Part shown: positions 1 through 64,000 of the stretch, piece after piece
Layout: the number at the start of each line of letters is the position of its first letter
How positions within the stretch are numbered: the stretch's first letter is position 1
Origin: Hyphomicrobiales bacterium
GTDB taxonomy: Bacteria > Pseudomonadota > Alphaproteobacteria > Rhizobiales > Aestuariivirgaceae
DNA length: 64,000 nucleotides
Direction of reading: 5' to 3'
Assembly: GCA_025359265.1 (NCBI GenBank)
Contig: JANYHB010000003.1
Span: forward strand, 1-64,000
The notes under the pieces: model-generated
Told to the model about the DNA's origin: nothing
Database searches by the model: none
The model's input: only the letters and a program-made list of their open reading frames with translations
Made by a program: the position numbers and the translations under genes

Positions 1-90
1 ATTGCCTCTGCCGTGCTATTTCTAGCCAGTGATGAAAGCATCTTCATGACGGGCCAGGCACTTGTGGTGGATGGCGGGATTTCGATTTAA
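1..90 (+). CDS. SDR-family oxidoreductase, C-terminal fragment
   Basis: Only the last 29 codons and the TAA stop are in the window. They read as the end of a classical short-chain dehydrogenase/reductase: a segment with FLASDES followed by FMTGQ and ending V-V-D-G-G-I. In this family that segment follows the catalytic region and closes the Rossmann-fold domain with the conserved VDGG. The substrate cannot be told because the N-terminal cofactor motif and catalytic Tyr-x-x-x-Lys lie outside the window. Confidence 0.85.
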   Translation: MASAVLFLASDESIFMTGQALVVDGGISI

Positions 91-183
91 GCTTTTGTAA
101 TGATGCGACGGATGAACGGCGTTGCCTCGTCCTTTAAATGCGCCCGTGCAGATGCGGGGCGATTTGGATTGATGGAGTTCATT

Positions 184-609
184 ATGATGAAGCAGTTTCT
201 TTATGGCGCGGCAGCTCTCGCGATCGTCGGCGGCGTGGCTTATGCCGAAAATAATGTGGTTAATTCTCCGCCAGCTCCAGCCGAAGCTCAGATGGTAGAT
301 AATACCGCTGCTCCACCTCCCGATGATGGGCAAGGTTGGTGGGGCCGAAAGGGCCATCGTCATGATCGCCGGCCTATGCGTGGTGGCATGGGGGGCCCTG
401 AAATGATGGCAAGCCCAGACGGTCGAGGACCGATGGGTGGAAGCGGTATGCCAAACCACCACGGCTTTCGGTTGGAACTTGGCAATGGCATCGGTGTCCG
501 CGTGGCATGTGGCAACACAGAAATGAAAGACTGTATTGCCAATGCGCAGTCTTTAATCGATGCCGCTAAGGCAGCCGCAGCGGTGCAGCCACAGGCCAAA
601 GCGCAATAA
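184..609 (+). CDS. small secreted Met/Gly/His-rich protein of unknown function
   Basis: A 141-residue protein that I do not recognise. The first 21 residues form a good Sec signal peptide (short charged start, hydrophobic core, AYA before the predicted cut). The mature part has a Pro/Ala-rich stretch, then a low-complexity segment rich in Gly, Met, Pro, Arg and His, then a compact C-terminal part with two cysteines eight residues apart that could form a disulfide. The ATG at 184 was chosen because a GGAG lies six bases upstream and the signal peptide starts there; the frame is open further upstream from 100. The Met/His-rich stretch could bind metal, but that is inference. Confidence 0.7.
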   Translation: MMKQFLYGAAALAIVGGVAYAENNVVNSPPAPAEAQMVDNTAAPPPDDGQGWWGRKGHRHDRRPMRGGMGGPEMMASPDGRGPMGGSGMPNHHGFRLELGNGIGVRVACGNTEMKDCIANAQSLIDAAKAAAAVQPQAKAQ

Positions 610-727
610 GATTTTATAAATCGTGCTGGTGCCGTTATTTATCGCTTGCCGCAGGTCATTATGGATTGCGATTAACCCTCACTTTTGAGATTCGCCTCGC
701 TATTGAATTTAATGCTATGATCGCTGG

Positions 728-1177
728 ATGAGTGATCAGGATATTCTGCTGCGCTTATTATTGGCACTGGTTTTGGGCGGGGCCCTGGGGCTGGAGCGGC
801 GCTGGCGGGGGCATGAGGCTGGGCCTCATACCAACGCTTTAGTGGCAACGGGAGCGGCACTTTTTGTCATTGCCGGTTTGACGCTGGGGGGCGATGCAGG
901 CGCTCGCATTTTGGCGCAAGTGGCGGCAGGGATCGGCTTTCTGGCTGGCGGCGTGATTTTGCGCGACGGCTTGCATGTGCGCGGCCTTAATACAGCAGGT
1001 ACAGTGTGGTGCGTGGCAGCTCTTGGATGTTTTGTTGGGCTGGGCCGGCTGCTGCTGGCCACTGAGGCCACGGTCATGCTCGTGCTTGCCAATAGTGTTT
1101 TTCATTTGATTGAACACAATGTGAAACCTTTGGATGAAGCAAGAAATATCAATCCACTTCAGAGGAATGCAGAATGA
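728..1177 (+). CDS. MgtC/SapB-family inner-membrane protein
   Basis: A 149-residue hydrophobic protein with several predicted membrane helices. The N-terminal region carries the family signature: a helix ending in GGALGLERRWRG followed by an alternating Thr/Asn/Ala/Leu helix, and a second helix GFLAGG then I-L-R-D-G and L-N-T-A-G-T-V-W-C. Length matches the short SapB/MgtC type without the cytosolic ACT-like domain of Salmonella MgtC. Family members are linked to growth in low magnesium and to modulation of ATP synthase, but many have no assigned role. Its stop codon overlaps the next start by four bases (ATGA at 1174-1177), so the two genes are probably translationally coupled. Confidence 0.85.
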   Translation: MSDQDILLRLLLALVLGGALGLERRWRGHEAGPHTNALVATGAALFVIAGLTLGGDAGARILAQVAAGIGFLAGGVILRDGLHVRGLNTAGTVWCVAALGCFVGLGRLLLATEATVMLVLANSVFHLIEHNVKPLDEARNINPLQRNAE

Positions 1178-1806
1178 CCATTCAAAGCGTTGTCGTAAAA
1201 TCTCTGCGGCCTTCGCAAATTGCGGTGGGCATGAAATTGGTTAAGGCCAAGCGCAAGGGATTGCGGGCCCAAGAGGGCAAGCCGCAGGAGTTGGTGAATT
1301 TTATTCTTGAAAATCCACTTCGCGTCGTCGCAGGGCCGGCTCAATTGTTCTTCATTGTTGATCATCATCATTTGGCGCACGCGTTGTTAGATGAAGGTTT
1401 CAAGACAGCTCCAATGGAAATTATGGCTGATCTTTCCACTTTGCCCATGGCGGAATTCTGGAAACAGATGGAAGCGAAAGGCTGGCTTCATCCCTTTGAC
1501 GGCAAGGGCCGCAGGAAGCCTAATCGCGCCATTCCGCGCAAGGTGAAAGATTTGGAAGATGACCCCTACCGCAGCTTGGCAGGGTTCGTGCGATTGGGTG
1601 GTGGTTTTGAGAAATCGCAAACACCCTATGCAGAATTTTTGTGGGCGGATTTCTACCGGACACGCATTGCGTTGAAGTTGGTGAAGAAGGAGTTCGCCAA
1701 GGCCCTGCAGCGAGCCAGGCAATTAGCGATGTCGACAGATGCTTCAGCCTTGCCAGGATATATGCCGCTGGCTGTGAAGCAAGTAGCCAAGAAAAAGCAC
1801 GCATAA
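1174..1806 (+). CDS. ParB-like nuclease family protein
   Basis: A 210-residue soluble protein that resembles the putative ParB-like nuclease family (PF08857, ParBc_2). It opens with a ParB-type strand (S-L-R-P-S-Q-I-A-V-G), and at about residues 53-62 has the hallmark IVDHHHLAHAL, equivalent to the DGHHR-type motif of ParB/Srx-fold enzymes. The C-terminal half is Lys/Arg-rich and helical. There is no helix-turn-helix DNA-binding domain and no parA or parS next to it, so a role in chromosome partition is unlikely. It overlaps the MgtC-family gene by four bases, so the pair probably forms a two-gene operon. Its biochemical activity is unknown. Confidence 0.75.
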   Translation: MTIQSVVVKSLRPSQIAVGMKLVKAKRKGLRAQEGKPQELVNFILENPLRVVAGPAQLFFIVDHHHLAHALLDEGFKTAPMEIMADLSTLPMAEFWKQMEAKGWLHPFDGKGRRKPNRAIPRKVKDLEDDPYRSLAGFVRLGGGFEKSQTPYAEFLWADFYRTRIALKLVKKEFAKALQRARQLAMSTDASALPGYMPLAVKQVAKKKHA

Positions 1807-1825
1807 TTAAGTGCGCGCCGGGGGT

Positions 1826-2665
1826 CTACGAAAGATCATCCAGCTGTTTTAACGCGTCTGCCAATCGCGCCGTGGCGCTGCCGGGCTTTTTCGGGCTGGG
1901 CTGGTTTTGGTGTGGTTTCCAAGCCATGGCCCAGACGAGATCAACCGAAGCGAACACACGGCCATCGGCATCGCTGTAGTTTTGGGCATAGTCGTTGCGC
2001 AAAGCTTCTAAAGTTTTGCGGGCGGTAAGCGTTTTGACGCGGGCAACCAACGGATTTGAAAAGCCGAAGTTTCTGATTTCGCGCAGCAGGGCCAAAGGGT
2101 CGGCATAGCGCAATGTAAGATGATCACTGTCGGTGACTGGCAGCGCCAGACCCGCGCGTTGCACAAGCCTGCCCATTTCACGCACGCCAATCATGGGAGC
2201 CACACGCGGGGATGCACCGCCTGTTGTGGCACTTTCAGCAGCCAGCCAGGCTTGGCGGAGTTCAGTTAAAGTTTCCCCAGCAAAGCAGCAAGACATGAAC
2301 AGCCCGTCGGGCTTTAGCGCCGCGGCACATTGCGCCATATGCCCCGGAACGTCGTTGATGCAATGCAAATCCAGCATGCTGAATATCGCATCATAGGAGA
2401 GAGCTGCCAGATTAAGCCCCTCAGCGACCGTTGGTGCGAAATGCGAAATGTTTCGAATCTTGCCGGATATTCTCAGCACGTCTTCATACGGAGTCGATTG
2501 TGATGCGATCACCAAAACATTCGCAAACTGGTGATTGATCACCGCAAGCCGTTCAGCCAGGTCTGCGGCCACGTGGTTCAACAAAGGTGCCTGCACGGCA
2601 CTGGCTTTGCGCTGGCGGGCGAGATAGAGTTTGCGATCAAAGAGTGTGGGAATTGCAGAATCCAT
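1826..2665 (-). CDS. class I SAM methyltransferase, BioC/NDUFAF5-like
   Basis: A 279-residue protein. After the start it has LFDRKLYLARQRKAS, which resembles the L-F-D-R-x-L-x-x-x-R-x-R-A opening of the BioC/NDUFAF5 group of Methyltransf_11 proteins. The middle has the expected D-A-I-F-S-M-L-D-L-H and L-K-P-D-G-L-F strands. The glycine-rich SAM loop (motif I) is poorly conserved, reading VLVIASQSTP, so activity is not assured. Start chosen at the ATG on 2663-2665 because the family signature begins right after it. That start codon overlaps the start codon of the divergent comF gene. The role could be an assembly-factor methylation or hydroxylation as for NDUFAF5; this is inference. Confidence 0.75.
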   Translation of the reverse strand: MDSAIPTLFDRKLYLARQRKASAVQAPLLNHVAADLAERLAVINHQFANVLVIASQSTPYEDVLRISGKIRNISHFAPTVAEGLNLAALSYDAIFSMLDLHCINDVPGHMAQCAAALKPDGLFMSCCFAGETLTELRQAWLAAESATTGGASPRVAPMIGVREMGRLVQRAGLALPVTDSDHLTLRYADPLALLREIRNFGFSNPLVARVKTLTARKTLEALRNDYAQNYSDADGRVFASVDLVWAMAWKPHQNQPSPKKPGSATARLADALKQLDDLS

Positions 2666-3458
2666 GGACCAGCAGCTAGCCGAAAAGCGGCAGTACTTCC
2701 AGCTTCCACTCGTAGGCGGATTGCGCGTGTTTTGGCGGGGCGTTTTACACGGCCTCACCCCGGCGCACTGTTTGGTGTGTGGAGTGCCGGTACAAGAGGC
2801 AGCTGCCGTTTGTGTTGCGTGTTGGCAGAAACTGGCCATCTTGGAAGCGCCCGTTTGCAATGTGATGGGAACGCCATTTATCTATGATCAAGGTGATGGC
2901 GCGGTAAGTGCGGAGGCCATCGCCATGGCGCCGCCTTGGCGCAAGGCCCGCGCTGCAGTGTTGTTCGATGACACGTCGAAAGAAATTGTGCACCGCCTTA
3001 AATATAGTGACCGCACCGAGGCCGGTTTGTTCATGGCGCGGATGATGGCAAGGGCGGGGCGGCAACTTACTGCTGAGGCGGATATGATTGTTCCCGTGCC
3101 GCTGCATTGGACGCGGCTGTGGAAACGCCGCTTCAATCAGGCGGCTTTTCTGGCACAGCATATTGCCAAAGGTTCGGGCAAGGTTTTTGCCCCTATGATT
3201 CTGAACCGAATCCGTGCCACCCCGCCACAAGTGGGGCTTGACGCGGAGGCGCGGCGCAAAAATATGCGCAAAGCTTTTTTGGTTTCGGCTCAATCACAAA
3301 TTAAGGGCAAACGGATATTGTTGGTCGATGATGTGCGCACCACCGGGGCCACCATTGCCGCGTGCGTTGAAACATTGAAACTGGCGGGAGCCGCTCACGT
3401 GGATGTGCTGACTTTCGCTCTTGTGCGGGCACCCTTTCGGCCCCATATCGAGGATTAA
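2664..3458 (+). CDS. comF: ComF-family phosphoribosyltransferase-like protein
   Basis: A 264-residue double-zinc-ribbon plus PRTase-fold protein. The N-terminal part has the cysteine pairs CLVCG and CVACW typical of ComF, and the C-terminal half carries the PRPP-binding loop ILLVDDVRTTGAT. In naturally competent bacteria ComF takes part in DNA uptake; in alphaproteobacteria it is usually a conserved single gene with unproven function. The ATG at 2664 is the only ATG upstream of the first cysteine pair; the frame is open from a TTG at 2631, and starts further in are possible. It is followed after one base by grxC, so it heads a run of co-oriented genes (comF-grxC-nitrilase-DUF1178). Confidence 0.85.
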   Translation: MDQQLAEKRQYFQLPLVGGLRVFWRGVLHGLTPAHCLVCGVPVQEAAAVCVACWQKLAILEAPVCNVMGTPFIYDQGDGAVSAEAIAMAPPWRKARAAVLFDDTSKEIVHRLKYSDRTEAGLFMARMMARAGRQLTAEADMIVPVPLHWTRLWKRRFNQAAFLAQHIAKGSGKVFAPMILNRIRATPPQVGLDAEARRKNMRKAFLVSAQSQIKGKRILLVDDVRTTGATIAACVETLKLAGAAHVDVLTFALVRAPFRPHIED

Positions 3459-3459
3459 G

Positions 3460-3720
3460 ATGCCTGATGTCATAATCTATACGCGAGAATTTTGTGGCTA
3501 TTGCACGCGCGCCAAAGTTCTGCTGGCCAAAAAGGGTATAAGCTATAAAGAAATTGACGGAACCTACGACAGCCAGGCCCGCGCCGAAATGTTGGCAAGG
3601 TCAGGCGGTCGCAATACCTTTCCGCAAATTTTTATTGGCAAAGTCCACATCGGTGGGTGTGATGAGCTCTACGCTTTGGATGCTAAAGGCGGGGTTGACG
3701 CGCTGTTGGAGACAAAATGA
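3460..3720 (+). CDS. grxC: glutaredoxin 3
   Basis: An 86-residue glutaredoxin with the dithiol active site C-G-Y-C near residues 12-15, the T-F-P-Q-I-F-I cis-proline loop and the G-G-C-D-E-L glutathione-binding turn. Length and motifs match the GrxC subclass. It reduces disulfides and glutathionylated proteins using glutathione. The ATG at 3460 lies one base after the comF stop. Its last codon overlaps the start of the nitrilase-family gene (ATGA at 3717-3720). Confidence 0.95.
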   Translation: MPDVIIYTREFCGYCTRAKVLLAKKGISYKEIDGTYDSQARAEMLARSGGRNTFPQIFIGKVHIGGCDELYALDAKGGVDALLETK

Positions 3721-4550
3721 AATTTAAAGCCGGGTTAGTACAACTGCGATCCACAACGGATAGTGCGCGAAACTTGAAAGAGACAACCTCGCTCATTCGC
3801 GATGCCGTTTCGCAAGGAGCAGTGTTTGTTTCCACGCCAGAGGTGACCAATATATTTGAACCAGACCGTGAGCGATTGCAGGCTGTGGCGCGGCCAGAGG
3901 CGGAAGACCTTTGCGTAGCCGGGTTTTCTGAACTTGCCGCCCGGCTGGGCATTTGGCTTCACATCGGTTCGATGGCGCTGAAAGGCGGCGATGGCAAACT
4001 GGTCAACCGCACGATTCTGTTTGATCGCAATGGCAAAATCCTTGCACGCTATGACAAGATTCATTTGTTCGATGTGGATTTAGCCAAAGGCGAAGTTTAC
4101 CGGGAGTCTGATTCTTACACGGGCGGCCACGAAGCTGTAGTGGTGGATACGCCTTTAACCAAATTCGGTTTGACGATCTGTTATGATGTGCGCTTTCCAT
4201 CGCTGCACCGCGCCTTGGCGCTTGCCGGGGCAAATGTTTTGCTGGTGCCTGCGGCCTTTACGGTTCCCACGGGCAAGGCCCATTGGCATGTGTTGTTGCG
4301 CGCCCGGGCGATTGAGACGGGCAGCTTTGTGATTGCGGCGGCCCAAGGCGGCAAGCATGATTCAGGCCGCGAAACATTTGGCCATAGCAAGGTGATCAAT
4401 CCATGGGGCGAAGTGATTTGTGAGGCCGGAACTGAGCCTGAATTTAAAGTGTTGGAGATTGATCCCGATCAAACGACCGCTGCGCGAGCCAAGATTCCAA
4501 ACTTGCGCCATGCGCGTGAATTTACGTTGAAAGAAGTCAGCGCCTTATGA
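3717..4550 (+). CDS. carbon-nitrogen hydrolase (nitrilase superfamily, Nit1/Nit2-like)
   Basis: A 277-residue nitrilase-superfamily enzyme with the full Glu-Lys-Cys triad: Glu42 in STPEVTN, Lys114 in RYDKIHLFD and Cys155 in TICYDVRFP. Length and motifs place it with the Nit branch, whose characterised members hydrolyse deaminated glutathione or omega-amides such as alpha-ketoglutaramate. Position right after glutaredoxin fits a glutathione repair role, but this is inference. It overlaps grxC upstream and the DUF1178 gene downstream by four bases each. Confidence 0.9.
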   Translation: MKFKAGLVQLRSTTDSARNLKETTSLIRDAVSQGAVFVSTPEVTNIFEPDRERLQAVARPEAEDLCVAGFSELAARLGIWLHIGSMALKGGDGKLVNRTILFDRNGKILARYDKIHLFDVDLAKGEVYRESDSYTGGHEAVVVDTPLTKFGLTICYDVRFPSLHRALALAGANVLLVPAAFTVPTGKAHWHVLLRARAIETGSFVIAAAQGGKHDSGRETFGHSKVINPWGEVICEAGTEPEFKVLEIDPDQTTAARAKIPNLRHAREFTLKEVSAL

Positions 4551-4987
4551 TTCACTACGAACTGGTGTGCGACCAAGGCCATGAGTTTGATGGCTGGTTT
4601 GCTTCGAGCGATGCTTATGACAAGCAGGCGCTGCATGGGCGAGTGGGATGCACCCACTGTGGTTCAACGGTGATTGAAAAGCAACTAATGGCCCCCGGCA
4701 TTCCATCGAAATCCAATCGTAAATCTGAGGTCTTTCCGATGCATTCTGGCCCCACGGATCCGCGTGCCGCACAGATGCTGCAAATGATGCGCGAATATCG
4801 CAAGCATGTGGATGCAAATTCCGAAGACGTGGGCAAAAATTTTGCTGAAGAAGCCCGCAAGATTCATTATAAAGAAACCGAAGAACGCGGCATCCGCGGC
4901 CAGGCGACGCGTGATGAGGCAATTGGTTTGTTGGAAGAAGGCATTGAGGTTCACCCGCTTCCGGTGCTGCCGGAAGAGGGGAATTAG
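4547..4987 (+). CDS. DUF1178-family zinc-ribbon-like protein
   Basis: A 146-residue protein of the DUF1178 family, found next to the nitrilase gene in many alphaproteobacteria. The N-terminus has the conserved I-H-Y-x-L-x-C-x-x-G-H-E-F-x-G-W-F and a C-T-H-C-G pair, so two Cys sites could hold a metal. The middle part is variable and helical; the C-terminus has the conserved E-A-I-G-L-L-E-E-G-I stretch before a Pro-Leu tail. No function has been established for the family. It is translationally coupled to the nitrilase gene (ATGA at 4547). Confidence 0.85.
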   Translation: MIHYELVCDQGHEFDGWFASSDAYDKQALHGRVGCTHCGSTVIEKQLMAPGIPSKSNRKSEVFPMHSGPTDPRAAQMLQMMREYRKHVDANSEDVGKNFAEEARKIHYKETEERGIRGQATRDEAIGLLEEGIEVHPLPVLPEEGN

Positions 4988-4998
4988 TTTAAAACCCA

Positions 4999-5466
4999 AT
5001 GGAAGATCGGGTGTATATTCGACCGGCCACGCGTGATGAGATGAGGGCCTTGGTGCAACTGATTGACCAGTCGATTCGACTAACCAATGCCAATGATTAT
5101 TCCCCAGATGTTATTAACAGAACTTGCTTACTGTTTACCGAGGAAAAATTAGTAGAGTGTTTTTTTAGGCGTGATGTTTTTGTAGCCGTCGAAGGCCTAA
5201 TGATTGTTGGAACGATTAGCCTTGGAAGCGGTAAAGTTCAAAATTTTTTTGTGGCACCAAATTCACAAAAACAGGGAATTGGCGAAGAGTTGTTAAATCA
5301 CGTTGAAGCGCACGCTATTGAAATAGGCCTAATGGAACTTGGGGTATCATCGTCGATCACAGCAATGCCCTACTATCGGAAGCGCGGTTACAAGCTTTTA
5401 CATTTTGAAGAAAAAGACGATGGCTCCACTTGGGCTTTGGTGAAGTCAATTCAAAAAAAGAATTAA
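4999..5466 (+). CDS. GNAT-family N-acetyltransferase
   Basis: A 155-residue GNAT-fold acetyltransferase. The acetyl-CoA loop reads [11 protein letters not shown] (Q-x-x-G-I-G type), followed by the helix E-E-L-L-N-H-V-E, and the C-terminal M-P-Y-Y-R-K-R-G-Y strand is typical of the family. The substrate cannot be predicted. Base composition is visibly more AT-rich than its neighbours, with runs such as a seven-T stretch at 5160-5166, which suggests a recent arrival. Its stop overlaps the end of the convergent ubiG gene by four bases (TTAA). Confidence 0.85.
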
Positions 5467-6215
5467 CTCTTCTGTGCCACAACCATATAATTCACATCAA
5501 TGTCCTTCGCCTTGCGCCATTCGTTGGCCAGTGGGTGATACGTGACGCCGCATTCCGCCTTCAACGTTACGCCGTTGCCTGAAAGCCACTCGCGAAGTTC
5601 TTCTGGCTTGATGAATTTTTCCCAGTTGTGGGTGCCTTTGGGCAGCCAGCCCAAAACGTATTCCGCGCCGATGATGGCGAGGCCGAATGATTTCAGCGTG
5701 CGGTTCAGTGTGGCCACAAACATCAGGCCGCCGGGCTTTATCATTGCACAGCAGGATTTGACGAAGAACTGCGGCATACCCACGTGCTCGATGACTTCCA
5801 TGTTCAAAATCACATCGAACTGTTCACCCGTATCTGCCAAGTCTTCGGCCTTGCCAACGCGGTAGTCGATGGCCAGCTCCATCTCCGCAGCGTGAACTTG
5901 CGCGGTACGGATGTTTTTTTCCGATGGATCGACGCCCACAACGGTGGCGCCTAACCTTGCCATGGGTTCACATAACAGGCCGCCGCCGCAGCCAATGTCT
6001 AAAAACCGTAAGCCCTTGAAGGGTTCGCGCAACAGGGGGTCTAAGCCAAAGCGGGCGCAGACTTGTTCTTTGATCCACACCAGACGCACAGGATTGAACT
6101 TGTGCAGCACGCCCATTTTACCCTTGGGATCCCACCAAACAGCGGCCAATTTGGAGAATTTTTCCACCTCGGCGGCGTCTAAGCTGGATAGAGTGGGGGA
6201 GGAGTCTGAGATCAT
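5463..6215 (-). CDS. ubiG: bifunctional ubiquinone O-methyltransferase
   Basis: A 250-residue UbiG. It shows the family N-terminus ([17 protein letters not shown]), the SAM motif [12 protein letters not shown] near residues 73-84, and the A-T-L-N-R-T-x-K-S-F and [11 protein letters not shown] signatures. The enzyme carries out both O-methylation steps of ubiquinone biosynthesis at the inner membrane. It lies divergent from lysC, an arrangement common in Hyphomicrobiales. Confidence 0.96.
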
Positions 6216-6341
6216 GATGATGTGAAACCAAATTTACTGTGCCCTTATTGCATAGTTTGGGCCTCTCGCCTAAGAACCATCATGACGCAGGGGGCTGATG
6301 TGAATCACTTGCAACCAACTGAAATATAAGGGATTTGGCCG

Positions 6342-7595
6342 ATGGGCCGTTTGGTCATGAAATTTGGCGGCACCTCGGTTGCGAATATCGAGCGCATCCG
6401 CAATGTGGCGCGCCATGTGGAACGCGAAGTGAAAGCCGGCAACCATGTGGCCGTGGTGGTTTCAGCCATGTCTGGCACCACCAATCAGCTGGTGGAATGG
6501 TGCAGGCAAGCCGCCCCCATGCATGATGCCCGCGAATATGATGCAGTGTTGGCCACGGGTGAGCAAATCACGGCAGGCCTTCTGGCCATTGTATTGCAAG
6601 AGTTCGGCATTCCGGCGCGCTCTTGGGCGGGCTGGCAAATTCCCATTGAGACAGACGGCGTGCATGGCTCGGCGCGCATGACCAATATCAATGGGGGTGA
6701 AATTCTCAAGCGCATGGAGCAGGGGCAAGTTGCGGTGATCACCGGCTTCCAAGGCATTGGCCCAGACAAGCGCGTGACCACGCTGGGCCGTGGCGGCTCT
6801 GATACGTCTGCTGTTGCGGTGGCTGCCGCACTTAATGCATCCTGCGATATTTATACCGACGTCGACGGCGTTTACACCGCAGACCCGCGGATCGTGACGG
6901 CGGCCCATAAGCTTGACCGCATATCTTATGAAGAAATGCTGGAGCAAGCTTCCCTGGGTGCGAAAGTTTTGCAAGCGCGTTCGGTTGAGTTGGCAATGGT
7001 GTATAAGGTGCCATTGCAGGTGCGTTCATCATTCGAAGCGCCTGATTCACCCAACCAGAACAAGCCGGATGGCACGGGCCCCGGCACGATTGTATGCCAA
7101 GAGGAAAAATCCATGGAACAGCATGTGGTGAGTGGTATTGCCTATTCGCGCGATGAGGCAAAAGTTTCGCTGCGCAAGGTGAAAGATAAACCCGGTGTAT
7201 CGGCGGGCATTTTCGGGCCACTGGCTGAGGCCGATATCAGCGTGGACATGATTGTACAGAATGTCTCAGCAGATGGCGCTGTTGCCGATATTACCTTTAC
7301 GTTGCCGCGCAAGGATTTGCGCAAGGCCATTGAACTTTTGAATAAAATGAAAACGCAAATTGGATTTGATGATGTGGCACATTCTGCTGATGTGGCCAAA
7401 GTTTCAGTGGTTGGCATTGGCATGCGCAGTCACGCTGGTGTCGCAGCCAAGATGTTTAAATCTTTGGCTGACAAAGGCATCAACATTCAAGCCATCACCA
7501 CATCCGAAATTAAGATAAGCGTGTTGATTGATGAAGCCTATACAGAATTGGCGGTACGCGCTTTGCATACGGCATATGGTTTGGACAAAGCTTAG
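6342..7595 (+). CDS. lysC: aspartate kinase
   Basis: A 417-residue aspartokinase, first step of the lysine/threonine/methionine pathway. The N-terminus has the kinase motif K-F-G-G-T-S at residues 7-12; the catalytic region ends with the F-T-D/Y-T-D-V-D-G-V-Y-T-A-D-P-R loop. Two ACT domains follow (about residues 265-415), the usual allosteric site for lysine and threonine feedback. Length is standard for the alphaproteobacterial monofunctional enzyme. A possible promoter is TTGCAT and TAAGAA with a 17-base gap in the ubiG-lysC gap, but this is weak. No lysine riboswitch-like structure was seen upstream. Confidence 0.96.
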   Translation: MGRLVMKFGGTSVANIERIRNVARHVEREVKAGNHVAVVVSAMSGTTNQLVEWCRQAAPMHDAREYDAVLATGEQITAGLLAIVLQEFGIPARSWAGWQIPIETDGVHGSARMTNINGGEILKRMEQGQVAVITGFQGIGPDKRVTTLGRGGSDTSAVAVAAALNASCDIYTDVDGVYTADPRIVTAAHKLDRISYEEMLEQASLGAKVLQARSVELAMVYKVPLQVRSSFEAPDSPNQNKPDGTGPGTIVCQEEKSMEQHVVSGIAYSRDEAKVSLRKVKDKPGVSAGIFGPLAEADISVDMIVQNVSADGAVADITFTLPRKDLRKAIELLNKMKTQIGFDDVAHSADVAKVSVVGIGMRSHAGVAAKMFKSLADKGINIQAITTSEIKISVLIDEAYTELAVRALHTAYGLDKA

Positions 7596-7661
7596 ATCAT
7601 GGCACTTCATATGCGGTTCAAAGACACATGGAAAATGGGCATAAACCCCTGAGGAGAACGC

Positions 7662-9926
7662 ATGGCTAGTTCCGCACTCGGCCCACGCGTGCTTCTGCGC
7701 AAGCTCCGCGAGGTAATGGCGGAGCCGGAATTAGCACAGACGCGCTTGGATAAAATCGTAACGCTCATTGCGTCAAACATGGTGGCGGAGGTGTGTTCGA
7801 TTTATGTGATGCGCCCTGGCGATGTTTTAGAACTTTATGCGTCGGAAGGCTTGAATCGCGAGGCGGTTCATAAATCGCAATTGAAATCGGGCGAGGGACT
7901 TGTCGGCCTTATCGCCCAGCAGGCAATTGGCCTCAACCTTACTGAAGCCTTTGATCACCCGTCTTTCAAATATCTGCCGGAAACCGGTGAAGAAATTTAT
8001 CATTCTTTCTTGGGCGTTCCCATCATGCGCGGCGGTGCGGTGATTGGCGTTCTCGTCGTCCAAAATCGCACGTTGCGGCTTTATGCCGATGAAGAAGAAG
8101 AAGCCCTGCAAACCACCGCAATGGTTCTTGCGGAAGTTTTGGCGTCTTCTGGTTTTCTTGAAACGGCGCGCCAAATTATTTCTGGCCCCACCGAGCTTCG
8201 CACCCAAGTGGTGAAGGGCGAAAGCCTAGCTGAAGGTGTAGCCCTTGGTTATGTGGTTTTGCACGAGCCGCGCGTGCGCATTCAGAACATGATCGCGGAA
8301 AGCATTCCCCTAGAACTGACACGTGTTGATGATGCCATTAACAACTTGCGCCAGCAGGTTGATGAACTTCTTGATGGCAGCGAGGCGATGAGCGCCAACG
8401 AGTCGATGGATGTTCTCGAAACCATTCGCATGTTCGCGCATGATAAAGGTTGGTTGGGACGGTTGAAGGAAGCGGTGCAAACCGGCCTGACAGCTGAAGC
8501 CGCCGTTGAGCGCGTGCAGAACGATAACCGCGCCCGCATGATGCGCACACCTGATCCTTATCTGCGCGAGCGGATGCATGATCTTGATGATCTGTCCAAC
8601 CGTATGTTGCGCCATCTCACCGGTGCTGTGGCCACAGCGTCGCGCACCGATTTGCCCGACAATGCCATCGTCGTTTCGCGCAACATGGGGCCTGCGGAAC
8701 TTTTGGATTATGATCGCAGCAAGGTGCGCGGCGTTATTTTGGAAGAGGGCGGCAAAACCAGCCACGTGGCCATCGTGGCTCGTGCTCTTGGCATTCCTGC
8801 CATTGGCCAAGCAACCGGCCTGAGCAATCTGGTTGATGATGGAACGGCCATCATCATTGATGGTGACACTGCCGAAGCTTACATTCGCCCGTCAACAGAA
8901 CTTGAAAAAGCTTATGCCGAAAAGGTGCGTTTCAATGCGTCACGTCAGGCGCGCTATAAGGAACTCCGAGATATTCCCGCAATTACCAAAGATGGTCTTG
9001 CGATCACGCTGAACATCAATGCGGGCCTGGCGGTAGACATGCCGCATCTCCATGAATCTGGCGCGGCAGGTGTAGGGCTTTATCGCACGGAATTGCACTT
9101 CATGATGGCCAGCCGCTTTCCGCGATTGTCCACACAGATCAAGCACTACAGGAATATCCTTGATCAGGCCGCTGGCAAGCCCGTGGTGTTTCGCACCCTT
9201 GATATTGGGGCTGATAAAACCCTGCCCTATTTGCGCCAGCCACGCGAGGAAAACCCGGCTCTGGGGTGGCGCAGCATTCGCATGGCGCTAGACCGGCCTG
9301 CCCTGTTAAAGTTGCAGGCGCGGGCCATGTTGATTGCGGGCACTGGTGCTGATCTCAAGATCATGTTCCCGATGATTGCCGATGTGGCAGAATATGTTCT
9401 GTGCCGTGATGTGGTGCTGAATGAGCAGGAGATTTTGCGCAAACGCGGGCAAGCATTGCCGAAAAGTTTGAAGATGGGTGCGATGATTGAGATCCCGTCT
9501 CTGCTCTGGCAGTTGGATCAGCTTTTACCGCTCGTTGATTTTGCATCGGTTGGCTCAAATGATCTGGTGCAGTTTTTGTTTGCTTCAGATCGCGGCAACC
9601 CAAAACTTGCTGGCCGATATGATCCGCTTTCACCCGCTGCCCTTGGCGCGATGCGGCAGATCGTGGTGAAGGGCCAACAGCACGGCAAGTCTGTCACTCT
9701 CTGCGGTGAACTTGGCGGCAGGCCGTTGGAGGCGATGGGGCTTGTTGGCGTGGGCCTCACTGCCATGAGCATGGTGCCATCTGGCATCGGGCCCGTGAAA
9801 GCCATGATCCGCACTGTGGATCAAAGCAAGTTGTGGGCCTTTATGGAACCGCTGTTGAACAGTGGCCTTCATTCGATCCGTTCCGAGCTGACAAGTTTTG
9901 CCAAAAGCCAGGGTGTTGAAGTTTAA
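7662..9926 (+). CDS. ptsP: phosphoenolpyruvate-protein phosphotransferase PtsP (EI-Ntr)
   Basis: A 754-residue enzyme I of the nitrogen PTS. It has an N-terminal GAF domain (about residues 20-150), the PEP-utiliser N-terminal domain, the phosphohistidine domain with the active His368 in G-G-K-T-S-H-V-A-I-V-A-R, and the C-terminal PEP-binding barrel (G-V-G-L-Y-R-T-E, the C-G-E-L-G-G loop near the end). It passes phosphate from PEP to NPr and then to EIIA-Ntr for regulation, not sugar transport; the GAF domain senses glutamine in studied relatives. A GAGGAG ribosome site lies just before the ATG. Placement after lysC is typical of this order. No ptsO or ptsN lies nearby. Confidence 0.96.
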   Translation: MASSALGPRVLLRKLREVMAEPELAQTRLDKIVTLIASNMVAEVCSIYVMRPGDVLELYASEGLNREAVHKSQLKSGEGLVGLIAQQAIGLNLTEAFDHPSFKYLPETGEEIYHSFLGVPIMRGGAVIGVLVVQNRTLRLYADEEEEALQTTAMVLAEVLASSGFLETARQIISGPTELRTQVVKGESLAEGVALGYVVLHEPRVRIQNMIAESIPLELTRVDDAINNLRQQVDELLDGSEAMSANESMDVLETIRMFAHDKGWLGRLKEAVQTGLTAEAAVERVQNDNRARMMRTPDPYLRERMHDLDDLSNRMLRHLTGAVATASRTDLPDNAIVVSRNMGPAELLDYDRSKVRGVILEEGGKTSHVAIVARALGIPAIGQATGLSNLVDDGTAIIIDGDTAEAYIRPSTELEKAYAEKVRFNASRQARYKELRDIPAITKDGLAITLNINAGLAVDMPHLHESGAAGVGLYRTELHFMMASRFPRLSTQIKHYRNILDQAAGKPVVFRTLDIGADKTLPYLRQPREENPALGWRSIRMALDRPALLKLQARAMLIAGTGADLKIMFPMIADVAEYVLCRDVVLNEQEILRKRGQALPKSLKMGAMIEIPSLLWQLDQLLPLVDFASVGSNDLVQFLFASDRGNPKLAGRYDPLSPAALGAMRQIVVKGQQHGKSVTLCGELGGRPLEAMGLVGVGLTAMSMVPSGIGPVKAMIRTVDQSKLWAFMEPLLNSGLHSIRSELTSFAKSQGVEV

Positions 9927-10048
9927 TAATTAGATCTGCCTGCTTTAATCAGGCATTCACCAATTTTGTTCATCATGTTTGATTGAGCGGCGGGCTGTGC
10001 AGCGCGCCAAATTGTAAATTTGCGTTAACTGTTGCGTAGAGAGTTATC

Positions 10049-11224
10049 ATGAGCATTGACACTTCGGAACTGCCGGCTTCGCGCCATGAACCCCAAATTT
10101 TTTCCTTGGCGCGGCGCAAGCCCGATGGGCGCAAGGAACCTGCGGCAGAAGTTGGCTTCTTCCTGCAGCGCGAACGGGAAAATCGAAGCTTAAGCGTTGA
10201 AGCCGTCAGCGAAGCCACAGGCATTCACCCATACCACATTGAGGCCATTGAAGCCGGTAACCTCACCCACATGCCGCCGCGCATGGAGGCCATGGAGATG
10301 ATAGCGGTTTACGCACAGTATCTGGGTTTTGAAGCTGAACCTTTGATTGAGCACTTGTTTTCATTTTTGCCAGCGCCGCCAGTGGCGAAGCATAGTTTTC
10401 ACCCGGCAAACCCTCCGATACTCTCCAGCGCCAAAATTTTGAGCTTTGGCAAGTTGCCCAAAATTCCAAGTTTGAAAATTAGTATTGCCAATTATCCGGG
10501 TGGTTCTGGTGGCGTGATTGCTTCAATGGCTGCGGCCCTCACGATATTTATGGGCGCAAGCTGGGGCCTTTCGGGCCATGTTAGAACAGTCGAGATGCCG
10601 CCTGCCCAAGTTGCAATACAGGTGCCTGCCCAGTCTGCTGCCGATACGATGGCCACGGCTTCCACCTCCGCCCAACCTGCAGAAATCAAGATTGCTGATC
10701 AGCCTTTGGGCCAGGTGCCACAGACAGCAGCCAATAATGCTGTGGCAGATGATGCCGATGCCATAGGCGCTTTCCTGAAGGACGAGCCAGCGCCCGCAAA
10801 GCCCGCTGCGGTTAAAGGCAAGACGTCAAAAGCCGCAACGGCGAAATTGCAAGACAGAATCAAGATTGAAGAGCAGCTGAAAACCGTAACCGCTGCGGCC
10901 CCAATCCCGCAGCCGGCTGATGGTCGAGTTTATGGTTCAGAGAATAAAGATGCGCGCGTTGTGTTGAAGGCTACGGCCCCAGTGTGGCTGCGCATTGAAG
11001 ATGCGCAAGGCATTGCCGTGATTACGCAGATGCTGAACACGGGCGATACTTACCTTGTCCCCAATCGTGATGGCTTGATTGCGCTATCCCGTGATGGGGG
11101 CCGGTTGGCTTATATGATCGACGGCAAGGAAAAGGGCGTGCTTGGCCCGCCGGGTAAAATTCTGGTGAGTGAGAAGCTCGACCTGGTAGCACTGGCCAAT
11201 AAAAAGCAACAGGCTTCGAACTAA
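10049..11224 (+). CDS. RodZ-like helix-turn-helix membrane protein (DUF4115)
   Basis: A 391-residue protein built like RodZ: an N-terminal HTH_25 domain (about residues 33-100, with L-S-V-E-A-V-S-E-A-T-G-I and Y-H-I-E-A-I-E-A-G), one membrane helix around residues 153-175, an Ala/Pro/Lys-rich periplasmic linker, and a C-terminal DUF4115 beta-domain (V-V-L-K-A-T-A-P-V-W-L-R-I-E-D). In E. coli RodZ links MreB to the wall-elongation machinery. Here it sits before convergent ctpA and envC genes, in keeping with an envelope role. A strong terminator follows the stop. Confidence 0.85.
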   Translation: MSIDTSELPASRHEPQIFSLARRKPDGRKEPAAEVGFFLQRERENRSLSVEAVSEATGIHPYHIEAIEAGNLTHMPPRMEAMEMIAVYAQYLGFEAEPLIEHLFSFLPAPPVAKHSFHPANPPILSSAKILSFGKLPKIPSLKISIANYPGGSGGVIASMAAALTIFMGASWGLSGHVRTVEMPPAQVAIQVPAQSAADTMATASTSAQPAEIKIADQPLGQVPQTAANNAVADDADAIGAFLKDEPAPAKPAAVKGKTSKAATAKLQDRIKIEEQLKTVTAAAPIPQPADGRVYGSENKDARVVLKATAPVWLRIEDAQGIAVITQMLNTGDTYLVPNRDGLIALSRDGGRLAYMIDGKEKGVLGPPGKILVSEKLDLVALANKKQQASN

Positions 11225-11230
11225 TGAAAA

Positions 11231-11258
11231 CGGCGGGAACTTTCCCGCCGCTTTTTAT
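11231..11258. terminator. bidirectional rho-independent terminator
   Basis: A perfect 9-base-pair GC-rich stem (cggcgggaa with ttcccgccg) at 11231-11250 is followed by CTTTTTATT on the plus strand. On the minus strand the same stem is followed by TTTTCATT. It sits between the convergent RodZ-like gene and ctpA, so it can end both transcripts. Confidence 0.9.
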
Positions 11259-11272
11259 TGGATTGAGCCAGA

Positions 11273-12610
11273 TTAGTTTGCTTTTTTCTCATCCTTAGCC
11301 GGATCCACAGGCTTCACGTTAGTCACAACTTTTTCGCCATGCAGCACGGCCACCGCGGCTTTAAGTTGCTCATCCTTCGTCTTGTCTTCTGGAACATAAG
11401 CCGCAGAACCGCCGCCAGTTTCAACACCGCCATTGGGGTTGGCCAAGTGGCCGTTGAGGCCGCCTTCGCCTTCGGTGGAAACGTTTTTACCTTGCAGCTC
11501 TGGGGGCAATGGTTCTTCAATCAAGATATCAGGATCAATGCCCTTGGCCTGAATAGAGCGCCCTGACGGTGTGAAATAACGCTGCGTGGTGAGGCGGATG
11601 GCCCCTTCATTGCCCAGAGGAATAATGGTTTGCACCGAGCCTTTGCCAAAAGAGCGTGTGCCAATCAGGGTGGCACGCTTCTGGTCTTGCAAGGCCCCAG
11701 CAACAATTTCAGAGGCCGAGGCAGAGCCACCATTGATCAATACAACTAGTGGTTTGCCATTGGTTAGATCGCCCTTGGTTGCAGTGTAGCGTTCAACTTG
11801 ATCTGGGCTGCGGCCACGAGTGGATACCACCTCGCCCTTTTCCATGAACACATCAGACACGCCGATGGCTTGTTGCAACAAACCACCCGGATCGTTGCGC
11901 AAATCAAGGATGAAACCTTTTTCCTTGCCATCCATCTGCTTATCCAGATCGGCGATGGCTTTTTGCAAGCCGCTTTCGGCTTGTTCGTTGAAGGTTGAGA
12001 TGCGCACATAACCCACATCGTCAGCGGCTTTTTCGAACTTTACGGATTCGATCTTGATGGTGTCGCGCACCATTTTCACATCAAAGGGGTCTTTCTTGTT
12101 GCGTACAATGGTGAGGGTGATGGGGGCGCCCACGGCACCGCGCATTTTATCCACCGCTTCATTTAATGTTGTGCCTTGCACATCTTTGCCGTCAATTTTG
12201 ATGATCAGATCGTTGGTCATGATGCCCGCTTTTTTGGCGGGCGTGTCGTCGTAAGGTGAAACCACCTTGATCACGCCGTTCTCCATCGTCACTTCAATGC
12301 CAAGGCCACCGAAGGAGCCTCTGGTCTTGACGTTCATTTCTGCGAATTCTTTGGCGTTCATGAAACTTGAATGAGGATCAAGCGAGGTGAGCATGCCGTT
12401 AATGGCGGCTTCGGTCATCTTTTGTTCGTCGGGCTTTTCGACATAGTCAGAGCGTACCCGTTCATAGACTTCACCAAAAAGATTGAGCAGCTTGTATGTG
12501 TCTGCGTTGGTGGCGGCGGTTGCGAAATTTCCCACCTGCGCCAGCGCAATACCTGAAACTGCACCCAGTGCCACCAGCCCCAAATTCTTCAAACCAAAAT
12601 TCAATTTCAT
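11273..12610 (-). CDS. ctpA: S41-family C-terminal processing peptidase
   Basis: A 445-residue periplasmic serine protease. A hydrophobic N-terminal export segment (residues 8-30) is followed by a tail-specific protease N-terminal region (L-N-L-F-G-E-V-Y-E-R-V), a PDZ domain (about 95-175, starting G-S-F-G-G-L-G-I-E) and the S41 catalytic core with the nucleophile Ser in G-G-S-A-S-A-S-E-I and the Lys in R-S-F-G-K-G-S-V-Q. CtpA-type enzymes trim periplasmic proteins and, in several proteobacteria, degrade peptidoglycan hydrolases. It overlaps the upstream envC-like gene by four bases, so the pair is co-translated; this is a conserved pairing. Confidence 0.94.
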   Translation of the reverse strand: MKLNFGLKNLGLVALGAVSGIALAQVGNFATAATNADTYKLLNLFGEVYERVRSDYVEKPDEQKMTEAAINGMLTSLDPHSSFMNAKEFAEMNVKTRGSFGGLGIEVTMENGVIKVVSPYDDTPAKKAGIMTNDLIIKIDGKDVQGTTLNEAVDKMRGAVGAPITLTIVRNKKDPFDVKMVRDTIKIESVKFEKAADDVGYVRISTFNEQAESGLQKAIADLDKQMDGKEKGFILDLRNDPGGLLQQAIGVSDVFMEKGEVVSTRGRSPDQVERYTATKGDLTNGKPLVVLINGGSASASEIVAGALQDQKRATLIGTRSFGKGSVQTIIPLGNEGAIRLTTQRYFTPSGRSIQAKGIDPDILIEEPLPPELQGKNVSTEGEGGLNGHLANPNGGVETGGGSAAYVPEDKTKDEQLKAAVAVLHGEKVVTNVKPVDPAKDEKKAN

Positions 12611-13872
12611 CTCATAGCCTCTCTTTTGCCTTCATCCCACCAGGGGGTGGGATCGACGGCCAAATCTTTTTTGCGAAACTCAACATAGAAAATGGGGTGG
12701 CTGTGGTCTGCCACTTCTCCCAAAAGTGCTGGCGCTGTGGGTTCTACGCCCATAACACCGACTGGTTCACCAATGCGCACGGTTTGGCCCAATTCCGTTG
12801 AAATCTGCTTCATGCCTGCAAGCAACACCAGATAGCCTTCACCTGCGTTCAAGATCAAGAGTTGTCCGTATGAACGAAAAGGGCCAGCAAATTCAACTTT
12901 GCCGTCAACGGGTGATATCACATTGGCGTGAGGCTGGGTATCAAATGCCACGCCTTCCAAATTTGTGCCTAGTCCAGTCTCATCACCGAAGTGGCGGATG
13001 ATATTGCCTTGCACGGGAAAAGGCAGTTTGCCGGTGAGGTTGGAAAGCAGTTTCAGTGGCCCTCGTAAGTTTTCAATCCGATCGGCTTCTGCCTTGGCTG
13101 CAGCTTCTGCCGCGACCCTGGCCTCGGCGGTTTTATGGCGTTCTTCGTCTTCTCGCGCTTTGCGAAGCTCACTTAATAGTCGCTGTAAGTTCTGCGACTT
13201 ATCAGCCAATGCAGTGACATTTTGTTTTTCTCCAGCAAGGCTTTGTTTGGCCAGCGCGAGAACACTCCTTTTTTGTTGCTGTAAAGTAGTGAGATCCGCA
13301 TTCGATGCTGAAAGCGCGGCCAAAGCTGCTGTCTGATTGGCTTTTTCTGCTTCGGTGGCTTGGCGGATGGCAGTGAGAGCGTTCAGTTGGGCTTTCAGGT
13401 CTTGGGCTTTCTGTTGAAACTCCGGCACAACGGAACCAAACATCATCGCACCACGCAAAGCTTTTAGCACGTCTTCGGGTTCAACTGCCAGAGCCGGGGG
13501 TGGATTTTGTTGCAGGCGCATGAGGCCAGAAAGAAGCACGGAAAGCTCGTCTTGTTTGGCTGCCAAGTCGCTTGAAAGGGTGATGGACTGCGCCTCCAAT
13601 TCTCCTATGCGCTCATCCGCCGCGGCCACGGTTGCTTCTTGTTCGCGCAGTTTTGCAGCGAGAAACACCAATTTGCCAGAGATTTCGTCTTGCGCTTTTA
13701 AAGCTTCCGCAATGGAGCTTTTCAACTCTTGTACGTGGGAACTGGATTGCAAAAGGTTTTGCTCAACCGTGGAAAGCTCAGTTTGAGTTTCCTCTGGCGT
13801 GGCTGCCAAAATTGCCGTTGGGACTGCCCCCACCCACAACAAAATCATCAGCCATCTCAAAACCACGCGCAT
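12607..13872 (-). CDS. EnvC-like murein hydrolase activator (degenerate LytM/M23)
   Basis: A 421-residue protein with a signal peptide (cut after ILA), a long coiled coil from about 30 to 255 rich in Gln/Glu/Ala/Leu, and a C-terminal LytM-type domain (about 285-410). The metal-binding residues of active M23 enzymes are missing: the H-x-x-x-D site reads A-F-D-T-Q, the usual Y-A-H-L reads L-A-G-M, and H-x-H-F-E reads H-P-I-F-Y-V-E-F. That matches EnvC, which activates amidases rather than cutting peptidoglycan itself. It lies upstream of and overlaps ctpA. Confidence 0.85.
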   Translation of the reverse strand: MRVVLRWLMILLWVGAVPTAILAATPEETQTELSTVEQNLLQSSSHVQELKSSIAEALKAQDEISGKLVFLAAKLREQEATVAAADERIGELEAQSITLSSDLAAKQDELSVLLSGLMRLQQNPPPALAVEPEDVLKALRGAMMFGSVVPEFQQKAQDLKAQLNALTAIRQATEAEKANQTAALAALSASNADLTTLQQQKRSVLALAKQSLAGEKQNVTALADKSQNLQRLLSELRKAREDEERHKTAEARVAAEAAAKAEADRIENLRGPLKLLSNLTGKLPFPVQGNIIRHFGDETGLGTNLEGVAFDTQPHANVISPVDGKVEFAGPFRSYGQLLILNAGEGYLVLLAGMKQISTELGQTVRIGEPVGVMGVEPTAPALLGEVADHSHPIFYVEFRKKDLAVDPTPWWDEGKREAMR

Positions 13873-13903
13873 CTCTCTGAATTAGGAAGGCACGGTGTCG
13901 AAA

Positions 13904-14386
13904 TTATGCCCGGTGATAGGGATGATTAAGTAAAATGGTAACTGAACGGTAAATTTGTTCCAGCAGCATGATGCGTGCCAAACGGTGCGGCCAAGTCATT
14001 GGCCCCAAGGCCAATAACTCATTGGCTCTGGTGCGGGTTGTGGGCGAATGTCCATCCGGTCCACCCAGCAGGAAGACGATGTTGGAAATGCTGCGGTCTC
14101 GCAGTGTCTGGATATGCGCAGCGAAGGCCTCTGAGGTGTGGGCTTTGCCACGCTCATCCAAGGCAATCACATATGCGCCTTGGGGCACGGATGACCACAG
14201 CTGGGCCTCTTCCTCGCTCATGCGCTGGGCCGCATCAGGCTTTTGGCTTTCAGTCCAGTCGCTGATTTTGATTTCAGAGACTGCGGCCTTTTTGCCCATG
14301 GCCGCAATGCGACCGGCATAATCTTCAGCCAAAATTCTTTCTGGCCCGGCTTTCAGTTTACCAATCGCAGCGACGCGAAATTTCAC
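13904..14386 (-). CDS. rlmH: 23S rRNA pseudouridine-1915 N3-methyltransferase
   Basis: A 160-residue SPOUT-family enzyme. It starts with V-K-F-R-V-A-A-I-G-K-L-K, has the knot loop F-L-L-G-G-P-D-G-H and ends with the C-terminal signature N-H-P-Y-H-R. RlmH methylates pseudouridine 1915 in helix 69 of 23S rRNA on the assembled 70S ribosome. The GTG at 14386 is chosen because it overlaps the rsfS stop as GTGA and because the family N-terminus starts exactly there; the frame is open a little further upstream. The rsfS-rlmH pair is conserved across bacteria. Confidence 0.95.
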   Translation of the reverse strand: MKFRVAAIGKLKAGPERILAEDYAGRIAAMGKKAAVSEIKISDWTESQKPDAAQRMSEEEAQLWSSVPQGAYVIALDERGKAHTSEAFAAHIQTLRDRSISNIVFLLGGPDGHSPTTRTRANELLALGPMTWPHRLARIMLLEQIYRSVTILLNHPYHRA

Positions 14387-15030
14387 TCGGCTTGTTCTTT
14401 GGGAGCGTCTGCTGACCAAAGTTTTTCGAGATTATAGAACAGCCGCACTTCGGGGCGGAAGATGTGGATGATGATGTCGCCCGCATCAACCAGGCACCAA
14501 TCCCCTTGTTCCAGGCCTTCAACCCGAACATTCTTTGTGCCGCCCGCTTTGAGTTTGGTGAGAAGTTGGTCGGCAATGGCGGCCACATGGCGGTTCACCC
14601 GGCCGGTTGTTACCACCATGCCATCAGCCATGGATGAACGACCTTGCAAATGAATGGCCACAGTGTTTTCCGCCTTTGCGTCATCCAACGCGTTGAGGAT
14701 CACATCCATCAGTGGCCAAGCCGGGCCAACATAGCGTGTTGTCTCTTTAGGGAGCACATTTAGCGCCGCTCGTTGTTGTGTTGCTAATTTTTTGGGCGCG
14801 GCTTTCTTGGCGACCACCTTTGCCGCAATGGACTTTTTTGCGGCGGGTTTTTTGGAAACAGGTTTTTTGGCGACAGTGTTCTTAACGGCTGATTTTTTAG
14901 CCGGAGATTTTTTCACCACCTTCTTTACGGGCAACTTCTTCGAAGCAGCTTTTTTGACAGCTGCGCTAGCTGTCTTTTTGATTGCCTTCTTATCCGTCTT
15001 TTTTGGCGCTGACTTGGCAGCGGCCTTCAC
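14383..15030 (-). CDS. rsfS: ribosome silencing factor RsfS with Lys/Ala-rich N-terminal extension
   Basis: A RsfS/Iojap-fold protein whose conserved part starts near residue 105 (V-I-L-N-A-L-D-D-A-K-A-E-N) and includes the D-G-M-V-V-T-T-G-R-V-N-R-H-V signature and G-D-W-C-L-V-D-A-G-D-I-I-I-H. RsfS binds L14 and blocks joining of the ribosomal subunits under starvation. Unusually, about 85 residues in front are a Lys/Ala/Pro/Val low-complexity region like histone H1 tails. The GTG at 15030 is the first standard start, but it lies inside the Lys/Ala repeat and the same reading frame continues upstream to a TAA at 15142-15144 without another ATG, GTG or TTG. The true start may be a CTG at 15114. 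Confidence 0.88.
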   Translation of the reverse strand: MKAAAKSAPKKTDKKAIKKTASAAVKKAASKKLPVKKVVKKSPAKKSAVKNTVAKKPVSKKPAAKKSIAAKVVAKKAAPKKLATQQRAALNVLPKETTRYVGPAWPLMDVILNALDDAKAENTVAIHLQGRSSMADGMVVTTGRVNRHVAAIADQLLTKLKAGGTKNVRVEGLEQGDWCLVDAGDIIIHIFRPEVRLFYNLEKLWSADAPKEQAE

Positions 15031-15114
15031 GGGACGTTTTTTTGCTGCCTTTTGAGCAGGTTTCTTCGCGGTTTTTTTGGCGGCCTTCTTGGCCTTAATG
15101 GGCTTCTTGCTCAG
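15031..15114 (-). other. probable extra N-terminal codons of rsfS from a CTG start
   Basis: Twenty-eight further in-frame codons continue the same Lys/Ala/Pro composition as the rsfS N-terminus, with repeated K-K-A-A and A-K-K units. The CTG at 15112-15114 has AAGGA eight bases upstream (minus strand, 15123-15127), whereas the GTG at 15030 has only a distant AAGG. This suggests that translation starts at CTG. The start assignment is inference. Confidence 0.45.
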
Positions 15115-15162
15115 GGCACTGATCCTTTGGTTTCTGCGCTTTTATCAAATTTCGGCAGGGTA

Positions 15163-15759
15163 TTAAACAGTTTTACGATGCGCTCTAATGGCGCTTGAAC
15201 TCTCTTTCCGCAAGGGCATTGAGATAAAAGCCCAATGCGGCGGGTGTTTGCGGGCTAGAATTTGAGGTCTTTCAGTTGGCACACGCTTGTCGCGGTAACG
15301 CAGAGCGGCCTTCGAATCCAACGCATGGATGGAATAGCCGGGGCGGGCCAATACGGCCAGATTAACGCTTTTGGCTATGCCTTGCCACTCACGCCAATGG
15401 TGAAAGTTAGCGAGACTGTCGGCTCCCATGATCCAAACAAAGCGTGCGCGCGAGAAACGCCGGAGAACTGCAATGGTTTGCGCCGTATATTTGGTATGGA
15501 TTTGTTTTTCCAAGTTTGTAACCACGAAGCGCGGATGTTTGGCAAGCTCGCGCGTAAAGCCCAAGCGTTTGGCATAGTCACCCAGCTCATGTGGATCTTT
15601 GAGAGGGTTCTGCGGTGAGACGAGCCACCACACCCATTCAAGCTTCAGTCGTTTCATGGCATAAAGCGCCACTTGCACATGGCCTTGATGGGCGGGGTTG
15701 AAGGAGCCGCCAAAAAGTCCAATGCGCTGGTGTGCGCCATGGGGCGGCAATTTGATCAT
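15163..15759 (-). CDS. nadD: nicotinate-nucleotide adenylyltransferase
   Basis: A 198-residue nucleotidyltransferase of NAD synthesis. The N-terminal [14 protein letters not shown] carries the H-x-G-H-type ATP site, M-G-A-D-S-L-x-x-F-H-x-W binds nicotinate nucleotide, and the C-terminal E-S-S-S-A-I-R replaces the usual I-S-S-T-x-I-R. It adds AMP from ATP to nicotinate mononucleotide. The start overlaps the end of proA by four bases; nadD-rsfS-rlmH downstream of proA is the typical alphaproteobacterial order. Confidence 0.94.
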
Positions 15760-17009
15760 TCGGGCCTGATCTGCCCCGAACCACGAATTTGGTATTTGAA
15801 AGTGGTGAGCTGTTCCACGCCCACGGGGCCGCGAGCATGAAGCTTGCCTGTGGCAATGCCGATCTCTGCGCCGAATCCAAATTCACCCCCGTCAGCAAAC
15901 TGGGTGGAAGCGTTGTGCAGAACGATTGCGCTGTCCAATTCCTTGAGGAAGTGATCAGCCGTTGCTTGATCTTCAGTGACGATTGCGTCGGTGTGCTGAG
16001 AGCCGTATTTGGTGATGTGATTTATTGCGCCATTCACGCCATCAACCACGCGCATGGAAACGATGCTGTCGAGATATTCGGTTGACCAGTCTTCTTCCGT
16101 TGCTGGTTTCACCGCCGCGTTTGCGGCCATGGTTCCGGCGTCACCACGCACTTCGCATCCGGCATTAATCAGTACACTGATTATAGGGGCGAGATTTGAG
16201 ATTTTGGCTCCGTCGATCAGAATTGTTTCCGCCGAGCCGCACACCCCGGTGCGGCGCATTTTTGAATTGAGCACGATGGCTTTCGCCATTTCCAGTTCAG
16301 CGGCCTTGTCCACATAGACATGGCAGATGCCTTCAAGATGGCTGAACACGGGAACACGCGCTTCGGATTGGACACGGGCCACAAGACTTTTGCCGCCGCG
16401 CGGCACGATGAGATCAATGGTGCCGCCAAGGCCAGCGAGCATTTCGCCCACGGCGGTGCGGTCTGCGGTTTGCACCATTTGAATTGCATTTGGGTTCAGG
16501 CCGGCGTCTTTTAATCCAGCTTGCAAACATTTGGTGATGAGTTGCGACGTATGAAAGCCGTCTGTGCCGCCGCGTAGAATTGCGGCATTGCCGGATTTTA
16601 CGCAAAGGCCGCCGGCATCCGCCGTAACATTGGGTCGGCTTTCAAAAACAATGCCGATCACACCAATCGGAACTGAGATTCGGGAGATTTGCAAGCCGTT
16701 CGGCCGTGTCCACTTTTCGGTGACGCGGCCCACAGGGTCTTTCAATACGGCGATGTCTTCAAGGCCTGCGGCCATGGCTTCAACGCGAGCCGGTGTCAGT
16801 GTAAGACGATCAACGAAGGATGATTTCAACTCTTTGGATTTCGCGCCTTCCAGGTCTTTGGCATTGGCGGTGAGGATTGCTTTAGAGGCCGCACGAATGT
16901 GTGTTGCCATGGCATGCAGCGCTGCATCCTTTGCATCGGTTGTTGCTGCCGCCAGGGATTTTGCAGCGGCGCGGGCGCGATGTCCCAGTTCCATCATTTC
17001 TGAGGTCAT
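15756..17009 (-). CDS. proA: glutamate-5-semialdehyde dehydrogenase (gamma-glutamyl phosphate reductase)
   Basis: A 417-residue aldehyde-dehydrogenase-fold enzyme, second step of proline synthesis. It shows [19 protein letters not shown], the [10 protein letters not shown] loop and the catalytic cysteine in [11 protein letters not shown]. Length is standard. It overlaps proB upstream and nadD downstream by four bases each. Confidence 0.96.
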
Positions 17010-18115
17010 AGCATCACCAAATCATCGCGGTGGATCAACTCGTCCTCGCGGTCCTCGCCCATTAGCTTCTGTACATCAGCGGATTTCATCCCGGTGATGG
17101 CGCGGGCTTCGGCGGCGTCATAAGCAACCAGCCCCCGGGCGAATTCCGCGCCGCCAGCGACGATGCTGACGGTATCGCCCCGGTGAAATTCACCCTCAAC
17201 GAATTTCACCCCGGCAGGCAAAAGACTTTTGCCCTTGCCAAGCGCAGCTTTGGCCCCGTCATCCACAATCAGTTTGCCAACGGGTTGTAGGGTTCCGGCA
17301 ATCCAGCGTTTGCGTGATTGCAAGGCCGAGGCCTGCGCCACAAACCAAGTGCAGCGTTCTCCGTCGCTGATGCGTTTTAAAGGGTGCATGGCGTGGCCAG
17401 AGGCGATGACCATATGGCAGCCCGCTGAGAGGGCAATTTTGGCGGCCTCGATTTTGGTGACCATCCCGCCGGAGCCCATGCCTGAAATTGGTTTTCCGGC
17501 CATGGCTTCCACATCAGGGGTAATTTCGCGAAGTTCTGCAATAAAGGTCGCACCATTTTGGCCAGGTGGTGCCGAATACAGGCCGTCAATATCCGAGAGC
17601 AGCACCAAAGCTTCTGCCGACATCATCGAAGCGACACGTGCGCCCAGGCGGTCATTATCCCCATAACGGATTTCAGATGTGGCCACCGTGTCGTTCTCAT
17701 TGATCACGGGCACGGCTCCTTGGGCCAGCAGAGTGGATAGTGTGGCTCTGGCGTTCAGATAGCGGCGGCGTTCTTCGGTGTCAGCCAGGGTGACAAGAAT
17801 TTGAGCAGCGACAATTTTGCGTGTGCGCAGGGCTTCGGCCCATGCTTGGGCCAATGCGATCTGGCCCACGGCGGCGGCGGCTTGCTTTTGTTCTAATTTC
17901 AGCTTGCCATTGGGCAACCCCAAAGAGTGGCGCCCAAGGGCAATGGCACCGGAGGAAACCAGGATGACATCTGCGCCTTGGGCTTTGAGATCAGCGATAT
18001 CAGCCACAAGTGACGCGAGCCACCCGGCTTTGATGGTGCCGGTTTCTGGATCAACCAATAAGGCTGAACCCACCTTCACCACCACACGTTTGGCCTTGGA
18101 GAGGCGGTTGGTCAT
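17006..18115 (-). CDS. proB: glutamate 5-kinase
   Basis: A 369-residue enzyme with an amino-acid kinase domain (residues 8-265: [24 protein letters not shown]) and a C-terminal PUA domain (about 280-365, G-K-S-L-L-P-A-G-V). It phosphorylates glutamate for proline synthesis and is usually inhibited by proline. It sits ten bases after obgE and overlaps proA, so obgE-proB-proA-nadD-rsfS-rlmH-envC-ctpA is probably one long transcription unit. Confidence 0.96.
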
Positions 18116-18125
18116 TTCACATCAC

Positions 18126-19495
<1,370 letters not shown>

Positions 19496-20020
19496 ATGAG
19501 TGCCAAGTTTGCAATTTCGCTGGCCGTTGCCGCGTTTAGCTTCGGTTTTATGATTAACGGCGCTGAAGCCGCTGCCCATCATCGTCATCATCATACCCAC
19601 GCCACTCACCACCGGATCCATCATCGTAAGCACCATGGCGTATCACATTCTCCAAAAGTCAGCCAGGCCGTGCGTGACCGGGTGAAAAACATGATTGCTT
19701 CACAAGCTGGCAGCTATGGTGTGCCGACGTGGTTTGCCCTGAAGATTGCCCGGGTGGAATCGAACTATAATCCAATGGTTACGGGTGCTGCCGGAGAGAT
19801 TGGCGTATTCCAGCTAAAATGCCAAACGGCGCGCGGCATTGGCTATCAAGGTGCGTGTTCCGGGCTGTATAACCCTTCGACAAACATTCGTTTTGGCTTG
19901 CGTTACCTGTCTATGGCGGTGCGATCTTCCCATGGCAACCTGCGTATGGCTGCTTCAAAACACAATGGTGGCCTGGGCCGCAAAAGCCTGGTGCGGTCTT
20001 ACGTGGCCATGATTTTCTAA
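19496..20020 (+). CDS. secreted lytic transglycosylase (SLT domain) with His-rich linker
   Basis: A 174-residue protein with a signal peptide (cut after A-E-A near residue 26), a histidine-rich linker (about residues 27-52, roughly half His) and a compact SLT/lysozyme-like domain. The catalytic Glu88 is in A-R-V-E-S-N-Y-N-P, followed by G-E-I-G-V-F-Q-L-K and C-terminal H-N-G-G-L-G. It would cut peptidoglycan in the periplasm. The His-rich linker could bind zinc or copper, which is inference. The gene is preceded by AAGGAATTTAAAC before the ATG. Confidence 0.88.
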   Translation: MSAKFAISLAVAAFSFGFMINGAEAAAHHRHHHTHATHHRIHHRKHHGVSHSPKVSQAVRDRVKNMIASQAGSYGVPTWFALKIARVESNYNPMVTGAAGEIGVFQLKCQTARGIGYQGACSGLYNPSTNIRFGLRYLSMAVRSSHGNLRMAASKHNGGLGRKSLVRSYVAMIF

Positions 20021-20095
20021 TCATACCACATAAATTTCAATAGTGCTGTATTGCCCGCGCTGATAGACCCCTGAAGACTATTCAGCGATTAGCCA

Positions 20096-21316
20096 ATGCA
20101 GGATTACCTACCGTCAAGAAATCAAACAATCGCTCACCATCAAACTGGTGCGCGATTATCCCATTTGGATGGCTTGCGCGGCGTGGCAGCTTTGAGCGTG
20201 ATGATGGTGCATTTTTTGGCCGCTTTTGCGCCTGCCTTGGCCTTTGGTTCAGACTTTACAACAGAACATAGTTGGCAAACCGCCATTGCCGCCAGCCCCC
20301 TGTTTATTTTTATCAACGGCTCTTTTGCGGTTTACATTTTCATGGTGCTCAGCGGTTATGTAATCGCCAGCTCGGCTGAGCGCATGAACGCAACGCTTTT
20401 AGGTTTGATTGGGGGCAGGTTTGTGCGTCTGTTTTTGCCATGCACGACCGCAATTTTGCTTGCCGTTTTTCTGTTTGCCGCGCACTTCATTAATTTTATT
20501 GCCATCAGCGAGATTTATCAACACTGGTGGAACCGGCTTTATTATCGACCTGAAAATTTTTCTTGGGCTGAGGCGGCATTTGAAAGTGCTGGGGGATACA
20601 TTGCTTCAGGACAATCCTATTTCGTGCCGCCGTTGTGGACAATGCAAGTGGAATTCATCGGATCCTGTGTCGTCTATCTGATATTTTCGACTATTGGCGC
20701 AAGCAAATTCAGAGTGGCGGCGTATGGTGTTCTCGTCGGGTTATCGGTTTGGTTGTTGCCCGACGAGGCCCCATTGTATTTGAGCTTTGCGGCTGGTGCC
20801 GCCATGCGCGAGGGGCGTGTTGCCAATCTCACGATAAACCGTTGGTTGGTGGGTTTAGCTTTTGTCATCGCCTGTTTATTGGGAGGCATCTCGCAGTTCA
20901 CCAAGCCTGCCGAAACCTTTTATGGGTGGGCCCTTGCGTCATTATCTGAAGTTTTGCGTGTTCACATTCTCTACGTTTGGGCCCTTGCGGCTGTGCTGAT
21001 GGTATTTGCCTTTGTGGCAAATTCGCCTCTTCAAAAACTGCTCGGCGGAGCGCTGGGCAGCTTTCTGGGGCGGATTAGTTTTGGGGTATATTTACTGCAT
21101 TTTCCCATTTTGGCGTCGCTGGGCATTTATTTTTATCTGCTTATTGGGCGCTTTTCCGCGATTGGCTTTGCGGCAACGCTCGCCATCTATTTGGCAGCCG
21201 TTTTTTTGGCGGCCACCATTTTTGAGCGAATTGTCGATCGGCCCACGATTAATTTTTCACACATCATTAGAAATTGGCTTGCGTCAAAGGTTTGGCAAAC
21301 CAAGCTTCGCGGGTGA
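20096..21316 (+). CDS. acyltransferase family 3 membrane protein
   Basis: A 406-residue integral membrane acyltransferase (Acyl_transf_3, OafA/NodX group). It has about ten hydrophobic helices, the early L-D-G-L-R-G-V-A-A-L motif and the catalytic His in M-M-V-H-F. Members O-acetylate sugars of lipopolysaccharide, exopolysaccharide or peptidoglycan; no fused SGNH domain is present. The 3' end overlaps the convergent GNAT gene by 50 bases. It lies between obgE and rpmA, a place usually without it, so it was probably inserted. Confidence 0.9.
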   Translation: MQDYLPSRNQTIAHHQTGARLSHLDGLRGVAALSVMMVHFLAAFAPALAFGSDFTTEHSWQTAIAASPLFIFINGSFAVYIFMVLSGYVIASSAERMNATLLGLIGGRFVRLFLPCTTAILLAVFLFAAHFINFIAISEIYQHWWNRLYYRPENFSWAEAAFESAGGYIASGQSYFVPPLWTMQVEFIGSCVVYLIFSTIGASKFRVAAYGVLVGLSVWLLPDEAPLYLSFAAGAAMREGRVANLTINRWLVGLAFVIACLLGGISQFTKPAETFYGWALASLSEVLRVHILYVWALAAVLMVFAFVANSPLQKLLGGALGSFLGRISFGVYLLHFPILASLGIYFYLLIGRFSAIGFAATLAIYLAAVFLAATIFERIVDRPTINFSHIIRNWLASKVWQTKLRG

Positions 21317-21818
21317 GGCGAAGCTGAATGCTGGGCACTTTGATGTTTAATGCAAGGCAATCGCTCATCGTCTCACGGTTTTCGACAAAGCCCAAACGCC
21401 CCAAGATGTGACCCGAATGAGGGTTGTCTTTGTGATAGGCTGACGCGAGAGCTTCGACTTCACCTGATGTGAAGGCATAGTGAACCAATGCTGCTGCCGC
21501 TTCCGACATCAAACCAATATGCCAGCAGAATTCACGCAGCCAATAGCCGAATACAGCATCGGCTTGATCGCGAGTTTCATACGAGATCGTGCCGATCAAT
21601 TCGTCTGGTGCGGCACGAAAGGCGATGGCGCGAATTACCGAGCGCGGGTCGAAGCCTTTTTGAAGTTCGAACCACTGCCTGGCGTCTTCAACCTGGTACG
21701 GAAATTTCACGCGGGCGAGGTTGCGGGCAACATTGATGTTGTTCAAACCCTGCGCCACGGCATGACAATCTTCAGCGCGGAAAGGGCGGAGTAAAAGTCT
21801 TTGAGTTAAAAGTTCCAT
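21267..21818 (-). CDS. GNAT-family N-acetyltransferase (RimJ/RimL type)
   Basis: A 183-residue GNAT protein with the N-terminal T-Q-R-L-L-L-R-P-F-R motif of the Acetyltransf_3 group, the G-T-I-S-Y-E strand and the C-terminal N-P-H-S-G-H-I-L-G-R-L-G-F. Such proteins acetylate ribosomal proteins, small amines or antibiotics; the substrate is unknown. GNAT genes downstream of rpmA are common in this order. A terminator at 21838-21870 separates it from rpmA, so it may be transcribed by read-through or from its own promoter. Confidence 0.88.
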   Translation of the reverse strand: MELLTQRLLLRPFRAEDCHAVAQGLNNINVARNLARVKFPYQVEDARQWFELQKGFDPRSVIRAIAFRAAPDELIGTISYETRDQADAVFGYWLREFCWHIGLMSEAAAALVHYAFTSGEVEALASAYHKDNPHSGHILGRLGFVENRETMSDCLALNIKVPSIQLRLTREAWFAKPLTQANF

Positions 21819-21837
21819 CGGATCAGTTCCAAAACAA

Positions 21838-21870
21838 AACGGAGAGGTGGTTGCCCATCTCTCCGTTCAA
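21838..21870 (-). terminator. terminator of the rplU-rpmA operon
   Basis: A 13-base stem (aacggagaggtgg with ccatctctccgtt, one G-U pair) with a four-base loop lies downstream of rpmA. On the minus strand it is followed by a TTTTGTTTT tract. Confidence 0.85.
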
Positions 21871-21918
21871 TTTTTGAACTGCCAAACCCGAGACGGGGTG
21901 GCAGTTATTTCACTGCCG

Positions 21919-22185
21919 TTATTCTGCTGCCTTTGGTGGCAGGACTGAAACCAGTTGTTTGTCACCTTTGGTGGCGCGGAAAACAACGGTGCCATTAACC
22001 TTGGCAAAAAGTGTATGGTCGCGACCCATGCCAACGCCCGCACCAGCATGCACTTTGGTGCCGCGTTGGCGGATGATGATATTGCCCGCAATCACCGCTT
22101 CGCCGCCGAAGGCTTTAACGCCGAGACGGCGGCCTGCGCTGTCGCGGCCGTTGCGGGATGAGCCGCCTGCTTTTTTATGTGCCAT
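21919..22185 (-). CDS. rpmA: 50S ribosomal protein L27
   Basis: An 88-residue L27 with the canonical [16 protein letters not shown] start, with no extra N-terminal extension to be cleaved, and [11 protein letters not shown]27 reaches the peptidyl-transferase centre. It lies 16 bases after rplU in the usual operon. Confidence 0.98.
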
Positions 22186-22201
22186 GTGAAACTCCTATTG
22201 C

Positions 22202-22816
22202 TTAGGTACGGGCTTTGTCGGTTTTAGCACGAGGCGGTTTGCCGGCCATCAATTCTTTGGCCTGCTCAATCCATTCCTCACGAGCCACACGGCCCTTTTG
22301 CTTAATCTCGGCTTCGATCTTTTCGACGTCTGCTGGCGTCCAGGCAGCAATCTGGGCGAAGCTGGTAACGCCCGCTTCAGTCAATGCCAAATGGATTTTC
22401 GGGCCAATGCCGCCGATCAGCGAAATATCATCAGCGCCAGCGGCCAGTGCGACGGGAGCGGCTTTCACCTTCACTTCCGCCCTCTTGCCAGTGGGCTTGG
22501 CGCCACTGGTGAGAATTTCGGTGATGATGACCGAAGTCAAATCCTGCCTGTGGCCATTGCGGCGGCGATAATGTTTGCGGCGGCGCTTTTTGAAAATGAT
22601 CAGCCGCGGCCCGCGAGCCTGTTTTTCAATTTCGCCAACAACTGTGGCACCCGCCACGATGGGCGCGCCAACGTGAATATCAGCGCCATTCACAACCATG
22701 AACACGTCGTGGAATTGCACCTGATCACCCGCTGCGCCTTCGAGCTTTTCGATCAATATCTTATCGTTTGCGGCAACTTTATATTGTTTGCCGCCTGTCT
22801 TGATGACTGCGTACAT
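22202..22816 (-). CDS. rplU: 50S ribosomal protein L21 with C-terminal helix-hairpin-helix extension
   Basis: The first 103 residues are a standard L21 (M-Y-A-V-I-K-T-G-G-K-Q-Y, F-K-K-R-R-R-K-H-Y-R-R-R-N-G-H-R-Q). Another 100 residues follow: an Ala/Lys/Val linker and then a small helix-hairpin-helix-like domain (L-I-G-G-I-G-P-K, A-G-V-T-S-F-A-Q-I-A-A-W-T). E. coli L21 stops at 103 residues. Such tails are known in many Hyphomicrobiales L21 proteins, but their role is not established. A candidate promoter and a leader hairpin lie upstream. Confidence 0.96.
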   Translation of the reverse strand: MYAVIKTGGKQYKVAANDKILIEKLEGAAGDQVQFHDVFMVVNGADIHVGAPIVAGATVVGEIEKQARGPRLIIFKKRRRKHYRRRNGHRQDLTSVIITEILTSGAKPTGKRAEVKVKAAPVALAAGADDISLIGGIGPKIHLALTEAGVTSFAQIAAWTPADVEKIEAEIKQKGRVAREEWIEQAKELMAGKPPRAKTDKART

Positions 22817-22847
22817 ATAATATCCATTTTTCCCGCGCCCTGTGGAG

Positions 22848-22874
22848 CCTTTTCCAAACCCTTGAAGGAAAAGG
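22848..22874 (-). promoter_or_regulatory. hairpin in the rplU leader
   Basis: An 8-base-pair stem (ccttttcc at 22848-22855 with ggaaaagg at 22867-22874) lies 31 bases before the rplU start, in the stretch between the candidate promoter and the gene. It could take part in feedback control of ribosomal-protein synthesis or only act as a spacer; no known leader family is matched. Confidence 0.35.
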
Positions 22875-22961
22875 ACTTTTTCAATCGGTGTGAACCGTTT
22901 GGGTTGCCCTCGGGCAGCGCATTAAACTCTGAAAAGCAAATTGCAAATCAAAGTCGGCCTC

Positions 22962-22990
22962 CTCTAGGGTGAGAGCGCGATGAATGTCAA
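22962..22990 (-). promoter_or_regulatory. candidate housekeeping promoter of rplU-rpmA
   Basis: On the minus strand TTGACA (22985-22990) is followed after 17 bases by CTAGAG (22962-22967). The -35 box is consensus and the -10 box is near the CTATAT form common in alphaproteobacteria. Leader length to rplU would be about 140 bases. Confidence 0.55.
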
Positions 22991-22998
22991 GGGTTGTG

Positions 22999-23853
22999 CT
23001 ATAGTTCGGGCTTAGCGGATGGGCTTCGTGAGACCATCAATATGCGGTTTATTTCGCCGCCAAATATGAGAACCACGGCAGCGAGGTAAATAAAGAACAT
23101 GCTGGCGAAAAGGCCTGAGAGGGAAGCATAAGTTGAAGCGAAAGAATTGAAATTGCGCAAATACCAGGAAAAACCGGCGGTGAGGGCAATCCAGACCGCA
23201 ACTGTCAACAAGATGCCCGGCAAAACGTCGCGCCGGCGGAGTGTTCGGCTGGGCAAAAACCGATGCGCCACCAACAAACCAAAGGCCAGAATGAGAATAG
23301 CCAATGGATAGCGATAAATATCATAGGGTGTGAGATTCACTAAGGCTTGCGGCGCATAAGACTCGAGAAACTGGGTGACGGCGGGTACTAAAATCAACAG
23401 CACAGAAACCGCCAGCAACATAACCGTTGCGCCGATCACAAAGATGACATTCTGCGCATAAAGATACCAGATTGAACGAGTTTCCTTGATGTCATAAGCC
23501 CGGTTCAGGCCAACCCGCACGCTGTCTACGCCACCGATAGCGCTCCAGATCGTCAGCAGTGCCGCAATGCTGAGAAGCCCGGTGCGGGGCACGGTGAGAA
23601 TTGATGTGATTTCAACTGCAAATGGTTTCACCAAAGCGGGCGGCGCCACGCCCAACAAAAAATTCACGACTTGGCCAGCCAGCGCTTCGCTGCCAAAAAA
23701 CCCGGCCACGCTGGTGAGGAAAATCAGGAACGGAAACAGCGAGAAAATTGCCCGGAAGGCAATGTTGCCCGCCAGTGGAATAGCCTCATCAGCAAACAGG
23801 CGCTTGAGGGCCCTGCCAAACAATGCCAAGAGCAAAGGTCGATCAATCATCAT
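22999..23853 (-). CDS. YihY/BrkB-family inner-membrane protein
   Basis: A 284-residue membrane protein of the YihY/virulence factor BrkB family with about six hydrophobic helices. Signatures include A-G-N-I-A-F-R-A-I-F-S-L-F-P-F-L near residue 30 and the later L-P-S-R-x-L-R-R-R-D-V-L-P-G. The family was once called ribonuclease BN in error; its function is unknown. Start chosen at the ATG on 23853 because the family N-terminus begins there. The divergent EamA gene begins only 15 bases away, so both promoters must overlap the neighbouring gene. Confidence 0.88.
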   Translation of the reverse strand: MMIDRPLLLALFGRALKRLFADEAIPLAGNIAFRAIFSLFPFLIFLTSVAGFFGSEALAGQVVNFLLGVAPPALVKPFAVEITSILTVPRTGLLSIAALLTIWSAIGGVDSVRVGLNRAYDIKETRSIWYLYAQNVIFVIGATVMLLAVSVLLILVPAVTQFLESYAPQALVNLTPYDIYRYPLAILILAFGLLVAHRFLPSRTLRRRDVLPGILLTVAVWIALTAGFSWYLRNFNSFASTYASLSGLFASMFFIYLAAVVLIFGGEINRILMVSRSPSAKPEL

Positions 23854-23868
23854 GCGACCCTTTTGCCC

Positions 23869-24777
23869 ATGACTTCTGCAACTGCCAAGCCTTCTCTTGA
23901 AACTATAGCGCCGGCGATGTTTGTTATCTTGTGGGCCACGGGATTTGTTGTGTCGCGGCTTCTGGTGGGACATGTGGCGCCGGTTTGGTTTTTGGCGTTG
24001 CGATTTCCGGCCGCACTTGGCTTCATGTTGGTGCTGGCCTTATGGCAAAATGCAAAGTGGCCTGCGCCCGCATTGGCTTTTCACGCCGCTGTAACCGGCG
24101 CGTTTATGCACGGGCTTTATCTGGCGCCGTTTTATTGGGCCGTGGCCCATGGCATGCCGGCAGGCGTGATTTCCTTGATTGCTGGTTTGCAACCCTTGCT
24201 TACTGCTTTTTTGGCGGTGCCCCTTCTGGGTGAGAAGGTTGCACGACGTCATTGGCTGGGCGTGATCGTGGGCCTGCTCGGAATTTCGTTGGTACTGCTT
24301 CCAAAGTTAAGCTTTGCGTTGCTCGGTGGAATTACGCTGTTGACAATGGCACTCGCCATATTCGGCACAGCTTCAATTTCATTTGGCACGGTTTATCAAA
24401 AGAAATTTGCCACCGGCATTGCGCTCTCAACAGGTGGTGTGTGGCAATATGTGGGTGCGAGCATAATAGTGTTACTGATCTCGTGGGTAATCGGTGACTA
24501 TGGGTTTGATGGCAGCTTGCAAGCTTGGGGCGCATTAGGTTGGGCCGTCATTGTGTTATCCATCTTCACGGTAATGTTGTTGGTGTGGTTGATCAACCAT
24601 GGCGCCGTGTCGCGGCTTTCCAGTTTGATGTTTCTGGTTCCCGGCGTATCGGCTTTAATGACTTATGTATGGTTTGACGAAAGGCTTTCGCCCCCACAGC
24701 TTTTAGGGATGGCGGTGTGTGCCTGTGCTGTGCTGGTTGTCAACCGCGCTTCAACCATACCAGCAGAAGCACAATAA
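23869..24777 (+). CDS. EamA-family DMT transporter
   Basis: A 302-residue inner-membrane protein with ten predicted helices in two EamA repeats (first starting A-M-F-V-I-L-W-A-T-G-F-V, second near residue 155). Members export amino acids, nucleosides or other metabolites; the substrate cannot be predicted. The ATG at 23869 starts directly before the first helix; the frame is open further upstream but the extra part is hydrophilic and lies inside the divergent gene. Its 3' end overlaps the HIG1-type gene by 38 bases. Confidence 0.88.
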   Translation: MTSATAKPSLETIAPAMFVILWATGFVVSRLLVGHVAPVWFLALRFPAALGFMLVLALWQNAKWPAPALAFHAAVTGAFMHGLYLAPFYWAVAHGMPAGVISLIAGLQPLLTAFLAVPLLGEKVARRHWLGVIVGLLGISLVLLPKLSFALLGGITLLTMALAIFGTASISFGTVYQKKFATGIALSTGGVWQYVGASIIVLLISWVIGDYGFDGSLQAWGALGWAVIVLSIFTVMLLVWLINHGAVSRLSSLMFLVPGVSALMTYVWFDERLSPPQLLGMAVCACAVLVVNRASTIPAEAQ

Positions 24778-24922
24778 CAATCGCCGCAAATTGCAGGCCC
24801 ACACGCCAGCGCATCAGGTTTTGGCTGCGGTTGGGTGAGCCACCGCGCATCATGTTGAACAGTCCCAGGCACAGCACGATGAAAACGGCGGCAAGGGCGA
24901 TGGCGGTTATGGCATTGGTCAT
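24740..24922 (-). CDS. small twin-helix membrane protein, HIG1-domain type
   Basis: A 60-residue protein with two membrane helices (about 4-24 and 40-57) joined by a positively charged loop containing M-M-R-G-G-S and N-L-M-R-W-R-V-G-L-Q. This is the HIG1_N signature. In mitochondria such proteins (Rcf1) associate with cytochrome c oxidase; the alphaproteobacterial homologues are mostly unstudied. It overlaps the downstream SDR gene... in coding order its start region overlaps the SDR stop by four bases (24919-24922), so it is translated after the SDR. Confidence 0.82.
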   Translation of the reverse strand: MTNAITAIALAAVFIVLCLGLFNMMRGGSPNRSQNLMRWRVGLQFAAIVIVLLLVWLKRG

Positions 24923-25749
24923 TGATCTGATATTATATCCACAAACCAGTCATAGAAGCGCTGCGGCATAAAGCGCCGCGCCCACGCCATAATGTAAGTG
25001 GGGATGGTGACGTAATAATGGCTGCGCGGGCGTGGGCTTTCCAGCGCATGGACTAATTTTTTAAGAACCGCTTCGGGTGGCAATTTGAAACGGCTGGATC
25101 CGCCTTTGTCCAATCTTGCCTGCTGGCGTTCGTAGGCCACTTTATAGTTTGATTTTTCTTGGTCCACATTGGCATTAAAAGCCTTCAGTGCATGTTCCAC
25201 AAAGCGCGTGGCGATAGGGCCGGGTTCGATAGTCGAGACGAATATGCCAGAGCCGCGCAATTCCAATCGCATGGTATCAGTAAGCCCTTCGATGGCAAAT
25301 TTGGCAGCGTTATACGCCCCGCGCCATTTCATTGCGGTGATGCCCAGAACGGACGAGCAATTGATGATGCGGCCAGATCCATTGGCGCGAAGCATGGGCA
25401 GGCAAAGCGTGGTGAGTTCATGCCAGCCGAAAACCAACGTTGAGAATTGTTCTTCCAACACTTTGCGCGATATATCTTCCACGGCACCGGGCTGGCCGTA
25501 GCCACCATTGTTGAATAACGCATCGAGCTTAAATCCGGTGCGCTTCGCGACTTCTGCGGCACAGGCTTTGAGGGACGCGCTGTCGCGGTAGTCAATGATC
25601 AAAGCCTCCAAGCCCTCGGCTTCCAGCCGATGTTGATCCGCCCCGGTGCGCACCGTTGCAAACACGCGCCACCCCTGCTGTTTCAAGCCCTTGGCGCAAG
25701 CATAGCCTATGCCAGATGAGCAGCCGGTGATGAGGATGGATTTTGTCAT
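24919..25749 (-). CDS. SDR-family oxidoreductase
   Basis: A 276-residue classical short-chain dehydrogenase. The N-terminal T-G-C-S-S-G-I-G binds NAD(P), the N-N-G-G-Y-G strand is the usual N-N-A-G variant, and the catalytic residues are in Y-N-A-A-K after N-C-S-S. The C-terminal tail (W-A-R-R-F-M-P-Q-R-F-Y-D) is hydrophobic and may associate with membrane. It resembles 17-beta-hydroxysteroid or retinol dehydrogenase-like bacterial SDRs; the substrate is unknown. Its stop overlaps the start of the HIG1-type gene. Confidence 0.9.
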   Translation of the reverse strand: MTKSILITGCSSGIGYACAKGLKQQGWRVFATVRTGADQHRLEAEGLEALIIDYRDSASLKACAAEVAKRTGFKLDALFNNGGYGQPGAVEDISRKVLEEQFSTLVFGWHELTTLCLPMLRANGSGRIINCSSVLGITAMKWRGAYNAAKFAIEGLTDTMRLELRGSGIFVSTIEPGPIATRFVEHALKAFNANVDQEKSNYKVAYERQQARLDKGGSSRFKLPPEAVLKKLVHALESPRPRSHYYVTIPTYIMAWARRFMPQRFYDWFVDIISDQ

Positions 25750-25843
25750 GAATGGTACCGCCGTAAATCAGCCTTGTTTAATCTCTGTACAGGCCAGACG
25801 CGATTTGGCAAGTTGCTCATCGTGGGCGAGTGGATTGGCAAAT

Positions 25844-26353
25844 ATGAAATTCAAGGCGGCGATAGTTGGTTTGGCACTTTTGGCAAGTGCAGGAGTGGCG
25901 CGGGCGGAGGAGCCCGTTTCCATCGGAACTTTCGAAGATTGGGAAGCCTTCACCTATCACGCCGAGGGCGGCTTGGTATGTTATGTTTTTTCGGCACCGA
26001 AGGCCACCGAGTCCGACAAGAAAATTTCCAAGCGTGACCCGGTTTATTTTTTGGTGACGAATTTCCAGGCGCGCAAAATCAAAGGCCAAGTGTCTACGAT
26101 TATTGGCTATCCGTTTAAAGAGTCATCGCTTGTCGCCCTTGTCGTGGACGATAAGCCCTTTGATCTTTACACCAATGGCGACACGGCCTGGGCTTCAGCA
26201 GCCGAAGATGAGGCAGCCATTGTAAAGGCGATGAAGACGGCCAAGGAACTTTCCATCATTGGCACCAGTTGGAAGGGTACAGAAACCACCGACAGTTATT
26301 CGCTGAAGGGTTTTGTTAAAGCGCTCGAAAAAATTGATGCCACATGCAAGTGA
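25844..26353 (+). CDS. invasion-associated locus B (IalB) family protein
   Basis: A 169-residue exported protein with a signal peptide (cut after A-R-A, residue 21) and an IalB domain containing W-E-A-F-T-Y, a single C-Y-V-F-S-A-P-K cysteine region and the C-terminal cysteine. The first ialB was described in Bartonella invasion, but the family is widespread in free-living Hyphomicrobiales. Start at 25844 chosen from the signal peptide. The 3' end overlaps the next gene by ten bases. Confidence 0.88.
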   Translation: MKFKAAIVGLALLASAGVARAEEPVSIGTFEDWEAFTYHAEGGLVCYVFSAPKATESDKKISKRDPVYFLVTNFQARKIKGQVSTIIGYPFKESSLVALVVDDKPFDLYTNGDTAWASAAEDEAAIVKAMKTAKELSIIGTSWKGTETTDSYSLKGFVKALEKIDATCK

Positions 26354-27078
26354 GTTTGCTGCGGTTGGTTTTGGCGTTGGTGGTTTTAATGATGGTGGGC
26401 GCTCCATCACGCGCTGCCTGCCGCGCCCAAGCTGGCTATTCAGTTTGTGAATTTGATACGAGCAGTGATAAAATTGCTCTGTTTAACCTCGATGAAACTG
26501 GCCAGCCTTATGGTGGCTTTGCAGCTCTGAAAGGGGCCCTCGCCGCGCAAGGCGAACAGCTTGTTTTTGCGATGAATGCGGGGATGTATGGCGAGGATTT
26601 GAAGCCGATTGGCCTTTATGTTGAAGCTGGCAAACGCTTGCATAAATTGAACCACGCCAATGGGCCGGGGAATTTTCATCTGAAGCCCAATGGTGTATTT
26701 TATGTTGCGGCGGGCAAGGCAGGCGTGATGGAAACCGAGGCTTTTGCCCGCAGTGGCATCAAACCCGACTTCGCCACGCAATCTGGCCCGATGCTGGTTG
26801 TGAATGGCACTATTCATCCAAAGATTTCGCCCGCTGGCACATCTGCCAAAATCCGCAACGGTGTGTGCGTGAATGATGGCACCAAGGTCGAGTTTGTGAT
26901 CTCAGACGGGCCAGTGACATTTAATGACTTTGCCACATTTTTCCGCGACGCATTGGCCTGCAAGAACGCCCTGTTTTTGGATGGCTCGGTTTCCAGCTTG
27001 CTTTCGCCAGAACTGGGACGCAGCGATTTTTTGGCGCGGCTGGGGCCGATTGTGGGCGTGACGGCCCCGGCAAAATAG
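26344..27078 (+). CDS. secreted phosphodiester glycosidase-family protein (NAGPA domain)
   Basis: A 244-residue protein with a signal peptide (about residues 1-24) and a NAGPA-type domain (PF09992, also called DUF2233): A-M-N-A-G-M-Y near residue 77, [16 protein letters not shown] and the late [10 protein letters not shown]. In animals the fold removes GlcNAc from mannose-6-phosphate; in bacteria it acts on cell-wall or exopolysaccharide phosphodiesters, largely unproven. It is coupled to the ialB-type gene by overlap and lies just before rlmN. Confidence 0.88.
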
Positions 27079-27094
27079 CATAAAGGGCCAAGAC

Positions 27095-28270
27095 ATGGTG
27101 ACCCTGCTTCAAACCGCACCCGTTGCGGCATCCTATATTTCCAACGACACGCGCCGCAACCTTGTGGGGCTTTCGCGCGGCTCGTTGACTGATATTCTGG
27201 CCGACGTTGGCGTGGCCGAAAAGCACCGGCGCATGCGCATGCGCCAGCTGTGGCACTGGATGTATAATCGCGGTGTTACTGATTTTTCAGTGATGACGGA
27301 TATTTCCAAAGACATGCAGCGCAAGCTGGATGAAGCCTTTGTAATTGCGCGGCCTGAGGTGGTGACGGAGCAGATTTCCACGGATGGCACGCGCAAGTGG
27401 CTGCTGCGTCTGGCACCGGATGAGCGTGGCGCGCGCCATGAGATTGAAACGGTTTATATCCCGGAAGAAGATCGCGGCACATTATGTATTTCCAGCCAGG
27501 TGGGCTGCACACTCACGTGCACGTTTTGCCACACGGGCACGCAAAAGCTGGTGCGAAATCTAACAGCGGGTGAAATCGCCGGGCAGATCATGCTGGCGCG
27601 CGACAAGATTAAAGATTGGCCCGCAGATTTGGAGGTGAACAAGCAGCCACCGTCATCAGGGCGCTATATCACCAATGTTGTGCTGATGGGCATGGGTGAG
27701 CCGCTTTATAATTTTGATAATGTTAAAGTTGCCATTGATATTGCCTCTGACGGTGAAGGGCTTTCGCTTTCCAAGCGCCGAATCACCTTAAGCACCTCAG
27801 GCGTTGTGCCGGAAATTGTACGGGCAGGGGCAGAGATTGGTTCGTCGCTGGCGATCAGCTTGCATGGCACGACAGATGAAATTCGCAACAAGTTGGTGCC
27901 GCTGAACAAGAAATATAATATTGCGCAGTTGATGGAAGCCTGTCGCAATTATCCCGGGTTATCCAACGCGCGGCGCATCACCTTTGAATATGTGATGCTG
28001 AAAGGCGTGAATGACAGCGTGGCCGATGCCAAGCGCCTCGTGCAATTGCTGAAGGGCATTCCGGCCAAGGTGAATTTGATTCCGTTCAATCCCTGGCCGG
28101 GCACAGCCTATGAATGTTCGGAGTGGGATGTGATCGAAGCCTTTGCTGAAATTTTGAACAATGCGGGATATGCCTCGCCCGTTCGCACACCACGGGGCAG
28201 AGACATCATGGCAGCGTGCGGGCAGCTGAAGAGCGAAAGCCAAAAGGTGTGGGCGAGTGAGCGAACATAA
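27095..28270 (+). CDS. rlmN: dual-specificity 23S rRNA A2503 / tRNA A37 C2-methyltransferase
   Basis: A 391-residue radical SAM enzyme. The cluster motif C-x-x-x-C-x-x-C is at Cys138, Cys142 and Cys145 ([12 protein letters not shown]), with the R-N-L-T-A-G-E-I and M-G-M-G-E-P-L-Y-N signatures and the second catalytic cysteine near the C-terminus (M-A-A-C-G-Q-L). It methylates C2 of A2503 in 23S rRNA and A37 of some tRNAs. rlmN near ialB and argG is a normal context in this order. Confidence 0.96.
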
Positions 28271-29035
28271 ATGTATTTGATGTATGTCGATGAAAGCGGC
28301 GATCCAGGTTTAGTCAATTCGCCCACTCCATATTTTGTACTGAGCGGAACTGTGCTTCATGAGTTGCAGTGGCACGAATACATGGAACGACTGCTGAATT
28401 TCCGTAAAAGAATGAAAATTAAATTTGGCTTGGGCGTTCGTGATGAAATTCACGCGGCGGAATTTGTTAGGTCATCCGGCTCCGTGAATTTGCCTCGCCA
28501 CATACGGTACCAAATTTTGTTGCACTACGCGGAAGAACTGGCGCAAATTGATTGGTTGTCGGTAACAAACTTTGTTGTTGCTAAGGCAGGAAAACCTGCA
28601 AATTACGACGTTTTTGAAAATGCATGGAAGGTTCTGTTTCAAAGATTTGAAAACACCCTGATTTACAGAAATTTTCCCGGACCTCACAACGCCGATGATA
28701 GAGGCATAGTGATCTGCGACGATACCAATGGCGGAAAGCTCTCAAAGTTGATGCGAAGAATGGGTAAATATAATCCAATCATAAATCAAATTCACATGGG
28801 GCCGGGTTACCGTGACATGCCGATAAGAAAGATTATTGAAGACCCGAATCTGCGGAGTTCCAAAGACAGCTTGCCAATTCAGTCTGCCGATCTCTGCGCT
28901 TATCTTTTGTACCAATATATTCAGCCAAACGGTTTTGTTAGAAAAGTTGGTGGTCGAAACCTATTCCGCAAATTGGAGCCCGTTTTAAACAAGAGGGCAT
29001 CAACTAGAAACGAATTTGGGATCGTGCATCTCTAG
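28271..29035 (+). CDS. DUF3800-family protein
   Basis: A 254-residue protein with the DUF3800 signature: Y-V-D-E-S-G-D-P-G at residues 5-13, a central I-C-D-D motif, and Q-S-A-D-L-C-A-Y near residue 205. The spaced acidic residues suggest a nuclease-like active site, but no function is established. Its ATG follows the rlmN TAA with no gap, yet it is clearly more AT-rich than rlmN and argG, so it looks inserted between two genes that normally lie close. DUF3800 genes are often found near mobile or defence genes; none is visible here. Confidence 0.85.
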   Translation: MYLMYVDESGDPGLVNSPTPYFVLSGTVLHELQWHEYMERLLNFRKRMKIKFGLGVRDEIHAAEFVRSSGSVNLPRHIRYQILLHYAEELAQIDWLSVTNFVVAKAGKPANYDVFENAWKVLFQRFENTLIYRNFPGPHNADDRGIVICDDTNGGKLSKLMRRMGKYNPIINQIHMGPGYRDMPIRKIIEDPNLRSSKDSLPIQSADLCAYLLYQYIQPNGFVRKVGGRNLFRKLEPVLNKRASTRNEFGIVHL

Positions 29036-29044
29036 AAGGGAAGT

Positions 29045-29064
29045 GGGGGAGCTTTCGCTCCCCC
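29045..29064. repeat. GC-rich hairpin after the DUF3800 gene
   Basis: A perfect 8-base-pair stem gggggagc/gctccccc with a TTTC loop lies ten bases after the DUF3800 stop. No T-run follows it on the plus strand, so it is not a classic intrinsic terminator; it may stabilise the 3' end of the transcript. Confidence 0.55.
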
Positions 29065-29065
29065 G

Positions 29066-29108
29066 GAGAAATCCTACTTTCCGAGAAGAGCTCGGCTTCA
29101 GATTTCTC
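29066..29108. repeat. nested inverted repeat upstream of argG
   Basis: An outer 8-base stem (gagaaatc at 29066-29073 with gatttctc at 29101-29108) encloses an inner 5-base stem (ccgag/ctcgg at 29081-29095). It sits right after the hairpin at 29045-29064, about 100 bases before argG. It could be a leader RNA fold, an attachment-type remnant or a small RNA; nothing known is matched. Confidence 0.4.
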
Positions 29109-29211
29109 ACCAAATATAGGCACTAAACTCGTTTTAGTCCAACTAAACTTGACATTTTGTCCGGTTCAGTGAAACCCACTCAAGTATTCGATTCAATTCA
29201 ATGAGTTAGTC

Positions 29212-30453
29212 ATGTCAAAGATACCCAAAAAAGTCGTCCTGGCCTATTCGGGCGGGCTTGATACTTCGATCATCCTCAAATGGCTGCAGACTGAATATGG
29301 CGCGGAGGTAGTCACCTTCACCGCCGATCTTGGCCAAGGCGGCGAGTTGGCGCCTGCGCGCAAAAAGGCCGAGTTGATGGGCATCAAATCCATCTATGTG
29401 GAAGACGTGCGCGAGGAGTTTATCCGCGATTTTGTTTTCCCCATGTTTCGCGCCAATGCGCTTTATGAAGGCGTTTATCTGCTGGGCACATCCATCGCGC
29501 GGCCGCTGATCGCCAAGCGCTTGATTGAGATTGCCGCCGAAACTGGGGCGGACGCCATCGCCCATGGAGCCACCGGCAAGGGCAATGATCAAGTGCGCTT
29601 TGAACTGACCGCCTATGCGCTGAACCCCGACATCAAGGTGATCGCGCCCTGGCGCGAATGGCAATTCAAGAGCCGCACTGATTTGTTGGCCTTCGCCGAA
29701 CAACACCAAATACCAGTGCCAAAAGATAAGCGCGGCGATGCGCCGTTTTCAGTGGATGCGAATTTGCTGCATTCCTCGTCGGAAGGCAAAGTTTTGGAAG
29801 ACCCTTGGGTGGAAGCGCCGCCCTATGTGTATCAGCGCACCATCGCGCCTGAGGATGCGCCAGATAAACCAGAATATATCGAGATCGAATTCAAGACGGG
29901 TGACCCAGTGGCGATCAATGGCAAGGCAATGTCTCCCGCCTCGCTGTTCACCGCGCTCAACCAATACGGCCATGACAATGGCATTGGGCGGCTTGATCTG
30001 GTGGAAAACCGCTTCGTCGGCATGAAGTCGCGCGGGGTTTATGAAACGCCGGGCGGCACAATTTTATCGGTGGCGCACCGCGCGATGGAAAGCCTCACAC
30101 TTGATCGCGAAGCCGCCCATCTAAAAGATTCGATCATGCCGAAATATGCCGAGCTGATTTATTACGGCTTCTGGTTTGCGCCTGAGCGCGAGATGTTGCA
30201 GGCTATGATCGACAAAAGCCAAGTGCATGTGGAAGGCGTAGTGCGCCTCAAGCTCTACAAGGGCAACGTGATTGTTGTGGGCCGCAAATCTCCGAAGTCA
30301 CTTTACAATAATGATCTTGTGACTTTTGAAGATGATCGCGGCGCTTATGATCAGAAAGACGCGGCGGGGTTCATTCGGCTGAATGCCCTGCGCCTGCGCA
30401 CGCTGGCGGCAAGAAAGCGGCTGGGCTCAAACCAGGGCGATGTTGCAACTTGA
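29212..30453 (+). CDS. argG: argininosuccinate synthase
   Basis: A 413-residue enzyme that joins citrulline and aspartate with ATP in arginine synthesis. It has the P-loop A-Y-S-G-G-L-D-T-S at residues 10-18, the [14 protein letters not shown] signature and the E-T-P-G-G-T region. Length is standard. TTGACA is present at 29149-29154, 58 bases before the start, but no good -10 box lies 16-18 bases after it. Confidence 0.97.
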
Positions 30454-30531
30454 CAGATTGTTCTCAATCCTCCAGCTAGGAATTGAAACAACGCGTTTAT
30501 CACGCTCACTTCATCAAATGGTGCATTGTAT

Positions 30532-30942
30532 ATGTTAAAGCCTAAGCCATTGCTCAGCCCTTATGTTTTTGGCCAATCGATTTTCAATTGGCTGCCTTTG
30601 CCCGCAGAGGTGGGCCAAGCCGTTGAGCTTCCCATACCGCCGGTTGAAGGATTTAATGAAGCTTTGGTTTTTGTTTCGGCCACGTGCTCCGGTGCGGCCC
30701 AAGGTCCACACTATTATGCCATTTTCACCAAGGCCCTGGATGGCGGGCCCGTGGCACATCACCATCTTTTTTTGGCAGGCGGCAATGTTGACGGCGGTTC
30801 AACGATTAACTCTGACAATATCTGGGTGAGGATCCCGGATAAGGGCTTGCCGCGCGTCGTATATGTGCAAAAAATGGCGGGCGAACCTTTGCCTGCATCG
30901 GAAAACTTTAAATCTGGAATTGCCTTTTTGTCTTTCCGATGA
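30532..30942 (+). CDS. hypothetical protein
   Basis: A 136-residue protein that I do not recognise. There is no signal peptide or membrane helix. It looks beta-rich, with alternating hydrophobic residues (L-V-F-V-S-A-T, W-V-R-I-P-D-K-G, V-V-Y-V-Q-K). The ATG at 30532 was chosen over an in-frame TTG six bases upstream. It ends 37 bases before rfbF and points the same way, so it may belong to the start of the polysaccharide locus. Confidence 0.6.
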   Translation: MLKPKPLLSPYVFGQSIFNWLPLPAEVGQAVELPIPPVEGFNEALVFVSATCSGAAQGPHYYAIFTKALDGGPVAHHHLFLAGGNVDGGSTINSDNIWVRIPDKGLPRVVYVQKMAGEPLPASENFKSGIAFLSFR

Positions 30943-30979
30943 TGTTTGCGAATAATGCCTTGATTGAGGGATTGATGAA

Positions 30980-31750
30980 ATGAAAGCAGTTATTCTTGCA
31001 GGCGGCTTGGGCACACGAATTTCAGAAGAATCCAGCACCAGGCCAAAGCCGATGATTGAAGTGGGCGGCAAGCCCATTCTTTGGCACATCATGAAATACT
31101 ACGCCCATCATGGCATCACCGATTTTGTGATTTGTCTTGGCTACCGCGGCTATATGATCAAAGAATATTTCGCAAATTTTATTCTGCATTCGTCTGATGT
31201 AACTGTCGATGCGCGAAATGGAAAAATTGAATATCACAGCAACACGGCAGAGCCTTGGCGCGTGACGCTGATTGACACTGGCGAAGATACGATGACAGGC
31301 GGCCGCCTGAAGCGCATTGCAAAATATCTGACGCCAGGTGAAAGTTTTTGTATGACTTACGGTGATGGGGTATCAGATGTTGATATCACCAAGCTCATCG
31401 CATTTCACCAAAGCCACGGCAAACTGGCCACCGTGACGGCCGTGTTAACGCCGGGCCGCTTTGGCTTATTGGAACTTGAAGGCGATGTGGTCTCGCGCTT
31501 TGTAGAAAAGCCTCCGGGCGACAATGCCTTGATCAACGGCGGTTATTTTGTTCTCGAACCCGCGGTGCTGGATCGTATTGAGGGTGACGGCACGTCTTGG
31601 GAGTTTGAGCCGCTGGCCAGCTTGGCACGTGATCATGAGCTGGTAGCTTTTCGGCACCGGGGTTTCTGGCAACCGATGGACACGTTGCGCGATAAAATCA
31701 ATCTCGAAAAAATGTGGGACAGCGGCAAAGCGCCGTGGCGGGTTTTGTAA
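30980..31750 (+). CDS. rfbF: glucose-1-phosphate cytidylyltransferase
   Basis: A 256-residue nucleotidyltransferase. The N-terminal L-A-G-G-L-G-T-R-I-S-E-E is the sugar-nucleotide synthase loop in its RfbF form, followed by K-P-M-I-E-V-G-G-K-P-I-L-W-H, Y-G-D-G-V-S-D-V-D and F-W-Q-P-M-D-T. It makes CDP-glucose from CTP and glucose-1-phosphate, the entry to CDP-linked 6-deoxy and dideoxy sugars. Its usual partner rfbG lies 7.1 kb away on the other strand. Confidence 0.94.
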   Translation: MKAVILAGGLGTRISEESSTRPKPMIEVGGKPILWHIMKYYAHHGITDFVICLGYRGYMIKEYFANFILHSSDVTVDARNGKIEYHSNTAEPWRVTLIDTGEDTMTGGRLKRIAKYLTPGESFCMTYGDGVSDVDITKLIAFHQSHGKLATVTAVLTPGRFGLLELEGDVVSRFVEKPPGDNALINGGYFVLEPAVLDRIEGDGTSWEFEPLASLARDHELVAFRHRGFWQPMDTLRDKINLEKMWDSGKAPWRVL

Positions 31751-31849
31751 ACCAAGCCGGCAGCTATTCTACTTTTTGGGCTTGATGATTAAGCCTTGGC
31801 CAGTTGGCAGGGGCGCGATCGCAACGTTTTTGGATGCCGCAAAAGCATT

Positions 31850-32416
31850 TCACATATCATATTGGGCAACAAAATCCGCCCATAAATAATCATCAATGAT
31901 GATGACGGCACCCGGTACAATCCGATCCCAGAGCTGCTCAATTACCTTTTTTTCGCTGTACGCGTTGTTCAGATCCACCAGCAAATACGCAATCTTGTCT
32001 ATTGGAACTGTTGACAGCGATTCCGGCAGCACGCCGCGCACCAACTTGGCATTTTTGAACGGCTTGAAGTTGCGTTCCGCAATCGCAAACACATCCCGAT
32101 AAATATTCTCATTTGAGTGTCGTGACTTTGCCTGTTCTGCTTCGGCAACCGTCTCAAGAGGGATGCCGTCAAATGTGTCGAACAAGTAAAACTGGCGGTG
32201 GTGTTTATCGAAATCAAGGGTATGGCAAACAACAAGAGAAAACAGGCCAGTGTGAACGCCACACTCAACAAAGTCGCCTTCCAGCCCCAGTGCCTGCTGC
32301 GCGGCCCACAATGCTATCCGTGCACGCCAGCGCACGTCGGGCACGCCTGTTGGCCATCCTTCCACGTTAGCCTGCCGGGTCACTTCCCATGCCGCGGCAA
32401 AACTCGGTTCGTCCAT
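31850..32416 (-). CDS. TylF/MycF-type SAM methyltransferase, truncated at the C-terminus
   Basis: A 188-residue frame with the Rossmann core of the TylF/MycF/NovP O-methyltransferase family: E-G-W-P-T-G-V-P-D-V-R-W-R, G-D-F-V-E-C-G-V-H-T-G, F-D-T-F-D-G-I-P, Y-L-L-V-D-L-N-N-A-Y and the metal-binding I-I-I-D-D-Y. Members methylate sugar hydroxyls. It ends early at TGA (31850-31852); the next 26 in-frame codons encode the expected C-terminal strand with L-P-T-G-Q-G. The ATG at 32416 probably exists only because of an extra G that broke a fusion with the upstream coil. Confidence 0.75.
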   Translation of the reverse strand: MDEPSFAAAWEVTRQANVEGWPTGVPDVRWRARIALWAAQQALGLEGDFVECGVHTGLFSLVVCHTLDFDKHHRQFYLFDTFDGIPLETVAEAEQAKSRHSNENIYRDVFAIAERNFKPFKNAKLVRGVLPESLSTVPIDKIAYLLVDLNNAYSEKKVIEQLWDRIVPGAVIIIDDYLWADFVAQYDM

Positions 32417-32690
32417 AAATTATCATGCCGTCAGAAATATTGCTGTTGGCCTTGGTAACTTCGCCCCAAAGCCGCTCCACCTGTTTCAAACGTTCGCCAT
32501 TTTCGGCAACCAGGCTCTCATTCAATTCAACCTGCTTGGCATAGGCTGCCGAAAGGTGTTCAATCGTCGCAACGCGTTGGCGGTCACCCGCAACCAGGCG
32601 TTCAACTGTTTTTGTAAGTTCTAAATCAATCATATTGTGCTGATCAACATTGGCGACCAGCGCCGAATTTGAGTCTGAAAGCCGCTCCAC
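32367..32690 (-). CDS. coiled-coil fragment (second copy of the 210-bp duplication)
   Basis: A 107-codon frame that starts right after a TAG stop and holds copy A of the duplicated coil segment: L-E-L-T-K-T-V-E-R-L-V, R-Q-R-V-A-T-I-E-H-L. Copy A has CAG where copy B has TAG. Beyond the coil the frame runs about 50 bases into the start of the TylF methyltransferase frame and then stops. It is best seen as part of the broken composite gene, not as an independent protein. Confidence 0.45.
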   Translation of the reverse strand: MERLSDSNSALVANVDQHNMIDLELTKTVERLVAGDRQRVATIEHLSAAYAKQVELNESLVAENGERLKQVERLWGEVTKANSNISDGMIIYGRTEFCRGMGSDPAG

Positions 32691-32887
32691 CTATTTCAAA
32701 CGTTCGCCATTTTCGGCAACCAGGCTCTCATTCAATTCAACCTGCTTGGCATGGGCTGCCGAAAGGTGTTCAATCGTCGCAACGCGTTGGCGGTCACCCG
32801 CAACTAGGCGTTCAACTGTTTTTGTAAGTTCTAAATCAATCATATTGTGCTGATCAACATTGGTGACCAGCGCCAAATTTGAGTCTG
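32468..32887 (-). repeat. 210-bp in-frame tandem duplication
   Basis: Two copies lie head to tail, 32468-32677 (A) and 32678-32887 (B). I count five single-base differences over 210 bases, so the copies are about 98 percent identical and the duplication is recent. The unit is exactly 70 codons and keeps the coil frame. One difference turns CAG into the TAG stop at 32691-32693 in copy B; three change amino acids (Tyr/His, Ala/Thr, Ser/Leu) and one is silent. Confidence 0.95.
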
Positions 32888-33056
32888 CCAGCCGCACGAT
32901 CGTTGCCACGCGATCCTGCTCTGAGGCCATCAACCGCTCAATCGTTGCAACCCGCACTTGGTCCAACGCTGACAAACGTGCAATAGTTTCGGCCAGTTCG
33001 CGTTTGGAATTGGCGAGCTGTTCTGTGAGTTCTACAATATCGCTAGACCCACTCAA
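32691..33056 (-). CDS. coiled-coil fragment (first copy)
   Basis: A 121-codon frame from a TTG at 33056, rich in Leu, Glu, Ala, Arg and Val. A 14-residue unit recurs (R-V-A-T-I-E-R-L then six residues and R-V-A-T-I-V-R-L), two heptads long, as expected for a dimeric coiled coil. The same frame is open upstream of the TTG into the 3' end of the FkbM gene, giving a Pro-rich linker. No separate ribosome site is evident. Interpreted as the linker of the composite methyltransferase. Confidence 0.5.
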   Translation of the reverse strand: MSGSSDIVELTEQLANSKRELAETIARLSALDQVRVATIERLMASEQDRVATIVRLADSNLALVTNVDQHNMIDLELTKTVERLVAGDRQRVATIEHLSAAHAKQVELNESLVAENGERLK

Positions 33057-33058
33057 AT

Positions 33059-34141
33059 CTAACTCAATGGGCCATGAATTTTCTGGTCGCGGTGGTGCAG
33101 CAACTTGGGGCTTACCCCTTTGACAATGCTGAACACCGCCGAGTCAAGCTGGGCGCGGCTTTTGACAGCCAACAGATTGAAGCCATGTGGAGGGCCTGAA
33201 ATAATGGCGCTATCAATCTCCACAAGTTCAACTTTTTTTCCACTCATGGCTTCATTTCCCTGGTAATCGCGAATGGCAAAAACCTCATAGCCTTTTTCGA
33301 TCATCAAGGCGCAAAGTTCAGTGTGGCGCAGGCCGCGGCTCCAATCGGTATAGGCGGCGTGAATTTCACAGATAAGAGCGGGTGCTTGGCCCGCAGGCGC
33401 ACTGAGCGTTTCGGTGGCACCGCGCAGCGCTTCAAATTCACCGCCCTCAATGTCCAACATCACCACATCAATCTTTTTCAGGCCTTTTCCGCGCACGTAA
33501 GAGTCTATGCTGCGCGATGGAAAGGTCTTGGCGTTGGCGCTTTCGCCGAGTTTTGGTTTGGCATGGCTGTCATCGCCTGCTAGTTCAATGCGCACACCGT
33601 CCACCGACCAAAGCGCTTCAGCGTTGACGATAACATTCGTGATGCCGTTGTCGTCCAGGTTACTCTTGAGAACGGCCAAATTTTCAGGAGAAAGTTCAAA
33701 ACAATGGCATTGTCCGCCTTGTGCCAATACTTTGGCCACAAACAGCGCATGATCACCAAAATAGGCCCCACCAATAATCACGTTTTGTGCACCGGTTGAA
33801 AGACTCACAATGGAGCGGGTAGTCTGTGGCTCCCACACATGATCAGGGAAGTTGGGCTGTGCCATTAAAAATTCACGGGCGATGCGCGATGAATAGCGGA
33901 AATTGAATTTCAGTCCGTTTGAAACTTGGCGGGAGTACATAGAATTGTTGTCAACAAGGAAATCCACCAAAGGGCCGCTCAAGTCTTCGCGCAAGTTGCG
34001 GTCTGTGTTGGGTTGGTAGCGCTTTTCGATAGACACCAGGCAAGCGATAATTTCATCACGCGCGTCGGGATGCTCGGCTAAGAATTCACGGACAGATGCA
34101 AGAGTTCCATAAGATTTTGCGTTGCTTGCGTAAATATTCAC
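33059..34141 (-). CDS. FkbM-family SAM methyltransferase (N-terminal part of a composite gene)
   Basis: A 360-codon frame with a Methyltransf_21 (FkbM) domain at about residues 110-300: V-I-I-G-G-A-Y-F-G-D-H-A SAM loop, C-F-E-L-S-P-E-N, V-D-V-V-M-L-D-I-E-G-G-E-F and A-L-I-C-E-I-H. FkbM enzymes O-methylate sugars or polyketides. The N-terminal 100 residues are helical and specific to this protein. The start is a GTG at 34141 with GGAG upstream. The last about 22 residues are probably out of frame because of a one-base deletion at 33115-33118; the true protein likely continued into the coiled coil. Confidence 0.8.
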   Translation of the reverse strand: MNIYASNAKSYGTLASVREFLAEHPDARDEIIACLVSIEKRYQPNTDRNLREDLSGPLVDFLVDNNSMYSRQVSNGLKFNFRYSSRIAREFLMAQPNFPDHVWEPQTTRSIVSLSTGAQNVIIGGAYFGDHALFVAKVLAQGGQCHCFELSPENLAVLKSNLDDNGITNVIVNAEALWSVDGVRIELAGDDSHAKPKLGESANAKTFPSRSIDSYVRGKGLKKIDVVMLDIEGGEFEALRGATETLSAPAGQAPALICEIHAAYTDWSRGLRHTELCALMIEKGYEVFAIRDYQGNEAMSGKKVELVEIDSAIISGPPHGFNLLAVKSRAQLDSAVFSIVKGVSPKLLHHRDQKIHGPLS

Positions 34142-34390
34142 TCACACTCTCCAAAGTATTTCCGTTCGTATTGGTATAAGCTATAGTTCATGTCTGCACA
34201 TAACTTACCTGCGAAAAAAAGAAAAACCCCAAGTGTAGTCTTGCTCTACAGCATCTCATTTATAAGCAAAAGCTGAAAACGCGACTTTCATGAATTGATT
34301 TGTTCACTGATTGTTTCAGCTCCTATCGATTCATTGTCGCCACAGAACTCGTCCGCTAAAGTTTATTTTTATTGTGGGTTTTCAGAAAAA

Positions 34391-35656
34391 ATGTCCAATC
34401 CTCGGTTTAGTATTGTTATTCCCACGCGGTCTAGGCCCCATACGCTGCAATTCACCCTGCAAACATGTTTGAACCAAACCTTCCAAGATTATGAAGTTGT
34501 GGTATGTGATAACTTTGGACCAGCAGAAACCCAGGTAATGGTGAAAGCCTTTGGTTCTGCGCACATTGTTTACCACCGCTCAAACACACCCCTGTGCATG
34601 CGTGACAATTGGGAACTGGCTTACCGCCAAACGCGGGGCGACTATGTGATTTTTATCGGCGATGATGATGGCCTGGCCCCTTATGCGCTTTTTCAGCTTG
34701 ATGCCTTTTTGAAGCAGAATGATACCCCGGCCATCACCTGGAAGTGCGGGGCCTACACGTGGCCTGATGTGGCGCAGCGTGAACTGGCCAATCAACTGAA
34801 AATTCCCGTATCAAGGCACTTGGCTTGGCGCGACGGCCGCAGCGCCATTCGAGCGGTAGTGAATGGCCGCATGCCCGCCAGCTGGTTGCCCAACATCTAT
34901 CACGGCATGGTTTCGCGAAAGCTGATCGAGAAAATTCTGGCGCATTCCAACCAGCTTTTTGGCGGCTATATGGTGGATACTTATTCCAGCTTCGCTGTTG
35001 CGTATTTTGCAGGGCATTATGCCCAGATGAGTGCGCCCATGTCGATTTCTGGATTTTCAGGCGACAGCCACAACGTCGCATTCAATTATTTGCGCGGAAA
35101 GCACGCCAACACGCAACGGTATAGAGAAGATAATGCACGTGGTGGGGTTAAACTGCATCCATGGGTGCCCTATTTACCAACCAGTTGGACAGCGGTGGGA
35201 GATTCTTTTCTTGCGGCGAAGCAGGATTTATTCCCCGACGACAAAACCATGGTGTTTGATCGCCGGTTCTATATCAAAAAGCTGCTTGACAAACCGCCCA
35301 TTGATGCACTTTCGGATTGGCCTTTGATGGTGGGCGAAATCAGGCAAACGCTGGCAGACGATGCAGATTTAGCAGCGTGGTTTGAGAGACAAATTTTAAA
35401 AATTCTGCCAAAGGTCACCGCCCGGGAATCTTACCGCAATCTGTGGGAAGATGTTCGCGGCATTAGCCTTAATCTCGATTCGCGTGCCTTCTCCGTCAGC
35501 ACCGTTGCCGATGCAGTTGCTTTCATAGCAAGGGTGTTGGATTATTCGCAAATGCCAATAGCATGGACGCATGGAATAATTGAATATGTGGGCGTGGCGG
35601 AGCGTTGGAGAATAGGTAGACGGTTGGCCGCATTGAAAACCATTAATCCAAATTAG
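34391..35656 (+). CDS. GT2-family glycosyltransferase
   Basis: A 421-residue GT-A glycosyltransferase. After R-F-S-I-V-I-P-T-R-S-R-P-H-T-L it shows V-V-V-C-D-N-F and the metal site I-G-D-D-D-G near residue 100. The C-terminal 250 residues contain Y-H-G-M-V-S-R-K and are shared with the convergent glycosyltransferase at 35643-37103, so the two are paralogues. The ATG at 34391 starts the domain exactly. It is soluble, so it probably acts at the cytosolic face in glycan assembly. Confidence 0.88.
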   Translation: MSNPRFSIVIPTRSRPHTLQFTLQTCLNQTFQDYEVVVCDNFGPAETQVMVKAFGSAHIVYHRSNTPLCMRDNWELAYRQTRGDYVIFIGDDDGLAPYALFQLDAFLKQNDTPAITWKCGAYTWPDVAQRELANQLKIPVSRHLAWRDGRSAIRAVVNGRMPASWLPNIYHGMVSRKLIEKILAHSNQLFGGYMVDTYSSFAVAYFAGHYAQMSAPMSISGFSGDSHNVAFNYLRGKHANTQRYREDNARGGVKLHPWVPYLPTSWTAVGDSFLAAKQDLFPDDKTMVFDRRFYIKKLLDKPPIDALSDWPLMVGEIRQTLADDADLAAWFERQILKILPKVTARESYRNLWEDVRGISLNLDSRAFSVSTVADAVAFIARVLDYSQMPIAWTHGIIEYVGVAERWRIGRRLAALKTINPN

Positions 35657-37103
35657 ATCCGTGAAAATTGCGTCTCACATCTATGATGCGCTGTGCGACG
35701 CGGTTCTGGCGGTCAATTGGCGCAATTTCGCCATTCACAAGGCGTGGCACATATCTTTCCGGAAGAAATTTCGCAAGTATTTTGCGCCAAAATGGCGGCG
35801 CTCGGCCAACGGCTTCAGCAGCAACCGACCGCAGACCATAAGGCAAATTTGAGTACGCCGGATTCGGCTGAAGCTCAACGTCATAAATGGAGGAACCATC
35901 ACTGAGCAAGGCGTGGAGACCCAACATCGCACCTTCGACATCATCATTCAGACCCAAACCCAAGTGCCGCACGCGCAGCAGCATATCAGGATAGGGTGGT
36001 TCGTATTTAGACTCAGGTGCCTTGAATTTTTTCTTGGCGAGCCGCGCAAAGTGTTTGCGCACCTTTTGAAAAAGCACGGCATCAAGTTCTGACTTCGGCT
36101 TGGCTGTAAGCCAGGGGCCTATTGTCCACGGCTGTTTTTCGATTTCATCAAGTATGGCTTTAGTCCAAATCTCGCGGTCGACAGTCACATTCTCGGGCAG
36201 CAAACCGTGGGATTGTGCCACCTCCAAGCCACGCAGATCATGGTATCTGATGGTGCGAATATCTGATTGCCAATCGGCTTTCGCAGCGAATGGATCCTGC
36301 TGATTTTCTATGATCCATTTCTGGCCCTGATCAGAATTTTTTGATTTTTTCTCCACAACGCGCGACCATGAAACGCCAGCTGAATGACCAGACGTTCCAT
36401 AGATCGAAACCGGGTTTTCAACTTGTAGAATTTCATCGCAATGAAAGGCAATCAAGTTGTGGGCATAAACGTCCGGCATCAAATAGGAGAAAAAAACGCC
36501 GTTCGATTTGGCACGAATCCGGTCATAGACCTTGCGCGAAATCATGCCGTGATAAACCAAAACATTATCCCACGATCCAATGTTTTTTGCGGCTATTGTA
36601 TTGGCGGCTATTTCTTTCGCCGCACCATAGCGCCAGCCGCCGTAACATTTTGATGTGTAGATACGAGAAAAACCTTCGCCATCTGTCGAAAGTGTGGGCC
36701 ACACATAGTGCAGCAGATGCCAGCGCACAGCGTCTGCAGGCTTGCGACTTAACCGTTCAACAAGCCAATCCAGTGAACCCAGGCAATAGCCATCATCATC
36801 ACCAATAATGGAAAGGTAATCACCTGTCGCTGCGGCCAGGCCCAACTCAAAGTTATGGCGCTGGCTGGTGGAAAATTTGGACCGAGCATATCGAATACGC
36901 TGATCCCTTTTTTGTGCTGCCTTAACAACCTTGCGTGTTTCAGGCCCACTAAAATTATCCTGCACTAAAATTTCAATCTGGCCCGATTTGTGGTGCAGCA
37001 AGGCAGCAAGGCACGAGGCTAGTGTTTCAGGACGATCGCGCGTTGGAATAATAACCGAAATCAACGGTTTTGGTTTTGAAGATGTCTCCAAAAGTGAGGC
37101 CAT
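35643..37103 (-). CDS. GT2-family glycosyltransferase (paralogue of the convergent gene)
   Basis: A 486-residue GT2 enzyme: I-S-V-I-I-P-T-R-D-R-P-E-T-L, I-L-V-Q-D-N-F, and I-G-D-D-D-G. It shares W-x-x-x-x-Y-x-W-P and Y-H-G-M-I-S-R-K with the gene at 34391, with which its end overlaps by 14 bases. The ATG at 37103 has AAGGGAACCGG directly upstream; the frame is open to a TTG at 37160, but that would overlap the upstream gene. It follows the CmcI-type gene by 23 bases, as part of a minus-strand run from rfbG. Confidence 0.87.
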   Translation of the reverse strand: MASLLETSSKPKPLISVIIPTRDRPETLASCLAALLHHKSGQIEILVQDNFSGPETRKVVKAAQKRDQRIRYARSKFSTSQRHNFELGLAAATGDYLSIIGDDDGYCLGSLDWLVERLSRKPADAVRWHLLHYVWPTLSTDGEGFSRIYTSKCYGGWRYGAAKEIAANTIAAKNIGSWDNVLVYHGMISRKVYDRIRAKSNGVFFSYLMPDVYAHNLIAFHCDEILQVENPVSIYGTSGHSAGVSWSRVVEKKSKNSDQGQKWIIENQQDPFAAKADWQSDIRTIRYHDLRGLEVAQSHGLLPENVTVDREIWTKAILDEIEKQPWTIGPWLTAKPKSELDAVLFQKVRKHFARLAKKKFKAPESKYEPPYPDMLLRVRHLGLGLNDDVEGAMLGLHALLSDGSSIYDVELQPNPAYSNLPYGLRSVAAEAVGRAPPFWRKILAKFLPERYVPRLVNGEIAPIDRQNRVAQRIIDVRRNFHGSNLD

Positions 37104-37126
37104 TCCGGTTCCCTTGCCGCTTAAAT

Positions 37127-37897
37127 CTATGAAATCCTTTTCACAAAGGCGCTTGGCCAATAAGTCAGCCGCTCCCGCACAACACCTTCATTAAAGGGCC
37201 AGGCGGGCTCTTCAATAACGAAGTTGTTATTCTCTTTTGTGAAGGTGATGGCAGCTTGCTGCGGATTGGAATGTTTCCATTCCGGCTTGGTGCGTGGCGC
37301 ACCAGCCACTTCTTCCATGATGCCGTCTGATGCCACAATGTAACAACCTGGCGTGACCATTGGGCCATAAGCTCGAAGTTCTTCGAGAACGTGTTCCTTC
37401 GTGTGGTTGGAATCAAGCATCACCATCACTTTTTCGCCGGGTTTAATCAGGGCCTTCACTTCAGCCACGGTGTCCGGGTCAATCGATGAGCCGTCAACGA
37501 CAGTGATATAAGGGCTCAAGATATGCTCGCTGATGGCTTTGCGATTGTGCGGGCGAAGCTCAAGTTCCACGCCAATGACGCGGCCTTTTTCCATGGCCTT
37601 GAACAAGGAAGCATAAAATACCAATGAGCCGCCGTGGGCCACGCCAGTTTCAATCAACACATCAGGCTTGTGTTCCCAAAGCACTTCTTGAATGCGCAGC
37701 ACGTCCTCTGGAAGTTGGATGAACGGACGGCCCATCCATGAAAAAGCATAAATGTATTTTACATCCCAGCTGACACGGCGCCAAGCGCGGTTGAGCAATT
37801 CAAAAGCCTCAGGTGTGGTGAGGGCATGGCGAGCTATTTCTGTACCAGCATCGTCAATTTCAGCCACATAGTTTTTCTTGTCATCAAAAACAATCAT
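37127..37897 (-). CDS. cephalosporin hydroxylase (CmcI)-family protein
   Basis: A 256-residue protein of the CmcI family (PF04989), a SAM-binding Rossmann fold. Signatures: W-M-G-R-P-F-I-Q-L-P-E-D, L-I-E-T-G-V-A-H-G-G-S-L, G-V-E-L-E-L-R-P-H-N and V-M-L-D-S-N-H-T-K-E-H-V. Despite the name, members in glycan loci are thought to be sugar methyltransferases. It overlaps the upstream SDR-type gene by four bases. Confidence 0.88.
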   Translation of the reverse strand: MIVFDDKKNYVAEIDDAGTEIARHALTTPEAFELLNRAWRRVSWDVKYIYAFSWMGRPFIQLPEDVLRIQEVLWEHKPDVLIETGVAHGGSLVFYASLFKAMEKGRVIGVELELRPHNRKAISEHILSPYITVVDGSSIDPDTVAEVKALIKPGEKVMVMLDSNHTKEHVLEELRAYGPMVTPGCYIVASDGIMEEVAGAPRTKPEWKHSNPQQAAITFTKENNNFVIEEPAWPFNEGVVRERLTYWPSAFVKRIS

Positions 37898-38730
37898 TTC
37901 ACACCTTGGTTTGTTAGTTGCTTTATAATATTTGGCAAATGGATCGCCGGATTAGTGGAAGGCAGGGCGAATTCGCATGCTGCGCGGGAGATGTCAATTT
38001 GTGGGAACGTCACAATTTGTCCGTTGGGTTTGAAATGCACTTTGAAGCCTGCGGTTTGCAAAACGTCAGCAATTTGTTGGTGCGTGAAGTTGGTTCCACA
38101 AGCCACATTATAAAGCCTCGATGCTCCACTTCGCGAAATTGCGATAAGCATCGCGGCAGCGTCTTCCACAGCAATATAATCTTTTGCAGAGCTGGGGAAT
38201 TGGCCGATGGTTACTTCGCCTTTTTCCACCGCATCACGCAGCACGGCCGTCATGAATAAATTGGATTGATCTTGCGCACCATAGACATTGGACATTCTTG
38301 CAACGCGGATAAGCGGGTTGTCAAAGGCCATACACAGGCTTTCGCCGGCAAGTTTTGAGATATTGTACACGTGGTCAACACTGGTTGGCCGAACCAGAAG
38401 TGGGGTGTCTTCATTGGTTGATGTGGCGCCATCGTAAACCCGCGCAGAAGAAAGATAAAGAAAGCTCTCATAGCGATAATGCGTCAGGGCGTCATGCAAG
38501 CGTAGCACCTGCAAATCAAACGTCTCCAGCAAACGCTTGCGAAAATCTGCCGTCATTCCGATACAGAAGATCACATGGCCAAGATCACTTCCCGCAGTTG
38601 GCCAAGATGCGCGGCCAACTTGGGTCACAGTGGCCCCGCTGGCCCTCAATTGGCGCGTAAGTTCAGAACCTACAAACCCCAACCCACCAAAAATTGTGTA
38701 CTTTGATCCCAGCAAACTAATTTCCGTCAA
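37894..38730 (-). CDS. NAD-dependent epimerase/dehydratase-family protein
   Basis: A 278-residue extended SDR. N-terminal F-G-G-L-G-F-V-G-S-E-L binds the cofactor (the first Gly of the usual T-G-G-x-G is kept), S-S-A-R-V-Y and Y-N-I-S-K-L-A-G-E give the catalytic Ser/Tyr/Lys. In this locus it may reduce or epimerise the 4-keto group made by RfbG. The start is probably the TTG at 38730; no ATG occurs before the cofactor motif, so the exact start is uncertain. It overlaps the CmcI-type gene. Confidence 0.82.
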   Translation of the reverse strand: MTEISLLGSKYTIFGGLGFVGSELTRQLRASGATVTQVGRASWPTAGSDLGHVIFCIGMTADFRKRLLETFDLQVLRLHDALTHYRYESFLYLSSARVYDGATSTNEDTPLLVRPTSVDHVYNISKLAGESLCMAFDNPLIRVARMSNVYGAQDQSNLFMTAVLRDAVEKGEVTIGQFPSSAKDYIAVEDAAAMLIAISRSGASRLYNVACGTNFTHQQIADVLQTAGFKVHFKPNGQIVTFPQIDISRAACEFALPSTNPAIHLPNIIKQLTNQGVK

Positions 38731-38888
38731 CCGTAAAATAGGCCGTTTTGGTAATCATTCGGCCCTGCACATCATTTTTCACCTAGTAGTTGTGGTGGCA
38801 TTAACCATGCAAACACGAAGGGGTCAAGCGCAACAATGGACTAATTTGCAGCATAAAATGAGGTTTATATTCCGGATTGAATTTACTC

Positions 38889-39992
38889 TCAGATTGACGA
38901 AGCTACGAGCGCGGAGGTTGGGACCAGCGAAGATTCAAAGGCACTGATTTGTTCAATGGTTTTGGCGTACATGTTCGCGCCGTCGCGGTGGGCCAGTCTC
39001 CACTCCACCGTCATATCCAATGCCTTGCTAAGGTTAAGGCGGGGCAGCCAACCCAATTCAATTTCGGCCTTGGTCGAATCCAATCGCAATAGTTTTGCCT
39101 CATGGAGCTTTAGCGGGTCTTCCACAAAACTAAAGCCATCTTCAAATCCAAATTTGCGGCACAGATAATCCACCACCTGTGCCACCGGGGCCTCGTCTTC
39201 GCGCCTGGGTCCGAAGTTCCACGCTTGCGGCGCTGTGGCGCGATACTGCCAAATATGTTCCACCGCCCGCAAATAGCCAAACAATGGTTCAAGCACATGT
39301 TGCCAAGGCCGCACGGCATTTGGATTTCGAATGTCGGGTTTTTTGTTGCCCATCAGGGCCGCAAATACGTCTGTCATCAAACGGTCTTCTGCCCAATCTC
39401 CCCCACCAATCACATTGCCAGCGCGAGCTGATGCAACAACAGCTCCACCAGTCTTGAAATAGGAGCGGGCGTAAGCTGCAGTTACAAGTTCAGCACAGCC
39501 CTTGCTGCTGCTATAAGGGTCATGCCCGCCCATTGCGTCACTCTCGCGGTAGGCCCATATCTGTTCCACATTCTCGTAACATTTATCTGTGGTGACAATC
39601 AGCGTTGCTTGCACCGATGGGGTGCTACGCGCCGCTTCAAGCACATGCACAGTGCCCATAACGTTGGCTGCAAAGGTTTCGACAGGCTCAGTATACGACA
39701 ATCGCAAAATCGCCTGCGCCGCAAGATGCAAAATAATGTCGGGTTTGAATTTTGTGATCGCCGCTTTGAGTTTTTCCAAATCTCGAATATCGCCAATTTC
39801 GTGTTCAATAAAATCGCCAACCCTGGCCAAGGTAAACAGGTTCGTTTCAGTTGGCGGCGGCAGTGAAAAGCCGTGCACAATGGCACCAAGCTTGTGCAGC
39901 CAAAGCGCCAGCCAGCCACCCTTGAAGCCGCTGTGCCCAGTGAGAAAAACGCGTTTCCCGCGCCAAAAAATATCTTGTGGTTTGTCTATCAT
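38889..39992 (-). CDS. rfbG: CDP-glucose 4,6-dehydratase
   Basis: A 367-residue extended SDR with the RfbG form of the cofactor motif, L-T-G-H-S-G-F-K-G-G-W-L, then T-D-K-C-Y-E-N, the catalytic Y-S-S-S-K-G-C-A-E-L and R-P-W-Q-H-V-L-E-P. It converts CDP-glucose to CDP-4-dehydro-6-deoxyglucose. It points away from the rfbC-like gene and leads a minus-strand run (rfbG, SDR, CmcI, GT2). No rfbH (3-dehydratase) is in the window, so a 6-deoxyhexose rather than a 3,6-dideoxyhexose is the likely product; inference. Confidence 0.94.
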   Translation of the reverse strand: MIDKPQDIFWRGKRVFLTGHSGFKGGWLALWLHKLGAIVHGFSLPPPTETNLFTLARVGDFIEHEIGDIRDLEKLKAAITKFKPDIILHLAAQAILRLSYTEPVETFAANVMGTVHVLEAARSTPSVQATLIVTTDKCYENVEQIWAYRESDAMGGHDPYSSSKGCAELVTAAYARSYFKTGGAVVASARAGNVIGGGDWAEDRLMTDVFAALMGNKKPDIRNPNAVRPWQHVLEPLFGYLRAVEHIWQYRATAPQAWNFGPRREDEAPVAQVVDYLCRKFGFEDGFSFVEDPLKLHEAKLLRLDSTKAEIELGWLPRLNLSKALDMTVEWRLAHRDGANMYAKTIEQISAFESSLVPTSALVASSI

Positions 39993-40070
39993 TTTTTCGA
40001 CATAGCTTAAAAAATTACATTAGTTAAGTGCCGTAATTACCCGTTAAGACAGTGATGTTGGAGCATGTAA

Positions 40071-40634
40071 ATGAAATTTCACAAAACCCCGCTTGCAGGC
40101 GCTTTTCTGATTGAGCCGGAAAGACGCGGCGATGACCGCGGATTTTTCGCCCGCGTATTCTGCCAGAACGAGTTTAAAGCCCAGGGTCTCCACGGCTCTT
40201 TTGTGCAAATGAATAACTCTCTCAGCGCCAAGGCGGGCACCTTGCGGGGCATGCATTACCAACTTCCACCCGCGAGTGAGGTAAAAGTGGTGCGTGCCAT
40301 AAGAGGTGCTTTGTGGGACGTTATTATAGACTTGCGCGCTGGTTCGCCCACCTATTTGAAATGGTTCGGTGCCGAGCTTACCGAAGATAATCGCATGATG
40401 CTTTACGTGCCACGCGGATTCGGCCATGGATTTATCACGCTGAGTGAAAATGTGGAAACACTCTATATGGTAAGCGATTTTTATGATCCGAATTGTGAGC
40501 GAGGAGTGCGCTGGAATGATCCAGCCATTGGCATAAAATGGCCGCGCGAGCCCGTTGAAATTTCGGAAAAAGATCGTGCTTGGCCAGATTTAAATAGTGC
40601 GCATCACGGTATGGAATTGATGCGGGGTTTATAG
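40071..40634 (+). CDS. RfbC-like 4-dehydro-6-deoxysugar 3,5-epimerase
   Basis: A 187-residue cupin-fold epimerase: D-D-R-G-F-F-A-R-V-F, G-T-L-R-G-M-H-Y-Q with the catalytic His, V-R-A-I-R-G-A-L-W-D-V-I-I-D, and P-R-G-F-G-H-G-F. RfbC works on dTDP-4-keto-6-deoxyglucose, but with rfbF and rfbG next to it and no dTDP genes the substrate here is probably CDP-linked. It starts 78 bases from the divergent rfbG. Confidence 0.9.
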   Translation: MKFHKTPLAGAFLIEPERRGDDRGFFARVFCQNEFKAQGLHGSFVQMNNSLSAKAGTLRGMHYQLPPASEVKVVRAIRGALWDVIIDLRAGSPTYLKWFGAELTEDNRMMLYVPRGFGHGFITLSENVETLYMVSDFYDPNCERGVRWNDPAIGIKWPREPVEISEKDRAWPDLNSAHHGMELMRGL

Positions 40635-40822
40635 TTGTTTGCATCAGTCGATGTAAATGCTGCTATCACTTGGACTTGGTCGGTTATGATGCTGACTGAA
40701 AATGGGGCATCAGCCCGATTATATTAATCGTGAAAAAGGTTTTGCAAATCGGTTGCCAATTTCAAGACCGTCACATTCACCGAGATTAGCAAACGCAAAC
40801 TGCAAGAAATTAGAGGCCTCCT
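40635..40822. other. intergenic region between rfbC-like and isomerase genes
   Basis: About 190 bases with no gene. No clear terminator with a T-run was seen. A GAGGCC stretch before the ATG at 40823 may act as the ribosome site. It separates the CDP-sugar genes from the isomerase and inositol group. Confidence 0.5.
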
Positions 40823-41605
40823 ATGTCGCATCCTTTTACATTTTCTGCCTGCGCTGAAATGCTTTGGCGTGAAAAACCCATTGAGTGGCGGTGCGCCAAG
40901 CTTAAGGATTTGGGCTTTCAGGTGGGGCTGTGGAATTGGCCCGCGCATGATTTGAACGCATTGGAAAAATCCGGGGCGACGTTCTCCATCATGAATGGCT
41001 ATTCGCGGGGCCGCCTGACCGATGACGAGGGCGCAGCGGAGCTCCTAAGAACCGCGCGTGAGACCGCGCTCGTGGGCAAACGCCTTGGCGTGGCAAGGCT
41101 GAATTTGCATGGTACGGGTTTGGGAGATCGTGGAATGCCCATGCAGCCCGTCGAAGTTATCACAGGCGCCATGTGGCTGAAGGCGCGTGATACCATGTGC
41201 CGCATGGTGGAAATGGCGGAGCAAGACAACGTTATTTTCACTTTGGAAAATTTGAATTTACTGCTCGATCATCCTGGCGTGCCTTTTGGGCGGGCTGAAG
41301 AAACGCTCGCGCTGGTCTCCAGTGTCAATCACCCACGACTTCGCCTGAACCTTGATCTCTATCATGTACAAATTGGCGAAGGTATTTTGATCGAAATGTG
41401 CAACCGCGCATTGCCCTGGATTGGAGAAATTCAAGTAGCTGACGTTCCCGGCCGCATGGAGCCGGGAACGGGTGAAATCAATTATAACGGCATTGCCAAA
41501 GCGCTACTTGCCATGGGCTATAGTGGCCCGGTGGCCTTGGAAACCTATGCTTCGGGTGATCCGCTTCAAGCACTTGAAAGTTTCCGCGCGGCTTTCACAC
41601 TCTAG
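40823..41605 (+). CDS. hydroxypyruvate isomerase-like TIM-barrel protein
   Basis: A 260-residue AP-endonuclease-2-type TIM barrel close to hydroxypyruvate isomerase (Hyi/OtnI). Signatures: F-S-A-C-A-E-M-L, L-N-L-H-G-T-G, F-T-L-E-N-L-N (metal-binding Glu), L-D-L-Y-H-V-Q-I-G-E-G and C-terminal G-P-V-A-L-E-T-Y. It would interconvert hydroxypyruvate and tartronate semialdehyde, or a related keto sugar acid. It precedes iolG-type and isomerase genes, all in one direction. Confidence 0.82.
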   Translation: MSHPFTFSACAEMLWREKPIEWRCAKLKDLGFQVGLWNWPAHDLNALEKSGATFSIMNGYSRGRLTDDEGAAELLRTARETALVGKRLGVARLNLHGTGLGDRGMPMQPVEVITGAMWLKARDTMCRMVEMAEQDNVIFTLENLNLLLDHPGVPFGRAEETLALVSSVNHPRLRLNLDLYHVQIGEGILIEMCNRALPWIGEIQVADVPGRMEPGTGEINYNGIAKALLAMGYSGPVALETYASGDPLQALESFRAAFTL

Positions 41606-41650
41606 GCTTGTTTCGCAAGTGCATTAAATCCCTGTGAGGTGATGAGGAAA

Positions 41651-41676
41651 TGCAATCGGGCGCTTGGCCCGATGCA
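41651..41676. repeat. inverted repeat between hyi-like and iolG genes
   Basis: Ten-base arms TGCATCGGGC with one extra A in the left arm flank a five-base loop (gcttg). It lies 46 bases after the isomerase stop and 81 before iolG. No T-run follows, so it may be an operator for an inositol regulator or a stabilising hairpin. Confidence 0.45.
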
Positions 41677-41695
41677 CTGTACAATGTATCAGCGC

Positions 41696-41724
41696 TTGAT
41701 ATTGAGATGCATGATTTCTAGAAA
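41696..41724 (+). promoter_or_regulatory. candidate promoter of the iolG gene
   Basis: TTGATA (41696-41701) and TAGAAA (41719-41724) are separated by 17 bases and lie 33 bases before the iolG ATG. Both boxes match only partly, so confidence is low. Confidence 0.35.
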
Positions 41725-41756
41725 ATGATTTCGATCAGTAGTTAACGGAGACAGAA

Positions 41757-42749
41757 ATGAACATTCGATTTGGCGTTATTGGTGCCGGCCGCATTGGCAA
41801 AGTGCACGCAAAAACCATCGCGGCAAATGCCAAAGCCAAGTTGGTCTATATCGCTGATGCCCTGCCCGCGGCGGCACAAGGCCTGGCAGATCAATATGGG
41901 GCCAAGGTTGCGTCCGTGGAAGAGATCATGAAGGCAAAAGACGTGGATGCCGTATTGATTGGCTCGCCCACCGGTTTCCATGCCGAGCAAATTCAAGCCG
42001 CGTCGAACCACGGTAAGGCCATCATGTGCGAAAAGCCAGTGTCAATGAGTGTCGCCGCCATCGAAGAAACGTTGAGAGTGGTGGAGAAAAATAAATCCAC
42101 GTTGATGATTGGTTTCAACCGCCGCTTTGACCCGAACTTTGCCGAGCTTGAAAAAATCGTCCGTCGTGGCGACATTGGCGATGTTGAATTGTGCACGGTG
42201 ATCAGCCGCGATCCGTCTCCGCCCCCCGCTGAATATGTCAAAGGTTCCGGAGGCATTTTCGCGGACATGATGATCCATGATTTAGACATGGCGCGGTTCC
42301 TCGTGGGTGAGGAATTTGTCATCGTCAACGCGCTGGGTGCTGCCTTGGTTGACAAGGCCATTGGCGAAGCGGGTGATGCGGATACGGCTGCAGTCCAGAT
42401 GCAAACGGCGTCTGGCAAGATTGCCGTCATCACAAACTCACGCCGCGCCACTTATGGTTACGATCAGCGCATGGAAGTGCATGGTTCAAAAGGCATGGTT
42501 CACGCCAAGAATGTGCATAACACCACGGTCGAAGTGCTCAGCCAATGGGGCTATAAGGCTGACCCGATCCAAAACTTCTTTCTGGAGCGTTATGGTGCAG
42601 CCTATGCCAATGAATTGAACACATTCATCACCGCCGTGGAAACCGGCAACCGCGATCCGAGGCCCAATGGTTTTGATGGCTTGCAGGCGCAGAGACTTGC
42701 TGAAGCGGCCACGCAAAGCTGGAAGACCGGCAAGCCGGTCAAGGTTTAA
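41757..42749 (+). CDS. iolG: inositol 2-dehydrogenase
   Basis: A 330-residue Gfo/Idh/MocA oxidoreductase. G-V-I-G-A-G-R-I-G-K-V-H binds NAD, C-E-K-P-V-S-M holds the catalytic Lys, G-G-I-F-A-D-M-M-I-H-D-L-D-M-A gives the His/Asp pair of inositol dehydrogenases. It oxidises myo-inositol to 2-keto-inositol, though close relatives act on scyllo-inositol or other polyols. GGAGA lies before the ATG. It ends six bases before the next gene. Confidence 0.9.
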   Translation: MNIRFGVIGAGRIGKVHAKTIAANAKAKLVYIADALPAAAQGLADQYGAKVASVEEIMKAKDVDAVLIGSPTGFHAEQIQAASNHGKAIMCEKPVSMSVAAIEETLRVVEKNKSTLMIGFNRRFDPNFAELEKIVRRGDIGDVELCTVISRDPSPPPAEYVKGSGGIFADMMIHDLDMARFLVGEEFVIVNALGAALVDKAIGEAGDADTAAVQMQTASGKIAVITNSRRATYGYDQRMEVHGSKGMVHAKNVHNTTVEVLSQWGYKADPIQNFFLERYGAAYANELNTFITAVETGNRDPRPNGFDGLQAQRLAEAATQSWKTGKPVKV

Positions 42750-42755
42750 ACCGCC

Positions 42756-43574
42756 ATGCGTATTGGAATTTTCGCTAAAACGTTTGCCGGCACCACGCCT
42801 GCGAAAGTGTTTGCAGACGCAGGGGCGGCGGGCTTTGCCTGCGTACAATATAACATGGCCTGCTCGGGGCTGTCCTCTTTGCCAGAAGCGATCAGTGAAG
42901 AAGTGACACAAGCCATTTCCTCTGCGTCAAAGCAAACCGGAGTTAGTGTCTCGGCACTATCCGCCACCTACAATATGGCCCACCCTTCAAGTGCTGTACG
43001 CAAAATGGGACGCAAAAGTTTTGCGGTTATCGCGGCGAAGGCCCATGCGATGGGTTCAAATCTTATAACCGTCTGCACCGGCAGTCGCGACCCGCATGAT
43101 CAGTGGAAAAACCATCCGCAGAATGCCAGCTCAGATGCCTGGGGCGATATGGTGCAAGAGTTTGGGCACCTTATAGCCATTGCAGAGCGTGAAGACATTT
43201 ATCTTGGCATAGAACCAGAGCTTGGCAATGTCGTTGCGACACCCGCCAAAGCAGCAGCTTTGATGAAGGAGATGCAGTCCAATCGTCTGCGCATTGTTTT
43301 TGATGCGGCCAATTTATTCGAACACGCCCAAGTGCCAGATGTGCGCCGACTGATCGAGCAGGGCGTTGATCGGCTTTCTGGCCACATCGCTTTGGTACAC
43401 GCAAAAGATCGTAATTCAAAAGGAGTGTCTTGCGCGCCGGGCAAGGGCATCATTGATTTTAGTCATTATCTCCAAACCTTGAAAGCAGCCGGCTTTAACG
43501 GCGACATCATCGCCCATGGTTTTGCCGCTGAAGAGGCAAAAGGCGTGGCGGGGATGCTCAAGTCCATCGCCTGA
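42756..43574 (+). CDS. sugar phosphate isomerase/epimerase-family TIM barrel
   Basis: A 272-residue AP-endonuclease-2-type barrel: N-terminal F-A-K-T-F-A-G, A-Y/S-A-T-Y-N-M-A-H, V-C-T-G-S-R-D-P, G-I-E-P-E-L-G-N-V (metal Glu), V-F-D-A-A-N-L and H-A-K-D-R. It resembles IolE/IolI-type proteins and is next to iolG, so a role in inositol or inosose conversion is likely; the exact reaction is not certain. Confidence 0.82.
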   Translation: MRIGIFAKTFAGTTPAKVFADAGAAGFACVQYNMACSGLSSLPEAISEEVTQAISSASKQTGVSVSALSATYNMAHPSSAVRKMGRKSFAVIAAKAHAMGSNLITVCTGSRDPHDQWKNHPQNASSDAWGDMVQEFGHLIAIAEREDIYLGIEPELGNVVATPAKAAALMKEMQSNRLRIVFDAANLFEHAQVPDVRRLIEQGVDRLSGHIALVHAKDRNSKGVSCAPGKGIIDFSHYLQTLKAAGFNGDIIAHGFAAEEAKGVAGMLKSIA

Positions 43575-43655
43575 AAACGTGATTTGCCGTGATAAATGCC
43601 TCATTGGCAAAATGCTTCGGCAGCGCCTATCTTGGGATCATCAAAGGAGACCATT

Positions 43656-44165
43656 ATGACAACTGAAAAAGCAATTCTGGCTGGTGGCTGTTTCTGGGGT
43701 ATGCAGGATTTGATCCGCAGGCGCCCTGGCGTTGTGAAAACCCGTGTGGGTTATACCGGCGGTGACGTGAAGAACGCCACTTACCGCAATCACGGCACAC
43801 ATGCAGAAGGTATTGAGATCACCTTTGATCCCGCCAAGGTGAGCTACCGTCAAATTCTCGAATTCTTTTTTCAGATTCATGATCCAACGACAAAGAATCG
43901 CCAAGGCAATGATGTTGGCAGCGCTTATCGTTCAGCGATCTATTATGAAACCGAACAGCAAAAAAAGACGGCACTCGATACGATTGCCGATGTTGATGCT
44001 TCCGGTATTTGGCCAGGAAAAGTTGTGACGGAACTGGCCCCTGCGGGTGATTTCTGGCTGGCCGAAGCTGAGCATCAAGACTATTTGGAGAAATATCCAA
44101 ACGGCTATACCTGCCATTTTCCGCGCCCCAACTGGGTTCTGCCAAAGCGGCAGGCGGCTGAATAA
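43656..44165 (+). CDS. msrA: peptide methionine-(S)-S-oxide reductase
   Basis: A 169-residue MsrA with the active-site G-G-C-F-W-G near residues 11-16, T-R-V-G-Y-T-G-G, and a single further cysteine in [10 protein letters not shown] as likely resolving residue. No signal peptide, so cytosolic. AAAGGAGA before the ATG at 43656 decides the start against an in-frame upstream ATG at 43596. It is followed by ccdA after three bases. Confidence 0.95.
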
Positions 44166-44168
44166 AAC

Positions 44169-44897
44169 ATGGCGTTGGACGTTTCTTGGGGAGCAGCCGG
44201 CATTGCTGGTCTGCTCTCTTTCCTCAGCCCTTGTGTATTGCCATTGGTGCCCCCTTATCTGGTTTTTATCAGTGGCATTTCCTTGGATGATCTGAAACGC
44301 AATGCCCAGAGCCAGCGTGGCGTAATGCTAGCGTCGCTGGCCTTTGTGGCGGGCTTCACAACAGTGTTTGTGGCCTTAGGGGCTTCGGCCTCTTATGTGG
44401 GGCTGGTGTTGAAAAGCCAGCAGCATTTATTGGCGCAGATTGCAGGCATTTTCATTATCGTCATGGGGCTTAATTTTCTTGGCGTGTTCAAACTGGCGTT
44501 TTTGTCTCGCGAAAAACGCTATCAGCAGGAAAGCAAGCCCGTGGGCCTGTTGGGTGCTTATGCCATTGGTCTAGCTTTTGCATTTGGTTGGACGCCTTGC
44601 ATCGGGCCCGTGCTTGCGGCCATTCTTTCGATTGCGGCCAGCACTGAGAGTGTAAGCAAAGGGGCGGCATTGCTGGCGGTTTATTCACTGGGGTTAGGCA
44701 TTCCATTTTTGATTTCAGCGGCTGCCATGGATAAATTTCTCACATTTTTCTCCAACTTCAAGTCTCAGCTTGGCAAAGTTGAAAAAGCCATGGGTGGTTT
44801 GTTGGTTGTTGCCGGTGTGATGTTCCTTACCGGCTGGCTGCAAGTTGTGTCCTATTGGTTGATCGAAAAGTTCCCCGTGCTGTCTTCGATTGGTTGA
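44169..44897 (+). CDS. ccdA: cytochrome c biogenesis protein CcdA
   Basis: A 242-residue membrane protein with six hydrophobic helices and the two redox cysteines in S-P-C-V-L-P-L-V-P and W-T-P-C-I-G-P. It moves reducing power from cytosolic thioredoxin to the periplasm for cytochrome c maturation and other targets. The ATG lies three bases after msrA, suggesting a redox operon. Confidence 0.93.
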   Translation: MALDVSWGAAGIAGLLSFLSPCVLPLVPPYLVFISGISLDDLKRNAQSQRGVMLASLAFVAGFTTVFVALGASASYVGLVLKSQQHLLAQIAGIFIIVMGLNFLGVFKLAFLSREKRYQQESKPVGLLGAYAIGLAFAFGWTPCIGPVLAAILSIAASTESVSKGAALLAVYSLGLGIPFLISAAAMDKFLTFFSNFKSQLGKVEKAMGGLLVVAGVMFLTGWLQVVSYWLIEKFPVLSSIG

Positions 44898-44949
44898 TAA
44901 CTGAGTTTTGCGGCTGTTGTAGCGGTGGGGTTGTCGCTATCTATGCCTT

Positions 44950-45639
44950 GTGGCTGAACTGTTCAAAAAACTTGAAGGCATTTCAATTTGCGTGTTTGAC
45001 GCTTATGGCACGCTGTTTGACATGGCTTCGCCCGTGGCAAGGCAACAATCTATTCTGGGTGAAAAGGCCGCTGACGTGGCTAAACTCTGGCGTGCAAAAC
45101 AGCTGGAATATACCTGGGTTCGCAGCCTGATCGGCGTTCATGCCGACTTTTGGAAAGTGACGCGTGAGGCGCTGGATTTCACGTTGGAGGCCTTGGCGAT
45201 CAGCGAAGCTGGGCTGCCCGATGAGTTGATGACCGATGTATTGAAGCTGGATATGTATTCAGATGTTTTGTTGGCCTTGCAGGCATTGCGGACTAAGGGC
45301 AAGCGCCTGGCCATCTTGTCAAACGGCAGCCCTTCGATGCTGGATTCTTTGGTGCGTCACGCTGGTTTGGAAAAAATCTTTGAGCAGGTTTTGTCGGTGG
45401 AGGACGTGGGGATTTATAAGCCTAGCCGCCGGGTTTACCGCTTGGCCATGCAGAAATTTTCCATTCACGATGCGCCTTCGGTATGTTTCGTATCGGCTAA
45501 CGGTTGGGACGCACATTCTGCCGCCCAATTTGGCTTTCAGGCGGTGCGGCTGAAACGCAGTATTGTGCCCGATGATCGATTGCCCGGCATCTTATCGGCC
45601 GTGGTTACGAGTCTCGACCAGTTGGTGGATCTGGTTTGA
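44950..45639 (+). CDS. haloacid dehalogenase, type II
   Basis: A 229-residue HAD-fold enzyme: nucleophile Asp in V-F-D-A-Y-G-T-L-F-D, Ser/Asn in L-S-N-G-S-P, the Lys in Y-K-P-S-R-R-V-Y and the S-A-N-G-W-D-A loop. These match L-2-haloacid dehalogenases, which hydrolyse 2-chloro acids without metal. Start is a GTG at 44950. It is convergent with the VWD-type gene. Confidence 0.88.
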   Translation: MAELFKKLEGISICVFDAYGTLFDMASPVARQQSILGEKAADVAKLWRAKQLEYTWVRSLIGVHADFWKVTREALDFTLEALAISEAGLPDELMTDVLKLDMYSDVLLALQALRTKGKRLAILSNGSPSMLDSLVRHAGLEKIFEQVLSVEDVGIYKPSRRVYRLAMQKFSIHDAPSVCFVSANGWDAHSAAQFGFQAVRLKRSIVPDDRLPGILSAVVTSLDQLVDLV

Positions 45640-45665
45640 ACCCACCAACCTGCGCTGAAGTAACA

Positions 45666-47555
45666 TTACCTAATTTCTCCCACCGCCACGGGTGCTGGCG
45701 TTTTTGAATGAATTTTGGCAGCAGCTTCATTTCCAGTAAATGCCACATCAATCATGCAGGCATCAAGCAACGGGCCTTCTTTTACGCCCGCTTTAATGCA
45801 AATCGCTTGCACACGTTTGGCCAGTTGCGGGTCAAGGTCCTTGGCGTAAAAAGGCTTGGTTGGAATTCCTGAATTCACCCTTTCACCACACACGTTGAGC
45901 ATGGATTCTGCCGGCTTCACGCGCCAACTTTCACCATAGCGGCCATAGAATTCTTCAAATGCAAACGGGACTTTTAACAAATTTCCTTCGCGTGTTGCCA
46001 CCAAGTTTGGATCGTTTTTGGCGTTCACCAGCAATCCTTGCGCATCAATCGGCCATTGACCCAGGCCAACTTTCACATCGATATAATTCGCATTGACATC
46101 AGCGCGCACCCAATCGCCACTTGCTCCTCGAATGAGATAGCTATTTCCCTTCAATGTTATCTGCGTGCCGTCTGGAAATAGTCGCGCCCCTCCGCTGCGC
46201 ATCGCCAGGGGCTTGCCATTCACGAAAACGCGCTGCGGCGTCAAACAAACAGCGACTTTGGTTTTGCCCATTTGTGTTGCGATTGCTGAATTAACCGCAG
46301 CATTGGGCCAATTGGGTGCTCCGGAAATCTGGCGGTTTTGAACGACGAAACCGGCTTTTGTTTCGAGAAGTTCAAAATCTCCCCTAGCCTGAAAATCATA
46401 GAGCAGCCCGCTTAGCGTTGTCAGATGGGTATCGCCAACTGAAGTGGAAGCAGCGCAATTTGACGGTGCGCCACCAGCGATGCTCTCAGCAAAAATCAAA
46501 GCGGGGCCTGGTTGTGAGCCTACAGGAGCCGTCGGCCCAAAACTGAGATTATTTTTCTCAGCGGTGAAACCAACTGCACGGCAAATGGGAAGCCCATTAG
46601 ACCCGAAATTAATGCGCGTTCTGGTAACCAGCGCTGCGGTATTATTGAAACTGGCAGTGCCACCGCCGCTGCCATTGCCGCCGTCACCAAAGATATTAAA
46701 TTCGGCGATGGTCCAACCCGATGAAGCGTTGACTGAATTGTCGCCATTGCGTGAGAAGGCTGTGCCGCCAATAATCATTGTAATACTGTCTGCACCAGCA
46801 CTGGCAGCACCTGTGAGGGAGACTTGCCCCAGGTTTGTAATAGGAACAGCAGTTGTCGGCACAGCCCCGCTGAGATTGCTCAGCTGTACACAATCCTGAT
46901 GGCTGCCAACCATGAAGAATTGAAAGTTTGCCGGGCAGGCGGTACCAAAATCAGTCAACCAGTATTGAATGAAAGCGCGGTGCGACACATTGTTATTTTC
47001 AAATACAAATTGCTCCCAGCCTTTGCATGCGGCGTTTGCTGAAGTAGAGCATGTTGTAGTGGTGAAGAATTCGGTATTGATTTGCAGTGTGTAAGCATTG
47101 GCAATCGAAGCCCCGGCGTTTCCGATTGGCCCGGATTCGCTGGTCACGTTCGTTAGTGTGTCAAAAGAGCCCGTAGCCGACGAAATGATGCCGCTGGGGG
47201 CTTGCGCGGCGATGTCATCGCCATTGCCAACAATATCGGGGACGATGCCAGCTCTCGGCAGCAAGGGCATTTTAGGCCCGGCAACGCATGCAATCTCTTG
47301 CCATTCGAGCGATGGAAATTTGCTGGTGAAGCAACCCTTTTTGGGCTGCGGAACCGTGCCGATCTTGGCGCGCCAATCGGACTGGGCTCCATATTCTTCT
47401 TCGGAAAGCAGTGGTTCCACCCGAACTGCCGCAGCAACGGCAGTTTTTGTTTTATCGGCTGCAAATGCATGTGGCATTAGCAAAAACGCCGACAAGACGA
47501 GCGCCATTAATTTTGCAAGATTGAAATGGATTGTGGAGCGCGAATAATAATTCAT
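45666..47555 (-). CDS. large secreted protein with VWD-like domain
   Basis: A 629-residue protein with a signal peptide (cut after A-F-A, about residue 32), a long Ser/Thr/Gly/Asn-rich beta region (residues 90-380, with six or more cysteines), and a VWD-like segment near residues 395-440 (V-G-D-T-H-L-T-T-L-S-G-L-L-Y-D-F, F-E-L-L-E, V-V-Q-N-R). A GGGAGG ribosome site precedes the ATG at 47555; an in-frame ATG at 47651 gives a non-export start. The role is not known: adhesion or matrix are possible. It follows the beta-barrel gene at 47702-49033 in the same direction. Confidence 0.75.
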   Translation of the reverse strand: MNYYSRSTIHFNLAKLMALVLSAFLLMPHAFAADKTKTAVAAAVRVEPLLSEEEYGAQSDWRAKIGTVPQPKKGCFTSKFPSLEWQEIACVAGPKMPLLPRAGIVPDIVGNGDDIAAQAPSGIISSATGSFDTLTNVTSESGPIGNAGASIANAYTLQINTEFFTTTTCSTSANAACKGWEQFVFENNNVSHRAFIQYWLTDFGTACPANFQFFMVGSHQDCVQLSNLSGAVPTTAVPITNLGQVSLTGAASAGADSITMIIGGTAFSRNGDNSVNASSGWTIAEFNIFGDGGNGSGGGTASFNNTAALVTRTRINFGSNGLPICRAVGFTAEKNNLSFGPTAPVGSQPGPALIFAESIAGGAPSNCAASTSVGDTHLTTLSGLLYDFQARGDFELLETKAGFVVQNRQISGAPNWPNAAVNSAIATQMGKTKVAVCLTPQRVFVNGKPLAMRSGGARLFPDGTQITLKGNSYLIRGASGDWVRADVNANYIDVKVGLGQWPIDAQGLLVNAKNDPNLVATREGNLLKVPFAFEEFYGRYGESWRVKPAESMLNVCGERVNSGIPTKPFYAKDLDPQLAKRVQAICIKAGVKEGPLLDACMIDVAFTGNEAAAKIHSKTPAPVAVGEIR

Positions 47556-47627
47556 ACAAACCTCCCATGTGATGAGTTGGCAGTAAAGAATTAAGACAAT
47601 TCGAACGATCAAATATTGGATGTGGCA

Positions 47628-47656
47628 TTCATACGATTGTTTCAACGTCACTGCAA
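47628..47656 (-). promoter_or_regulatory. candidate promoter of the VWD-type gene
   Basis: On the minus strand TTGCAG (47651-47656) and TATGAA (47628-47633) are 17 bases apart, giving a leader of about 65 bases before the ATG at 47555. The match is moderate. Confidence 0.3.
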
Positions 47657-47701
47657 GGTTGAATTTGTAATGCGCTGCTGGTTGAAAAAGTCAGTGGCGG
47701 C

Positions 47702-49033
47702 TTAAGGGCGCACAACCATGGAGACAGTTGCGCGCTGCTCATCGTAGTTTGCGCCCGCGGTTGCGGCGTTGAACCATGTGCTTTGCAAGGTTCCGCTGAG
47801 AGACAGGTAAGGGTTGAGCTGCCAATTGGCGCCTGCGCTGGCAATAAGCGTTGTATCAATGCCGCTGCCCGTGTTTGAAAACGTTGCGGTTCCGCCACTG
47901 TGCAAAGTGACGTTGTCGCGCACGGCATAAGACGCATTGAGACCAGCGGTCCACGTGGGGGTGGCTGAAACGCCCGCCAATTCGGATTCTGCCAAACCAA
48001 CGCCACTAGAGGCCACAACGTTCCACAAAGGCGTTGGGCTCCATGTAAGTGAGCCAGTAAGGCCCACCGCCATAGCGGTTTTCAACGCCGGATCATCATA
48101 ACTGCGGGCGATGAAATTAGCCGAGAAATCCCCCGTCCAAATTGGCCCGTCTTGCAGCACAACGCCAAAAGCTGCACCCACACCCTGTGAGTTTCGCTTT
48201 TGCCCATTGCGGTCCACTGTCTGGTCGTGAAAGCGCGGATCATATGTAAGTTCCACATAGGGTTTTAGCCGCGCAGCGGTTGAACCCCAGCTGGCGCGCA
48301 GGCTGAAGAGGGGTTCGATATAATTTCGATCTGCATTAATTTCAGTGCCGCCAGCAGAGAGCGAAACATTGCCATAAGCTTGGCGCTTAACACCGAATTT
48401 GACTTGGCCTTGCAGTGGCCCGAAATCATGGTTGAGTGCCGCACTGGTGCCCGCCGTCCAATCCTGCCTTCCGCCTACAGCGCCATTGGGCACTTCAGAT
48501 GAACCGGCCGAAGTGGAAGTCACGTAGGCATTGGCCGCAAATTCTGCAAAAGTTGTATGGCGAATGTCCAAGCGGAATTGCGTTTCCGCAGATCCAGTCA
48601 GCGTGTTGGCGCCGGGCGTCGCCAGATAGTTTAACCATTCTGCATTTATGTTTCCCCGCCAATTATGCCTTGGCCATTCGCTTTGAAAAGCCAGTGAAGG
48701 TTTCAAACTCAATCCTACATCAGATTGCCGAGTGGTGGTTGAAAGATTCACGTTGTTTGTCACCACCGTGCCAATTTCCAAACTGGGCTTGAGTTGAAAC
48801 GCGCCATCGTCGTATCCCGTCACCTTATCAAGATCGGCGACGCGGCGTGGTGCTTTGCGGGAGGGCGGTTCATCGGGCAGGGCCGGTATCATCGTAACAG
48901 GTGCAGGATCTATTACAGTCTCACTGCCGTATATCGGATTTTCACCAGGGGTCAGCACTTGCGCATGTGCAAGCGCCTTGGCCCAGAGCGCCAATGCCAA
49001 AGCAACTGAAACCATGAGACGCAACTGACCCAT
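47702..49033 (-). CDS. outer-membrane beta-barrel protein (BBP2-like)
   Basis: A 443-residue protein with a signal peptide (cut after A-H-A, about residue 24), an acidic/Pro linker and about 370 residues of alternating amphipathic strands ending in the aromatic/hydrophobic strand S-M-V-V-R-P. It fits the outer membrane beta-barrel family PF10082 found with exopolysaccharide or export genes. It precedes the VWD-type gene by 146 bases, so the two could be a secreted protein and its outer-membrane partner; inference. Confidence 0.8.
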   Translation of the reverse strand: MGQLRLMVSVALALALWAKALAHAQVLTPGENPIYGSETVIDPAPVTMIPALPDEPPSRKAPRRVADLDKVTGYDDGAFQLKPSLEIGTVVTNNVNLSTTTRQSDVGLSLKPSLAFQSEWPRHNWRGNINAEWLNYLATPGANTLTGSAETQFRLDIRHTTFAEFAANAYVTSTSAGSSEVPNGAVGGRQDWTAGTSAALNHDFGPLQGQVKFGVKRQAYGNVSLSAGGTEINADRNYIEPLFSLRASWGSTAARLKPYVELTYDPRFHDQTVDRNGQKRNSQGVGAAFGVVLQDGPIWTGDFSANFIARSYDDPALKTAMAVGLTGSLTWSPTPLWNVVASSGVGLAESELAGVSATPTWTAGLNASYAVRDNVTLHSGGTATFSNTGSGIDTTLIASAGANWQLNPYLSLSGTLQSTWFNAATAGANYDEQRATVSMVVRP

Positions 49034-49057
49034 GCGTCGACTTTAAGGAGATTATGG

Positions 49058-49696
49058 TTAACGCTTACTTTCCACAGATAAACCATTCAGCAAAACGTCG
49101 ACCCCGGCGGACACCACTAGCTCAGGCGTGCGCTTGGTAAAAAGGTCTTGCGCGTTAAATAATCGCGGCTTGTGCAGGCAGCCCGAAATCAAGTCAATAA
49201 ACTGCATTGCCGCCATTTCAGCATCGACTTGTCGCATTTGCCCTTGGGCCATTTTTGTTTCGAAATACGTCTTGATGCGGGCAATGGCGAAAGCCGGCCC
49301 GGCTTGAAAAAAGGCTCTACCAATTTCAGGAAATTTTTCAGACGTTGCGGCCACCATGCGCACTTGGGCAATCGAGTCGGCCGAAGTCATGCGTTCTGCC
49401 ATGCGCAAGCCAAGCTCAATCAACACTTCGCGCATCGGCCTGGCGTCATCCAAATGGTGCACAGTTTGCTCCGCTTGTTCGCGGCGATCATGGTAGACGA
49501 GAGCTTCAAACAATTTTTCCTTGGACGGAAAATAGGCATAAACCGTGCCTTTAGAGACACTTGCCGCCTTGACAATGTCATTCATTGAAGCCCCGTCAAA
49601 GCCTTGCGCCAAAAAGCACAGCCGCGCTCCATCTAAAATTTGTTGCCGCTTGGCTGTATCTAAACTCTCATTTGCTGCGTTGATAAGCGTGGTCAT
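49058..49696 (-). CDS. TetR/AcrR-family transcriptional regulator
   Basis: A 212-residue TetR protein. The N-terminal HTH is clear: I-L-D-G-A-R-L-C-F-L-A-Q-G-F-D-G-A-S-M-N-D-I-V, S-K-G-T-V-Y-A-Y-F-P-S-K-E-K-L-F. The C-terminal part is the ligand/dimer domain (TetR_C type). It is divergent from an emrAB-type pump with two palindromes in between, so it almost surely represses the pump and itself until a toxic ligand binds. Confidence 0.93.
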   Translation of the reverse strand: MTTLINAANESLDTAKRQQILDGARLCFLAQGFDGASMNDIVKAASVSKGTVYAYFPSKEKLFEALVYHDRREQAEQTVHHLDDARPMREVLIELGLRMAERMTSADSIAQVRMVAATSEKFPEIGRAFFQAGPAFAIARIKTYFETKMAQGQMRQVDAEMAAMQFIDLISGCLHKPRLFNAQDLFTKRTPELVVSAGVDVLLNGLSVESKR

Positions 49697-49710
49697 AAAA
49701 AATTTCCAAT

Positions 49711-49729
49711 AGACTGAACGGTTCAGTCT
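49711..49729. promoter_or_regulatory. TetR operator 1
   Basis: A perfect palindrome AGACTGAAC-G-GTTCAGTCT (nine-base arms around a central G), 15 bases from the regulator start codon. It shares the core TGAAC-x-GTTC with the second site. Confidence 0.8.
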
Positions 49730-49765
49730 TGTGCATAGCAGCTCGTCGTGTTATATGCAAGACGT

Positions 49766-49780
49766 ACTGAACCGTTCGGT
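49766..49780. promoter_or_regulatory. TetR operator 2
   Basis: ACTGAAC-C-GTTCGGT, the same palindrome as operator 1 with one mismatch in the arm. The centres are 53 bases apart, about five helical turns, so both sites face the same side of the DNA. Confidence 0.75.
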
Positions 49781-49831
49781 TTATTTTATCGTTGATTGGC
49801 ATAGTGCCGAATTAAAAAAAATTGATTGAGA

Positions 49832-50971
49832 ATGCAAATGTCGAGCCCTGCTTTGAAGAAAACCAGCAATGAAGCGCCGATTTTAGCGCCTGCGCCCGCC
49901 CGGGCAGGAGTTGAGCCCGCTTTACCGAAAAAAGCCCCGCCTGTGCGCCGCATTGTGCTGATTGTCTTAGCCCTCGTAGTTTTGGGCTTCGCTGCCAAGT
50001 ATGGTTATGAATATATCACAGTTGGGCGTTTTCAGATTTCAACAGATGATGCATATGTGAAGGCCGATACATCTCTCCTCAGTGCAAAAGTTTCAGGATT
50101 GGTAACTGAATCGCCCGTTGCCAACAATACAGCGGTTAAAGCCGGCGATGTGGTACTGCGGCTCGACGCCAAGGATTATGAACTTGCCGTTGCCTCGGCC
50201 AAAGCCAAGTTAGCCTCGCAGCAGGCGGCCATAAGTGTATTTGCCAAACAGAAGATTGCTCAAGCTGCACAGGTTGCTGCCGCGCAAGCACAAGTGCAGA
50301 GTGCCAGAGCTGTTGAGCTGAACGCCGCACTTACCCAACAACGCGCCAGCCAAATGGTGAAAACCAATGTTGGCACGCAGCAGGCGCTGGATGATGCAAA
50401 CCGCGCACGCGACACAACTCAAGCCAGCGTTACAGCGGCTGAATCAAATGTGGCTGCGGCGCAAGCGCAAATGGGCGTGTTGGAAGCCAATGAACAGCAA
50501 GCAACCAGTGTTCTGGCAGAGTTGCAAGTGGCACTTGAAAAGGCCCAGCACGATATGTCATTCGCTGAAATCCGGGCGCCTTTTGATGGGGTAATTGCCA
50601 ATCGCGCCGTGGCTGTTGGACAGTTTGTGCAACCGGGCACCAATTTGATGGCGCTGGTACCCGTGCAGAAAAGCTTCATCACTGCCAATTTCAAAGAAAC
50701 GCAACTGGTTGACATTCATCCCGGCCAGAAAGTTGCTGTCACTGTAGACGCTTTCAAGGATGGCAAATTCGAGGGCGTGGTAGATAGTGTATCGCCATCC
50801 TCAGGCGCTGAATTCTCTTTGTTGCCCCCCGATAATGCCACCGGCAATTTCACAAAAATCACACAACGCTTTCCGGTGAAAGTTTTGCTGTCATCCGAAG
50901 TCTCGATGAAGTTGCGCCCCGGTCAGTCAGTTTCGGTGGATATTGACACGCGCGACAAAGGCGGCAACTAA
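49832..50971 (+). CDS. HlyD/EmrA-family membrane fusion protein
   Basis: A 379-residue periplasmic adaptor: Pro/Ala-rich cytosolic start, one membrane helix (about residues 40-60), lipoyl half-domains around a long alpha-hairpin rich in Ala/Gln (residues 110-235), and a C-terminal beta-barrel with F-I-T-A-N-F-K-E-T-Q. This is the EmrA pattern. It pairs with the MFS gene five bases downstream. No outer-membrane channel gene is adjacent. The start may be 49832 or the nearby ATG at 49838. Confidence 0.92.
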   Translation: MQMSSPALKKTSNEAPILAPAPARAGVEPALPKKAPPVRRIVLIVLALVVLGFAAKYGYEYITVGRFQISTDDAYVKADTSLLSAKVSGLVTESPVANNTAVKAGDVVLRLDAKDYELAVASAKAKLASQQAAISVFAKQKIAQAAQVAAAQAQVQSARAVELNAALTQQRASQMVKTNVGTQQALDDANRARDTTQASVTAAESNVAAAQAQMGVLEANEQQATSVLAELQVALEKAQHDMSFAEIRAPFDGVIANRAVAVGQFVQPGTNLMALVPVQKSFITANFKETQLVDIHPGQKVAVTVDAFKDGKFEGVVDSVSPSSGAEFSLLPPDNATGNFTKITQRFPVKVLLSSEVSMKLRPGQSVSVDIDTRDKGGN

Positions 50972-50975
50972 CGCC

Positions 50976-52547
50976 ATGTCTGCCACGGCCACTATTGTCC
51001 AAGCGCCCGAGAAAAGCGTGCCTGCAAAGCACCTTGTTGCGTTTTTCTTCATGGTTTTTGGCATGTTCATGGCGATTTTGGATATTCAGATTGTATCCTC
51101 TTCGCTGGCTGAAATCCAAGCTGGCATATCAGCCAGCGCTGACGAAATCCCTTGGGTGCAGACGAGTTATCTGATTGCTGAAGTGGTGATGATCCCGCTT
51201 TCTGGCACTTTGACACGGATTTTTTCGACCCGCTGGCTATTCGTCGCGGCGGCAGCAAGCTTCACGTTGATGAGCTTGATGTGCGCGCTCTCAGGTTCCA
51301 TCGGGGAAATGATGGTCTGGCGCGCCTTGCAAGGCTTCCTTGGTGGCGCCATGATTCCAACAGTTTTTTCAACGCTCTTTACAATTTTCCCGCCCAAACA
51401 GCGTGCTGTTTTCTCACCAGTCATTGGTCTCATTGCCACGCTGGCCCCCACGATTGGGCCAACGGTCGGCGGATATCTCACCGATATTTTTTCGTGGCAT
51501 TGGCTGTTTCTGGTCAACATCATTCCAGGGATTTGCGTGACGATAGGCACTTGGTTGACTATTGATTTTGATCAACCCAATTTGAAGCTTATCAAAACCT
51601 TCGACTGGACAGGAATGTTCATGTTGGCAATTTTTCTAGGTTCACTTGAATATATTTTGGAAGAGGGAGCAGCTGATGATTGGTTGAATTCTCCCGTCAT
51701 TCGAAACCTTATCATTGCTTGTGCCGCATCTGGTTCTCTATTTTTCTGGCGTATGTTCACCAGGCCAAATCCATTGGTTGATTTTTCGGCCTTCAAAAAT
51801 CGCAACTTCACGGCGGGCTGCATTTTTTCATTCACCATGGGCATTGGGCTTTATGGCCTCACTTATTTATATCCCGTTTATCTGGCGCGGATTCAAAACT
51901 ATTCATCTTTGATGATTGGCCAAACCATGTTTGTGACGGGCATTGCCATGTTTTTGACAGCACCCGTTGCAGGGCGACTTTCGACACGTGTTGACCCACG
52001 CCTTATGATTGGCGGTGGGTTTGTGGGTTTTGCCATTGGCACTTGGCAAGCGCACTACATTTCATCTGATTGGGGCTTCACAGAACTTCTCATCCCGCAG
52101 ATTTTGCGCGGCGTTTCCTTGATGATGTGCATGGTGACTGTCACCAACATTGCCCTTGGGGACTTAACCCCAGCAATGCTTCGCGGTGGTTCTGGTCTTT
52201 TCAATCTCACGCGTAATCTTGGCGGTGCGGTTGGCCTTGCGCTGATCAACACAACCATGAACCAGCGATTTGATTTGCATCTTCAACGCCTGCATGAATC
52301 AGTGGGTTGGAGTGATGGCATAGCCGTGCAGACGTTGAGCAATATGACGCATGTGTTCAGCAGGCTTGGCTCTAACGCGGACTTGGCGGCACTCAAGCAG
52401 TTTTCACTTTTGGTGCGAAAACAATCGTTCACACTGGCGATTGCGGATATCTTCTTTTTGCTCACACTGGTATTCCTCAGCATCATCCTTTTGCTGCCCC
52501 TGTTGAAACGAGCGAAGCCCGCCGGGGGTGGTGCTGGCGGGCATTAG
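50976..52547 (+). CDS. EmrB/QacA-type MFS drug exporter (DHA2 family)
   Basis: A 523-residue transporter with 14 predicted helices. DHA2 motifs: F-M-A-I-L-D-I-Q-I-V near residue 35, W-V-Q-T-S-Y-L-I-A-E and the R-A-L-Q-G-F-x-G-G-A-M-I-P motif. With the HlyD-type protein it would pump drugs, detergents or uncouplers through an outer-membrane channel. The ATG at 50976 is four bases after the upstream stop; the pair is controlled by the divergent TetR gene. Confidence 0.94.
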   Translation: MSATATIVQAPEKSVPAKHLVAFFFMVFGMFMAILDIQIVSSSLAEIQAGISASADEIPWVQTSYLIAEVVMIPLSGTLTRIFSTRWLFVAAAASFTLMSLMCALSGSIGEMMVWRALQGFLGGAMIPTVFSTLFTIFPPKQRAVFSPVIGLIATLAPTIGPTVGGYLTDIFSWHWLFLVNIIPGICVTIGTWLTIDFDQPNLKLIKTFDWTGMFMLAIFLGSLEYILEEGAADDWLNSPVIRNLIIACAASGSLFFWRMFTRPNPLVDFSAFKNRNFTAGCIFSFTMGIGLYGLTYLYPVYLARIQNYSSLMIGQTMFVTGIAMFLTAPVAGRLSTRVDPRLMIGGGFVGFAIGTWQAHYISSDWGFTELLIPQILRGVSLMMCMVTVTNIALGDLTPAMLRGGSGLFNLTRNLGGAVGLALINTTMNQRFDLHLQRLHESVGWSDGIAVQTLSNMTHVFSRLGSNADLAALKQFSLLVRKQSFTLAIADIFFLLTLVFLSIILLLPLLKRAKPAGGGAGGH

Positions 52548-52550
52548 CCC

Positions 52551-53339
52551 TCAAACCAACGTGCGGTTTCCAAGACTGGGCTGAACACGTGAACGCTGGT
52601 GAGCCCTCACGGCGTTGCCAAAGGCCTTGAATAATTTTGTTGAGTCAGGATTTTGCGCCGCCTTGTATTCAGGGTGCCACTGCGTTGCCAAGGCAAATGA
52701 CATGGCGCCCTTCACCGAAATAGCTTCAATAACGCCATCGGCTGCGGTGGCTTCCACAACAAGGCCTTGACCCAGTTGTTTTATGCCTTGGCGGTGCACG
52801 CTGTTCACCCGCGTGTGATCTTTGCCGAGAATGCGCTCCAACAATCCACCATTTTGGATTTTGATATCATGGGCAGCACCATAACGAACATCTGCGTCTT
52901 CACCCTCGCCGCGATGATCTAATCGTCCTTCCTGTTCCTGTAACTCCGTTTCCAAAGTTCCGCCCATCACCACGTTCAGTTCTTGAAATCCGCGGCATAT
53001 GCAGAACAACGGAATACCTTGATCAATCACGGCGCGGATGAGTTTGAGGGTTGTATAATCTCGGCCCAGATCAAACGGCTCATGTGCCGTTGTGGGTTGC
53101 TCGCCATAAAATGGCGGATGAACATTGGAGACAGCTCCGGTCATCAATACACCATCTAAATGTTCCAGCAGCGAACCGATCTGATCTGCATCAATGAGCG
53201 ATGGGATCATCACGGCCAGTACCCCAGATACATCCGTCAGTGCACGGACGTATTTATCGCCGAGTGAGTGAAAAAGAAAACCCGATTTCTCAAACGTATC
53301 AGCGGGAAGCCCCACGAGAGGCAAGGATTTTGTAGACAT
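52551..53339 (-). CDS. gamma-glutamyl-gamma-aminobutyrate hydrolase-type class I amidotransferase
   Basis: A 262-residue PuuD-like peptidase C26 enzyme. The nucleophile is in F-C-I-C-R-G-F-Q-E-L-N-V, with L-M-T-G-A-V-S-N-V before it (usual G-G-x-x-x-V) and the catalytic Q-W-H-P-E-Y near the end. In E. coli PuuD cleaves gamma-glutamyl-GABA in putrescine breakdown; other puu genes are not seen here. Start at 53339, two bases after the chrA stop in coding order. Confidence 0.88.
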   Translation of the reverse strand: MSTKSLPLVGLPADTFEKSGFLFHSLGDKYVRALTDVSGVLAVMIPSLIDADQIGSLLEHLDGVLMTGAVSNVHPPFYGEQPTTAHEPFDLGRDYTTLKLIRAVIDQGIPLFCICRGFQELNVVMGGTLETELQEQEGRLDHRGEGEDADVRYGAAHDIKIQNGGLLERILGKDHTRVNSVHRQGIKQLGQGLVVEATAADGVIEAISVKGAMSFALATQWHPEYKAAQNPDSTKLFKAFGNAVRAHQRSRVQPSLGNRTLV

Positions 53340-53341
53340 GA

Positions 53342-54607
53342 CTATGGTAGCACCACGATTGTTCTCCAGATTATGCCAAGGGTTGCACAGAATGCCAAGG
53401 TTTTCGCGAGTCCCCAGTGAAAGCGCAGCAGAACTATAGCGGCAAAGGTGCTGAGGGCTGCGGCAGCCACATCCAGAGAGTGCCAAATTGGCACCCAGAT
53501 TGGCACAGGGCCTTGCAGTCTTTCCACTTGGCTGAACCAAAAATGAAGAGCGAACCACACAGTCAAATTCAGGATTACACCGCACACGGCTGCCGTGACA
53601 CGCCCCAGCGCTGAGGCGATCCGCGGTTGGCTTACAAGATATTCGAGATAGGGCGCGCCCGCAAAAATCCACAGGAAGCAGGGCACGAAAGTCATCCACA
53701 GAAAAACTGCGCCACCAATAAACCCTGCCAACAGGCCGCCGCCCTGGCCACTTGCTGCGAGGAAGCCGACAAATTGCCCCACAAGGATCAATGGTCCCGG
53801 AGTGGTTTCTGCCAAACCTAACCCGTCAATCATCTGTGGCGTTGTTAACCAATGATGGGTTTCAACCACATTTTGGCCCATGTAAGACAGCACTGCATAA
53901 GCGCCGCCGAAAGTGACAACCGATAGTTTTGAAAAGAAATTACCCAGCAGGGTATAAACGCTTTGGGGCCAAAACAGGTTTAACGCCCCCCAGGGCGCGA
54001 GCCAAAGAGCCAACCAGACAACGAGTGTTTTGAGTGTTTGCCAAAAAGGCGGGAGAGGTACAGCTGTCGTTTTTGCTTTCGGTGGCTGCGACTTTATCCA
54101 TCCAATAAACGCCGCCGCCGCAATAATAAGCGGAAATGGAATAACAAAAGCAAAAAGGGCAATAAAAGCAAAACCCGCTATGGCGTAATCAATTGGCCCT
54201 TTCAGTGATCTCTTGGCAACGCGCAGCAAGGCTTCCAGCACGACTGCCAGCACGGCTGCCTTCACGCCCCAGAATAAATTCGCCACCAAGGGTGTAGAGC
54301 CAAACAGCACATAAATGGTCGATAGCGCATAGAGAACAATGGCACCGGGCAAAATGAAAAGTAGTCCCGCAACAAGGCCGCCTTTTAGGCCGTGCAATTT
54401 CCAGCCAACGTAAGTCGCCAGCTGCATCGCCTCTGGGCCCGGCAACAGCATGCAGAAGTTCAGTGCGCCAAGAAATTCATTTTCATCGATTAGTTTACGC
54501 TTGTCGACAAGCTCGCGGTGCATCAAGGCAATTTGCCCCGCTGGCCCACCAAATGAAAGGATGCCAATCTTCGCCCACATAACTCGTGCTTCAGAAAAGC
54601 TTATCAT
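53342..54607 (-). CDS. chrA: chromate transporter, ChrA family
   Basis: A 421-residue long-chain CHR protein made of two homologous halves. Each half carries the family motif: G-G-P-A-G-Q-I-A-L-M-H and L-P-G-P-E-A-M-Q in the N-terminal half, T-F-G-G-A-Y-A-V-L-S-Y and A-E-T-T-P-G-P in the C-terminal half. Members export chromate, giving resistance. No chrB regulator is adjacent. Confidence 0.93.
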   Translation of the reverse strand: MISFSEARVMWAKIGILSFGGPAGQIALMHRELVDKRKLIDENEFLGALNFCMLLPGPEAMQLATYVGWKLHGLKGGLVAGLLFILPGAIVLYALSTIYVLFGSTPLVANLFWGVKAAVLAVVLEALLRVAKRSLKGPIDYAIAGFAFIALFAFVIPFPLIIAAAAFIGWIKSQPPKAKTTAVPLPPFWQTLKTLVVWLALWLAPWGALNLFWPQSVYTLLGNFFSKLSVVTFGGAYAVLSYMGQNVVETHHWLTTPQMIDGLGLAETTPGPLILVGQFVGFLAASGQGGGLLAGFIGGAVFLWMTFVPCFLWIFAGAPYLEYLVSQPRIASALGRVTAAVCGVILNLTVWFALHFWFSQVERLQGPVPIWVPIWHSLDVAAAALSTFAAIVLLRFHWGLAKTLAFCATLGIIWRTIVVLP

Positions 54608-54649
54608 GCTGATGGCTTAACATAAGTGTCACTAAATGCGGAATTCGAA

Positions 54650-56452
54650 TTAAGCCGCGGTGGCGGATTTTGCTTTACTGCTTGGCTTCGGCCATAGAAT
54701 GCGAACAGCAGGCAAGGTGAACAACGCTTCCGTTCCAATGCCACCCTCACCATTCAAAACCAACTCCCCGCCATGTAACCGCGCCACCCGGCGCGCAATT
54801 GCCAAACCCAGGCCTATGCCACCAAAACGGCGAGTGGAGCCATTCTCAACCTGCACGAATGGTTCAAACACGCGCTCTGCATCTTCTTTGGAAATCCCGA
54901 TGCCTGCATCGCGCACGCTGATTATAAGATTGCCAGCGACATCACGTTTCATATCCACCTGAACGATTCCACCTGACGGCGAAAATTTGATGGCGTTGGT
55001 GAGAACGTTCAGAAGCACCTGTTTGAGGCGCGTAACGTCGCCAATCACTTCCACATCTTCAATAACGCGGGCGATCACCGAAATGCCGCGTTGCGTGGCT
55101 GACTCGCGCACAATCTTAACTGACACTTCAACCAGTTCGGCGACATCGCTGGGTTGTTCATCTAACTTGATACTGCCACGTTCCATGCGCGTGGCTTCAA
55201 GAATATCGTTGATCAGGCCTTGCAGATGTTTAGAGCTTTCAAGAATTGTTCCCAGATATTCGCGCCGCGCAATGAGGGGCAGAGTTTCACCTTGGGCAGC
55301 ACTTAACACCTCGCTAAACCCCACAATGGCGTTAATGGGAGTACGCAACTCATGACTGATGACGGCCAGAAATTGTGATTTCGCATCATTGGCCCTTTGG
55401 GCGTCATCGCGCGCACTGGCGATCAATTGTTCCTGCTGGCGTTGCAGCGTAACGTCGCGCGCAACGCCGCGATAGCCGATGAATGCGCCTCTGGGATCAA
55501 ACAGAGGCTTCGCGGAAAGTTGCCACTGGCGTTGATCACGTGCAATTGCCGTTTCAAAATTTTCATCGGTGAATGTTTCTTGTGCGGCAAAGCGCGGCAT
55601 GAGAGCCGGGGCGTGAACGTAAAACACTTCATCAAAAAAATTGCGACCGGTGAGCGTGCCAGGGATTTCGTTGAGCACGGCGGGCAAATTTGGCGAATGC
55701 GAAACCAAAAGGCCTTGACTGTCGGTTTCCCACATCCAATCTCTGATCTCGCTTCCCATATCATGCAATAGCAGCTTGATTATTTCCGCATCGCGCTTCT
55801 GGTATTTCTCCAGCGCCCAACGCCGACGCATGCTGAGACCGAGTGCGAACGCCGCGCTTAGCAAGCCAACAAAACCGAGCAAGCTCACAATGATTGCCAT
55901 CAGGCCAAAACTTTCATAAGCCGCAATAGCGCGTATCAATACTGCGGAGATGATCGCCAGAACATATTGCAAGGCAGTGGCGGGAACCCGCAGACTGCAC
56001 AGCAGGCCAACCACCATAACCACGAGCTGCAAGATCTCGATAAAGTCTTGGGTGGCGGGTGGCAGGTTATTGCCAAAGCCGAAATCGGCCCAGCCCCAAC
56101 TGATGCACAAGCCCAAGGCCACGAAGGGTGACATGCGCAATATGCGACGTGCTGCAGGCAGATTGCCCTGCTTACGGCGCATCCATACAAAGGCGGTGAT
56201 TAATACTAGGCCGAGCACAAGGTTCAAACCCGCCCATGCAGTGAGCTTCAATACGGGCACTTGCCCCCAAACCAAGTTGCACACAACCAACGTGAATAAA
56301 AGATGGAATGCCGCAAAAACCGGCAAAGCCAATCGCGACTCTTCGACTTGTTGCGAAACCAAGCTGCCATCAGCCTCAGAGAAGAGTTGCGAAAAGCCAT
56401 GCCTAAATCTGGCCAGCGTTTTTGGCTCGCCGGCCCTTATCCCGCCCATCAT
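54650..56452 (-). CDS. membrane PAS sensor histidine kinase
   Basis: A 600-residue kinase: about six membrane helices in residues 40-215, a PAS/PAC domain (about 235-345, with G-Y-R-G-V-A-R-D-V-T), HisKA with the phospho-acceptor His in V-I-S-H-E-L-R-T-P-I-N-A-I, and HATPase (N-A-I-K-F-S-P, G-I-G-I, G-G-I-G-L-G-L-A-I). It lacks a receiver domain, and no response regulator is next to it. The 7TM-like N-terminal part resembles PleC/DivJ-type or stress-sensing kinases, but the signal is unknown. Confidence 0.92.
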   Translation of the reverse strand: MMGGIRAGEPKTLARFRHGFSQLFSEADGSLVSQQVEESRLALPVFAAFHLLFTLVVCNLVWGQVPVLKLTAWAGLNLVLGLVLITAFVWMRRKQGNLPAARRILRMSPFVALGLCISWGWADFGFGNNLPPATQDFIEILQLVVMVVGLLCSLRVPATALQYVLAIISAVLIRAIAAYESFGLMAIIVSLLGFVGLLSAAFALGLSMRRRWALEKYQKRDAEIIKLLLHDMGSEIRDWMWETDSQGLLVSHSPNLPAVLNEIPGTLTGRNFFDEVFYVHAPALMPRFAAQETFTDENFETAIARDQRQWQLSAKPLFDPRGAFIGYRGVARDVTLQRQQEQLIASARDDAQRANDAKSQFLAVISHELRTPINAIVGFSEVLSAAQGETLPLIARREYLGTILESSKHLQGLINDILEATRMERGSIKLDEQPSDVAELVEVSVKIVRESATQRGISVIARVIEDVEVIGDVTRLKQVLLNVLTNAIKFSPSGGIVQVDMKRDVAGNLIISVRDAGIGISKEDAERVFEPFVQVENGSTRRFGGIGLGLAIARRVARLHGGELVLNGEGGIGTEALFTLPAVRILWPKPSSKAKSATAA

Positions 56453-56555
56453 AGGCCCCGCATCCGAATCATCTGAGTGTTCCCCGTGCCTAGATGCCGC
56501 ATGGGTGGTGTTTTCGTCTAGACCCTAAGCCAAAAATTGCGCAATAAAGGCAGGC

Positions 56556-57578
56556 ATGTCTCATCTTCCACCCGGCCATCCACCCATCATTTCCCGCAAA
56601 GTGGGTATATTACTCGTCAATCTTGGAACACCGGAGGCCACGGACTATTGGTCGATGCGCCGCTATCTCAATGAATTCCTGAGCGATAAGCGGGTAATTG
56701 AAGTGAACCCCGTGCTTTGGTGGTTTATCCTGAATGGCATTATCCTGAGCTTTAGACCGCAAAAATCCCGCCATGCCTATGATAAGATTTGGAATCGCGA
56801 GAAAAACGAAAGCCCCCTGAAAACCTTCACGCGCGCGCAAGCAGATGTGCTGCGGGTGAAATGGGGTGGCGATGGTGGATTGGTGGTGGATTGGGCCATG
56901 CGCTACGGCGAGCCCGCCATTGGCGACAAACTGCAAGCACTGAAAAACCAGGGCTGCGACCGCATTTTGATTTTCCCCCTGTATCCACAATACTCAGCCG
57001 CGACAACAGCAACGGTTTTGGATAAAGCCGCTGATGGCCTGAGGAAAATGCGCTGGCAACCCACCATTCGCTCAGTGCCACCGTATTTCGACAATCCATT
57101 TTATGTGAATGCCATTGCGGATTCTTTGAAAACCGCGATGCAGAACTTGAGTTGGAAACCAGATCGCATATTGATAGCCTTTCACGGATTACCAAGGGAA
57201 TATCTCGACAAGGGCGACCCTTATCATTGCCAATGCCAAAAGACGGCGCGCCTGGTACGCGAGAAATTGGGCCTGTCTAAAGACTATGCCCAGGTGGTGT
57301 TTCAATCGCGCTTCGGCACGCAAGAATGGTTGAAGCCTTATGCACAAGAAATGGTGCAAGAACTGCCTTCTTTTGGTGTAAAAAACCTTCTTTTGATTTC
57401 GCCCGGCTTTGCTTCAGACTGTGTGGAGACTTTGGAAGAGCTTGCCATTGGTTTGGCCGAGACTTTCCACGAAAGGGGTGGCGTGAACTTCAAAGTGGTG
57501 CCGTGTTTGAATGACAGTGCGGCCTCGATCAGCATGCTTTCGGACATTGTAAAAAATGAGTTGCAGGGATGGTTGTAA
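56556..57578 (+). CDS. hemH: ferrochelatase
   Basis: A 340-residue HemH, last step of heme synthesis. It has L-L-V-N-L-G-T-P-E at the N-terminus, Y-P-Q-Y-S-A-A-T-T and the active His in I-A-F-H-G-L-P, followed by C-Q-C-Q-K-T-A. The C-terminal P-G-F-A-S-D-C-V-E-T-L-E is also conserved. It is divergent from the sensor kinase. Confidence 0.96.
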   Translation: MSHLPPGHPPIISRKVGILLVNLGTPEATDYWSMRRYLNEFLSDKRVIEVNPVLWWFILNGIILSFRPQKSRHAYDKIWNREKNESPLKTFTRAQADVLRVKWGGDGGLVVDWAMRYGEPAIGDKLQALKNQGCDRILIFPLYPQYSAATTATVLDKAADGLRKMRWQPTIRSVPPYFDNPFYVNAIADSLKTAMQNLSWKPDRILIAFHGLPREYLDKGDPYHCQCQKTARLVREKLGLSKDYAQVVFQSRFGTQEWLKPYAQEMVQELPSFGVKNLLLISPGFASDCVETLEELAIGLAETFHERGGVNFKVVPCLNDSAASISMLSDIVKNELQGWL

Positions 57579-57595
57579 ATAAAATCCTATCCGCC

Positions 57596-57623
57596 TTGAT
57601 TTCGTCACAACTTGTTCCTATAT
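57596..57623 (+). promoter_or_regulatory. candidate promoter of the SPFH-nfeD pair
   Basis: TTGATT (57596-57601) and CTATAT (57618-57623) are 16 bases apart and lie 22 bases before the ATG at 57646. CTATAT is the usual -10 form in alphaproteobacteria. Confidence 0.5.
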
Positions 57624-57645
57624 TGATCTGCGATACAGGAGTGAG

Positions 57646-58626
57646 ATGATGTTTCCCGGTTCCAATGTTTTTGGTCTCGTTATTTTAGCGGTTGTAGTGA
57701 TGTATATGTTGCGGGCCATTCGGATGGTGCCGCAGGGTTTTAATTACACCGTTGAGCGTTTCGGCAAATATACCAAGACGCTGCATTCCGGCCTGAGCTT
57801 CATTGTGCCTTTTATTGACCGTGTGGGTTACAAACAAAACATGATGGAGCGGGTTTTGCCCGTGCCCTCGCAAGAGGTGATTACGCGTGATAACGCCATG
57901 GTGACGGTGGACGGTGTGGCTTTCTATCAGGTGATGGACGCGGCCAAGGCTTCCTATGAAGTGAACAATCTGGAAAATGCCATCTTAAATATGGTGATGA
58001 CCCAGATCAGAACTGTGATGGGTTCCATGGAGTTGGATCATCTGCTTTCGCAACGCGATGAGATCAACCAGAAACTTCTGGGCACTGTTGATCAAGCCAC
58101 AATTGGCTGGGGCGTGAAAACCACCCGCATTGAGATTAAAGATATTAGCCCGCCGCGCGATTTGATTGAAGCGATGGGCCGCCAGATGAAGGCCGAGCGT
58201 GATAAGCGCGCTTCTATTTTGGAAGCGGAAGGCCAACGCCAAGCGGCGATTCTGAAAGCGGAGGGCGAGAAGCAGGCGGTGGTGCTGAATGCCGAGGGCC
58301 AAAAGGAAGCGGCCTTCCGCACCGCAGAAGCGCGTGAACGTTCAGCCGAAGCCGAAGCCAAGGCGACCACCATGGTGAGCCAGGCGATTGCCGCCGGCAA
58401 TGTGCAGGCGCTGAATTATTTTGTGGCGAATAATTACATCAAAGCGTTGGAAGCGCTGGCCCAATCACCCAATCAGAAAATTTTGATGCTGCCGGTTGAT
58501 GCGACTTCGATATTAGGATCCATTGCTGGCATTGCGGAAATTGCCAAAGAGACCTTCGGTGGCAAAGGCAGTGATGGCGTAGCGGTTCCGCCCAAGCGCA
58601 TCACACCTACTGTGCCGCGTGGCTGA
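57646..58626 (+). CDS. SPFH/band 7 (stomatin-like, QmcA-type) membrane protein
   Basis: A 326-residue protein with one N-terminal membrane helix (residues 8-25), an SPFH domain ([21 protein letters not shown]), and a long Ala/Glu-rich coiled coil ([15 protein letters not shown]). Such proteins form large rings at the membrane and work with NfeD or proteases in membrane quality control. The next gene encodes NfeD, the usual partner. Confidence 0.93.
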
Positions 58627-58633
58627 GTTTGCC

Positions 58634-59083
58634 ATGAGCCAACTTTTCCCCGCGCTCGGCCCGTATTTCTGGTGGATTGTGGCCGCCTTGCTTCTGCTTG
58701 CTGAAATGATGGCGCCGGGCTTTTTCATGATCTGGCTGGCTGTGGCCGCAGGGCTTACTGCCCTGGTACATGTGGTTGCACCCATGGCTTGGGAAAGCGA
58801 AGTGTTGGTGTTTGCCATGCTTGCTCTATTAGCCGTCGCCGCTTCATGGCGCGTGGTGCGTCGCAGCTGGGCAGTGAAATCTGATCAACCGCATCTCAAT
58901 CAACGCAGTGCCGCCTTGGTGGGGCGTAGTTTCATTTTGCCGCAGCCCATTGTGAATGGCAGCGGCAAGATTAGTTACCAAGACACACTTTGGGATGTGG
59001 ATGGCCCAGACTTGCCCACGGGTGCCCGTGTACGCGTGACCGCCGTTGAAGGGTTGCGGCTGCGCGTTAAAGTGGGTGAGTGA
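58634..59083 (+). CDS. NfeD-family membrane protein
   Basis: A 149-residue protein with N-terminal helices (about 10-85) and a C-terminal OB-fold NfeD domain (G-R-S-F-I-L, G-S-G-K-I-S-Y-Q-D-T-L-W, G-A-R-V-R-V-T-A-V-E-G). It is the short form without a protease domain and works with the upstream SPFH protein. Start may instead be a GTG at 58619, which overlaps that gene by eight bases. Confidence 0.9.
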   Translation: MSQLFPALGPYFWWIVAALLLLAEMMAPGFFMIWLAVAAGLTALVHVVAPMAWESEVLVFAMLALLAVAASWRVVRRSWAVKSDQPHLNQRSAALVGRSFILPQPIVNGSGKISYQDTLWDVDGPDLPTGARVRVTAVEGLRLRVKVGE

Positions 59084-59217
59084 AGGTGCAGTCACTGGAA
59101 GCTGAGACAAAAGCTTTGTTCAGACTCCGCCAAAGCGCAGTATCCACTTTGACCGCAGAAGAAATGGGGAAGTCGGATTGCTGCATGCGCAAAAATAACG
59201 AATTGGCATGATGCACT

Positions 59218-60117
59218 TCAGTTCCACGTGAGGGTGCCGCCGCGGGCGCTGATGATGGCTTGCAGCGCGGCGCGGACTTCAGCGTTTAGATCCTCTCGAT
59301 CTAATGCGAAGGCCACGTTGGCCGAGAGGAAGCCCACCTTGTCGCCGCAATCATAGGTTTTTCCGGAAAAGCGCAAACCGTGGAAATTCTGATTTGCGGA
59401 AAGTGCGATCATGGCATCAGTGATTTGAATTTCGCCGCCTATGCCGGGTTGCACATTTTCAATTTCCTTGAAAATTTCCGGCTGCAAGATGTAGCGGCCA
59501 GAAATAATCAGGTTGGAGGGGGCATGCTCACGCTTTGGCTTTTCAACCATCGCATCAATTGAGAAGTGATTGTCTTGCCAATCTTTGGCACCAACAACGC
59601 CATAGCGATGCACGTGCTCCATCGGCACTTCTTCCACGGCGATCACGTTTCCGCCGCCGCGTTGCCGGTAAACCTCGACCATCTGCGCCAAGCAGCCAGG
59701 ATTTGCTTCGATGATCATGTCAGGCAACAAAACCGCAAATGGCTCTTGCCCCACCAGGTGGCGCGCGCACCAGATAGCATGGCCAAGGCCCAAAGGTTCT
59801 TGTTGGCGTGTGAAGCTGGTTTGGCCGGCACCCGGCAAATCTTCTTCCAGCTTGTCAAGCTGTTTGGATTTGCCGCGCCGGCGCAACGTGCTTTCCAATT
59901 CATATTGTTTGTCAAAATGATCTTCGATGACGCTTTTATTGCGACCTGTCACAAAAACAAAATGCTCTACGCCCGCTTCTTTGGCTTCTTCCACCACCAT
60001 TTGAATAAGGGGTTTATCCACCACGGTTAACATTTCCTTCGGCATGGCTTTGGTGGCAGGCAAGAACCGTGTGCCGAGACCAGCCACGGGAAAGACAGCA
60101 GTTTTTATGGGGCGCAT
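59218..60117 (-). CDS. galU: UTP-glucose-1-phosphate uridylyltransferase
   Basis: A 299-residue Gal[22 protein letters not shown] near the start, L-P-D-M-I-I, V-E-K-P, and G-G-E-I-Q-I-T-D-A. It makes UDP-glucose. The ATG at 60117 is preferred over a TTG three bases upstream. It is divergent from galE, so the two supply UDP-glucose and UDP-galactose for envelope glycans. Confidence 0.96.
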   Translation of the reverse strand: MRPIKTAVFPVAGLGTRFLPATKAMPKEMLTVVDKPLIQMVVEEAKEAGVEHFVFVTGRNKSVIEDHFDKQYELESTLRRRGKSKQLDKLEEDLPGAGQTSFTRQQEPLGLGHAIWCARHLVGQEPFAVLLPDMIIEANPGCLAQMVEVYRQRGGGNVIAVEEVPMEHVHRYGVVGAKDWQDNHFSIDAMVEKPKREHAPSNLIISGRYILQPEIFKEIENVQPGIGGEIQITDAMIALSANQNFHGLRFSGKTYDCGDKVGFLSANVAFALDREDLNAEVRAALQAIISARGGTLTWN

Positions 60118-60230
60118 CAATTAACCTGTTGTTTACCGTGAGTTCACGCGTTGCATCGCATCTTATACATCTATAACTCTTGAGATGCCAATTTGGTTCA
60201 ACCCACTCACATGTCGAACAGGAAAAAGCA

Positions 60231-61220
60231 ATGGCGGTTTTAGTAACAGGCGGGGCAGGTTATATCGGCAGCCACATGGTTTTGGCACTCACCGACGCCG
60301 GAGAAAATGTTGTGGTTATCGACAATCTTACCACCGGTTTTGCGTGGGCCATTGCACCGCAAGCCAAACTGGTCAAGGGCGATATTGCCGATGAAGCATT
60401 GGTTGCTGAAATTATTGCCGAACACAAAATTGCAGCCATTATCCATTTTGCGGGTTCCATTGTGGTGCCGGATTCAGTTTCTGATCCGCTGGGCTATTAT
60501 CTCAACAACACGGTGAAATCCCGCGCGCTGCTGCAGGCGGCGGTGAAGGGCGGCGTGAAAACCTTCATCTTTTCATCCACCGCCGCAGTTTACGGCAACC
60601 CTCTTACGATGCCAGTGTTTGAAACCGAAACGCCCACACCCATTTCGCCTTACGGCACATCCAAACTGATGACGGAATTGATGCTGCGCGATTCTCACCA
60701 CGCTTATGGTTTGAATTATATAGCGCTGCGCTATTTCAACGTGGCGGGGGCTGATCCGCAAGGCCGCACCGGGCAATCCACCCCCCAGGCAACCCATCTC
60801 ATCAAGGTGGCCTGTCAAACGGCCTTGGGCCAGCGAAAGAGCATGGATGTGTTTGGCACCGATTATGATACGCCGGATGGCACGTGCCTGCGTGATTATA
60901 TTCACGTGAGCGATTTGATCGCGGCGCATATGGATGCTTTGGCGCATTTGCGCAAAGGTGGCGAGAGCGGCATTTTCAACTGTGGTTATGGCAAGGGCTA
61001 TTCAGTGTTGGAAGTGATCAAGGCGGTTGAGAAAGCTTTTGGCGGACGCGTCAATCACCGCTTGGCACCGCGCCGCGCGGGTGATCCCGCCGCCATTGTT
61101 GCAGGCGCTGACCGGGTGCGCAGCATTTTGGGTTGGCAACCCAAACATGATGATCTGGATTTTATCGTGCAATCGGCGCTGGCTTGGGAGCGGCACCTGT
61201 TGCGCCGCAATGCGGCCTAG
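60231..61220 (+). CDS. galE: UDP-glucose 4-epimerase
   Basis: A 329-residue extended SDR: V-T-G-G-A-G-Y-I-G-S-H, S-S-T-A-A-V-Y-G and the catalytic Y-G-T-S-K. It interconverts UDP-glucose and UDP-galactose. AGGAAAAAGCA before the ATG at 60231 decides the start against an in-frame ATG-like start at 60180. Confidence 0.95.
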   Translation: MAVLVTGGAGYIGSHMVLALTDAGENVVVIDNLTTGFAWAIAPQAKLVKGDIADEALVAEIIAEHKIAAIIHFAGSIVVPDSVSDPLGYYLNNTVKSRALLQAAVKGGVKTFIFSSTAAVYGNPLTMPVFETETPTPISPYGTSKLMTELMLRDSHHAYGLNYIALRYFNVAGADPQGRTGQSTPQATHLIKVACQTALGQRKSMDVFGTDYDTPDGTCLRDYIHVSDLIAAHMDALAHLRKGGESGIFNCGYGKGYSVLEVIKAVEKAFGGRVNHRLAPRRAGDPAAIVAGADRVRSILGWQPKHDDLDFIVQSALAWERHLLRRNAA

Positions 61221-61300
61221 TTCCGTTTAAGCCTTAAAGCCTTCATTTCGTTGCCGCAATGCACCTGTTAGAGTGCAGCCGATTCTCATGGGGTGAATTG

Positions 61301-62491
61301 ATGCGGAAAGTTATTCTGGCGGCGTTATTGAGCGTGGCGATGGTGAGCCCGTCTTGGGCGGATGCCAAGTTTGAGAAATTTATCGAACAGCTGTGGCCAC
61401 GCGTTCATGCGGCGGGCTTTGAGCGCCCGCTTTTTGATGCGGCCTTCAAGGGCATTACCGAGCCAGACCCCGTGGTAATCAAGCTGGCGCAGAACCAGCC
61501 GGAGTTCAAATCCACCACCAATGAATATCTCGAAAAGTCGGTGACTTCAATCCGCATCGACACGGGCAAAGCGATGCTGGGCGAGAATGCGAAACTGCTG
61601 GATGCCATTCAAGCCAAATATGGCGTGGACAAGCGCGTGCTGCTGGGCATTTGGGGCATTGAATCGAATTTCGGCAAAGACATGGGCTCCATGAGTGTGA
61701 TGCGCTCTCTGGCCACGCTGATGTATTCAGGCAACAAGAAAAAATATGCGGGCGAACAGTTGATCGCGGCTTTCACGATCTTGAAGCGCGGCATTCGCGC
61801 GCCCGATAATTTCACCGGTTCTTGGGCGGGGGCTTTGGGGCACACGCAGTTCATTCCCACCACTTATCTTTCAGCCGCGGCGGATTGGAATGGCGACGGC
61901 AAGAAAGACATCTGGGGCAGCAAGGAAGATGCACTGGCTTCAACGGCAAACTATTTGAAAATTTCAGGTTGGAAGGCCGATCGCCCATGGGGCGTTGAAG
62001 TGAAATTGCCAGAAGGCTTTGATCGTGGACTCATCGGTCGCGCCCATTGGAAAGCGTTTTCAGATTGGGCGCGGCTTGGCATCAAGCCAGCCATTGGTGA
62101 GAAGTTGCCAGCCCCTGAGGCCAAAGCCTTCGTCATGATTCCGCAAGGCATGGACGGGCCAGTATTTTTGGTGACGCAAAATTTCCTCGCCTTGCTCTCC
62201 TATAACTACAGCCACGCTTATGCCTTGGCGGTGGGGCATTTGGGCGATCGGATTTTGGGCGGCGCCAAAGTGCAAACCGCATGGCCGCCGCAAAATACCG
62301 ATTTGGCTTTTGGGGAGCGCGTGGAATTGCAGCGCCGCCTGACGGATATGGGTTTTGACACCAGCGGGGCTGATGGCCGCTTTGGGGCCAAGACGTATGA
62401 GGCCGTGCTGGGCTTTCAGAAAAAAATTGGCGTGGATCTTGATGGGTTTCCCACGCGCAAGGTGCTTGAGCGCTTGCGCAAGGGTGGCTAA
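61301..62491 (+). CDS. lytic murein transglycosylase (SLT_2) with peptidoglycan-binding domain
   Basis: A 396-residue exported protein: signal peptide (cut after S-W-A, about residue 20), MltB-type catalytic domain (about 25-315) with the active Glu in G-I-W-G-I-E-S-N-F-G-K and A-L-G-H-T-Q-F-I-P-T-T-Y, and a C-terminal PG_binding_1 repeat (about 330-390, E-L-Q-R-R-L-T-D-M-G-F). It cleaves peptidoglycan in the periplasm. Start at 61301 from the signal peptide. No lipobox cysteine, so probably not a lipoprotein. Confidence 0.93.
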   Translation: MRKVILAALLSVAMVSPSWADAKFEKFIEQLWPRVHAAGFERPLFDAAFKGITEPDPVVIKLAQNQPEFKSTTNEYLEKSVTSIRIDTGKAMLGENAKLLDAIQAKYGVDKRVLLGIWGIESNFGKDMGSMSVMRSLATLMYSGNKKKYAGEQLIAAFTILKRGIRAPDNFTGSWAGALGHTQFIPTTYLSAAADWNGDGKKDIWGSKEDALASTANYLKISGWKADRPWGVEVKLPEGFDRGLIGRAHWKAFSDWARLGIKPAIGEKLPAPEAKAFVMIPQGMDGPVFLVTQNFLALLSYNYSHAYALAVGHLGDRILGGAKVQTAWPPQNTDLAFGERVELQRRLTDMGFDTSGADGRFGAKTYEAVLGFQKKIGVDLDGFPTRKVLERLRKGG

Positions 62492-62500
62492 TATCAGCTG

Positions 62501-63520
62501 ATGCGGTTACTTCTGACATTTCTGGTGATGGTTTGCGCCTGTGGCTGTGCTTATGCGCAAGATCAAACGACGCCCGCGCCAGATGCAACGCGCCGCATTC
62601 TGATTATCGGCGATCAACTGGCGGGAGGCATGGGGGCGGGGCTGACGCGCATGGTTGAAAATGATCGCAGCATTCAAGTGGTCAATCGCTTCAATGAATC
62701 ATCCGGTTTGGCGCGGCCAGAGATTTATGATTGGGCCTCGGCAATTCCCAAAATGGCTGAGGGAAAGAATTTTACCACGGCTTTTGTATTGCTGGGGTTT
62801 AATGATCGGCGTGAAATTCGCGATGGCGATAAAATCTTGAACTTTGGTTCGCCGGATTGGGATGCGCTTTATAAAGCCCGCGTTGACGCGGTGCTGGACG
62901 CCTTGGCGGCGCAAAAGATTCACGTGTTCTGGATGGGTGAGCCACCAATGGGTGATCCGGCGATGGATGCGGATTTGCAAAACATCACCAGCTTGCAGAA
63001 AGAACGCGTGGTGGCCAAAGGTGCTGGTTTTATTGAACTTCGAACGCCCTTTGCCAATGCGCAAGGCGGCTATACTGATCGTGGCCTCGACGATGCGGGC
63101 ACGGAACGCCGGTTGCGCGAGAATGATGGCGTGACGTTTTTCAAGCAGGGCAATAATCGCCTGGGGCAAATTGCGCTGGCTGCACTCAAATCTGGTGAAG
63201 CGGCACCTGTGCCAACGATGGCAACCTCCGCAACTGCTGCGCTTGCCCCCACGCCTTTGCCCACTCTTGCGCCCACCATTGATGATCAAGGCCCGCTCTT
63301 TGGACAGGAGGGAGTCGAAATTGCAAATGCGGCGCAGGGCAGCAAAGAGATTTCCGTTGCGGTGGAGCATGATAGGGTTTTGAAACAAGCCGCTTCCGAA
63401 AGTTCAATTGGCATAGCGGCCGTTACGGGCAGCAATGCCAATGCACTTTTTACAACCGGCACATCCCCGCCAGCACCGCTGGGCCGATTCGACGATTTTA
63501 CAGCGGCTGCGCCACCTTAA
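62501..63520 (+). CDS. DUF459 SGNH-type hydrolase-like protein
   Basis: A 339-residue exported protein; the signal peptide ends near A-Y-A (residue 19). The SGNH-like DUF459 domain (about 30-215) has I-I-G-D-Q-L-A-G-G (in place of a GDS Ser, here Gln), V-L-L-G-F-N-D-R-R and a late D-G-V-T-F. The catalytic Ser is not in its usual place, so activity is doubtful. The C-terminal 115 residues are Ala/Pro/Thr-rich low complexity. It follows the transglycosylase by nine bases, suggesting a joint wall-related role. Confidence 0.82.
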   Translation: MRLLLTFLVMVCACGCAYAQDQTTPAPDATRRILIIGDQLAGGMGAGLTRMVENDRSIQVVNRFNESSGLARPEIYDWASAIPKMAEGKNFTTAFVLLGFNDRREIRDGDKILNFGSPDWDALYKARVDAVLDALAAQKIHVFWMGEPPMGDPAMDADLQNITSLQKERVVAKGAGFIELRTPFANAQGGYTDRGLDDAGTERRLRENDGVTFFKQGNNRLGQIALAALKSGEAAPVPTMATSATAALAPTPLPTLAPTIDDQGPLFGQEGVEIANAAQGSKEISVAVEHDRVLKQAASESSIGIAAVTGSNANALFTTGTSPPAPLGRFDDFTAAAPP

Positions 63521-63570
63521 GGGGTTGTTCCAGCATGCTGTGGAGAATAATAATCCGGATGTGACAAGTC

Positions 63571-63708
63571 TCAGAAAAACACAAAGTCAGTGGCGTGCAG
63601 GCTGGCAATGGTGGTGTTGTCAATCTGAATGGTGTCGGGGCCAAAGGCCACCAGGACATTGGCACCACTTTGGAACAGGTAAAACTGCAAGGTTGGGAAA
63701 TTGGCGGG
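63571..63708 (-). pseudogene. remnant of an RTX/hemolysin-type calcium-binding protein C-terminus
   Basis: About 46 minus-strand codons end in a TGA at 63571 and read like the C-terminal end of RTX proteins: L-Q-F-Y-L-F-Q-S-G-A-N-V-L-V-A-F, D-T-I-Q-I, then I-A-S-L-H-A-T-D-F-V-F-F. That tail (…L-x-x-x-D-F-V-F) is the type I secretion end of many calcium-binding RTX proteins. The frame is closed by a stop at 63709 and has no start codon, no GGxGxDxLx repeats, and no transporter nearby, so it is a relic. Confidence 0.6.
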
Positions 63709-63849
63709 TCATAGCGAAACTCCTAGGCCCGCCAGGTTTTAGCGCAAGAGGCAGGGGCCGAAACAACCCTCAAAGCGCTTGCCCCCTCAAACAATAGTGA
63801 ATGCTAAGCCCGCAAGATCAGAACAGTCAAGCCCAATGATGGGCAAACA

Positions 63850-63876
63850 AAAACCCGGCCGCAACAGCCGGGTTTT
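63850..63876 (-). terminator. rho-independent terminator of rpmE
   Basis: A ten-base stem (aaaacccggc with gccgggtttt) with a seven-base loop, followed on the minus strand by TTTTTGTTTG counting the stem end. It lies 20 bases after the rpmE stop. Confidence 0.85.
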
Positions 63877-63896
63877 CCGTCAGCCTGGCTGAAAAC

Positions 63897-64000
63897 TCAC
63901 TTCTTCTTCAAGAACGCATATTTGTCGTTAAAGCGCGAAACGCGGCCGCCGCGGTCCACCAACGTGGTGTTGCCACCCGTCCACGCCGGGTGAGATTTTG
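63897..64000 (-). CDS. rpmE: 50S ribosomal protein L31, C-terminal part
   Basis: The last 34 residues of L31 up to the TGA at 63897-63899 are in the window; the start lies beyond it. They include [21 protein letters not shown] and end with K-K-K. L31 bridges the ribosomal subunits. Confidence 0.93.

Follow-up and report, generated by a model that had tools for sequence, protein, structure and literature searches.

The 64,000-nt window analyzed here, by which we mean the whole stretch of DNA under study, carries four open reading frames in nearly gapless succession on its minus strand (33059-34141, 32691-33143, 32367-32690, and 31850-32419), and these very probably represent two genes: an intact gene for an FkbM-family methyltransferase, followed by the wreck of a gene for a coiled coil joined to a TylF-type methyltransferase (here called coil-TylF). 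Both FkbM and TylF are families of SAM-dependent O-methyltransferases. An earlier note on this DNA had correctly recognized the row of four minus-strand frames, with an FkbM domain in the first and a TylF domain in the last, but had read all four as one broken double-methyltransferase gene. In the two-gene reading, the second gene would start just after the FkbM gene and would have encoded a coil of ~206 residues (its present length, duplication included) joined to the N terminus of a sugar O-methyltransferase of the SAM-dependent TylF type. A recent duplication that kept the heptad register would have added ten heptads to the coil, and three lesions would then have broken the gene: a stop codon within the coil, the net loss of 20 nt at the entrance to the TylF domain, and a stop codon ahead of the TylF C terminus. 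We infer this order of events from the present state of the gene.

The FkbM gene (33059..34141, minus strand) encodes a protein of 360 aa from a GTG start preceded by GGAG, and the protein scores well above the curated cutoffs for both PF05050 (E 1.1e-14; 55.3 bits versus 22.7) and TIGR01444 (65.4 bits versus 37.7). Its C-terminal end was studied in five near-full-length homologues, with identities to the window protein of 56% (L019), 46% (L099), 44% (L100), 42% (L097), and 41% (L098). L019 came from a contig search that returned 11 relatives, the other ten being local domain matches; L099 and L100 came from 385 genomes of the class, in which six non-self genomes matched, four of them only locally; and L097 and L098 came from 19 plasmid records, the other 17 of which fell below 80% coverage. 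All five homologues are collinear with the window protein through positions 33115-33118, where the earlier note had placed a missing base in a run of C residues, and all five end 0 to 7 residues past the end of the window protein. They also have in common the motif SPK(L/I)L.H(R/K)D, which spans these positions and reads SPKLLHHRD... in the window. Because the homologues run collinearly through the supposed lesion and stop at the same place, the FkbM gene is, by these sequence comparisons, an intact gene separate from coil-TylF, complete, uninterrupted, and matching its homologues at the C-terminal end. We accordingly rejected a frameshift at the 33115 C run, and since the FkbM frame is conserved there, the Pro-rich linker that repair of this lesion had seemed to yield comes from translating coding DNA in the wrong frame. 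A search by sequence returned no relative of the FkbM protein with a solved structure at E 0.01.

The genes around the four frames form a CDP-hexose glycan cluster of the CDP-6-deoxyhexose type. It includes rfbF, encoding glucose-1-phosphate cytidylyltransferase (30980..31750, plus strand; TIGR02623, 432.6 bits versus a cutoff of 300.25), and rfbG, encoding CDP-glucose 4,6-dehydratase (38889..39992, minus strand; TIGR02622, 453.7 bits versus 278.45), both of which exceed curated equivalog cutoffs. Between them, in addition to the frames discussed here, lie genes for two GT2 glycosyltransferases (34295..35656, plus strand, and 35643..37160, minus strand; both PF00535), a CmcI/rhamnosyl O-methyltransferase-like protein (37127..37897, minus strand; PF04989, E 3.6e-65; 47% to L099:6939-7703), and an NAD-dependent epimerase/dehydratase (37894..38730, minus strand). 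The CmcI-like protein reaches 77.1 bits against an NCBIfam equivalog cutoff of 400 and thus falls below it; the epimerase matches PF01370 over profile positions 95-240 only, has homologues in L019, L097, L098, L099, and L100, and aligns with that of L019 over almost its full length. No ABC transporter was found among the 26 neighboring ORFs scanned with Pfam, and an Rfam scan gave no match. A 661-aa frame elsewhere in the window (45666-47651, minus strand) is without a Pfam match at E 0.001. The assembly yielded no 16S rRNA; its argininosuccinate synthase shares ~82% identity with those of Rhizobium, Shinella, and Sinorhizobium, which suggests a Rhizobiales-like alphaproteobacterium. In the stretches of 11 to 19 kb fetched around each of the five FkbM homologues, relatives of both rfbF and rfbG are present in four, and an epimerase relative lies beside or near the FkbM gene in all five (in L100 one gene intervenes); a CmcI-like relative occurs as well only in L099. 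The L099 genome, which belongs to the same class, holds on one contig a compact block (L099:6939-13126) in the order CmcI-like, epimerase, FkbM, GT2-like, rfbF, and rfbG, a gene set much as in the window without TylF. Judged by its family and its neighbors, the FkbM protein most likely adds methyl groups to a surface-glycan sugar or to a precursor of such a sugar, and nothing suggests that it depends on coil-TylF.

The second gene begins with the coil, whose two frames, 32691-33143 and 32367-32690, have no Pfam match. The earliest ATG, GTG, or TTG at which coil-TylF could start is a TTG at 33056, separated by two bases from the FkbM stop codon; that this TTG is the start is a guess, and no clear ribosome site accompanies it. 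From there to 32439 (32439..33056, minus strand) the coil frame shows a hydrophobic periodicity of 3.5 residues that was reached by none of 10,000 shuffles, and even with the second copy of the duplication left out, the periodicity of the first 127 residues was reached by only 1 of 10,000. AlphaFold2, run on the single sequence with the TAG codon read as Q, modeled the coil as a single helix over residues 3-205 (mean pLDDT, 93.3; pTM, 0.37). Both the sequence and this predicted structure indicate that the coil is genuine. It includes a recent tandem duplication of 210 nt (first, 5' copy, 32678..32887; second, 3' copy, 32468..32677; both on the minus strand), in which each copy amounts to ten heptads and the two are 98% identical. 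All five differences between the copies are transitions, one silent, three missense, and one nonsense, a number too small to prove relaxed selection. The nonsense change is the premature TAG at 32691..32693 (minus strand), in the first copy, and the sister copy has a sense codon there, as the earlier note had observed. Descent of the coil from some other gene in the window was rejected, since only the coil's own two frames matched it. Searches of 396 further genomes of the order, and of phages, plasmids, and viral contigs, turned up nothing related to the coil; it may nevertheless have come from phages, plasmids, or viruses outside those collections.

The TylF domain (31850..32416, minus strand) is recognized with confidence, its frame (31853-32419) matching PF05711 with an E value of 2.1e-18 and 67 bits against a curated cutoff of 23; its nearest relatives are L104 (56%) and L059 (47%). 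The TGA codon at 31850-31852 occupies an alignment position that is conserved in L059, L104, and L105, and the sequence beyond it (31769..31849, minus strand) continues in the same frame as a normal TylF C terminus (...LPTGQGLIIKP..), aligning with all three, so that the earlier note's reading of this stop holds. At the other end of the domain, the frame changes from that of the coil to that of TylF within 32405..32430 (minus strand). The earlier note had attributed this change to an extra G at 32413-32414; the change of frame is real, but a single extra base accounts for the frame only and was rejected as the whole change, because the segment is also 20 nt short compared with the three nearest homologues. 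Between D-G-M and the conserved F that follows, the window has 25 nt and L059, L104, and L105 each have 45 nt (15 residues), and the distance from the motif to W-R is 94 nt in the window versus 114, 120, and 114 nt, respectively, in these three homologues, and 96 to 105 nt in the 26 scored homologues. Both the altered frame and the shortness of the segment are accounted for by a net loss of 20 nt.

The same junction ties the coil to the TylF domain. TylF homologues carry an N-terminal motif, D-[GNS]-[LMI], which was found in 26 of the 28 that were scored, namely those matching the W-R anchor, with homologues lacking the anchor pattern omitted. Of the two exceptions, L030 does carry the motif, the anchor having fallen at another place, whereas L034 starts too far along to include it. 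In the window, the coil frame reads S-D-G-M and the TylF frame reads DEPSFAAAW..., so that, unlike the situation in the nearest homologues, the N-terminal D-G/D-N motif and the C-terminal LPTGQG motif are not in one frame. Because the N-terminal motif of TylF sits in the coil frame, the proposal that coil and TylF were once one chain, also made in the earlier note, is well supported at the sequence level, and the domain itself would be a decayed member of the TylF O-methyltransferases. The ancestral chain is one that we infer from the single copy in the window: coil-TylF DNA is absent from all other 36 genomes of the genus, and no intact copy was found. As assembled, coil-TylF contains three breaks, two stop codons and a frame change, and the earlier note was right to call it broken.

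To place the coil-TylF arrangement among its relatives, we collected 63 distinct TylF-like frames from the fetched loci. Eight of these (205 to 285 aa), which lack the pattern by which the core was located, went unscored and are too short for such a coil; among the 55 that were scored, 18 have at least 50 residues ahead of the core. In our judgement none of the 63 is a coil-fused TylF. This judgement on the 18 long N termini draws on Pro+Gly content (7 to 25%, versus 2.5% in the window coil), on domain matches (L106 and L108), and on reading by eye (L016 and L030); periodicity alone does not single out the window coil, given that in six of the 18 (L016, L105, L032, L033, L018, and L030) no more than 10 of 300 shuffles reached the observed periodicity, and that peak power was 1.79 for the window coil versus 1.57 for L030. 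Several of these proteins have other domain arrangements. L106:493-2184 (plus strand), from the same order, encodes Methyltransf_11 and TylF in one 564-aa frame, a double methyltransferase. L016:1354-2604 (minus strand), from the same genus, ends at a contig edge and is probably the same fusion; Pfam finds only TylF and Methyltransf_24 in it, and its upstream part was assigned by eye from its similarity to L106. In L108:1420-2613 (minus strand) a Sel1 repeat precedes TylF in one 398-aa frame, and in L030:1405-3486 (minus strand) TylF ends a frame whose first part resembles a polysaccharide flippase by eye, Pfam again matching only TylF and Methyltransf_24. The closest homologue on a viral contig, L059:4842-5636 (plus strand; 47%), is a phage-carried sugar methyltransferase gene that lies on the opposite strand between genes for a phage internal virion protein and a tail-fibre-type protein.

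That the four frames are the remains of a single FkbM-coil-TylF gene is highly improbable. They share a strand with hardly a gap and the FkbM and coil frames overlap, as would suit one broken gene, but upstream of 33056 the coil frame contains no ATG, GTG, or TTG and is simply the wrong frame of the FkbM coding sequence. In addition, neither a coil nor a TylF gene was matched in the surroundings of any of the five FkbM homologues (E 0.01; frames of at least 80 aa), and none of the five continues into coil and TylF; a sixth stretch, L101, fetched for its TylF, has TylF and no coil (E 0.01). The double-methyltransferase reading falls because all five near-full-length FkbM homologues are standalone genes with their ends at this point, the very observation that the earlier note had named as contradicting it.

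The breaks might instead be errors of sequencing or assembly, with coil-TylF intact in the organism and working as a coil-tethered O-methyltransferase, perhaps a ruler-like one. We regard this as unlikely, although the sequence past every break has kept its conservation and the coil shows no loss of form, as would be expected were decay absent or very recent, and a 98% tandem repeat is a spot prone to short-read assembly mistakes. Against it stand the occurrence of three separate breaks within ~1.3 kb and the coincidence of the frame change with 20 missing nucleotides, a kind of change that base-calling errors do not typically produce. Moreover, 24 of the 26 neighboring ORFs match Pfam, some partially, and no family was seen split over two adjacent frames. 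This is moderate evidence against misassembly, because an ORF by definition lacks internal stops and only the domain matches bear on assembly quality. There is also very little to recommend the idea that the frames are small functional genes, a 188-aa TylF from the ATG at 32416 plus a free coil peptide, or that the stops are read through by programmed recoding. The TylF frame does have that ATG and overlaps the coil frame, but the nearest TylF relatives have residues ahead of the corresponding point, the D-G motif included, and the short frame lacks the conserved TylF C terminus. The stop codons of 25 ORFs (24 neighbors and FkbM) comprise 9 TAG, 9 TGA, and 7 TAA, and this use of all three argues against recoding; reading of TGA or TAG as an amino acid was rejected on the same count.

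The preferred reading, an intact FkbM gene followed by a broken coil-TylF gene, settles the gene boundary, such that FkbM should be annotated as intact and only coil-TylF as a likely pseudogene. Coil-TylF probably makes no working enzyme now, and because no intact homologue was found, nothing shows that the fusion ever worked. It appears to bring known parts together in a new combination of domains, in what is probably a dead gene: among the open-licence PMC papers searched we found none that combined FkbM, TylF, and coiled-coil, nor any for TylF with methyltransferase and coiled-coil or for FkbM with O-antigen, coiled-coil, and methyltransferase.

Compared with known systems, the window FkbM protein is a conventional member of its family (PF05050/TIGR01444), above both curated cutoffs, with the same C-terminal end and nothing of note to set it apart; it stands alone with similar neighbors in a Beijerinckiaceae MAG (L019), in Cupriavidus (L097 and L098), and in two genomes of the same class (L099 and L100). 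With the TylF/MycF/NovP proteins (PF05711), whose solved relatives by sequence include 5i10, 4cdz, NovP (2wk1), and MycF (4x7u), the window shares the core domain, but its C-terminal part is stopped off, its N-terminal motif is out of frame, and a coil stands in front. The Methyltransf_11-TylF fusions (L106 and probably L016) likewise have the TylF N terminus joined to another domain, although their partner is a class I methyltransferase domain, neither FkbM nor a coil.

A parallel in architecture is offered by the WbdD-type chain terminators (Escherichia coli O9a and O8, Klebsiella pneumoniae O3 and O5, and O7 ORF6), which combine a methyltransferase and a long coil in one chain, with the catalytic part N-terminal and the coil after it; the O9a, O3, and O7 enzymes include a kinase, the O8 and O5 enzymes are methyl-only, and in WbdD the coil separates the catalytic domains from a polymerase-recruiting, membrane-associated end (PMC3482155, PMC11231755). 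By analogy with these proteins, coil-TylF might have acted as a ruler. It is a long shot, but conceivable, that this lineage until recently had a coil-tethered TylF in which tandem duplication was adjusting the length of the coil by whole heptads. Such an enzyme would have modified or terminated glycans in a ruler-like way, with a polarity opposite to that of WbdD and a methyltransferase domain of another family, and it may still be intact in sister strains. The discovery of an intact enzyme would point to a further origin of coil rulers, from a methyltransferase family other than that of WbdD, and would make the ten-heptad duplication a naturally occurring length mutant. Coil-TylF has in common with the WbdD-type terminators a methyltransferase and a long coil in one chain, encoded in a glycan cluster; we do not class it with them because the order is reversed, with the coil first and TylF after it, because no kinase domain was matched, and because the gene is broken.
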